From a virus: 29,465 nucleotides of DNA. A model generated the notes under the pieces. That model did no database searches. It was not told where the DNA came from and was given only the letters and a program-made list of their open reading frames with translations. The DNA lies in IMG/VR virus record IMGVR_UViG_3300017760_003428, positions 1 to 29,465 of that record. One strand, 5' to 3'. This document shows, in pieces, positions 1-29,465 of this stretch (positions are counted from its first letter, which is position 1; each line of letters begins with the position of its first letter). The translations under genes were made by a program, and so were the position numbers.

Positions 1-1269
1 AAGCTCGACACTCACTTGGTTAAGCTCATGTGGGACGAGCCTTTCTTCTCTAGTGTTCTTCGTACTGTTACCAAGATTCGTACTGACGCGATTCCTACTG
101 CAGGCGTACTTGCCAAAGATGGCGACGTCAAGATGTGGTGGAATCCTAAGTTCTTGGCCGGCCTTGACAACAAAGAGATCAAGGGGCTTCTCAAGCACGA
201 ATGCTATCACCTGGTCTTCCAGCATACTACGACTCGTCGCCACGATCCCCATCGTGTCTGGAACTACGCTACTGACTTGGCTATCAATTCTTTGATTCCT
301 GAGGACGAGCTTCCAGAAGGTGGTCTTATCCCCGGTAAGGCGTTTAAGGCGCTTACTGATGAAGACAAGGACAATATGGGCGAAGACCGAGTTCGACGCT
401 ACGAAGCTCTTTCCTCACTTATTGAATCTTTCCCCAAGGAAGAATCTGGTGAGTGGTACTTCACGCGTCTTATGGAAAATGATGATGCTAAGGATGCTAT
501 TGAAGGTAAGCCTGGCGACGGTGAAGGTGGCGAAGGAAATGGACCAGCAGTTCCCGGTACTATGGATGATCATGAAGGTTGGGATGAGCTTTCTGAAGAA
601 GAACGTGAGCTAGTTAAAGGTAAGGTCCGTCAAGCTGTTGAAGATGCAGTTAAGGATTGTGATAAGAAAGGACAGTGGGGTTCGGTTTCTGGTGAAACCC
701 GCGGCAAGATTCGCGAAATGATCTCCAAAGAGATTCCATGGAAATCACTGCTTCGAAACTTTGTTGGCATGACCCGTCGTGCTAATCGTCACAGTAACGT
801 CCGACGTCTTAACCGCAAGTATACAGGCATTCATCCAGGCATTCAGCGTGGATACACTTCTTCAATCGCGGTCTACATTGATCAAAGTGGTTCAGTGAGT
901 GAAAACGAGCTCGAGCTCTTGTTTGGTGAGCTCCGAAGCTTGGCTAAGCATACTGAGTTTGTGTGCTTTCACTTTGATACTGACGTCGACGAGGACAGCG
1001 AGACAACTTGGCGTAACGGCAAGACTCCTTCCACACACCGAACTCGGTGCGGAGGTACGGACTTTACTGCCCCTTCAATTCATGCCAACAAGAACAAAAG
1101 CCGATTCGATGGGTATCTTATCCTGACTGACGGCTACGCTCCCGATCCTGGTCCTTCTAAGCTTCGACGAGGCTGGGTCATTACGACTTGTGGTGAGGTT
1201 CCTTCCTTCGTCAACCGAGAGGTGGCATTCAAAATGAAAGAGCCAAAAGGAGCTAGTCTGGCTGCATGA
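1..1269 (+). CDS. VWA-like metallopeptidase domain protein, 5' end outside window
   Basis: The frame is open to the first base, so the true start probably lies upstream; an in-frame TTG at 16 and ATG at 28 are the first internal candidates. The N-terminal half carries an HExxH zinc motif (HECYH, encoded about 196-210) in a helix. An acidic, Gly-rich linker follows. The C-terminal half is a von Willebrand A-like domain with a MIDAS-type DQSGS (about 880-894). This pairing matches the COG3864/DUF2201-type putative metallopeptidases that work with MoxR-type AAA+ ATPases. A MoxR-like ATPase is encoded at 13803-14891, so the two may form one chaperone-like complex. Family call is secure; substrate is unknown. 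Overlaps the next gene by ATGA. Confidence 0.85.
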   Translation, partial: KLDTHLVKLMWDEPFFSSVLRTVTKIRTDAIPTAGVLAKDGDVKMWWNPKFLAGLDNKEIKGLLKHECYHLVFQHTTTRRHDPHRVWNYATDLAINSLIPEDELPEGGLIPGKAFKALTDEDKDNMGEDRVRRYEALSSLIESFPKEESGEWYFTRLMENDDAKDAIEGKPGDGEGGEGNGPAVPGTMDDHEGWDELSEEERELVKGKVRQAVEDAVKDCDKKGQWGSVSGETRGKIREMISKEIPWKSLLRNFVGMTRRANRHSNVRRLNRKYTGIHPGIQRGYTSSIAVYIDQSGSVSENELELLFGELRSLAKHTEFVCFHFDTDVDEDSETTWRNGKTPSTHRTRCGGTDFTAPSIHANKNKSRFDGYLILTDGYAPDPGPSKLRRGWVITTCGEVPSFVNREVAFKMKEPKGASLAA

Positions 1270-2234
1270 TTAATCAATATACTGAGAGCCGGGCAAGGCT
1301 TTACATAGACACGTGTCCTGATAAGTCTGAGCACAAAGCAACAATTAGCAGACAGTTCAAGAAAGATTTGTCGAAGTATCTTATTGAGCGTAAGTGCAGA
1401 GATGTGTTTTTAGAATTGGGAACCTCTTCCGGACAAACAACACAATTATTATCTATAGTTTGTAACCGTGTAGTCACAGTAGATAATGTACTGTCAAATA
1501 CAATGGCAATTGATAGTTTGGGCCTTCATAATGTCGTGTCACTATGCGAAGACCTGTATTCAGATATGAATAGTATATTGACTAAGCTTGATAGGCACGG
1601 TCCTTACGATGTCTCGCTTATTGATGCTGTACATACATACAAGCATAGTCTTTCTGACGTAGTCAAGTCTTTAGTCTTAGAGTGCAATGTGTTAATCTTT
1701 GACGACATTGGTCTGTTTGATGGAGTCAACAATACATATCAGCGTGTTTTAAGTGAAGCACAAAATCTGGGTATTACATGCAATATCTTACCGGTCGGCA
1801 AGCTACCTGGGTCACATGCTCATGGCAAAAAAACGTTTAAACGATCTGAGGGTGTTATACTAGAGTTTATAAACTTATCAGAAAACGATCATAAATTGCG
1901 AAAGCAGCTTATCATGTGCCTCAATGAAAAAGAAACTATGTCAAGTCATGTACGAGACTTAGTCAATACTAAAATTGAAGATCTAGTTGACAACCGCATG
2001 AAAGTTGCTGAGCACGGTATTATGAATAGTGGCGACTCAGCTATGATCCGGATGTTTAAGACAGACACTAAGGCTGTGCAGCAGACCCGTGATGGATTTC
2101 GTGACACTATAGTGAATGAAATCAAGGATATTTTAAAGTGTCACCCAGAAAGCTTACCTGACAACTCTTTGCCTGATATTCTTCGCGCCTTAAGCGAAGC
2201 AGATGAAGTGCTTCAAGTAGTGCCCACTAATTAA
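1266..2234 (+). CDS. class I methyltransferase-fold protein with C-terminal helical extension
   Basis: 322 codons, starting in the ATGA overlap with the upstream gene and so probably coupled to it. Residues about 45-65 hold a glycine-rich SAM-binding-like motif (FLELGTSSGQTTQLL), then a 'VVTVDNV' strand with the acidic residue that usually contacts the ribose. A motif SLIDAVHTYKHSLSDV follows; it resembles the IDxxHxY segment of the Methyltransf_24 family, and LIFDDI is a further core strand. The last third is charged and helical without recognisable motifs. The substrate (protein, sugar or small molecule) cannot be told. Codon use appears more AT-rich than the preceding gene. Confidence 0.6.
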   Translation: MINQYTESRARLYIDTCPDKSEHKATISRQFKKDLSKYLIERKCRDVFLELGTSSGQTTQLLSIVCNRVVTVDNVLSNTMAIDSLGLHNVVSLCEDLYSDMNSILTKLDRHGPYDVSLIDAVHTYKHSLSDVVKSLVLECNVLIFDDIGLFDGVNNTYQRVLSEAQNLGITCNILPVGKLPGSHAHGKKTFKRSEGVILEFINLSENDHKLRKQLIMCLNEKETMSSHVRDLVNTKIEDLVDNRMKVAEHGIMNSGDSAMIRMFKTDTKAVQQTRDGFRDTIVNEIKDILKCHPESLPDNSLPDILRALSEADEVLQVVPTN

Positions 2235-2259
2235 TAAGTCACAACAAAGGAGAGTGTGT

Positions 2260-2538
2260 ATGTTTCAAAAAGCCTATACGGCTATTATTACTAACAGTAC
2301 AGAGACCAAGGCGGTCAACGTAGCTGTATCCCCCGGAGACGAGAAAAATGAGAACTTGGTTCTAGAAAAGTATCCTGACTATACACTATTAGCACTAGTG
2401 CCAGGACAGCATGCTGATTGGTCTCATGTCTATCATCTTAATGCATCAAATATTGCGCCGCGCAACATTTCTAGCGCAAATAAAGGCTCATCTAAAGCTG
2501 TGGATGTGTGGGACATGTCGGAGCATATGGTGAGTTAA
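2260..2538 (+). CDS. hypothetical protein (92 aa)
   Basis: Not recognised. The ATG at 2260 is chosen over an in-frame GTG at 2254 because AAAGGAGAG stands at a good distance before it. The product is soluble-looking, with no signal peptide or cysteines. It is the last gene of the plus-strand run that starts at the window edge; an intrinsic terminator follows about 30 bases after its stop. Confidence 0.65.
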   Translation: MFQKAYTAIITNSTETKAVNVAVSPGDEKNENLVLEKYPDYTLLALVPGQHADWSHVYHLNASNIAPRNISSANKGSSKAVDVWDMSEHMVS

Positions 2539-2753
2539 CGAACATACCAGTAGTATTTGCTTGAATGAGCGCGTCTAAGTTTTCTTACGACGCGCTTTTT
2601 CTTTTTGTATGAGCGTATTTTTTTGACAGGATAATAATGTGTATATGTGATTGTGCGGTAGACAACCTCCGGCTCATGTACATGTTTGTACGTTGAAATA
2701 CTGCACCCTGAAAGCGCGAGTGTCAAACAAATTGTAGTTATTGCTTTTAGCAT
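2535..2753 (-). CDS. small basic lipoprotein
   Basis: 72 codons. The start at 2753 is set by AGGAGGG just upstream on the minus strand; it begins right behind the stop of the neighbouring lipoprotein gene, so both form one operon. The N-terminus is a lipoprotein signal: MLK, a hydrophobic stretch, then lipobox LSGC with Cys at residue 17. The mature part is Tyr-rich and then strongly basic (KKKKRVVRKLRR), as expected of a protein lying on the periplasmic face of a membrane or on peptidoglycan. No known family recognised. Confidence 0.75.
   Translation of the reverse strand: MLKAITTICLTLALSGCSISTYKHVHEPEVVYRTITYTHYYPVKKIRSYKKKKRVVRKLRRAHSSKYYWYVR
2568..2606 (+). terminator. rho-independent terminator embedded in an antisense gene
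   Basis: An 8-bp GC-rich stem (AGCGCGTC at 2568-2575 with GACGCGCT at 2589-2596) closes a 13-base loop and is followed by TTTTTCTTTTT. It ends the plus-strand unit that finishes at 2538. The same bases encode the Lys/Arg-rich C-terminus of the minus-strand lipoprotein 2535-2753. Confidence 0.85.
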
Positions 2754-2761
2754 AATCCCTC

Positions 2762-3121
2762 CTAGTAAAGTTCCGAGCATGATGTTTCAATATGATCCCA
2801 ATAGCACATGTCTTCCCACCAGCACCATTCTTCAGCACAATAAAAATCCCAGTCCCCATACTCATAGGTGCAGCAATAACCAACACCAACACCATAGTCT
2901 GTGCAATATGACGGATCAATACCCACAGGATCAAAAGGAGGTTCACATACATAGACTTCTTCGACATAAACCACAGGTGCTTCAGTATAGATAACCGTCG
3001 GCTCTGGCTCTACATATACATGCTGAGTCTTTGACTTGTGCATAACGACAGGCTCAGGATAAGAATGGAACTCACATCCAGCCATCATCAATGCACCAAT
3101 AATTGTGTATCTTAATTTCAT
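2762..3121 (-). CDS. Cys/Trp/Tyr-rich lipoprotein
   Basis: 119 codons with a clear AGGAGG ribosome-binding site before the ATG at 3121. The signal peptide ends in a lipobox (MMAGC, Cys16). The mature protein has a Pro/Val/Tyr-rich linker (PEPTVIYTEAPVVYVEEV) and then a compact domain with about ten Cys and several Trp, probably disulfide-stabilised outside the cytoplasm. First gene of a two-lipoprotein minus-strand operon, divergent from 3236-3685. Could act in superinfection exclusion or envelope modification, but the sequence does not show this. Confidence 0.8.
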   Translation of the reverse strand: MKLRYTIIGALMMAGCEFHSYPEPVVMHKSKTQHVYVEPEPTVIYTEAPVVYVEEVYVCEPPFDPVGIDPSYCTDYGVGVGYCCTYEYGDWDFYCAEEWCWWEDMCYWDHIETSCSELY

Positions 3122-3235
3122 ATTTACCTCCTGTTATGTTTAAATAGTAGACTTTATGATGTGTACGTACAAGACAAACATGTACAACGGTTACAATCGA
3201 GCGACATAGTTATATGCAACGGAGGGTTAACCATT

Positions 3236-3685
3236 ATGGCAACAACAGTCTCAAAAACCAAATTTACGTGTAAGATTATAGAGTCGCTAACAATCAACCA
3301 ACAGCCTCAGCAAGTAGTAACAACACTGAATATTCCTAATGTTACAGATTACAGTCACAGAATTATGTCAGTTGCAACTACATCTACAACTTTGCTTACG
3401 CTAGCCGCAGCAGACGCCGGAGGATCGCTAGACAAGACAAGACTACAGTACGTACGACTTACAAATTTAGATGACAAAAATACCATTCAGCTGACATTTG
3501 GGCTTACTAGTGACCAAGACACATATGAGGTTGTTATTGGCCCCAAGAAATCACACATGCTTACAAACAAGCAGGGTGATACGACAACAGGTGGTGCAGC
3601 ATCTTCGCTGGAAGATCTAGTTACTATTAAAGGCAAGTCAAATACAGCAGCATGTGACATAGAAGTATTTACAGTTTCTACCTAA
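3236..3685 (+). CDS. possible virion decoration/structural protein
   Basis: 149 codons; the ATG at 3236 has GGAGGG upstream, which rules against the longer in-frame start at 3161. The sequence is Thr/Ser/Ala-rich and mostly beta: many short alternating strands (RLQYVRLTNLDDKNTIQLTFG, then VVIGPKKSHML). This resembles small structural beta-sandwich proteins of marine phages, in which a 'VRLTNLD' strand is common. No catalytic motif and no signal peptide. The virion role is inferred from style only. It stands alone between the lipoprotein operon and the UvsE promoter. Confidence 0.5.
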   Translation: MATTVSKTKFTCKIIESLTINQQPQQVVTTLNIPNVTDYSHRIMSVATTSTTLLTLAAADAGGSLDKTRLQYVRLTNLDDKNTIQLTFGLTSDQDTYEVVIGPKKSHMLTNKQGDTTTGGAASSLEDLVTIKGKSNTAACDIEVFTVST

Positions 3686-3690
3686 CACGC

Positions 3691-3719
3691 GTGTAAAAAC
3701 CCTCTAGGCGTTGTATAAT
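3691..3719 (+). promoter_or_regulatory. GTGCAA-family promoter (variant GTGTAA) for the uvsE operon
   Basis: GTGTAA (3691-3696), 17 bp, TATAAT (3714-3719), preceded by ACGC as in the other copies. A perfect 6-bp inverted repeat, GCGTTG (3708-3713) and CAACGC (3724-3729), brackets the -10 and could be an operator. Confidence 0.8.
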
Positions 3720-3750
3720 ATATCAACGCTAACAAACGCCTGGAGGGCAC

Positions 3751-4698
3751 ATGACAACTCGCTTCGGATATGCATGTCTTAATACTACACTTTGTGCACA
3801 AAAGCCCAAAGTGTTTAGTAGTCGCGGTATGATCAAACGTACATTTCAAGCAAAGGGCATAGAGTATGCTTCTGAGCTTTCTTTGGCAAATACGGTAGAT
3901 CTTATCAAGTACATTGCATGGAATCACGCACACAATATCAATGTGTTTCGTGTAACATCCTGCATGTTTCCATGGCATAGTGAATACAACCTTACAGATC
4001 TTCCTGACTATGAAGCAATCAAGTCTAATCTAAAAACCGCTGGCGACATGGCACAAAAGTACGGCCAGCGGCTTTCAACTCACCCAGGCCAGTTCAACGT
4101 TCTTACATCCAAAGAAGAGCGTGTTGTGCTTAATGCTATTGACGAACTAGATAAGCACGGCGAACTTTTTGACTTAATGGGCTTGCCTCGTTCACCGGGG
4201 GCAAAGATTAATATTCACATTGGTGGTGCTTACGGCGATCGACCGGCAGCAATGGACAGGTGGTGCAAAAACTACGAACGCCTATCAGACTCTGCAAAGT
4301 CACGCCTTACTGTAGAAAACGACGACAAGCCAGCGCTTTACAGCACTAAAATGCTATATGATAATATTGTAAGTCGAACTGGCACACCTATTGTATTTGA
4401 CAGCCATCACTTTGCGTGTGGCCCACAAGACTCTTCGTATGAGGAGGCATTTCTTATGGCAGTCGACTCTTGGCCCAAAGGCGTACGCCCTCAATGTCAT
4501 CACTCCAACAGTCGCAAAAACTACGAAGACCCTACAGCGCGAGTCAATGCTCACAGTGATTGGTACTACGAACCATTTGACGATTGCGGATTCAGTGTTG
4601 ACGTTGTCTTGGAATGTAAGATGAAAGAACGTGCGCTGTTTAAGTACAGAAAAGACTTTGTCACAGAGGCAGCAAAACCGGTTTTAAAAGTAGCTTAA
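3751..4698 (+). CDS. uvsE: UV damage endonuclease UvsE/UvdE
   Basis: 315 codons, normal family length. A TIM-barrel metal-dependent endonuclease that nicks 5' of UV photoproducts and so starts an alternative excision repair. Family motifs in order: STHPGQF (His111), NIHIGG (His156), TVEND (Glu189), VFDSHH (Asp217, His219/220), CHHSN (His250/251), AHSDWY (His268) and VVLECKMKE (Glu288); together these supply the three-metal site, so the enzyme looks intact. TGGAGGG lies before the ATG. First gene of an operon likely running to 7485. In a phage it would repair the viral genome after sunlight exposure. Confidence 0.95.
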   Translation: MTTRFGYACLNTTLCAQKPKVFSSRGMIKRTFQAKGIEYASELSLANTVDLIKYIAWNHAHNINVFRVTSCMFPWHSEYNLTDLPDYEAIKSNLKTAGDMAQKYGQRLSTHPGQFNVLTSKEERVVLNAIDELDKHGELFDLMGLPRSPGAKINIHIGGAYGDRPAAMDRWCKNYERLSDSAKSRLTVENDDKPALYSTKMLYDNIVSRTGTPIVFDSHHFACGPQDSSYEEAFLMAVDSWPKGVRPQCHHSNSRKNYEDPTARVNAHSDWYYEPFDDCGFSVDVVLECKMKERALFKYRKDFVTEAAKPVLKVA

Positions 4699-4707
4699 GG
4701 AGAAAGT

Positions 4708-4959
4708 ATGAAAGCAGTAGCAATTGAGTATAAAGACAGAAAAAATGCATACATTGTTGTAAAGAAGATTGATGAACCGTACGGTCCAGGGTCTGAGACT
4801 GTGATCTCTATCGGCAGCACTCTTAAGGGTGATGTGGAAAACCCCACGTGGAAAGTACACGTTCCGATTAGCATCATTAACTCAGTTGTTCATGGAATCT
4901 CTGAGGCTGTACTTGAAGGTATTGACTTTAGCAAACTAAACGAAGACGCATGTCTGTAG
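4708..4959 (+). CDS. hypothetical protein (83 aa)
   Basis: Not recognised. AAGGAGAAAGT precedes the ATG; only 9 bases separate it from the uvsE stop, so it belongs to that operon. Sequence suggests a small alpha/beta protein with a charged C-terminal helix; no signal peptide. Confidence 0.7.
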   Translation: MKAVAIEYKDRKNAYIVVKKIDEPYGPGSETVISIGSTLKGDVENPTWKVHVPISIINSVVHGISEAVLEGIDFSKLNEDACL

Positions 4960-4984
4960 CACAGACTGAAAGGCATTGCCATAT

Positions 4985-5200
4985 ATGGCTTGGACAAAAG
5001 AAACTTTAATTGATAGCATGCTCCGGAGGAAGGGGCAAGCGCTTAAGACTGAAAAGTCTTTATTAAAGATACGACTCAAGAAGGGCTACATTACCCAGCA
5101 AGAGTACAATGAGATTATTGAAGAGACAAAAGAATATTATAAAGAGTGGAAAGACTTCAAAGAACCTAAAAAACAACAACGAAGACAAGGATTAAGATAA
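4985..5200 (+). CDS. hypothetical coiled, Lys/Glu-rich protein (71 aa)
   Basis: Not recognised. ATG at 4985 is preferred; an in-frame TTG at 4976 is the alternative, and AAAGG at 4969-4973 fits the ATG better. The product is almost entirely charged helix (Lys, Glu, Arg, Gln) and ends in a basic tail (KKQQRRQGLR), compatible with a small coiled coil or nucleic-acid contact. Its stop overlaps the next start (TAATG). Confidence 0.65.
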   Translation: MAWTKETLIDSMLRRKGQALKTEKSLLKIRLKKGYITQQEYNEIIEETKEYYKEWKDFKEPKKQQRRQGLR

Positions 5201-5916
5201 TGAGTACAGATTGGACATCACGAATGGCAAAGATTACAGCAGCAGAGCCCTTCAAGGTAGGCGCAACAGTAACACATAACGGCGATATAGGAACTGAAGC
5301 AGAGGGTACCGTATATGCAATCTCAGTTGAGCAAGGAGTCGGAGCTCGTATCTGGCTGGACCCCTATAGAGCTGGCAACCCATGTAGCTTTGAAGAGCTT
5401 ACACTTGTAGCAGAAGCCGTTAGCTCACAAGATAAGCTAATCAGTTCATTTGATAAGATGGAAGTTGCCGGAGATACGCAGGTAGAGCTGTTCTATTCAG
5501 ACGGAGCAGATGTGGTTCATTATAATGATTCTCAAGATGAAACTGTAATGGAGGAAACCAGCGTAATCGATAGTCTGGTAGAAGCCTCAAGGTCTGGCGT
5601 TGAGTTTGAAGAAAATCTGATCCAGACACTTCGTGACAATGAGATGCTTGATGACTACGAGCGTGATTCTTATGACTTTGATAATCACTGTGCAGAAAAA
5701 ATTAAGGAGAGTCCGTATGACTTCTGTGACTTCATTGATTTTAGCACTGAGCAGTATGACCACAAGCGAGGATACACTACCTTGACAGCAACGCTATATA
5801 CTACGGTTGATAATCTTCGTAATGCTGAGGAAGGGCAGATCTCTTCCTTGGAAGGATGGTCTGCTAAGTTTCAAGCTGATGCGCTCAATAACAGTGTAAT
5901 TACTGTAGAAATCTAG
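5200..5916 (+). CDS. hypothetical acidic protein (238 aa)
   Basis: Not recognised. Translation is coupled to the previous gene by a TAATG overlap. The first 70 residues (FKVGATVTHNGDIGTEAEGTV, split by turns) look like an SH3/KOW-type small barrel of the kind repeated later in the window. The rest is acidic, with a Tyr/Asp-rich stretch (YERDSYDFDNH) and a C-terminal beta part. No catalytic motif visible. Confidence 0.7.
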   Translation: MSTDWTSRMAKITAAEPFKVGATVTHNGDIGTEAEGTVYAISVEQGVGARIWLDPYRAGNPCSFEELTLVAEAVSSQDKLISSFDKMEVAGDTQVELFYSDGADVVHYNDSQDETVMEETSVIDSLVEASRSGVEFEENLIQTLRDNEMLDDYERDSYDFDNHCAEKIKESPYDFCDFIDFSTEQYDHKRGYTTLTATLYTTVDNLRNAEEGQISSLEGWSAKFQADALNNSVITVEI

Positions 5917-5925
5917 GAGAAAGTT

Positions 5926-6579
5926 ATGAGAGTGTTTGCTATCCTGTTCTTTTTCATGGGAGCAGGGTGTTCAGACACTGCTCCTAATCCACCGGACACC
6001 CCGCCCGACCAGAATCCACCTGCTATCGGAAAGGCTGATGCTGCTTCTGGCTCGGGTGTCCCGTATTTCTATCAATATAATAATCTTCTACATCCTGGAT
6101 CATCATGTCAAAACACAAGTATTGCCATGGTTCTCTCGCATTTAGGCTGGGCCGGAACTCCTGACGATATTACAGCAGAATGGGGTAAGGATTATGCACA
6201 GGCACCTAATAACCTCAGCTATCTTTTCAATACACTGGCCAATGAACACTGGCTAGACGGTGTCTTATGGACTACAACGGACGGTAGTATTGAGGACTTT
6301 AGATCAGCAGCTACTCAAGACAATATCATGATTGTTCATGGGTACTTTACAGGTTACGGTCACGTTCTTGTAGTTACAGGATTCGACGGTGACAACTATA
6401 GAGTTAATGATCCTGCAGGCCAATGGAATCTAGCATTTATGGGTGGCTACGGCCAGGAGGATACAAGTGGGCATAACATATTATATCCTAAAGAAGAGTT
6501 TGAAGCAGCAATCAGCACTTCTGACGGTGTACAATTTTTGCCTATCTGGTACCATATATTGAGACGTCTAACGCACTAG
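5926..6579 (+). CDS. lipoprotein with C39-like cysteine peptidase domain
   Basis: 217 codons with AGGAGAAAGTT before the ATG. The signal peptide ends in a lipobox-like MGAGC (Cys15; Gly at -3 is not ideal). A Pro/Asp-rich linker and GKAD follow, then a papain-like fold of the peptidase_C39_2 type: VPYFYQYNN, nucleophile region GSSCQNTSIAMVL (Cys61), GHVLVVTGFDG (His146) and VNDPAG (Asn161/Asp162). The triad looks complete, so an exported, membrane-anchored cysteine peptidase or amidase is likely. C39 and related domains cut proteins or peptides; the target here is unknown. An extracytoplasmic enzyme inside a phage-repair operon is unusual. Confidence 0.75.
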   Translation: MRVFAILFFFMGAGCSDTAPNPPDTPPDQNPPAIGKADAASGSGVPYFYQYNNLLHPGSSCQNTSIAMVLSHLGWAGTPDDITAEWGKDYAQAPNNLSYLFNTLANEHWLDGVLWTTTDGSIEDFRSAATQDNIMIVHGYFTGYGHVLVVTGFDGDNYRVNDPAGQWNLAFMGGYGQEDTSGHNILYPKEEFEAAISTSDGVQFLPIWYHILRRLTH

Positions 6580-6589
6580 CAGGAGAAAA

Positions 6590-6928
6590 ATGAATAACAA
6601 GGTCTACTACGATGAGAGTTGCTATGTCTGCTCTTTGGAAATAAATGCGATTAGAAAAAAAGGAGAGTCTTGTGGAATACAGTTCGTTGATATTAGCAGC
6701 CCTGACTTTGGGTTTGTTGATCGGAACTTTGAAACTGAGATGATCGGTGAATTCGACGGGGAAGAGACAGTCGGAATAGAAACATTTAGACAATTATACG
6801 AAAAGATGGGTTTTCGAAAGTCTGTGGCGTTTTCTAGATTGCCTGTCATCAGAAGCGCTTTTAATGTAGGCTATCATGTGTTTGCCTACTGGATTAGACC
6901 TTACCTGCCGAAGCGCAAAATTTTATGA
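6590..6928 (+). CDS. DCC-family thiol-disulfide oxidoreductase-like protein (DUF393)
   Basis: 112 codons, GGAGAAAA before the ATG. The N-terminus YYDESCYVCSLEI carries the family's CxxC (Cys11, Cys14) just after the first strand, with a FVDISS strand next, as in DUF393/DCC thioredoxin-like proteins. The middle has GIETFRQLYEKMG, matching the family helix. The C-terminus (IRSAFNVGYHVFAYWI) is hydrophobic and could lie on the membrane. Function in phage is unknown; redox maintenance is the family suggestion. Overlaps the next gene by ATGA. Confidence 0.75.
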   Translation: MNNKVYYDESCYVCSLEINAIRKKGESCGIQFVDISSPDFGFVDRNFETEMIGEFDGEETVGIETFRQLYEKMGFRKSVAFSRLPVIRSAFNVGYHVFAYWIRPYLPKRKIL

Positions 6929-7485
6929 ACATATTCGTACTAGATAAGGATCCTGTGTTGGCAGCTGAGTATCACTGTGACAAACATTGTGTCAAGATGA
7001 TTCTAGAAGCTGGACAGATGCTCTGTGTTGCACATTGGATGGGTGCTTTAAGGTCTGTCAACAAAGAACTCGGTGATTTTAAGAGAGTACGAGAAGCTAA
7101 AGCATATGCAATTGATTATGCAGACCCTTCACTTATCCCCCCATGGACACTTACACATACAAGGCATCCGTGCACAATCTGGACTAGTGAGAATACAGGC
7201 AACTACAAATGGCATGCCAAGCTTATGAGGTCTCTTTTAGATCAGTATACTAAACGCTATCAAAAGCATCACAAGTCAGAAACCGTCTATGAATGGTTAT
7301 CATCAAAAGTTCCGTACGGAATTCCTAAGTCACTAATGACAGATCACCCACAGTGTATGCCTGACGAATGCAAAGTCCCTAATGATCCCGTCGCAGCTTA
7401 TAGAAACTATTATCACCAGCACAAAGCCTATATGGCAAAGTGGAATAAAGGTCCGACTCCTGACTGGTGGCAGCAAAAAAAATAA
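6925..7485 (+). CDS. phage conserved protein, CDKH motif
   Basis: 186 codons, coupled by ATGA to the DCC gene. The start MNIFVLDKDPVLAAEYHCDK and the following HCVKMILEAGQML belong to a type often seen in tailed phages and annotated as hypothetical. Conserved-looking His/Cys/Trp residues (CDKH, HPCTIW, NYKWH) suggest a nucleic-acid enzyme. I see a loose likeness in helix order to pyrimidine-dimer glycosylases, which would fit the uvsE operon, but key residues cannot be matched with confidence. Ends in a basic WWQQKK tail. Confidence 0.65.
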   Translation: MNIFVLDKDPVLAAEYHCDKHCVKMILEAGQMLCVAHWMGALRSVNKELGDFKRVREAKAYAIDYADPSLIPPWTLTHTRHPCTIWTSENTGNYKWHAKLMRSLLDQYTKRYQKHHKSETVYEWLSSKVPYGIPKSLMTDHPQCMPDECKVPNDPVAAYRNYYHQHKAYMAKWNKGPTPDWWQQKK

Positions 7486-7582
7486 AAAAAAGTTCTATAA
7501 AAACTTATAAAACATGGCTATACAGCGTATTATTAATTCACGTTCAAAAGAACGGTATCTAAACAACAAGGAGAAAAGATAC

Positions 7583-7819
7583 ATGAGTAACGGAAACTAT
7601 TTCAACGAGAAGAGCACCACCCGATTTGATTTCGGTGTATACCGCAACGCAACCGCCAAGAAGGCAGGAAGCAACATGCTGACGATCAGCACCCGTCCTT
7701 ATGAGGGCCAGCAGTACTCTGTCGGTACGACCACCATTAGCATGTCAATTCGTGAGGCCAAGACTCTTCAGAGTTTCCTCAATGCTTCACTAACTAGCGA
7801 CATCGTTCATAACGACTAG
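7583..7819 (+). CDS. small phage protein (78 aa)
   Basis: ATG at 7583 is chosen because AAGGAG stands 8 bases before it; an in-frame ATG at 7514 has none. Contains TISMSIREAKTLQSFLN, a beta-strand plus helix unit common in small tailed-phage proteins. Codon use is richer in C-ending codons than its neighbours and an efficient terminator follows, so it is probably well expressed. The leader (7486-7582) has a hairpin CGTTC-AAAA-GAACG at 7541-7554 and a possible promoter TTATAA/17/TATTAT ending near 7534. Confidence 0.7.
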   Translation: MSNGNYFNEKSTTRFDFGVYRNATAKKAGSNMLTISTRPYEGQQYSVGTTTISMSIREAKTLQSFLNASLTSDIVHND

Positions 7820-7841
7820 AGCTAGCTTATTAAGCTAACTG

Positions 7842-7877
7842 AAAAGCCGAGGCCTCCACCTCGGCTTTTCTTTTTTA
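7842..7877 (+). terminator. rho-independent terminator
   Basis: An 11-bp stem (AAAAGCCGAGG at 7842-7852, CCTCGGCTTTT at 7859-7869) with a 6-base loop, followed by CTTTTTTAT. Ends the unit before the FKBP gene. Confidence 0.95.
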
Positions 7878-7969
7878 TATATCTTGTACATCTCATTACA
7901 TGGGGTTACATTTAGTATGTCGATTAGGACAGCAACCAATAAAAAAGGTAGAATAGAGTTTTGAGCAAA

Positions 7970-8410
7970 ATGGAAAATGGACAAGTTGTAAGTGTGCACT
8001 ACGTAGGGACTTTTAACGACGGGACGGAATTTGATAGTTCACGTGCCCGGGGAGAGCCATTGACGTTTCAGTTAGGCTCAGGACAAGTAATCCCTGGTTT
8101 TGATTCTGCAGTTTCTAGTTTGAACGTAGGCGAAACCGTGGATGTTCATCTAGAGGCATCTGAAGCGTACGGTGAAACGATCCCGGAGGCATTCCAGGAA
8201 GTTCCACTTTCAATGTTTCCTGAGGACTTTGAGTTTAAGGTGGGCGCGACAGTATACGGCCAGCGAGAAGATGGCGGTCAAATGATGGCTCAAATCACGT
8301 CTGTGGGCGATGAAACTGTCGGTCTAGATCTTAACCATCCGATGGCTGGAAAAGCACTTAACTTTAATATTGAATTGGTAGAAGTCGGCGCAACGCAAGA
8401 CAATACTTGA
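7970..8410 (+). CDS. FKBP-type peptidyl-prolyl isomerase, SlyD/FkpB-like
   Basis: 146 codons from ATG 7970; an in-frame TTG at 7961 is an alternative and neither has a strong ribosome-binding site. The FKBP half is clear: VVSVHYVGTFNDGTEFDSS, then FQLGSGQVIPGFDSAV and EASEAYGE. The inserted 'IF' flap (VPLSMFPEDFEFKVGATVY) and return MAGKALNFNIELVEV are the SlyD-like arrangement. It speeds prolyl isomerisation and can act as a chaperone. It lacks the His-rich metal tail of SlyD. A phage copy may assist virion folding. First of a series of small genes separated by the same RNA hairpin. Confidence 0.92.
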   Translation: MENGQVVSVHYVGTFNDGTEFDSSRARGEPLTFQLGSGQVIPGFDSAVSSLNVGETVDVHLEASEAYGETIPEAFQEVPLSMFPEDFEFKVGATVYGQREDGGQMMAQITSVGDETVGLDLNHPMAGKALNFNIELVEVGATQDNT

Positions 8411-8418
8411 TACATAAA

Positions 8419-8464
8419 CCGCAGGAAGGCACGGGTTGAAATGTTTCTAATAGGTGCCTAACCC
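8419..8464 (+). repeat. intergenic hairpin element, copy 1 (divergent)
   Basis: CCGCAGGAAGGCACGGG, then a longer loop, then AGGTGCCTA. Stem AGGCAC (8427-8432) with GTGCCT (8454-8459). Unlike copies 2-4 it can also pair GGGTT (8433-8437) with AACCC (8460-8464), an alternative fold. Sits 8 bases after the FKBP stop. A (CA)n run follows at 8470-8480. Confidence 0.8.
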
Positions 8465-8493
8465 ATTAACACACACACACAAAGGAGAAAAAA

Positions 8494-8697
8494 ATGGGTG
8501 ATAAGAATAAGAGTGGTTACGAACTACGAAGTGAATTGCTAGGAATGGCAATGGGAATCTGCCAGGAGCGTGTTCATCGCGCATTTGAGAATGAGCATAT
8601 GAAGCCAGAAGGCACTCGAAATGCAATTCCATCATTCACGACTGAAGAAGTGATTGATGAAGCAGAAAAGTTGTATAACTTCGTACAGCAAAAGTAA
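8494..8697 (+). CDS. small phage protein, NKSGYELR type (67 aa)
   Basis: AAAGGAGAAAAAA before the ATG. Sequence reads as two helical parts: NKSGYELRSELLGMAMGICQ and TTEEVIDEAEKLYNFV. This pattern recurs in small proteins of T4-like marine phages, as far as I remember them; function unknown. Flanked on both sides by the repeated hairpin element, like the cold-shock and H1-like genes. Confidence 0.75.
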   Translation: MGDKNKSGYELRSELLGMAMGICQERVHRAFENEHMKPEGTRNAIPSFTTEEVIDEAEKLYNFVQQK

Positions 8698-8710
8698 ATT
8701 AGAGCAAATA

Positions 8711-8742
8711 CCGCAGGGAGGCACGGGTTTACAGGTGCCTCA
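8711..8742 (+). repeat. intergenic hairpin element, copy 2
   Basis: CCGCAGGGAGGCACGGG then TTTACAGGTGCCTCA. Stem GAGGCAC (8718-8724) with GTGCCTC (8735-8741), 10-base loop GGGTTTACAG. ATTTTTAAT follows, so this copy could also terminate some transcripts. Confidence 0.85.
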
Positions 8743-8763
8743 TTTTTAATAAAAAGGAAGATA

Positions 8764-8976
8764 ATGAGTCTAGGTACAGTAAAATTTTTCAATGTCAGCA
8801 AGGGATTTGGGTTCATCACCCAGGATGAAGGTAAGAAGGATTTCTTCTTTCATGTCTCCGAGCTTCAAGGTTCAACAATTAATGATGGAGACAGGGTCGA
8901 ATTCGATCTTGGTGAAAGTCAAAAAGGACCATGTGCTGTCAACGTACGTGAATCATACGCGCACACAGCACAGTAA
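8764..8976 (+). CDS. cold-shock domain protein (CspA family)
   Basis: 70 codons, the full length of the family. RNP-1 KGFGFI and RNP-2 DFFFHVS are intact in the OB-fold order GTVKFFN, KGFGFI, DFFFHVS, GDRVEFDL. It binds single-stranded RNA/DNA and melts RNA structure. AAAGGAAGATA precedes the ATG. Between two copies of the structured hairpin element, which is notable since its product unwinds RNA hairpins. Confidence 0.96.
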   Translation: MSLGTVKFFNVSKGFGFITQDEGKKDFFFHVSELQGSTINDGDRVEFDLGESQKGPCAVNVRESYAHTAQ

Positions 8977-8986
8977 GTAATTACTT

Positions 8987-9018
8987 CCGCAGGGAGGCAC
9001 GGGATTACAGGTGCCTCA
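8987..9018 (+). repeat. intergenic hairpin element, copy 3
   Basis: CCGCAGGGAGGCACGGG then ATTACAGGTGCCTCA. Stem GAGGCAC (8994-9000) with GTGCCTC (9011-9017), loop GGGATTACAG. Begins 10 bases after the cold-shock gene stop. Confidence 0.85.
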
Positions 9019-9045
9019 CTTACTTATATACAAAAGGATAATACA

Positions 9046-9243
9046 ATGGATAACAATACAAATACACCAGACACGCTTACTAATATGATCACACTTCTAG
9101 AAGAAGTGCGAACTGATTACAACAAGTTTTATGTTGATGGTAACGCCTCCGCCGGAACTCGAGTCCGCAAGGCAATGCAACAAATCAAGACCGACGCCCA
9201 TACTGTTCGAACTCATGTTCAATCGACAAAGAACGGCAGCTAA
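9046..9243 (+). CDS. histone H1-like (Hc1-type) small protein
   Basis: 65 codons, AAAAGGATAATACA before the ATG. The core KFYVDGNASAGTRVRKAMQQ followed by IKTDAHTVRTHVQ matches the short bacterial histone-H1-like family of Bacteroidetes, Chlamydia and some phages, where the motif 'GN..AGTR.RK..Q.IK' is typical. Two amphipathic helices; likely compacts DNA. It lacks the long Lys/Ala tail of Chlamydia Hc1. Preceded by hairpin copy 3 and followed by copy 4. Confidence 0.75.
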   Translation: MDNNTNTPDTLTNMITLLEEVRTDYNKFYVDGNASAGTRVRKAMQQIKTDAHTVRTHVQSTKNGS

Positions 9244-9254
9244 TTAGGTGCGCG

Positions 9255-9286
9255 CCGCAGGGAGGCACGGGATTATAGGTGCCTCA
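9255..9286 (+). repeat. intergenic hairpin element, copy 4
   Basis: CCGCAGGGAGGCACGGG then ATTATAGGTGCCTCA. Stem GAGGCAC (9262-9268) with GTGCCTC (9279-9285), loop GGGATTATAG. The loop differs from copy 3 by one base. Confidence 0.85.
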
Positions 9287-9306
9287 TCTACTTGGAGGGT
9301 CTTCCT

Positions 9307-9438
9307 ATGGAACGACCAAAAGACAAGCCGTGGATTGAGTTTGCAAATAATGTAACATTCATGGTGATTGCATGCTCTATTGTATACGGATCTTTGGTTC
9401 GTGGCTACGTACGCAATAAGTTTAAAAAGAAGAATTAG
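9307..9438 (+). CDS. single-pass membrane microprotein (43 aa)
   Basis: TTGGAGGG lies before ATG 9307. Reads MERPKDKPWIEF, then a hydrophobic segment (VTFMVIACSIVYGSL) and a basic end (VRNKFKKKN): a single transmembrane helix with positive-inside tail. Fifth small gene of the hairpin-separated series. Function unknown. Confidence 0.7.
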   Translation: MERPKDKPWIEFANNVTFMVIACSIVYGSLVRGYVRNKFKKKN

Positions 9439-9453
9439 ACTAAGCGTACGCGC

Positions 9454-9483
9454 TTGAACATCCTTAAAGGCGCTGGGTATAAT
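9454..9483 (+). promoter_or_regulatory. promoter for mgtC-like gene
   Basis: TTGAAC (9454-9459), 18 bp, GGG then TATAAT (9478-9483), preceded by ACGCGC as in the GTGCAA family. The start codon at 9489 falls on or next to the expected transcription start, implying a leaderless message. Confidence 0.75.
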
Positions 9484-9488
9484 ATAGC

Positions 9489-10148
9489 ATGCTATTTGAA
9501 CCTTACATGGGTATTGTCTGTGCCGCGGCACTTGGTTCTTTGATCGGCCTCGAAAGAGAATTACACGGTCAGCCGGCAGGTCTACGTACGCATATGATCT
9601 TAGCAGTAGGTGCTTCACTTGCTGCGATATTAAGCATCTCGTACTCTCAATTTCTATCGAATCCTGAAATGCCTTCCGATCCTGGTCGAATTGTGGCACA
9701 AGTGGTAAGCGGCGTTGGCTTCTTAGGAGCTGGTGCGATCATGAAGATGGGTGTAACTGTTAAGGGGCTGACGACAGCAAGTTCTCTCTGGACTACTGCT
9801 ATCGTCGGGATCGCATGCGGAAGTAAATACTACGACATCGCGGTTTTTACAGCAATCATGGTGTTGGTCATCTTAACAGTGATTAACTACCTTGAAAGCT
9901 TCTTTCTTACCACATACAAGGCGCATACCCTCAAGATCACGCTAAACGACCGGCCAGGTATTGTTAATGAGATTCGCGAAATGCTTACAGCGTACAAGGT
10001 CAAGGTCGTATCACTAAACGCGAGCATGCCTAACAAGGAAACGCTTAAGCTGGAAATGATCATTCGAAAGCCGGCTGACCTGGGCATGGATAAGGTCATC
10101 AACATTGTCAATTCGATGGAAGAATCATCTAGCATGGCGATAAGATGA
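9489..10148 (+). CDS. MgtC/SapB-family inner-membrane protein
   Basis: 219 codons. N-terminal membrane domain with family motifs: AAALGSLIGLERELHGQPAG, LRTHMILAVGAS, VSGVGFLGAGAI and GLTTASSLWTTA; four to five hydrophobic helices. The C-terminal 75 residues are a cytoplasmic ACT-like domain (LKITLNDRPGIVNEI). MgtC proteins restrain F-type ATP synthase and support growth in low magnesium in intracellular bacteria; the phage role is unknown but could be control of host energy metabolism. No ribosome-binding site is visible; the start sits where transcription should begin. Confidence 0.9.
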   Translation: MLFEPYMGIVCAAALGSLIGLERELHGQPAGLRTHMILAVGASLAAILSISYSQFLSNPEMPSDPGRIVAQVVSGVGFLGAGAIMKMGVTVKGLTTASSLWTTAIVGIACGSKYYDIAVFTAIMVLVILTVINYLESFFLTTYKAHTLKITLNDRPGIVNEIREMLTAYKVKVVSLNASMPNKETLKLEMIIRKPADLGMDKVINIVNSMEESSSMAIR

Positions 10149-10167
10149 CAGGAGCATATTTATTCAT

Positions 10168-10485
10168 ATGATCACACTATCAAATGCAGCTGCTAAAAGA
10201 GTAAAAGAGTTAATCGAAGCCAACGGTCATGTTGGTCTACGACCCGGAGTCCAGGGGGGCGGATGCTCTGGATTTTCGTATACACTTAAGTTTTCCGACG
10301 GTGCCACTGACACTGACAAGGTTCTTGAGTCTAACGGAGTCACTATCCACATTGACAAGAAGAGCTACCTCTATCTAATGAATACTGAAATAGATTATGT
10401 CGAAGAAAATCTTCAAGCCGGATTTCAGTTTATTAATCCCAACGCAAAGAGAACATGCGGATGTGGTGAAAGTTTTAGCATTTAA
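10168..10485 (+). CDS. A-type iron-sulfur carrier (IscA/ErpA/HesB-like)
   Basis: 105 codons, the family length. The three cluster-binding cysteines are present: GGGCSGFSY (Cys33) and TCGCGESF (Cys97, Cys99), around the typical fold (ITLSNAAAKRVKELI). It would carry and deliver Fe-S clusters. Similar genes are known in T4-like cyanophages. AGGAGCATATT lies before the ATG. The next gene begins at the base after its stop. Confidence 0.93.
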   Translation: MITLSNAAAKRVKELIEANGHVGLRPGVQGGGCSGFSYTLKFSDGATDTDKVLESNGVTIHIDKKSYLYLMNTEIDYVEENLQAGFQFINPNAKRTCGCGESFSI

Positions 10486-11547
10486 ATGAGAGTACTGAAT
10501 CTTCAAAGTATGCGCAAGCGCTTAAATAGTAGTCAACTAAGAAAAGCCCGAAAAGCAAGGCAGATTGGAAAAAAAGTTCTAGAGATGAAATGGAACGGGA
10601 ACCATCTTGTTAAGGGCAACATGACATTCTACTTTGATAATGTACTAATTCAGACAAAAAATGCCTATCCGTTCGATGAGATCGTTCTGTACATTGAGCT
10701 AGATGGTACCCGGTGTAGAGAGAATATCGAAGTCTTGATGGGTGGTGCTTCAGAATACAAGAAGGATCATCTGGAAAAACGAATGAAAGGTCGAGTACTG
10801 TCACCAGAGGAAATTGAGAAAGTCGTACGTGAGGGTTTAACAGTATTTGATTGTAGAAAGCGTCATGATGAACCTGGGGTACATTATAATGTGTACTATT
10901 ACATGGACGACAAGTGTGTAGTAGGCACCACAATCAACAAGGGCAACACTGTAATTGTCAACACTGCATATAGAATTACCCCTATTGGTGATATCGGCTT
11001 TCTATCAGACCAGGTCAATTGGCTTATTAAGAGAATAGGATACAAGAGCAGCATCTCAAGGTGCTACGTTATAGATCGAACAGCGTCTGGCGAGTATGCA
11101 CAGAATGAACTAGTTCGCATGATTCCAGGTATCCTATCATCTGTGGCTAGCTTATCACCTCATGAGCGTAAAGCATGGGCACAAAACGAAACAGTTCGGC
11201 ACATCATGGATCAAGCTCATGAGCTGAAGACATCTTTAAACGTCGTACCATGGGATTCACAAAATAATCTAGGCACGTCATTCGAGACACGACCGGATCA
11301 TGACTATAGCTTTGTAGTTGAGGTTGACAATAACGAAGACGTCTACGCTGATGCTCAAAAGCGGCTCAAGGACTTCGGGCTAGACACAGATCTATACAAA
11401 TGGTCCAGCTGCGTACTTCCCAACCCAACTGAATATTCTCAAGCTTTCATGTTTGATTTGCGGGACTACTCCGGTGACGAACACACATGGGCAAAGATCC
11501 GAACCCAAAGACCAAATTCGCACGCAACTAACAATAAAAGCTACTAA
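10486..11547 (+). CDS. hypothetical protein (353 aa)
   Basis: Not recognised. The ATG directly follows the TAA of the Fe-S carrier gene, so translation is probably by reinitiation; no ribosome-binding site is seen. The first 35 residues are very basic (MRKRLNSSQLRKARKARQIG), possibly nucleic-acid binding. The rest is mixed alpha/beta with a Tyr/Asp-rich stretch (HYNVYYYMDDK) and an ending in polar residues. No enzyme motif seen. Confidence 0.75.
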   Translation: MRVLNLQSMRKRLNSSQLRKARKARQIGKKVLEMKWNGNHLVKGNMTFYFDNVLIQTKNAYPFDEIVLYIELDGTRCRENIEVLMGGASEYKKDHLEKRMKGRVLSPEEIEKVVREGLTVFDCRKRHDEPGVHYNVYYYMDDKCVVGTTINKGNTVIVNTAYRITPIGDIGFLSDQVNWLIKRIGYKSSISRCYVIDRTASGEYAQNELVRMIPGILSSVASLSPHERKAWAQNETVRHIMDQAHELKTSLNVVPWDSQNNLGTSFETRPDHDYSFVVEVDNNEDVYADAQKRLKDFGLDTDLYKWSSCVLPNPTEYSQAFMFDLRDYSGDEHTWAKIRTQRPNSHATNNKSY

Positions 11548-11622
11548 GAGAGAACATCCAGAGAGAGAAAAGCGTAGAGAGACTACTACTACTCCTACGT
11601 ACACTTCAGCTCTATAGAGAGG

Positions 11623-11860
11623 GTAAGAGCGAGGTATAATACCACACATCAGCCCTGTTCCCTGTCTCTTCTCAGATCCCTATACACGCTTTGTATATCT
11701 ACATCTGTCTATTTCATGGTATCGTTTGTGGGCAGTGGCTACGCAACCACCGCTAGGCTTCGCACAGAGCCGTACCTCTGACGAACGACTGTGCTGCTAT
11801 CTTTCGCAGTAAAACAAACGAGCTCAGTTGTAGTTCGTCTGACTTATACCACGCTCTTAC
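11623..11860. repeat. 17-bp inverted repeat carrying facing promoter-like -10 boxes
   Basis: GTAAGAGCGAGGTATAA (11623-11639) and TTATACCACGCTCTTAC (11844-11860) are reverse complements at 16 of 17 positions, 204 bp apart. Both contain an extended -10-like GGTATAA. The right arm, on the minus strand, also has GTGTAA 18 bp upstream of TATAAG and so may be a leftward promoter. Confidence 0.8.
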
Positions 11861-11958
11861 ACTTGTTTACACTTTTTGACCCCCGCATTACACCTTTTTC
11901 CACAAAAGGGGCGTCGGCCACGAAGGGATACAGGTTTCGGGCTAGATGTACAACAAAT

Positions 11959-11986
11959 AAAAAGTGTAACGATTTCAAGGGGTTAG
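11959..11986 (+). repeat. AAAAAGTGTAA repeat, copy A
   Basis: AAAAAGTGTAACGATTT followed by CAAGGGGTTAG. Lies in the gene-free region, with reversed core copies about 60-90 bases to the left. Confidence 0.85.
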
Positions 11987-12085
11987 ACAACAGATGCACA
12001 CAATCGGACAGATGTACAGGTTTTTTTTAGAGAGCATGCAAAAAAAGTGGCGTACAGGTATAAATGACAAAAAGGGTAAAAAAAG

Positions 12086-12114
12086 TTGACTCCAGGGCGC
12101 GCAAAACGTAATCT
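12086..12114 (+). promoter_or_regulatory. sigma70-type promoter
   Basis: TTGACT (12086-12091), 17 bp, TAATCT (12109-12114), with an A-rich upstream stretch. Unlike the phage-type GTGCAA promoters it has the standard host -35. No gene follows directly; it would transcribe the AT-rich inverted repeat toward 12223. Confidence 0.55.
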
Positions 12115-12120
12115 CGGCGT

Positions 12121-12169
12121 CGATGGCAGTAAATAATCGGAGAAATAATTTGCAAATAATTGCCCATCG
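12121..12169. repeat. AT-rich triple iteration inside an inverted repeat
   Basis: AAATAAT occurs three times (12131, 12143, 12154), about one helical turn apart, bracketed by CGATGG (12121-12126) and CCATCG (12164-12169). Such AT-rich iterations are typical of DNA-unwinding elements, but could also form an RNA hairpin. Confidence 0.6.
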
Positions 12170-12173
12170 TCAT

Positions 12174-12202
12174 GTACACTCTTCGCGGACAGTGTATATT
12201 AT
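12174..12202 (+). promoter_or_regulatory. promoter before microprotein 12223
   Basis: GTACAC (12174-12179), 17 bp, TATTAT (12197-12202), a variant of the GTGCAA family. The ribosome-binding site of the next gene follows about 8 bases later. Confidence 0.6.
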
Positions 12203-12222
12203 AGACATGTGGAGGTGGTTAC

Positions 12223-12339
12223 ATGGGTGATTGGTGGCCTGAAAGGGGTGATCGAGAACCGGGTCTAGCTTGGCTAGATGCTCTGCTCTTTTGTATTAGC
12301 ATTGCCGCGACGGCAACGCTTCTATGGTGCGTGTTGTAA
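12223..12339 (+). CDS. single-pass membrane microprotein (38 aa)
   Basis: GGAGGT precedes the ATG and a promoter precedes that. Reads MGDWWPERGDREPG, then a hydrophobic helix (ALLFCISIAATATLLWCVL) to the end. Probably a small inner-membrane protein; function unknown. From its stop to 12534 I see no credible gene; a 32-codon frame from 12324 lacks a ribosome-binding site. Confidence 0.6.
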   Translation: MGDWWPERGDREPGLAWLDALLFCISIAATATLLWCVL

Positions 12340-12534
12340 CCAGCGAAACATTGCTTCAAGACGGGCGTCGTACCGCGCCGGTTGCGAAGTTGTCCACCTC
12401 GAGTGGTCCTATAACGATGTAATAAATAGGAAAAGTGCGGAATCGAGCCCATCAATTAGGGAAATATTCCAGAGCTTAGGTGAATGCGTACGCGGTGCGG
12501 CGTCGCTAGTAACCAAAATATTGTGGAGCACAAT

Positions 12535-12563
12535 GTGCAAGAATTCTCGCGGCGTGATATAAT
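12535..12563 (+). promoter_or_regulatory. GTGCAA-family promoter
   Basis: GTGCAA (12535-12540), 17 bp, TATAAT (12558-12563). Drives 12590-13123; short leader with GAGGAGG. Confidence 0.85.
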
Positions 12564-12589
12564 GGTATCATAAGGTGAGGAGGTAAGGC

Positions 12590-13123
12590 ATGCCCCATTT
12601 TTCTAGAGAACAAATACAAGAGGCTCGGCTTCAAGCACGAGCCAAGCGAGCAGAAGAGATTGACAACAAGCACGCAGAGATTGCGCGTGCTAGGGAAGCG
12701 GGGGACGATACAGAGGGGCTGGAGCGCGAGCTAGAAAAACTTTACGACGATTTCAACGAACGGCGAGACGCACGTCGCAACGCCAAGAAGGCCGCGAAAG
12801 AGATGCGAGCCAAGATTGCAGAAGGTATCGGGAACGCACCTGCAATTCGTTGGAACACTTCTGAGGAGGGACGCTCCGCGAGAGAAAGCGTCAAGAAGGA
12901 ACGTAAAGAGGGGATGAAGTTCGCGCTCCAGCCGGGGCAGATGGTGAAACTGGTGAACGACGCACGAGTCGCTCAAGAGGGCCAGTGGGTATTTGAGAAG
13001 ACTCTACCTAAAGGCACCATCGGAATCCTGATCGATCCCCCGACTTCCCATATGTCAGCAGTGATGTTTGGCTCAGACGTGTGGAAAGTTCCCACGAAAA
13101 AGCTGAGAGCTGCTGATGTCTAG
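12590..13123 (+). CDS. coiled-coil protein with C-terminal SH3-like domain
   Basis: 177 codons, GAGGAGGTAAGGC before the ATG. Residues 1-110 are highly charged helix rich in Arg, Glu and Ala (long coiled coil). The last 65 residues (LQPGQMVKLVNDARVAQEG, later KGTIGILIDPPTSHMSAVMF) read as a small beta barrel like the mini-proteins of the 23-29 kb array. May therefore be an oligomerising version of that domain. Family not recognised. Confidence 0.75.
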   Translation: MPHFSREQIQEARLQARAKRAEEIDNKHAEIARAREAGDDTEGLERELEKLYDDFNERRDARRNAKKAAKEMRAKIAEGIGNAPAIRWNTSEEGRSARESVKKERKEGMKFALQPGQMVKLVNDARVAQEGQWVFEKTLPKGTIGILIDPPTSHMSAVMFGSDVWKVPTKKLRAADV

Positions 13124-13132
13124 GCTACCCAG

Positions 13133-13180
13133 GAGGGTGCAAGCCGCAGTAACAACTCGGTTGACTCGGCTTCGCCCCTC
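13133..13180 (+). terminator. intergenic stem-loop, possible attenuator
   Basis: GAGGG (13133-13137) with CCCTC (13176-13180) and AAGCCG (13141-13146) with CGGCTT (13167-13172) form one long interrupted stem. TCATTTCTT follows, too poor in T for a strong terminator; may instead tune expression of 13204. Confidence 0.5.
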
Positions 13181-13203
13181 TCATTTCTTGCGTGGAGAGC
13201 ATC

Positions 13204-13497
13204 ATGCCCGCTGAAAACCTCAACATTATCAATACGTTAGCTCACACGCTGAACGATGCAGAAATTGCCGAAGCAATCAATATTCTCATCGCAGCGAGAA
13301 CAGCCCGGCGTTCTGATCAATTGCAGAAGATTAAGGGCGAATTGGAAGTGGGCGACAAGGTTGAGTGGCTGAGTGGGCGCAGCGGTAGCTACGAAACCGG
13401 TCACGTGACTAAGGTGAAGCGCAAAAAAGCAATTGTGCAGGAGCTTGTGCATCAAAAGCTGTGGGATATTCCCATGGGTATGTTGAAAAAAGTGTAA
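13204..13497 (+). CDS. small protein with SH3-like C-terminal domain (97 aa)
   Basis: ATG 13204 is preferred to an in-frame GTG at 13192 because the GTG lies within the GTGGAGAG ribosome-binding region. N-terminal helical part (IINTLAHTLNDAEIAEAINI), then a barrel-like domain starting LEVGDKVEWLSG with alternating strands (GHVTKVKRKKAIVQEL). Its last codons and stop form the 5' end of repeat copy B. Confidence 0.7.
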   Translation: MPAENLNIINTLAHTLNDAEIAEAINILIAARTARRSDQLQKIKGELEVGDKVEWLSGRSGSYETGHVTKVKRKKAIVQELVHQKLWDIPMGMLKKV

Positions 13498-13514
13498 TAG
13501 AATCAAGGGGTTAG
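13487..13514 (+). repeat. AAAAAGTGTAA repeat, copy B
   Basis: AAAAAGTGTAATAGAA followed by TCAAGGGGTTAG. The stop codon of the upstream gene lies inside it, and its AAGGGG may serve as ribosome-binding site for 13519. Identical to copy C over 27 bases. Confidence 0.9.
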
Positions 13515-13518
13515 AGGT

Positions 13519-13707
13519 ATGGAGTGTGTAGATTGTGTGAGTCTTGGGCAAATGGTGTCGGCGTTGTTGATCGGCATCTCAGGTGGTGGTGCTACGGTGC
13601 TAGCTGTTAACTACTACCTAGACATCAAGAGAGACCGCGTGATCATGGCACTTCAGAGATCGTACGCAGATAGAAATAAAAGAAATAAAGTGAACAAAAA
13701 GATCTAA
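13519..13707 (+). CDS. small membrane protein (62 aa)
   Basis: One hydrophobic helix with many glycines (MVSALLIGISGGGATVLAV) near the N-terminus, then a basic cytoplasmic tail rich in Lys, Arg and Asn. Start set by AAGGGG within the repeat and GAGGT just before the ATG. Function unknown. Confidence 0.7.
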   Translation: MECVDCVSLGQMVSALLIGISGGGATVLAVNYYLDIKRDRVIMALQRSYADRNKRNKVNKKI

Positions 13708-13711
13708 ACGC

Positions 13712-13740
13712 GTGCAAAAGAGCCCCCCATATGGTATTAT
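13712..13740 (+). promoter_or_regulatory. GTGCAA-family promoter for the MoxR gene
   Basis: CGCGTGCAA with GTGCAA at 13712-13717, 17 bp ending TGG, TATTAT (13735-13740). The leader can pair GTGGTT near 13747 with AATCAC near 13766 (one G-U), then AAGGAG before 13803. Confidence 0.88.
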
Positions 13741-13802
13741 GTCTATGTGGTTGGGGAGGTACCTAATCACACTTAAACGTTCCTCGCCAAGGAGAATCTC
13801 AG

Positions 13803-14891
13803 ATGGACATTCAAACTTTCAAAGCCGTAGCCTCAAAGCTCCCCCCAGAAATTGCCGTGCTTATGCGTGGCCCAACGGGTATCGGTAAGTCCCACCTGGC
13901 TCGAGCTGCAGCAGACGAGCTGGAGCTTCCTTTCATCGACGTCCGACTCTCCACGATGAGTGAGGGTGATGTTGGTGGTTATCCTGACATCGAGGGTATG
14001 AAGGACACAGGCGTGATGACGTTCTGCATGCCTTCTTGGTTCGTTCGAGCTACCCAAGAGCCAGTGGTTCTGATGCTTGACGAGATGAACCGCGCTCTTC
14101 CTGGCGTACAGCAATCAGCCTTCCAGCTGGTGCTTGACCGAGAGCTTGGCAACGACAAGGACGGTAACCCCTATCGTCTTCACCCAGAGACTCGGGTATT
14201 TGCCGCAGTAAATGCAGGCGCTGAGTATGATGTGAATGACATGGACCCGGCTTTGCTCCGACGTTTCTGGACTATCGACCTGGAGCCTACCAACGCTGAT
14301 TGGATTGAGTGGGCAGAGGGTAACGATATCGATGACGTCATTATCGACTTCATCCGTCAGTACCCCGCTCACCTTCGAGTTGATGTGGCTACCGTTGAGC
14401 CTGGTACGATTTGCCCTAACCCGGCGTCGTGGCATCGCCTCAACGATTCCCTCGCTCACATGGGATGGTCACCTAAGAACGATGCTATCGCTGGTGGTGA
14501 TTGCCCTCCTGGATTCTACGCTGTCGCTCAAGGCTTCGTAGGTACAGAGGCTGCTATCTCTCTTGCTACGTTCGTCAAGGGCTACGAGCTCGTGGTGACT
14601 GCAGAGGATGTGCTTGAACGATGGGACGAGGTCCAGGACCGAGTGAAGGAGATGAACGCTTCGGATCAAGCTACGGTTATCGATCGGCTGGCTACACACT
14701 GCAAGGATAACAAGTGGAGTGACAAGCAGGCCAAGCGAATTGCTGGATTCTCCGAGGAGCTTGGTGGCGAGATGCTCATCGCGCTTTGGAACGGTATCTC
14801 ACAGAGTGGCAACCTGCCTAACATCCAAAAGGTTCACAAGCTGATTGGTTCACGGGTGGTCACGGTCGTTCAAGAAAGCCGTAACGCTTAG
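13803..14891 (+). CDS. MoxR-type AAA+ ATPase
   Basis: 362 codons. Walker A GPTGIGKS (residues 23-30), Walker B VVLMLDEMNRA (Asp93, Glu94), sensor-1 Asn137 in VFAAVNAG, and an arginine-finger region DPALLRRFW (about 148-156). The order and spacing are those of MoxR/AAA_5 ATPases. Such ATPases act with VWA-domain partners to insert metals or remodel complexes; the VWA metallopeptidase at 1-1269 is the likely partner although 12.5 kb away, and the two share a similar C-ending codon style. AAGGAG precedes the ATG. The C-terminal helical part is family-typical but not diagnostic. Confidence 0.93.
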   Translation: MDIQTFKAVASKLPPEIAVLMRGPTGIGKSHLARAAADELELPFIDVRLSTMSEGDVGGYPDIEGMKDTGVMTFCMPSWFVRATQEPVVLMLDEMNRALPGVQQSAFQLVLDRELGNDKDGNPYRLHPETRVFAAVNAGAEYDVNDMDPALLRRFWTIDLEPTNADWIEWAEGNDIDDVIIDFIRQYPAHLRVDVATVEPGTICPNPASWHRLNDSLAHMGWSPKNDAIAGGDCPPGFYAVAQGFVGTEAAISLATFVKGYELVVTAEDVLERWDEVQDRVKEMNASDQATVIDRLATHCKDNKWSDKQAKRIAGFSEELGGEMLIALWNGISQSGNLPNIQKVHKLIGSRVVTVVQESRNA

Positions 14892-14919
14892 AAAAAGTGT
14901 AATAGAATCAAGGGGTTAT
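14892..14919 (+). repeat. AAAAAGTGTAA repeat, copy C
   Basis: AAAAAGTGTAATAGAA followed by TCAAGGGGTTAT, one base after the ATPase stop. Its AAGGGG is the ribosome-binding site of 14918, whose ATG lies at its end. Confidence 0.9.
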
Positions 14920-15139
14920 GATGGGTACTGAACGCTTAGAGACAGTTACGTTGAAAGAGGAATGGCACTGGTCATCGGGCACGGGTTACCGATTCCCGGC
15001 CGGTACCGTCTTTTTCATGGCCAGGCGAGACGCAAATGGGCAGACGCTATACGAATATGCGAGCCCACTCGGCGACATGGGACGTATTCTGCTCGATGCA
15101 GGTGACACACCCGGAAAAATAAAATCACACGCAGATTAA
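14918..15139 (+). CDS. hypothetical protein (73 aa)
   Basis: Starts with two ATG codons (14918, 14921) right behind repeat copy C. Trp/Tyr-rich beta sequence (EWHWSSGTGYRFPAGTVFFMA) suggesting a small barrel. Not recognised. Repeat copy D follows its stop without a gap. Confidence 0.65.
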   Translation: MMGTERLETVTLKEEWHWSSGTGYRFPAGTVFFMARRDANGQTLYEYASPLGDMGRILLDAGDTPGKIKSHAD

Positions 15140-15167
15140 AAAAAGTGTAACAATATCAAAGGGTTAC
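15140..15167 (+). repeat. AAAAAGTGTAA repeat, copy D
   Basis: AAAAAGTGTAACAATAT followed by CAAAGGGTTAC, starting on the base after the stop of 14918-15139. Confidence 0.85.
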
Positions 15168-15206
15168 AGTAGCGTTGGAAGAACATCGAAGGGTAAGGGC
15201 ACAGGG

Positions 15207-15395
15207 ATGAGAGTAATGGAGATCGTCAGGCTAGCTGGGGACAGATATAACGACGGACCCGAAGGCAAGGTCATCGCGGTAGGGGGAAGAGGGAGATCAA
15301 CGATCACAGTCAAGTGGGGCGACGGCATGATCTCAGATCACATCGCCCGTGATCTCAAGCTCATGTACAGCCCGTTTCGCAGAGAGCAGGTTTAG
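15207..15395 (+). CDS. small SH3/KOW-like protein (62 aa)
   Basis: MRVMEIVRLAGDRYNDG, then GKVIAVGGRGRSTITVKWGD: alternating strands with the conserved Gly of KOW-type barrels. AAGGG stands about 8 bases before the ATG. Related in style to the 23-29 kb mini-proteins; function unknown. Confidence 0.65.
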   Translation: MRVMEIVRLAGDRYNDGPEGKVIAVGGRGRSTITVKWGDGMISDHIARDLKLMYSPFRREQV

Positions 15396-15416
15396 CGCTA
15401 GACGTACAGGCGTATG

Positions 15417-15444
15417 AAAAAGTGTAACGATTTCAAGCGGTTAG
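15417..15444 (+). repeat. AAAAAGTGTAA repeat, copy E
   Basis: AAAAAGTGTAACGATTT followed by CAAGCGGTTAG; one base different from copy A (C for G). Confidence 0.85.
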
Positions 15445-15450
15445 GAGCAC

Positions 15451-15520
15451 AGGGGGCCCCAAAAAGGGGGCCGCTAGAGAGCCCCTTAAAAAGCTGCTTT
15501 TAGCCCCCCCTCGGAGGGCC
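15451..15520 (+). terminator. cluster of GC-rich hairpins
   Basis: Three hairpins in a row: GGCCCC (15455-15460) with GGGGCC (15467-15472); AAAAG (15489-15493) with CTTTT (15497-15501); CCCT (15508-15511) with AGGG (15515-15518). None has a good T-run, but together they separate the repeat-bearing units from the next promoter. No gene is seen between 15396 and 15632. Confidence 0.45.
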
Positions 15521-15632
15521 TTCTGCGCATACTCAGTGGGACCCTGGGGAGGCATGTGGCCTAAGTCTATGTGCACTTTTTCTTCGCGGGAAAATATGAA
15601 AACTTTTTACTTTAACACTATGAACGAAGAGG

Positions 15633-15638
15633 TATAAT
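15633..15638 (+). promoter_or_regulatory. -10 box of a promoter giving a leaderless message
   Basis: TATAAT with GAGG before it; the ATG at 15645 is 7 bases downstream, at the expected transcription start. The -35 region (about 15610-15616, CTTTAAC) is weak. Confidence 0.55.
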
Positions 15639-15644
15639 ATGTCC

Positions 15645-15836
15645 ATGCTACGATTCACCGACGGTATGTCGTTTGACACGAGCGGCCCAATGAGAATTGT
15701 ATATAAGTCAGACGGCATGTACGTTGTCGGTGAAGGAATGATGGTGCCGGTAAGAGATCAGGACGACGGCCGGCAGCTGATTGAAAACATTCTAAAAAAC
15801 AGAGGCGAGATTGCCGGGAAGTCTGAAAAGCTTTGA
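15645..15836 (+). CDS. small phage protein (63 aa)
   Basis: ATG 15645 is chosen over 15639, which overlaps the -10 box. Sequence FTDGMSFDTSGPMRIV, then KSDGMYVVGEGMMVPV, is a compact beta unit that recurs in small phage proteins. Function unknown. The stop overlaps the TTG start of the next gene. Confidence 0.65.
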   Translation: MLRFTDGMSFDTSGPMRIVYKSDGMYVVGEGMMVPVRDQDDGRQLIENILKNRGEIAGKSEKL

Positions 15837-16189
15837 GTATACTAGATTACATAGATGATCATCCAAGGCCACCATTGCACGTAGGTGACCTAATATATGT
15901 AGAGTACGAGACAGGGGCACAGGAGACAGGTATCGTGGTCGAGGCACCCTGTGTGTCACATAACTCAGGCTTAAAATACGTGGGTGTGTTGATGGCAGAC
16001 GAAGATACAAGAGTTACCAAGACTAGGATTTCGCGATGTCACTTGATTAGTCGATCCCTTGGATCGCCCTACCATGTGACACCTTTTCCGGACGAGCTTA
16101 CGCAGGGCAATGGGCCCCAAGTTACAAAATTTTCTTCCGAGAGTTTTCGGGAGCTTTCAACCCTTACCATCGATGAGGATGCATACTAA
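15833..16189 (+). CDS. SH3-like protein with TTG start (118 aa)
   Basis: The first available start is the TTG at 15833, within the stop of the previous gene (TTGA), with GGAAG 10-15 bases upstream. Residues 15-55 (LHVGDLIYVEYETGAQETGI) begin with the HVGDLI motif shared with the mini-protein family; a longer polar tail follows. Function unknown. Coupled to the next gene by TAATG. Confidence 0.65.
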   Translation: MSILDYIDDHPRPPLHVGDLIYVEYETGAQETGIVVEAPCVSHNSGLKYVGVLMADEDTRVTKTRISRCHLISRSLGSPYHVTPFPDELTQGNGPQVTKFSSESFRELSTLTIDEDAY

Positions 16190-16494
16190 TGATTACAGGC
16201 AAGGAGAGTCAGCGGATTACCCCGGCTCCTAAGAAGCGACCTAACTGGACGCAGATACAGAAAAAAGCAGAGGAAGCAAAAGAGCTTCGCAAAGACAACC
16301 CGGCCCAATATACAGAATGGGTAGGGGCAATCCGAGAGATGAACTCCGGAGGGGACTGCGGCCAAATCGAGCCATGGAGCCCTTGGACTCTCAGGGATAC
16401 ATACTATGATGGTTGGGCCGACGGAGACTTCGGTACAGTACTTAACATGCTTGGCGAGGGAGAACCTGTTAACAAGCACACTCAGGCGCCATGA
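16189..16494 (+). CDS. GGDxG-motif paralogue 1 (101 aa)
   Basis: Basic N-terminus, then a domain NPAQYTEWVGAIREMNSGGD, later WTLRDTYYDGWADGDFGTVL and NMLGE. The same pattern (short helix, GGD/N-x-G, T-x-R-x-x-Y-x-x-W, helix ending LGE) recurs in 16491-16739 and 21257-21547, so the three are paralogues. Not recognised as a known family. Ends in ATGA overlap with the next. Confidence 0.7.
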   Translation: MITGKESQRITPAPKKRPNWTQIQKKAEEAKELRKDNPAQYTEWVGAIREMNSGGDCGQIEPWSPWTLRDTYYDGWADGDFGTVLNMLGEGEPVNKHTQAP

Positions 16495-16739
16495 ATACAC
16501 CCATCCGAGCCCAGCAACACCCAGTTCGGATGATGAAACGCCGAATTGAGGGCTATCGGACGGATCACCCTAGCCTATATCATCGTATGGTATCGGAGTT
16601 TAGGGACATGGCAGCAGGGGGAGACGGCGGTCCACACCGTATGGGTTACACATGGACTACTGTTAGACATGCATATTTTACTCAATGGACAGACGCTATG
16701 TTTGTCCAGGTATTAGAGGAACTAGGAGAACATCTATGA
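16491..16739 (+). CDS. GGDxG-motif paralogue 2 (82 aa)
   Basis: Tandem neighbour and paralogue of 16189-16494: HPSLYHRMVSEFRDMAAGGD, GG, then WTTVRHAYFTQWTDAMFVQV and LEELGE. Starts in an ATGA overlap and ends in another. Shorter because it lacks the basic N-terminal extension. Function unknown. Confidence 0.7.
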   Translation: MNTPIRAQQHPVRMMKRRIEGYRTDHPSLYHRMVSEFRDMAAGGDGGPHRMGYTWTTVRHAYFTQWTDAMFVQVLEELGEHL

Positions 16740-17053
16740 ATACCAACAGAACAGATACGAACACACAACGACTAAACGAGGGCGGACCAGACGCTATCCG
16801 ACCGGACGAGACAGTACCGGGTATGACGAATGAACAACTTCAAGGGGAGCTTTTCAGCTTACTCGAGTCGATGGGCGTTACCCCACCACAAGGCTTCAGC
16901 GCAGTGCGTAACGAACATATCCGTGATATCATGTCGAATCTAACGCCGTACAAAGCTGATGGTAACCCTTTGAGCGCCAACCGAACTCGAATGAACCGAG
17001 TCTTGGTGCTTATGCTCGAACTTCGGGCCCGTGATATGGCGCGCCTTGATTGA
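16736..17053 (+). CDS. hypothetical protein (105 aa)
   Basis: Not recognised. ATG at 16736 in an ATGA overlap, with AGGAG 7 bases before. Polar, helical: TNEQLQGELFSLLESMG, later NRTRMNRVLVLMLELRARDM. Could be a small DNA-associated or regulatory protein; no motif proves it. Confidence 0.65.
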   Translation: MNTNRTDTNTQRLNEGGPDAIRPDETVPGMTNEQLQGELFSLLESMGVTPPQGFSAVRNEHIRDIMSNLTPYKADGNPLSANRTRMNRVLVLMLELRARDMARLD

Positions 17054-17147
17054 ATGGTTGCGCGAGCACTGGCAGCTTAAGCTGCTTTCATTGATATTGG
17101 CCCTTATTCTATGCATAGGTCAAAGATTAGGCTATTTCATGTATTAG
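17046..17147 (+). CDS. probable single-pass membrane microprotein, TTG start (33 aa)
   Basis: Frame from TTG 17046, overlapping the previous gene's end by 8 bases: a short amphipathic start (LIEWLREHWQ) and one hydrophobic helix (LLSLILALILCIG). Weakly supported because the start is TTG and no good ribosome-binding site is seen. Confidence 0.4.
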   Translation: MIEWLREHWQLKLLSLILALILCIGQRLGYFMY

Positions 17148-17150
17148 AGC

Positions 17151-17179
17151 TTGCACAACCCATGTATGGCGCATATAAT
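17151..17179 (+). promoter_or_regulatory. GTGCAA-family promoter (variant TTGCAC) with leader hairpin
   Basis: TTGCAC (17151-17156), 17 bp, TATAAT (17174-17179). The message would start with the hairpin GGATAGG (17182-17188) / CCTGTCC (17197-17203), followed by GGGAGAG. Confidence 0.8.
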
Positions 17180-17216
17180 TTGGATAGGGGCGATTTCCTG
17201 TCCCGGGAGAGTGAAG

Positions 17217-17591
17217 ATGATTGGATTTGTAACAGGTAGTGATGGCGATGCAACCCTGGCTGAGGGCTTGGGCGATTTGTCTGACGGTCATTCGGGTATC
17301 GTATTCAAGGGCGGTATGGCCCGTGTAGCAATGGCGCCGCCGCCCTCCGATGATGCCGATGATGCCGTCTTCATGGACTGGTCGGACGCGTGTGGTTTGC
17401 TAAGTTTCGTTATGTATGCCTTGGATCGCGAAGATTGGATGGCCGAGTTTGTTGAATATGAGAACATTATTAGAGAGACCCTGGTAGACGCGGTAGAAGA
17501 GGCTCATTTCAACGATGTACGCAGTAAATTCACTGTGATTGAAGGGGGCAAAGGCGAAGAGCCAGGGGACAACGGGGATGCGAGCGAGTGA
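17217..17591 (+). CDS. hypothetical acidic protein (124 aa)
   Basis: Not recognised. ATG 17217 follows GGGAGAG; the frame is open further upstream, but that part contains the promoter. Acidic, with Asp-rich runs (PSDDADDAVFMDWSD) and a helical second half (EFVEYENIIRETLVDAVEEA). Overlaps the next gene by 14 bases. Confidence 0.65.
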   Translation: MIGFVTGSDGDATLAEGLGDLSDGHSGIVFKGGMARVAMAPPPSDDADDAVFMDWSDACGLLSFVMYALDREDWMAEFVEYENIIRETLVDAVEEAHFNDVRSKFTVIEGGKGEEPGDNGDASE

Positions 17592-17928
17592 TGCGCAGTC
17601 CGGTGACATCTTACGCGGTGTTGAGGCGATGTATCTCCGAGATATCGAGCTCGGTAACACTATGCGCGATGAACTCGAGGGCTTTGCCCCTAACCCACCC
17701 GAGCGAGTCCTGGTCTGCCATCGATGGATGGCATGGTATGGCGAGGGAGGCTTCAAACCCGGTGGTGAAGACGTTATTGTCTATATTGGACATCGTTGGA
17801 TCTACAATAAGCAGGGTAAAAAGCGCCGGCGCAAGATTGTTCGAGAAGTTCTATTTCGAGGGCGTCCGTGTTGGGTCGACCCTGCTGTCTGGAGATACTT
17901 GGAAAAGGTTCCAGATAGTTCTAAGTAA
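17578..17928 (+). CDS. hypothetical basic protein (116 aa)
   Basis: Not recognised. ATG 17578 with AGGGG upstream, inside the 3' end of the previous gene. Helical first half; the second half is basic and aromatic (VIVYIGHRWIYNKQGKKRRR, then KIVREVLFRGRPCW), possibly a small RNA- or DNA-binding beta domain. No gene is seen between 17929 and 18061; TATAAT at 18011-18016 may be a -10 box, followed by hairpin AGAGGGC/GCTCTCT (18020-18041). Confidence 0.65.
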   Translation: MRASDAQSGDILRGVEAMYLRDIELGNTMRDELEGFAPNPPERVLVCHRWMAWYGEGGFKPGGEDVIVYIGHRWIYNKQGKKRRRKIVREVLFRGRPCWVDPAVWRYLEKVPDSSK

Positions 17929-18061
17929 GGTACCACTATGTGAGGTCACGGAGGAACTCTCGTGCCGAACGTATGTGTGTCCTAATTTAGTATCCTATAA
18001 GAGTTCATAGTATAATCATAGAGGGCCGACGTTTGCTCTCTGTGTGATTGTTGAGGAAGAT

Positions 18062-18673
18062 ATGATTAGTAACCTTGTTTTGGACCCAAAGCTTTTTAAG
18101 GGCCTTTCTATAAGTGAGTCGAGTCAAGCATTTTATGATTGGACCACTACCTTGAGCTCGCGCCGGCAAGGCCGGTGGGGAAAGCCTCTACATCAAGTTA
18201 CTCTTCAAGACCTAGCGGTCCATAATAGAGGGATGGCGAGCAACGGCATCTATATCTTCTATAGAACAGAAGGTGTCTTGCCCCACGTGATGTACGTTGG
18301 TAAATGCACTAGCCGCAGCTTTCTCGAGCGGATACCCTCTCATCTTGAGAGCCGCGAAGAGTGCTGGTTCAATACTCTTACAAACCGAGCTATGACATGG
18401 AACAACGCCATCGATTCTAGAGAGGCAGCATCTGATTTTTGCCTAGCTAACCTTTCTGTTGCCATCATCCCCATTGATTGTGGTGACAGGGATCGTGAAA
18501 AGACGTCTCGAGTTGGCCTGCTCGAACGTCGCCTCCGAGACCCCAAAGCACTTAATCCGGCGTGGAATTCATGCAGTACAAAGGTTGCCGGCAAAGTCCT
18601 AGATATTGAAAGTCCTCTGGTCGACGATCTGCTGTACCTAGAGCCGCGCGAGCCGGTCAGGCCGGCTCTATGA
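18062..18673 (+). CDS. GIY-YIG nuclease-superfamily protein
   Basis: 203 codons from ATG 18062 (GAGGAAG upstream); an in-frame GTG at 18044 lacks a site. The core is in the middle: NGIYIFYRTEG (GIY strand), HVMYVGKCTS (YIG-like YVG), FLERIPSHL (the Arg after the second strand), LLERRLRD (catalytic-type Glu) and ALNPAWN (terminal Asn). This order is that of the GIY-YIG endonuclease fold. It may cut DNA as a free-standing homing or restriction-type nuclease. An inverted repeat GAGCCGG/CCGGCTC (18649-18667) overlaps its 3' end. Confidence 0.75.
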   Translation: MISNLVLDPKLFKGLSISESSQAFYDWTTTLSSRRQGRWGKPLHQVTLQDLAVHNRGMASNGIYIFYRTEGVLPHVMYVGKCTSRSFLERIPSHLESREECWFNTLTNRAMTWNNAIDSREAASDFCLANLSVAIIPIDCGDRDREKTSRVGLLERRLRDPKALNPAWNSCSTKVAGKVLDIESPLVDDLLYLEPREPVRPAL

Positions 18674-18684
18674 AGGATAAAAGA

Positions 18685-19062
18685 ATGATGCGAGGCCGTC
18701 TTGGTGACTTATACGAATCCGATGCGTGGGTCCGGGCGTTTATGGATGAGTGCTTTATCATGTGGGGTTTGCCGTGTTCTACAATGGCGTGTATGTCTCA
18801 GAAGGATCGTACACTGTTTGCATGGGGTATGCTCCACATTACTCAGACTATGTCCAATGACCGATCGACTTGGATGGGCATGAAAGACAAGATTCAGCCT
18901 GCCAAAGCTGCCTGGGAGTACTCGCGCCGAATGTGGGAAAAGACAGGTATGGTTCTGATTCCTCCTATGCCTGCCCAGATCAGAGAGGAGCCCGCAAATA
19001 TGGCGCTTGAAGGCCCCATGAAAATAGATGGAAAAGACACATATGTTAGTGGTTCATCATAA
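18685..19062 (+). CDS. hypothetical protein (125 aa)
   Basis: ATG 18685 has AAGGA 7 bases before; an in-frame ATG at 18670 lies in an ATGA overlap with the nuclease and is the alternative. Helical, rich in Met and Trp (WVRAFMDECFIMWGLP, FAWGMLHITQTMSNDR). Not recognised. Confidence 0.65.
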   Translation: MMRGRLGDLYESDAWVRAFMDECFIMWGLPCSTMACMSQKDRTLFAWGMLHITQTMSNDRSTWMGMKDKIQPAKAAWEYSRRMWEKTGMVLIPPMPAQIREEPANMALEGPMKIDGKDTYVSGSS

Positions 19063-19129
19063 AGCTAAATTAAGCTATACAATTCATCAGAACTAATATA
19101 ATTACCTGACTTACATTGGAGGATTCACT

Positions 19130-19357
19130 ATGCGTTACGCACTTATCATTATTTGTCTACTTATTTTGGCAGTTACCGGACTGTCCTGGCCCCCCGCTGA
19201 GACTATCTCTGCAACCCCTGCCCTAGATACCCCACCTGGACCGGTCTATTATCAGACTATTCCCGTGGAATACATCGACTTTGAGCCCTTGCATATTGAC
19301 GTTGAGCACATTGCAGACGTTGGTCACAATTCAAGCGAATTTTATTCCGAACTTTAA
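19130..19357 (+). CDS. small membrane-anchored or secreted protein (75 aa)
   Basis: TTGGAGG before the ATG. N-terminal signal/anchor MRYALIIICLLILAVTGL, then a Pro-rich, acidic periplasmic part (PALDTPPGPVYYQTIP). No lipobox. TATAAT at 19097-19102 may be its -10 box with an unclear -35. Its last codons form the stem of a terminator. Confidence 0.7.
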   Translation: MRYALIIICLLILAVTGLSWPPAETISATPALDTPPGPVYYQTIPVEYIDFEPLHIDVEHIADVGHNSSEFYSEL

Positions 19358-19368
19358 TTCGCTTTTTT
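19333..19368 (+). terminator. rho-independent terminator overlapping a stop codon
   Basis: AAGCGAATT (19333-19341) pairs with AATTCGCTT (19356-19364), followed by TTTTTT. The stop TAA (19355-19357) lies at the start of the descending arm. Confidence 0.85.
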
Positions 19369-19388
19369 CACTCTTTTATTGAAACCGC

Positions 19389-19417
19389 GTGCAAGTTTTG
19401 TGCAGCTGTAGTATAAT
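19389..19417 (+). promoter_or_regulatory. GTGCAA-family promoter
   Basis: CGCGTGCAA with GTGCAA at 19389-19394, 17 bp, TATAAT (19412-19417). Leader hairpin CTCTTC/GAAGAG (19445-19459) precedes AAGGAGAGAG. Could also transcribe the structured RNA and both tRNAs. Confidence 0.88.
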
Positions 19418-19480
19418 ATAAACATAAGGCAGGAGGGGATAGGCCTCTTCTTCGAAGAGCGGTAGGTAAGGAGAGAGATC

Positions 19481-19897
19481 ATGGAAAACGTAAACAAGAT
19501 TCGGAAAAACGGTTTGGTTCAGCTTAACGAAGCAGGTGTGGAGCATGCAGAACGACTTGCTCGCGGCGGTAAGTACGGAAAACCAGCTATTTGGGGACGG
19601 TCCAGGTTCACTAATGAAGATGCTGATGCTCACCGTGCTGACATTCAGAAGCAGATTGCAGAAGCTAAAGCTGCCGGTGAAGATGCCTGGCACATTACAA
19701 TGCGAGATGATGGTGAAAGCCGACTTCCTCCGACTTCTACAACCGTGCACATCTTTCCAGGTCGAGCGTATACCGTGCTTAAGGCACGTACACAGGGTTA
19801 CTGGAACTACCGCAAGCACAGTGGACAGTGTCTGATTCTGGATGCTGAGTCTGGTCGAGAGGTTTGGGTACCTCGCAACTTGGTGGAGGCTGTTTAA
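19481..19897 (+). CDS. protein with C-terminal SH3-like domain (138 aa)
   Basis: AAGGAGAGAGATC before the ATG. N-terminal helical, charged part (ADAHRADIQKQIAEAKAAGE), then a C-terminal beta domain (PGRAYTVLKARTQGYWNYRK, then SGREVWVPRNLVEAV). The layout resembles 12590-13123. Not recognised as a known family. Confidence 0.75.
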   Translation: MENVNKIRKNGLVQLNEAGVEHAERLARGGKYGKPAIWGRSRFTNEDADAHRADIQKQIAEAKAAGEDAWHITMRDDGESRLPPTSTTVHIFPGRAYTVLKARTQGYWNYRKHSGQCLILDAESGREVWVPRNLVEAV

Positions 19898-19920
19898 CAT
19901 ATTAAAGGGGGATATCGGTT

Positions 19921-20146
19921 GTGTATTGAACTGGGGCTTATGGCCCACCGAAAGCGTGGTTAATACAGTTTAATATCAATTGAGGAAGCATTCTAGACCT
20001 GTGAATATCGGGTCTAGGTAAGGCGGTATCCAGGGTGGGGCAGCAGGGAACCCCATCAAGGGAGAGGGAGAGCCCTTCGGCAGTTTGTGTACACAGCTAA
20101 AACGCAGTGAACTGGTCGCGGTTATAACTTCCCTCTCCCGCTTTTT
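19921..20146 (+). ncRNA. structured RNA region, probable novel ncRNA
   Basis: Gene-free and rich in helices: a branched element closed by TGTATTgAAC (19922-19931) and GTTAATACA (19959-19967), with GGGC/GCCC and a GAAA-capped hairpin inside; CTAGACC/GGTCTAG (19993-19999, 20011-20017); GGTGGGG/CCCCATC (20034-20040, 20051-20057, one G-U); and a 10-bp long-range helix GGGAGAGGGA (20060-20069) with TCCCTCTCCC (20130-20139), followed by GCTTTTT. The last helix plus T-run looks like a 3' end. It shows no motif of tmRNA, RNase P RNA, 6S RNA or group I introns that I can recognise. Confidence 0.6.
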
Positions 20147-20159
20147 ACATATAGATTGC

Positions 20160-20236
20160 TGGGGTGAGGTCCTACAGGAAAGGACACCGGGTTGTTACCC
20201 CGGAGGTTGCTGGTTCAAGTCCAGCCGCCCCAGCCA
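20160..20236 (+). tRNA. tRNA-Asn (GTT)
   Basis: 77 bases with the CCA encoded. Acceptor TGGGGTG pairs with CGCCCCA (one G-U), D stem GTCC/GGAC, anticodon stem CCGGG/CCCGG with loop TTGTTAC (anticodon GTT), T stem GCTGG/CCAGC with TTCAAGT. Discriminator G, as expected for Asn. Confidence 0.95.
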
Positions 20237-20247
20237 TCTTAGTCTAC

Positions 20248-20319
20248 GGTCCTATCGTCTAGCGGTCAGGATGCCGCCCTTTCACGGCGGAGACAGGGGT
20301 TCAATTCCCCTTAGGACTA
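20248..20319 (+). tRNA. tRNA-Glu (TTC)
   Basis: 72 bases without an encoded CCA. Acceptor GGTCCTA pairs with TAGGACT (first pair G-U), anticodon stem CCGCC/GGCGG with loop CTTTCAC (anticodon TTC), T stem AGGGG/CCCCT with TTCAATT. The D arm and anticodon arm closely follow bacterial tRNA-Glu. It is 11 bases behind tRNA-Asn and probably co-transcribed. Confidence 0.93.
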
Positions 20320-20347
20320 CATGTTAACTTTGTCTAGGAGACATTAT

Positions 20348-20443
20348 ATGCGCAAGTATTTCGACAATTCAGATATCTTCTTCTTTAAGATTGTAGGCAT
20401 CGTTGCTCTCATTACATTATCTAACGCATTACTATTTTTATAG
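20348..20443 (+). CDS. single-pass membrane microprotein (31 aa)
   Basis: TAGGAGAC lies before ATG 20348. Reads MRKYFDNSDIFFFK then a hydrophobic helix (IVGIVALITLSNALLFL) to the end. Sits between tRNA-Glu and the next promoter. Confidence 0.6.
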   Translation: MRKYFDNSDIFFFKIVGIVALITLSNALLFL

Positions 20444-20451
20444 TCAATCGC

Positions 20452-20480
20452 GTGCAAATTGCTGTGCCGTGTGGTATTAT
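20452..20480 (+). promoter_or_regulatory. GTGCAA-family promoter
   Basis: CGCGTGCAA with GTGCAA at 20452-20457, 17 bp ending TGG, TATTAT (20475-20480). Leader hairpin GGGG-ATTGA-CCCC (20493-20505) directly before AAGGAG. Confidence 0.9.
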
Positions 20481-20516
20481 AGCTATGTTGATGGGGATTG
20501 ACCCCAAGGAGCAATA

Positions 20517-20801
20517 ATGACTGTTGATATTGGTATCGGTGATCACGTTCGATCTTTTGACTTTTCTACTTCACCTGGTGGGCGCGACCTTGAAGGTGAA
20601 CGTGCATGCTATGTAGAGGGTAGAGTTGAAGAACTAGTTACTATCGAAGGCAGCCTTCGATATCGTATTCTAGTTGAGCGTGATGTTTTCGGCGGGGAGG
20701 ATTCTACTGTTCGGGTAGGTCGCTATATGCATCCTCCCGTTAATGGTACCGCGCGGCTGATCGGTGGTGCTTCTGTTACTAACTTTGTAGAGTTGTTATA
20801 A
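20517..20801 (+). CDS. FDF/PPVNGT-family phage protein, paralogue 1 (94 aa)
   Basis: First gene behind its promoter and hairpin. GDHVRSFDF, LEGERACYVEGRVEEL, RYRILVERDVFGGE and PPVNGTARLIGG are shared, in the same order, with 26388-26675, so the two are clear paralogues. The alternation of strands suggests a small beta barrel. I believe similar proteins occur in other large phages; function unknown. Confidence 0.8.
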   Translation: MTVDIGIGDHVRSFDFSTSPGGRDLEGERACYVEGRVEELVTIEGSLRYRILVERDVFGGEDSTVRVGRYMHPPVNGTARLIGGASVTNFVELL

Positions 20802-20802
20802 T

Positions 20803-21048
20803 ATGTGTAAGTGTACTAGTCTAGAGCATCATAAGCATGCTTCTAAATATACAGAGCCTTCTGCTGGAGATGTTGTTGTTCGATTTGGAGAACATGATCC
20901 ACGTGCCGGGCTGCTTTATCATGTAGATGCTTATGACGGCGGTTTGCCGCGGGCTCATGTCGTCTACAATGACGGTACCGAATCACATGATTGCCTATTC
21001 TTATTTCAGTCGCCTGAGTGGGCGATGGTCGACCCTTGTTGGTACTAG
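20803..21048 (+). CDS. SH3-like mini-protein with N-terminal His/Cys segment (81 aa)
   Basis: Starts one base after the previous stop. N-terminus MCKCTSLEHHKHASK could bind metal (two Cys, three His). Then SAGDVVVRFGEHDPRAGLLY and RAHVVYNDGTESHDC follow the 'GD-V-V' barrel pattern of the mini-protein family. Confidence 0.7.
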   Translation: MCKCTSLEHHKHASKYTEPSAGDVVVRFGEHDPRAGLLYHVDAYDGGLPRAHVVYNDGTESHDCLFLFQSPEWAMVDPCWY

Positions 21049-21102
21049 GAGAGAGTTATGATTATTCGCCGCCGATCTGTTATTACACGAAAGGTAAATG
21101 TA

Positions 21103-21264
21103 ATGAATATTGCTGTCACGGAAGAGCAGATTAAAAAATGGCAGGAAGGAATGATGATTCAGGATGCAATGCCTGATTTGTCTGTTAATGAGCGTGAGTT
21201 TTTAATTAATGGTGTCACTCCTGAAGAGTGGGACATGTACATTGGAGAAGAAGAAGATGAATAG
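21103..21264 (+). CDS. small acidic phage protein (53 aa)
   Basis: Start chosen at 21103 (AAGGT upstream) because the sequence from there (AVTEEQIKKWQEGMMIQD, then NEREFLINGVTPEEW) matches a small helical protein type I remember from tailed phages. An in-frame ATG at 21058 has the stronger site (AGGAGAGAG) and would add 15 mostly basic residues. Overlaps the next gene by 8 bases. Confidence 0.65.
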   Translation: MNIAVTEEQIKKWQEGMMIQDAMPDLSVNEREFLINGVTPEEWDMYIGEEEDE

Positions 21265-21547
21265 TTCAGATATCAATTCAGAAGTAGTCCGAATGGTCAA
21301 CAACTATAAAAGTATGAGAGAGATGATGCCAGCTAGTAGTATGTACCGTGAGGCCATGTGGCAATACGGTGACATGGCAAATGGAGGCAATGGCGGTGAA
21401 GCTAACGATAAAAGTGGCAATACGTCTACTATTCGTGATGTGTATTACTCAGGCTACCCTGATCAGTTTTTCTTCATGGTGCTTTCCGGACTTGGTGAGT
21501 TTGAAAAGTTTTGTAAGACAGGCCCATCTCCTATTGGCATTCCTTAG
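21257..21547 (+). CDS. GGDxG-motif paralogue 3 (96 aa)
   Basis: Third member of the family seen at 16189-16739: REAMWQYGDMANGGNGGEA, then TSTIRDVYYSGYPDQFFFMV and LSGLGEFEKF. Keeps the GG-x-GG turn, the T-x-R-D-x-Y-Y strand and the LGE helix end, 4.5 kb away from the tandem pair. GGAGAAGAAG before the ATG. Function unknown. Confidence 0.7.
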   Translation: MNSSDINSEVVRMVNNYKSMREMMPASSMYREAMWQYGDMANGGNGGEANDKSGNTSTIRDVYYSGYPDQFFFMVLSGLGEFEKFCKTGPSPIGIP

Positions 21548-21565
21548 TTTTTTAATTGCCAGCGC

Positions 21566-21594
21566 GTGCAAGTTATGTGTCGCTATGGTATAAT
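21566..21594 (+). promoter_or_regulatory. GTGCAA-family promoter
   Basis: GCGCGTGCAA with GTGCAA at 21566-21571, 17 bp ending TGG, TATAAT (21589-21594): the best match to the family consensus. Confidence 0.92.
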
Positions 21595-21605
21595 GTACAT
21601 GTATT

Positions 21606-21716
21606 GGAGGTTGAGGCTTACACTGCTCGCACACACTGCTCGCGCATTAAGTTGCCGTCTGGAGCCGAAAGGCTAGGTGTCGTCTGGAGTCTTAAGACTA
21701 GGTAATCTCAACTTCC
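21606..21716 (+). ncRNA. structured 5' leader with two covarying tandem hairpins
   Basis: Begins a few bases after the expected transcription start. A 10-bp helix GGAGGTTGAG (21606-21615) with CTCAACTTCC (21707-21716, one G-U) closes the leader. Inside are a direct repeat CACTGCTCGC (twice, near 21620 and 21634) and a 25-base unit in tandem (21656-21680, 21681-21705). Unit 1 has CTGGAGCC-GAAA-GGCTAG, unit 2 CTGGAGTC-TTAA-GACTAG: the stem changes CC/GG to TC/GA together, so pairing is kept. The leader ends before the ribosome-binding site of 21743; a riboswitch or protein-binding leader is plausible. Confidence 0.65.
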
Positions 21717-21742
21717 TCTACACATACATTATAGGAGTTCTT

Positions 21743-21961
21743 ATGAACATTGGTAATCTCGTCACTTTCAATCATCTTCCTACCCCCAACACACCGGGAG
21801 CTCCGAGCTCTGCTCAGCCCGGTGTAGGAACAGTCGTCAAGGCACGTCACGAAGATGATGTTGTTTTTAAGGGTGATATGTGGTGTGACGTTCTTTGGCC
21901 ATGTGGTCAGGTGACCAAGTGTTTCAAGAAAGATCTTAGTACTATTGAAAGGGTCAAGTAG
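21743..21961 (+). CDS. SH3-like mini-protein (72 aa)
   Basis: ATG 21743 has AGGAG before it; upstream in-frame starts fall in the structured leader. Begins MNIGNLVTFN, the family pattern, with a Pro/Ser-rich loop inserted (PNTPGAPSSAQPG), then GTVVKARHEDDVVF and CDVLWPCGQVTK. Function unknown. Confidence 0.75.
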   Translation: MNIGNLVTFNHLPTPNTPGAPSSAQPGVGTVVKARHEDDVVFKGDMWCDVLWPCGQVTKCFKKDLSTIERVK

Positions 21962-21962
21962 C

Positions 21963-22301
21963 ATGGGATATCGACGCAACAATTACAGTTTTGCCGGTGG
22001 GTACGATTCAACAGGTCGATGGCGCTCAGAGGCATGGCACATGGATGGTGGTGCTAACGATGAAGGTTGGCATAATGCATATTGTGGATACTGCAATAAA
22101 AATACTGAGCATGGTGGACATTCATCTGGGTCATACTGTGTGACATGTGATGATCGACAGCGTGCATATCGAGCTCGTCAAAATGTCTCTATAGTCAAAG
22201 TCGGTAAATACGTGGTAAAGACATACCCGGGCGGAAAGTCATATTGCAATTGCAAGGGCTTTCAATTTAGAAAAACTTGCAAGCACATTGAACAAAAATA
22301 G
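21963..22301 (+). CDS. zinc-ribbon plus SWIM-type zinc-finger protein (112 aa)
   Basis: ATG 21963, AAAGGG upstream. Two candidate metal sites: CGYCNKN...YCVTC in the middle (two CxxC pairs) and a C-terminal SWIM motif SYCNCKGFQFRKTCKH (CxC then CxH). SWIM domains bind DNA or protein in transposases, helicases and other proteins. Basic and probably nucleic-acid binding. Second gene behind the structured leader. Confidence 0.75.
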   Translation: MGYRRNNYSFAGGYDSTGRWRSEAWHMDGGANDEGWHNAYCGYCNKNTEHGGHSSGSYCVTCDDRQRAYRARQNVSIVKVGKYVVKTYPGGKSYCNCKGFQFRKTCKHIEQK

Positions 22302-22311
22302 AGGAGGTGTT

Positions 22312-22644
22312 ATGTCAGGCACAAATAGAAAAGAGTTTGGAATCAAGCTTCAAAATCATGACTGGTTTTACAATTACAGTGATGATCACAGATACTGGAC
22401 TGCCGGAACAAACCAAAGAAAAATTTTGCATGAGTTTCATAAGAATCTAGCATGCCCTTATGACTTTGAAAAACTTTTTATGTGGGCTAACAATATGATT
22501 CTAGAACAATTTGCTGAAGAGAGCCCCGGTGAGTGGTATCGTCAGCCTAGAAAATATCAGAGTATTGCACCGACACAGCTTAAGGATCTTGCTACTTTAG
22601 AAGAATGGCAGACTGTGCAGGATTGGTTCGACAATAATAGCTAA
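22312..22644 (+). CDS. hypothetical phage protein (110 aa)
   Basis: GAGGAGGTGTT before ATG 22312. Starts MSGTNRKEFGIKLQNHDWFY, YSDDHRYW and continues helical, with Trp and Phe; the 'HDW-Y-YSDDH' opening is familiar from small phage proteins of unknown role. Last gene of the unit begun at 21566. Confidence 0.7.
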   Translation: MSGTNRKEFGIKLQNHDWFYNYSDDHRYWTAGTNQRKILHEFHKNLACPYDFEKLFMWANNMILEQFAEESPGEWYRQPRKYQSIAPTQLKDLATLEEWQTVQDWFDNNS

Positions 22645-22670
22645 AATTGATTAAATTAATTTGCTATTGA

Positions 22671-22699
22671 GTGCAAGTCTGTGCTGCATGTGGTATTGT
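22671..22699 (+). promoter_or_regulatory. GTGCAA-family promoter
   Basis: GAGTGCAA with GTGCAA at 22671-22676, 17 bp ending TGG, TATTGT (22694-22699). Short leader with AAGGAGG. Confidence 0.8.
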
Positions 22700-22727
22700 A
22701 TACATGTAGTTAAGGAGGCTTCTAAAA

Positions 22728-23096
22728 ATGGCAAGAAAACGTCGATCAGACCGGTATCACCTAATTTACCAGCTTACCGCCCCTAGTGGTGATAAGTACA
22801 TTGGCGTGACGTTTGTTCGAGGTGACTCGCGTAGCATGAAAGCTAGAAAAGCTTCTGCAGAAGCTAGGTATAAAGCACACTGCAGAAACGCTATGCACTA
22901 CGGCCATGAGACGATTCTTTGCAAGACTCTTCGTGAAGTAGGCCCGGAAAACATGGATCGTAAAGTTCTAGAAGTTATCCGAGGCAAAAAGGCTGTTCAT
23001 CAACGAGAGAGAGAACTTATTGCTGAGATTCGACCTGAACTTAATATGGAGGGCCTTGGAAGAAAGGTCAATAGCATTTCCCAGGAGGCTGCATAA
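22728..23096 (+). CDS. GIY-YIG nuclease-superfamily protein
   Basis: 122 codons. LIYQLTAPSGDKYIGVTF gives the two GIY-YIG strands (the first Gly replaced, YIG intact). EARYKAHCRNAMHYG supplies the Arg/His helix, KVLEVIRGKKAVHQRERELI the catalytic-type Glu, and PELNMEG the terminal Asn. Short, basic and complete for the catalytic domain only, like free-standing phage GIY-YIG proteins related to homing endonucleases. Coupled to the following gene by TAATG. Confidence 0.8.
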   Translation: MARKRRSDRYHLIYQLTAPSGDKYIGVTFVRGDSRSMKARKASAEARYKAHCRNAMHYGHETILCKTLREVGPENMDRKVLEVIRGKKAVHQRERELIAEIRPELNMEGLGRKVNSISQEAA

Positions 23097-23302
23097 TGAA
23101 AGTCGGTGACGTGATTAAGCTAAATGTCGGCGCGGTGAATGCTCAAGAATTGACATCACCGTATGTTATTCTAATGGAGAAGATTTCACGATCTGATGGA
23201 TTAGAATACGACTGGGGTTGTTTATCTGGTGATCGATATATTGTTCTGGGGCGACAAATTGAGGGTGGCCACATCGAGGTAGTCAGTGAAGTGGGTTGCT
23301 AA
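23096..23302 (+). CDS. MKVGD mini-protein, SH3/KOW-like (68 aa)
   Basis: First member of the array: starts ATGAAAGTCGGTGAC (MKVGDVIKLN), ends HIEVVSEVGC. Internal strands YVILMEK and YIVLGRQ. The 3' end keeps a GAGGTAGTCAGTGAAGT version of the array junction, from which a membrane microprotein starts in another frame. Family function unknown; small beta barrel inferred. Confidence 0.75.
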   Translation: MKVGDVIKLNVGAVNAQELTSPYVILMEKISRSDGLEYDWGCLSGDRYIVLGRQIEGGHIEVVSEVGC

Positions 23303-23399
23303 TTTAACACCTAGTCCAGATAGCTATTTCTGGTGGGTGCTACTATCTTTAGGCGTCGCGCTTTGGCTGCATGCTCAATACTTTAGAAGAGAAAAATGA
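23286..23399 (+). CDS. membrane microprotein, GTG start (37 aa)
   Basis: GTG 23286 overlaps the previous gene by 17 bases and uses its GAGGT as ribosome-binding site at the same spacing as other array junctions. Reads VKWVANLTPSPDSY then a hydrophobic helix (FWWVLLSLGVALWLHA) and a basic end. Confidence 0.55.
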   Translation: MKWVANLTPSPDSYFWWVLLSLGVALWLHAQYFRREK

Positions 23400-23423
23400 T
23401 GCTTAAATGCAAAGGGTAAAATT

Positions 23424-23501
23424 ATGTTAGAGGGTTTTGTTATTACTGCAGTGTTCTTCGGAACTTGCTACCTTATAGGGTATGTGATTTACGGTGGATA
23501 A
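23424..23501 (+). CDS. membrane microprotein (25 aa)
   Basis: AAAGGG lies 7 bases before ATG 23424. Nearly all one hydrophobic helix (FVITAVFFGTCYLIGYVI). Ends just before the ligase start. Small but with a proper start. Confidence 0.45.
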   Translation: MLEGFVITAVFFGTCYLIGYVIYGG

Positions 23502-23505
23502 CAGC

Positions 23506-24759
23506 ATGCAAAGTGAGTCATATATGAAAGTATCAGATATCTTAGATCAGATTGTCTCAACCCGTGGAAGTATCGCGAAGACAAACATTCTTAAAGCACA
23601 CGCTGATAACGTCTGGCTGCAGAAAGTATTGTGCTACGGCCTTAACCAAATGATGCCATTCCACATTGTAAAAGTGCCCCGGGTAAAGAATGATGAAAGA
23701 TCGCCAAGGCTGACAGAGAACATCAGCTGGTCACACTTTTTTCACACAGCAGACAAATGCGCTTCCCGTGTTATTACTGGAAATGAAGCTATCAATAGCA
23801 TGCATGAGGTATTTAAGGGTTGCACAGCTGAAGAAGAAAAGTGGATGCGAAAAATACTTAAAAAGCAACTATCAATTGGTGCCTCCACTAAAACTGTTAA
23901 CAAAGTTTTCCACGGATTGATTCCTACATTCGACGTAGCATTAGCACAGAAGTTTGAGGAAAAGCGCCTTAATGGCAAAACAGAAGTTGCAGTCGAACCA
24001 AAGCTTGATGGCATTAGGTGTTTTGCAATTGTAGAAGATGGCTCAGCTTTACTTTATGCACGATCAGGAAAGCTTATTTCTAATTTTGACTCTACGATCG
24101 GCACAGAACTATCTACTCTACCAGATGGCTGCTACGATGGCGAGATTATGGGAGAAGACTTTATTGCTCTCATGCGCCAAGCATATAGAAAAGAGAACGT
24201 CGTTACTAAAGGCACTTATCTTTCACTGTTTGATTACATTCCCATGGAAGAGTGGAAGACACGAGAAGCAGTCATAACGTGTCGAGCGCGTTATGAGCTG
24301 CTAGCTAAAAACTTAAAAGAAGCCGGCAAACTCAGCTACCTTAAATGCATTCCACGATACATCGCGAATGCAAACTATGGAGATATCAAGGCGTGGCATG
24401 ATGAGTTTGTCTCAAAGGGTTTTGAGGGTGCAATGATTAAAGATTTAGATGCCCCTTACAAGTTCGGACGAGGATACGAGGTAATGAAGCTCAAGGCGTT
24501 TCACGATGTAGATCTGACTGTTGATCGTCTAGAAGAGGGAACAGGAAAGCATGCAGGACGTCTTGGTGCGGTTGTTGTGAGCTATAAGGGAACTGAAGTT
24601 AAAGTAGGTTCTGGGTTTACTGATGAGCTCCGTGAATCAATTTGGAGTGATCCTGATAGTTTTGTTGGTCGTATGGTTGAGGTAAGATATCAAGAAGTGA
24701 CTCCAGACGGCTCACTAAGATTTCCAACATTTGTTTGCTTTAGAAACGATAGACAATAA
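23506..24759 (+). CDS. ATP-dependent DNA ligase
   Basis: 417 codons from ATG 23506 (GGTGG upstream); in-frame GTG 23494 and ATG 23524 are alternatives. Nucleotidyltransferase motifs are intact: EPKLDGIR (motif I, catalytic Lys166), DGE in CYDGEIM (III), EGAMIKD (IV), MKLKAF (V), then an OB-fold domain (LGAVVVSYKGTEVKVGSG to VRYQEV). The enzyme seals DNA nicks; similar in size to T4/T7-type phage ligases. It would finish UvsE-started repair and lagging-strand synthesis. Embedded in the mini-protein array rather than in a replication operon. Confidence 0.95.
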   Translation: MQSESYMKVSDILDQIVSTRGSIAKTNILKAHADNVWLQKVLCYGLNQMMPFHIVKVPRVKNDERSPRLTENISWSHFFHTADKCASRVITGNEAINSMHEVFKGCTAEEEKWMRKILKKQLSIGASTKTVNKVFHGLIPTFDVALAQKFEEKRLNGKTEVAVEPKLDGIRCFAIVEDGSALLYARSGKLISNFDSTIGTELSTLPDGCYDGEIMGEDFIALMRQAYRKENVVTKGTYLSLFDYIPMEEWKTREAVITCRARYELLAKNLKEAGKLSYLKCIPRYIANANYGDIKAWHDEFVSKGFEGAMIKDLDAPYKFGRGYEVMKLKAFHDVDLTVDRLEEGTGKHAGRLGAVVVSYKGTEVKVGSGFTDELRESIWSDPDSFVGRMVEVRYQEVTPDGSLRFPTFVCFRNDRQ

Positions 24760-24769
24760 CAGGAGGATC

Positions 24770-24997
24770 ATGATTGAGGTAGGCAATTTAGTAAATGTAA
24801 CTGAGCAGCGGGGTGCCGGAGATTTCTATCGTAAGACTCCGCTAGGGCTTGGTGTCGTGTTAGACGTTGAGAAGACAGATGACTTAAATTTCGCCGGCAT
24901 TGGTCCATTTAATTTAGGTGACAATGTAATCGTGTATCTATGTTCTTCAGCAGAAGTGAAGTACTTTACGAATAGAAGCCTTGAGGTGATTCAATGA
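24770..24997 (+). CDS. MKVGD-type mini-protein (75 aa)
   Basis: AGGAGGATC before ATG 24770. Starts MIEVGNLVNVTEQ, ends YFTNRSLEVIQ; middle GLGVVLDVEK and NVIVYLCSS are the barrel strands. The end GAGGTGATTCAATGA gives the ribosome-binding site and the start of the next gene. Confidence 0.75.
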   Translation: MIEVGNLVNVTEQRGAGDFYRKTPLGLGVVLDVEKTDDLNFAGIGPFNLGDNVIVYLCSSAEVKYFTNRSLEVIQ

Positions 24998-25230
24998 ATT
25001 GCTGGCCGGCTTCTACTGATACTTTTTTGACTGAATTTGCGGGTGATGTTAACGTCGGTGATCTTTTGATCATTAAACCGGGCATGATGCTTATTGAGCC
25101 GGGCGGCCCTGTAATGGTCTTAGAGGCAGACAACATTCAGGGCATATACGAGATAATGTACACTAGAACCAACTATACTGTTGGTTGTGGTAGAATCGAT
25201 ATTCAAGAGGTTTTTAGTGAAAGTCGGTGA
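24994..25230 (+). CDS. MKVGD-type mini-protein with N-terminal extension (78 aa)
   Basis: ATGA overlap start. About 18 extra residues precede NVGDLLIIKPGMM; then PVMVLEADNI and YEIMYTRTN strands. Ends FSESR, the C-terminus dictated by the overlap with the next start. Confidence 0.72.
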   Translation: MNCWPASTDTFLTEFAGDVNVGDLLIIKPGMMLIEPGGPVMVLEADNIQGIYEIMYTRTNYTVGCGRIDIQEVFSESR

Positions 25231-25411
25231 CCTAGTTAAAATGAAGTACTCCATGTTCTGGATACTCAAGAAAAAACAGCACCCGCATTATACTGAGCAG
25301 CCTCTTATTGTGATGGAATTGGCCTACAATGCTGTCAAGATATTATACCCAGACGGCAGTATAAAATCTGACCTTGTTGAGCACTATGAGGTCATCAATG
25401 AAGGTAGGTGA
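25217..25411 (+). CDS. MKVGD mini-protein, GTG start (64 aa)
   Basis: GTG 25217 at the array junction (GAGGTTTTTA then GTGAAAGTCGGTGA), giving VKVGDLVKMKYS. Strands PLIVMELAYN and VKILYPDGS; ends VINEGR. Overlaps both neighbours by 14 bases. Confidence 0.75.
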   Translation: MKVGDLVKMKYSMFWILKKKQHPHYTEQPLIVMELAYNAVKILYPDGSIKSDLVEHYEVINEGR

Positions 25412-25601
25412 CGTTGTAATGTACACAGCCGAAGACTCATACTCCAAGTGGTTTTATGGCCAAATCGCGGTCGTGGAATCATACACAGAGTTCGGCTCAG
25501 ATGGTTTTGCACACTGCAGAGTAAAATGGATGCATCCTGTTCCTTACTTTGATAGACATGCAACTATCTCTGATTTTCGAGCAGATAGATTTACGTCATA
25601 G
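25398..25601 (+). CDS. MKVGD mini-protein (67 aa)
   Basis: Junction GAGGTCATCA then ATGAAGGTAGGTGA; MKVGDVVMYTAE, GQIAVVESYT, CRVKWMHPV. Unlike its neighbours it does not end in the junction sequence; its stop runs into the minus-strand MarC gene (11-base overlap). Confidence 0.75.
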   Translation: MKVGDVVMYTAEDSYSKWFYGQIAVVESYTEFGSDGFAHCRVKWMHPVPYFDRHATISDFRADRFTS

Positions 25602-26184
25602 CCTTCGTTGCAAAATCAATACTAAGAACTAGTGAGTTAATTAGTATCTTCATGCCTATGGCAATCAGGAGTATTCCAAACACTCTTTCTATGATTGTTA
25701 TTCCTACAATCCCTAGTTTTCTTTGAATCCAGTCAGCTGACTTTAAGAAGACATATATTACTATAGAGTTTAAAACAATGCCTGCTATTATAACACTATC
25801 GGGAAGCTCTTGAGTAAGTGACATAATGGTTGACAACGTCCCGGGTCCAGCAATGATAGGAAATGCAATAGGAAATATTGATGCCGGCACAGGATCAGGA
25901 TTAGTGTCTAATTCTATCCCTAACACCATCTTTACACCGAAATAAAGAATTAACATTGCCCCTGCTAGCGCAAAATGAAACGTCTCAATACCCAACAATC
26001 TAAACAGAGTCTGTCCTATAAACAGAATGGATATCATGATGACTGTTGCTATCACAGTAGACTTAGCAGAATCAATCTTTCCGTTTTCTTTTCTAAGCCT
26101 AATAACTAGCGGTACATTTCCTGGCATGTCAATGACTGCAAATAGAGTTAAAAAAACTGTCAACACACTTAAAACTAGTTCCAT
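25591..26184 (-). CDS. MarC-family integral membrane protein
   Basis: 197 codons, the size of the MarC/UPF0056 family. Six hydrophobic helices; family motifs FLTLFAVIDMPGNVPLV (usually 'IDPxGxxP', here IDMPGNVP), FGVKMVLGIEL, and IAFPIIAGPGTLSTIM (the 'PLxxGPG' signature). A GGGGG run lies about 10 bases before its ATG on the minus strand. The biochemical role of the family is unsettled. It is convergent with the plus-strand array, the only minus-strand gene beyond the lipoproteins, and looks inserted. No clear promoter is seen in 26185-26300. Confidence 0.9.
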   Translation of the reverse strand: MELVLSVLTVFLTLFAVIDMPGNVPLVIRLRKENGKIDSAKSTVIATVIMISILFIGQTLFRLLGIETFHFALAGAMLILYFGVKMVLGIELDTNPDPVPASIFPIAFPIIAGPGTLSTIMSLTQELPDSVIIAGIVLNSIVIYVFLKSADWIQRKLGIVGITIIERVFGILLIAIGMKILINSLVLSIDFATKAMT

Positions 26185-26304
26185 TTTAAACTGCCCCCTA
26201 TATTTCTGATGCAGCTAACTATAATCGTACTATTCATATGTAATCAGATTAAATTTAGAGTTTTCAGTGCTGTTACTAGTTTGTAACTTTTATTCATTCT
26301 TCGA

Positions 26305-26334
26305 GTGCAAGACTAAGACATTGTGGTGTATAAT
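26305..26334 (+). promoter_or_regulatory. GTGCAA-family promoter
   Basis: GAGTGCAA with GTGCAA at 26305-26310, 18 bp, TATAAT (26329-26334). Leader hairpin GATGGG (26349-26354) / CCCATC (26363-26368), then AAGGAG. Confidence 0.88.
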
Positions 26335-26387
26335 ATAGGCATAGAGAGGATGGGGAATGGCTCCCATCGCAAACAAGGAGAAATCAC

Positions 26388-26675
26388 ATGACCGCTATCC
26401 CTACACTCACCGGGCCCCTCGTTGGAGATTATGTCCGAGCTTTTGATTTTGATGGTGATAAGGAGCTTGAAGGTCGTCGAGCATGCTATATGGAAGGTCA
26501 GATCACAGGCCTTGTGCAGATTGAAGGATGCTGGCGATATAAAATCGAAGTTCGTAAATCTGTCTTCAGTGGTGAGGCTCGAACAGACTTTCCTGCTATT
26601 GTCTACCCACCTGTTAACGGTACTCCTCGATTGTTTGGAGGCGTCTGCGACGGTGTAGAGGTGATTAGTGTTTGA
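26388..26675 (+). CDS. FDF/PPVNGT-family phage protein, paralogue 2 (95 aa)
   Basis: GDYVRAFDF, LEGRRACYMEGQITGL, RYKIEVRKSVFSGE and PPVNGTPRLFGG match 20517-20801 in order and spacing. Like that gene it is the first after a GTGCAA promoter and a leader hairpin. Its end GAGGTGATTAGTG provides the next start. Function unknown. Confidence 0.8.
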   Translation: MTAIPTLTGPLVGDYVRAFDFDGDKELEGRRACYMEGQITGLVQIEGCWRYKIEVRKSVFSGEARTDFPAIVYPPVNGTPRLFGGVCDGVEVISV

Positions 26676-26856
26676 GTTTATTATGAGCCTTTTTAAGACA
26701 GGCCCAAGCTCAAAGATTAGAAAGATACGAGATCGCAAGTACAAAGAAGCCGTTCAGCTTCAAAGAAACGGCAAACTTAGAGAATACGCAAAGATTATGA
26801 AAGAAATCAAAGCACTTGAAGATGAATATATTAAGGTGACTAATGAAAGTAGGTGA
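26668..26856 (+). CDS. small helical basic protein, GTG start (62 aa)
   Basis: GTG 26668 is chosen because GAGGTGATTA precedes it at the array spacing; ATG 26683 is the alternative. Not a barrel: a Lys/Arg-rich helical protein (KIRKIRDRKYKEAVQLQRNG, KIMKEIKALEDEY) ending TNESR from the junction. So unrelated genes also use the junction. Confidence 0.65.
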   Translation: MFEFIMSLFKTGPSSKIRKIRDRKYKEAVQLQRNGKLREYAKIMKEIKALEDEYIKVTNESR

Positions 26857-27079
26857 TCTAGTACGTGTAAAATGGACTAGGCGTGTTAGTCAAATGAATA
26901 GCGACAATATTAGAAAAGTATGGGCGATAAATAACACACCTTTGCTTATTGTCGATATGCCTGTTGATCCTGCCCATCCAAACTTTCTTCCGAGAGTTTT
27001 CGTGATTAACGGCGGAAGAAAAGAAAAGATGTATACAGCTGATCTAACTACGAGAATGTGGCATGATGCAAGTCGGTGA
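26843..27079 (+). CDS. MKVGD mini-protein (78 aa)
   Basis: Junction AAGGTGACTA then ATGAAAGTAGGTGA. MKVGDLVRVKWTRR, PLLIVDMPVD, PRVFVINGGR strands; ends DASR in the next overlap. Confidence 0.77.
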   Translation: MKVGDLVRVKWTRRVSQMNSDNIRKVWAINNTPLLIVDMPVDPAHPNFLPRVFVINGGRKEKMYTADLTTRMWHDASR

Positions 27080-27260
27080 TTTAGTGATGTTGTCTTATAA
27101 CTACAGCCACGCGTCAGTGGTTCAGGACTGGGGCTTCGGATTAATAGTCTCAGAAGATGTTCCTGGTGGCAATCAGGTTAAAGTAATCTGGCCACAAAAG
27201 TCGGGGAAGATGAGTACATTACTCAAGTCACGTATGGAGGTAGTCAATGAAGGTCGGTGA
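27066..27260 (+). CDS. MKVGD-type mini-protein (64 aa)
   Basis: ATG 27066 by family alignment (MQVGDLVMLSYN); ATG 27063 directly precedes it. Overlap ATGCAAGTCGGTGA of 14 bases, but no GAGGT here. GFGLIVSEDV and VKVIWPQKSG strands; ends VVNEGR. Confidence 0.75.
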   Translation: MQVGDLVMLSYNYSHASVVQDWGFGLIVSEDVPGGNQVKVIWPQKSGKMSTLLKSRMEVVNEGR

Positions 27261-27432
27261 TCTTGTTAAGTTTAAGGGAGAAAATGAACATTGCCGAGGT
27301 GCTGCGAAAGGGCTGTTAGTCGAAATCCGCGAATCAGCTGGTGGCACCTATGGCGTTATGTGGGATTTTCTCGACGGCCGGACCGGTTGGCAACGTGAAT
27401 TCGAGATTGAGGTGATTGATGAAAGTCGGTGA
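27247..27432 (+). CDS. MKVGD mini-protein (61 aa)
   Basis: Full junction GAGGTAGTCA then ATGAAGGTCGGTGA. MKVGDLVKFKGEN, GLLVEIRESA, GVMWDFLDGR; ends VIDESR. The most compact typical member. Confidence 0.78.
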   Translation: MKVGDLVKFKGENEHCRGAAKGLLVEIRESAGGTYGVMWDFLDGRTGWQREFEIEVIDESR

Positions 27433-27631
27433 CTTGGTATCAACAAAGTCTAGAAACTTTATAGGAGTGATCATTGAGTCTAGAGTAATGGTCGCTGCGC
27501 GCGGAATAACAACTGAACTGGCTGAACTTAGAGGTAAAAACTTAAACAGTCATCAAGTTTATTGGGGAAGCTACAAGGTAAAGAAGAACCCAGTATGGGT
27601 AAAAGAACGTGACTTAGTGAGGGCAGCATGA
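27419..27631 (+). CDS. MKVGD mini-protein (70 aa)
   Basis: Junction GAGGTGATTG then ATGAAAGTCGGTGA; a TTG lies directly before the ATG. MKVGDLVSTKSRN, GVIIESRVMV, VKKNPVWVKERDLV; ends RAA, with ATGA to the next gene, so the junction type changes here. Confidence 0.75.
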   Translation: MKVGDLVSTKSRNFIGVIIESRVMVAARGITTELAELRGKNLNSHQVYWGSYKVKKNPVWVKERDLVRAA

Positions 27632-27846
27632 ATAGAAATAATGGCCAGCTGTGGCACCGCGGTGTTTCTAGGAGCGGTATTAATCCTCTCCCGATCGTAT
27701 TTCAAGTGGGTGATCTGGTAAGATACATGAGCAGAGTTGTACTGATTGTTGATACAGATATCGACGGACCCTGGGTATATGGTATAGAACTTGGCGAAAT
27801 AGAAGTCGCAAAATATAAACGACACGCGCTAAGGGAACTTGTCTAA
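27628..27846 (+). CDS. MKVGD-type mini-protein with N-terminal extension (72 aa)
   Basis: ATGA overlap start. About 25 basic/polar residues, then FQVGDLVRYMSRVVLIVDT, and VYGIELGEIEVAKY. Last gene of this unit; 33 bases separate it from the next promoter. Confidence 0.7.
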   Translation: MNRNNGQLWHRGVSRSGINPLPIVFQVGDLVRYMSRVVLIVDTDIDGPWVYGIELGEIEVAKYKRHALRELV

Positions 27847-27879
27847 CGCAATAAAAATTTAAATTTAATGTGTAAGCTG

Positions 27880-27908
27880 GTGCAAATATTTCCCGCATAG
27901 GGTATAAT
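27880..27908 (+). promoter_or_regulatory. GTGCAA-family promoter
   Basis: GTGCAA (27880-27885), 17 bp ending GGG, TATAAT (27903-27908). Short leader with GAGGAGGCAAGG. Confidence 0.86.
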
Positions 27909-27934
27909 ATTACCATAGAGGAGGCAAGGAAAAA

Positions 27935-28249
27935 ATGGCAAACGAATTCAACATCAAGGTCGATCGGGTAAAGATTCACTGGGCATCTAAAAGCATGCAC
28001 AATTGCGACGTACAGTGTGCCCTCTGTGAACGACCAATTGCCAACCGGGTAACCACTCACGTCGCCAAGGCTGTGGGAAAGAACGAGCAAGGAGAAACAA
28101 TCTTTGTTCCAGTCCCTGAAAATGAACTTCCAAATGATCCGGTTGAGTGGGGAACATTTATTGGCCCTCACTGCGGCAAGCTTCTTCCCAAGACTCATAG
28201 AGTTACTTACAAGAAGCTTCTTAAAAACCACAGCGACACCTGGTGCTGA
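27935..28249 (+). CDS. hypothetical protein with possible zinc site (104 aa)
   Basis: GAGGAGGCAAGG before the ATG. CDVQCALCERPI near residue 24 and GPHCGKLL near 83 could together bind one metal (four Cys); many Lys. Alternatively a small RNA-associated protein. Not recognised. Confidence 0.7.
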   Translation: MANEFNIKVDRVKIHWASKSMHNCDVQCALCERPIANRVTTHVAKAVGKNEQGETIFVPVPENELPNDPVEWGTFIGPHCGKLLPKTHRVTYKKLLKNHSDTWC

Positions 28250-28251
28250 AT

Positions 28252-28389
28252 ATGAAGAAGTCGAAAACTAAAAAGATCACAGCACGAAACTGGCATGCAG
28301 TTTCAGCTCATTTTCGTACTAGTGCCGGCGGTCATAAGGACAAGACAAAGTATAATAGAAAAAACAAGCACAAGAAGGTTTGGTCATGA
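28252..28389 (+). CDS. very basic small protein (45 aa)
   Basis: ATG 28252 two bases after the previous stop, no separate ribosome-binding site, so coupled. Contains KKSKTKKITARNWHAVSAHF and GGHKDKTKYNRKNKHKK: almost half basic residues, likely nucleic-acid binding. ATGA overlap with the next gene. Confidence 0.6.
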   Translation: MKKSKTKKITARNWHAVSAHFRTSAGGHKDKTKYNRKNKHKKVWS

Positions 28390-28574
28390 GTAATATCATA
28401 AGAGTTGGGTCGCTAGTACATGACTATGATTATGGTATGAACGGTATTGTAGTAGAAGATGAATGGACATTTACAGACAGTGACGATCAAACGCATGCGT
28501 GGGAGTTCAGGGTGCTACTAGAGTCAGGTGAAATCGTAGGCTCAGACACTTTCAGCTTGACACTAGTATCATAA
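28386..28574 (+). CDS. SH3-like mini-protein (62 aa)
   Basis: ATG 28386 with AAGG upstream. IIRVGSLVHDYDYGMNGIVV and FRVLLESGEIVG follow the array pattern with Ser in place of Asp in 'VGD'. Ends without the junction motif. Confidence 0.7.
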   Translation: MSNIIRVGSLVHDYDYGMNGIVVEDEWTFTDSDDQTHAWEFRVLLESGEIVGSDTFSLTLVS

Positions 28575-28609
28575 CAATTACACTTTACTAAAACGACCTG
28601 GAGGTCATT

Positions 28610-28732
28610 ATGCAAAATAGAAACAAGAAAATTGTCGACGCTCAAAAGAGAGAAGCAATCATTGAAGCAGTATGTGGTGTGGCAATGCTCCCTTTGCTCT
28701 ATGTTTTCGTTGTCTTGGTTATGTGCATGTAA
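28610..28732 (+). CDS. single-pass membrane microprotein (40 aa)
   Basis: CTGGAGG before ATG 28610. Basic helical N-terminus (NRNKKIVDAQKREAIIE) then one hydrophobic helix (GVAMLPLLYVFVVLVMCM). Confidence 0.65.
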   Translation: MQNRNKKIVDAQKREAIIEAVCGVAMLPLLYVFVVLVMCM

Positions 28733-28746
28733 AGAAAGGAAATCAC

Positions 28747-28977
28747 ATGCAACAAGGTGACATGGTAAGATTTGCAAAGTGGGAAGAGGTCGATATCAGA
28801 AATAGCAAGAAGTGGCCTAGTACACCCAAACGTCATGTTGGAGTTCTAATTGAACATGACAAGCTTATGGGTGTTGTTCATATTCTATACGAAGGAAACA
28901 TTCTTAAGCTAAGATCTGTGTTTGCTGAGAAAGCTGGACGTAAAGATTTTAAGGGTGAGTTGATTAATGAAAATTGA
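28747..28977 (+). CDS. MKVGD-type mini-protein (76 aa)
   Basis: AAAGGAAATC before ATG 28747. MQQGDMVRFAKWEEV, HVGVLIEHDKLMGVVHILYE; ends LINEN at a junction variant (GAGTTGATTA then ATGAAAATTGA). Confidence 0.72.
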   Translation: MQQGDMVRFAKWEEVDIRNSKKWPSTPKRHVGVLIEHDKLMGVVHILYEGNILKLRSVFAEKAGRKDFKGELINEN

Positions 28978-29113
28978 AGACATTAAGATTGGTGACACTA
29001 GGCTTGGCAACTGGAGTGATGTCATGGATTCACATCCGTTTTGTCGACTTATGTGGAAATTTAATCTTATCGTGCTACCCACGATGGTTTTTCTTGAGGT
29101 CTGGTATTTCTAA
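28967..29113 (+). CDS. membrane microprotein with MKI-GD start (48 aa)
   Basis: Overlaps the previous gene by 11 bases at the junction variant. MKIEDIKIGDTRLG recalls the array start, but the rest is a hydrophobic helix (FNLIVLPTMVFLEVWYF): possibly a mini-protein remnant fused to a membrane segment. TAATG to the next gene. Confidence 0.6.
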   Translation: MKIEDIKIGDTRLGNWSDVMDSHPFCRLMWKFNLIVLPTMVFLEVWYF

Positions 29114-29316
29114 TGAAAGTCGGTGATCTGGTAATAAGAAAAAATGTTATGAGTGGAGCTGAACAGCGTGAAAGATTAGGAGCTGGTATTGTCCTTAAAA
29201 AAACGATGACCGGTCGACCAGAACACCCATGCATTACAGTGTTTTACTCAAAGGTTGGAAAGACATATGCTATTGCTGAGTCTTTAATGGAAGTCGTTTC
29301 AGAGGTAAAAAAGTGA
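29113..29316 (+). CDS. MKVGD mini-protein (67 aa)
   Basis: ATGAAAGTCGGTGATCTGG start with GAGGT further upstream. MKVGDLVIRKNVMSG, GAGIVLKKTM, ITVFYSKVGK strands; ends VVSEVKK at GAGGTAAAAAAGTGA, which starts the next gene. Confidence 0.75.
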   Translation: MKVGDLVIRKNVMSGAEQRERLGAGIVLKKTMTGRPEHPCITVFYSKVGKTYAIAESLMEVVSEVKK

Positions 29317-29396
29317 GTACCATGATTATGTACGTGATTTCATTCTGGTTGACTTGTTGGCTATTCCATGAAGGTTTTATCAAGGACCGACCATGA
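29313..29396 (+). CDS. membrane microprotein, GTG start (27 aa)
   Basis: GTG 29313 overlaps the previous stop (GTGA) with GAGGT at array spacing. One hydrophobic helix (MIMYVISFWLTCWLF) and a short basic tail. ATGA to the next gene. Confidence 0.5.
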   Translation: MSTMIMYVISFWLTCWLFHEGFIKDRP

Positions 29397-29465
29397 ATGC
29401 AGGAGACCTAGTTACAGCAGCCTGGGAAGATCATCCTGGTTTAGTTATTAAGGCTGTGAAAATAG
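29393..29465 (+). CDS. MKVGD-type mini-protein, cut by window end
   Basis: ATG 29393 in an ATGA overlap: MNAGDLVTAAWED, GLVIKAVKI continue to the edge. Shows that the array goes on beyond the window. Confidence 0.7.
   Translation, partial: MNAGDLVTAAWEDHPGLVIKAVKI

Follow-up and report, generated by a model that had tools for sequence, protein, structure and literature searches.

Two nested copies of a conserved three-way-junction module in an uncultured phage: a candidate structured noncoding RNA

Introduction

The window, as the whole 29,465-base IMG/VR virus record analysed here is called, carries a promoter-like site, GTGCAA-N17-TATAAT with an extended -10 TG (21566-21594, plus strand), from whose -10 box it is 148 nt to the gene at 21743, a distance mostly occupied by one predicted RNA structure (21606-21716). 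An earlier note on this DNA had read the structure as a riboswitch-like leader of tandem hairpins with two binding sites, which the products of the genes at 21743 and 21963 might occupy. The locus poses a simple question: is this RNA a control for the gene behind it, or is it a product in its own right? The promoter named in that note matches exactly and lies directly upstream of the element, its -10 box ending 25 nt before the core AC; the pattern GTGCAA-N17-TATNNT has seven exact matches in the window, where chance alone would give 0.08. The downstream gene (21743-21961, plus strand), which encodes a 72-aa protein, is treated below as a neighbour and is not judged part of the element.

Two modules in one leader

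The coordinates, the 10-bp closing helix and the repeats that had been described all hold in the sequence. The closing helix joins GGAGGUUGAG (21606-21615) to CUCAACUUCC (21707-21716) through ten pairs, one of them G-U, and extends inward through G21616-U21706, a bulged C21617 and UUAC/GUAA (21618-21621 with 21702-21705). The resulting outer P1, on the plus strand like the parts listed below, thus has its 5' strand at 21606-21621 (21606-21616 and 21618-21621) and its 3' strand at 21702-21716. Within it lie two kinds of repeat, the 25-nt tandem units (21650-21674 and 21675-21699, 76% identity) and a 13-nt direct repeat (21620-21632 and 21633-21645, 92% identity). Between the stems of the tandem units, AGCC/GGCT and AGTC/GACT, exactly one pair differs, on both sides (C-G to T-A). 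This single compensatory pair had been taken as direct support for RNA structure; it is thin within the window alone, and the claim is carried instead by the homologues described below.

Both repeat types are accounted for together if a single RNA module occurs twice, one copy sitting inside an arm of the other, with the CACTGCTCGC repeats as the 5' halves and the 25-base hairpin units as the 3' halves. The outer module combines the first ACUGCUCGC (21622-21630), identical to the ACUGYUCGC consensus of 12 homologues, with the last CGUCUGG-AGUC/GACU-AG (21681-21701), that is, the conserved junction CGUCUGG (21681-21687), the P3 hairpin AGUC-UUAA-GACU (21688-21699), whose stem pairs, and the AG linker (21700-21701). 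The inner module combines the second ACUGCUCGC (21635-21643), which likewise matches the consensus, with the first CGUCUGG-AGCC/GGCU-AG (21656-21676), comprising the conserved CGUCUGG (21656-21662), the P3 hairpin AGCC-GAAA-GGCU (21663-21674) and the AG linker (21675-21676); between the two segments stands the P2 hairpin GCA-UUAAGU-UGC (21644-21655), of 3 bp, where the homologues have a helix that covaries. The helix ACAC/GUGU (21631-21634 with 21677-21680) serves as outer P2 and inner P1 at once, and both junction sets are intact in both modules. The tandem units are thus present but are not the functional unit, each being only the 3' part of a module, and the two proposed sites survive as two complete modules in series, not as tandem hairpins.

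The nested fold has a calculated energy of -34.9 kcal/mol, 1.6 kcal/mol above the optimum of -36.5, and shuffled versions of the 137-nt leader fold just as well (z = -0.06), so that folding energy lends the window no support. Coding repeats were rejected as a source of the pattern because units of 25 and 13 nt are not multiples of three, and an inserted terminator because no U-run follows the closing helix. A 27-nt inverted repeat, 81% complementary (21589-21615 and 21707-21733), prolongs outer P1 outward over the -10 box, and the minus strand thus carries a second TATAATG at 21733-21727.

Homologues in other phages

Pattern scans of IMG/VR found the module in 12 other phage contigs, one of which (L040) has a second, degenerate copy. 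When the hairpin and its flanks, GTCTGGAGNCNNNAGNCTAGGT, served as the pattern, five contigs matched, of which L013 was dropped; all four real matches also have the upstream ACACTGYTCGC and a hairpin between, neither of which the scan had demanded. A second scan, for both conserved segments, matched 36 contigs, of which 12 were kept and 24 dropped as chance: the 12 form all three helices and the other 24 cannot, at least 10 of the 12 tested pairs (P1, P2 and P3 summed) being formed in the former and at most 8 in the latter. A third scan, which demanded neither P3 nor AGGT, returned 28 contigs, the same 12 and 16 judged by reading to be chance, and P3 and AGGT were present in all 12 real matches. 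The scans recovered segments that they had not demanded, so the conservation of the junctions exceeds what the search imposed; variants altered at several junction positions at once would be missed by such scans.

A covariance model built from the 12 homologues, with the window excluded, matches the window at 21618-21694 with 54.9 bits (E 1.5e-12). Homologous leaders failing to keep the pairings would have spoken against a structured RNA; none appeared, and the 12 keep P1, P2 and P3 together with the same junctions. The same model finds one locus in each of the 12 element-bearing records besides the window, that of L040 consisting of two adjacent cores.

Beyond these contigs the element was sought in several collections. 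A blastn search with the window leader and four homologous elements gave only short chance matches among 50,697 cultured-phage records, and megablast with 21.5 kb of the window gave none. A strict pattern scan of one genome per bacterial species yielded six matches that all lacked complementary P2 and P3. Under stricter filters, a model search found no copy in Microbacterium phage A3Wally or in ten further phage records that carry a homologous ATPase or metallopeptidase gene (0 of 11). A weak model match occurs in a Granulicella genome (G017:C6:264061-264143; 25 bits, E 0.0096).

Consensus fold and covariation

The module reads, in order, P1 ending in AC, ACUGYUCGC, P2, CGUCUGG, P3, AG, and GU opening the other strand of P1; the AC/GU at the end of P1 is invariant, and so is AG in all 12 homologues, also where the scan did not demand it. 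P3 is mostly AGCC/GGCU, as in the inner module, and is replaced elsewhere by AAUC/GAUU and AACC/GGUU. All three helices, P1 included, covary among the 12 homologues, with two-sided changes in 11 of 17 named pairs. The covariation score is 0.506 against 0.252 +/- 0.026 in shuffles, none of 500 of which reaches the observed value, and 94.1% of cells are paired against at most 50.0% when the partners are slid. The junctions hold 24 invariant columns. Comparison thus establishes the conservation of the element and, as a prediction, its fold: the three-way junction is well supported, and the function is inferred.

RNAalifold recovers these three helices and proposes further CUG/UGG and CG/CG pairs within the junction, which covariation neither backs nor contradicts because the columns are invariant. 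The unconstrained minimum-energy fold takes the model form in 8 of 11 single modules (not in L020, L021 and L048). The two junction sets of L040 lie 58 nt apart; each forms only a poor P3 stem by itself, but a shared P3 can join them. L040 might accordingly be a second double, with its two cores connected via P3 in a permuted arrangement, an uncertain reading; the enforced shared-P3 fold, at -30.9 kcal/mol, lies 9.6 above the optimum of -40.5, and the double is therefore kept only as a lead. Two other homologues (L021, 7869-7899, and L027, 1559-1589) have a P2 that is longer and whose inner sequence, CCUCCCCAUAGGGAA.AAGGUG, is nearly identical in the two; it may be an additional motif.

Genomic setting

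The 13 loci, comprising the window and its 12 homologues, differ in their surroundings. A promoter-like site stands directly upstream in seven (the window, L009, L010, L020, L021, L032 and L040), and a ribosome-binding site with a start codon follows 27-47 nt downstream in eight (all except L009, L010, L032, L043 and L048). Such spacing is as expected for a 5'-UTR element, and dense phage genomes give the same anyway. A MoxR-type ATPase gene ends directly before the element in L012, L051 and L043 (identified by phrog_1297 in L012 and by reading of the sequence in L051 and L043). The element lies 526 nt after the ATPase gene in L020, counted from the end of the open reading frame, 378 nt before it in L011, and at other sites in the remaining contigs. 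Orthologues of the ATPase, 56-65% identical, occur in 7 of 12 element-bearing records, and one of 67% occurs in the record of L018, which has no element; with the shifting site of the element, they mark a single phage lineage in which its position moves. In L032 the element stands behind a tRNA. In L011, a tRNA-like 3' half ending in ACCA (about 1030-1104), not called by ARAGORN, directly precedes the element.

The downstream genes differ from locus to locus; across the records compared, the module has a single locus in each and no constant partner gene. A further promoter separates element and next gene in L010 and L043. An intrinsic terminator lies directly behind the element, within 60 nt, at one of the 13 loci (L048), no dedicated 3' end being visible at the other 12, and terminator-like sites within 300 nt downstream are not commoner (3 of 13 loci) than in random stretches (33 of 260). 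The L048 terminator, on the minus strand at about 4980-5010, is perfect (GGCACAC..GUGUGCC-AUUUUU); it is followed by a promoter (TTGACA-17-TACAAT) and then by a RecA-like gene.

A relative that lacks the element is instructive. The two proteins encoded downstream in the window have a single relative in IMG/VR, contig 3300017720_000057 (L003), where the same promoter precedes a 21743 gene 71% identical to that of the window, with 33 nt from -10 box to start codon and nothing between; a model search of its 26,160-base record found no copy anywhere. The element, being cleanly present or absent between the same promoter and gene, appears to be an accessory of the phage and not a control that the gene behind it needs. 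The suggestion that the 21743 and 21963 products bind the structure is not supported: the proteins do not co-occur with it. L003 has both and no element, and a search of the 12 other element-bearing records gave, for the mini-protein (the 21743 product), one weak partial match and, for the zinc-finger protein, one distant homologue of 33% identity with a stop inside the match.

What the RNA may do

We consider it most plausible, with a probability of roughly 45%, that a structured noncoding RNA is encoded here, of a phage family for which no description was found, the RNA being the working product and its core binding a protein. One locus per record, a shifting position, no partner gene and an invariant core suggest an RNA that is made for its own sake, with a core that binds something; the RNA is thus probably the working product and the junction core a candidate binding site, a protein being the simplest guess for the partner. 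The RNA is predicted to fold into a compact three-way junction of P1, P2 and P3 around the invariant junctions ACUGYUCGC, CGUCUGG and AG, two modules being stacked in series in the window with inner P1 serving as outer P2. It would be transcribed from a promoter of its own or freed from a longer transcript, and the core would bind one protein of phage or host, whether an RNase, a ribosome-associated factor, RNA polymerase or a phage regulator, to which the double version in the window would offer two sites. Counting against a free RNA are the scarcity of dedicated 3' ends and the start codons at 27-47 nt noted above, together with the minimum-energy folds of L020, L021 and L048, which depart from the model, the suboptimal energy of the nested fold and the lack of any co-occurring partner gene.

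Those start codons, and the seven promoters directly upstream, are what a cis-acting leader would be expected to show, that is, a riboswitch or an autoregulatory protein-binding site controlling translation of the next gene. Invariant junction nucleotides framed by variable helices have the look of an aptamer, and a conserved aptamer-like core with covarying helices, which a riboswitch requires, was indeed found. The following genes, however, are unlike each other and show no association with a gene or pathway that would fit a ligand. The element directly follows the ATPase gene in three contigs, in one of which (L043) a separate promoter serves the next gene, and a tRNA in another; the loci share no terminator or hairpin sequestering the ribosome-binding site, that of the window (UAGGAG) lying outside P1 and outside the structure. 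As L003 also manages without the element and the downstream proteins do not travel with it, the riboswitch-like leader of the earlier note is not upheld, and cis control in general is rather unlikely. Independence from the downstream gene and a site directly behind a promoter at 7 of 13 loci would also suit an RNA that binds RNA polymerase in cis and causes processive antitermination or anti-pausing in the manner of the put RNAs of HK022. This is a doubtful proposition: putRNA consists of two stem-loops, which the three-way junction of the element does not reproduce, downstream terminators are no commoner than in random stretches, and in L043 and L048 the element closes a transcription unit, the next promoter lying beyond it.

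Invariant junctions and arms that vary freely, in a small three-way junction, are features typical of nucleolytic ribozymes, and a self-cleaving ribozyme of a new class might trim phage transcripts. Its loci near tRNA genes and between genes would fit, as would the L040 cores if joined in permuted order through P3; the permuted reading lies well above the minimum-energy fold, though, and three members resemble no Rfam ribozyme model even at E up to 10, so that this activity seems improbable. That the element is merely a 5'-end hairpin shielding the mRNA from decay, with no specific partner, is very improbable. P1 does start near the predicted transcript start at seven loci, but six of the 13 have no recognisable promoter upstream, and 24 invariant junction columns are not what a simple hairpin would preserve. 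The preferred reading, an RNA product whose core binds a protein, has a bolder relative in which the RNA would be catalytic or directed at the host machinery, through a self-cleaving core or the capture of host RNA polymerase or ribosome factors, and in which phages would multiply the core by inserting it into the arm of another core. We regard this as unlikely; if the core is catalytic or binds the transcription or translation machinery, the phages would have in it a new means of taking over the host.

Relation to known RNAs

At the gathering threshold, Rfam 15 finds only two tRNAs in the whole window, where tandem tRNA-Asn(gtt) and tRNA-Glu(ttc) genes lie at 20160-20236 and 20248-20320. At a laxer E of up to 10, three members of the family gave two, no and one matches, all far below gathering and plainly chance. 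Tandem hairpins of the guanidine-II or mini-ykkC kind were rejected as there was no Rfam match. Searches of the open-access literature by topic and by motif letters found no description of the element. A catalogue of candidate structured RNAs from human microbiomes reportedly holds thousands (PMC8040213). With neither a credible Rfam match nor a description in that literature, the family is called not found described.

Structured RNAs of phages are a known kind; the nested build is unusual. The putL and putR sites of HK022 are both about 70 nt long and act on terminators 10 kb away, putL lying just downstream of its promoter and putR about 270 nt from the start, and putRNA forms two stem-loops (PMC9378689). 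The element is likewise a phage RNA about 70 nt long that often follows a promoter closely and does not depend on the following gene, but it differs in its three-way junction and its other conserved sequences. The cis-regulatory motifs wcaG, manA and glnA of cyanophages, together with abiF RNA, are phage-borne structured RNAs (PMC12197685). They share with the element the character of conserved structured RNAs of aquatic phages; they are, however, named families, several of them tied to genes, whereas the element matches no Rfam family.

Two further comparisons concern architecture. Tandem-aptamer riboswitches, for example that for glycine, carry their binding module twice within one RNA. The element likewise has its module in duplicate; its copies, however, are nested via a shared helix instead of lying side by side, and it has no expression platform or constant target gene. 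The pRNA of phi29 is, like the element, a phage RNA with a three-way junction. The element has no Rfam match and is not tied to a packaging gene, and its arm loops vary freely, with no obvious loop-loop complementarity.

The comparison adds a conserved single-copy RNA to an uncultured phage lineage with a MoxR-type ATPase and GTGCAA promoters, and the predicted fold is defined well enough for probing, mutation and searching. The nested double module would represent an unusual route to the duplication of an RNA domain. Since both of its cores are kept to the letter while one helix has two roles, it also provides a natural test of which nucleotides matter.

Neighbouring genes

Two observations concern the proteins of these phages. 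PHROG 1314, to which the window contributes a gene at 16-1269 and L009, L012 and L043 contribute members, is labelled HNH endonuclease; Pfam puts the members from L009, L012 and L043 in DUF2201, with a putative metallopeptidase and a VWA-like domain. In L017 (IMGVR 3300008050_000169), many short genes whose products start M-K-V-G-D-L-V follow one another at about 500-2600; they look like an expanded small-protein family akin to the 72-aa protein of the window.
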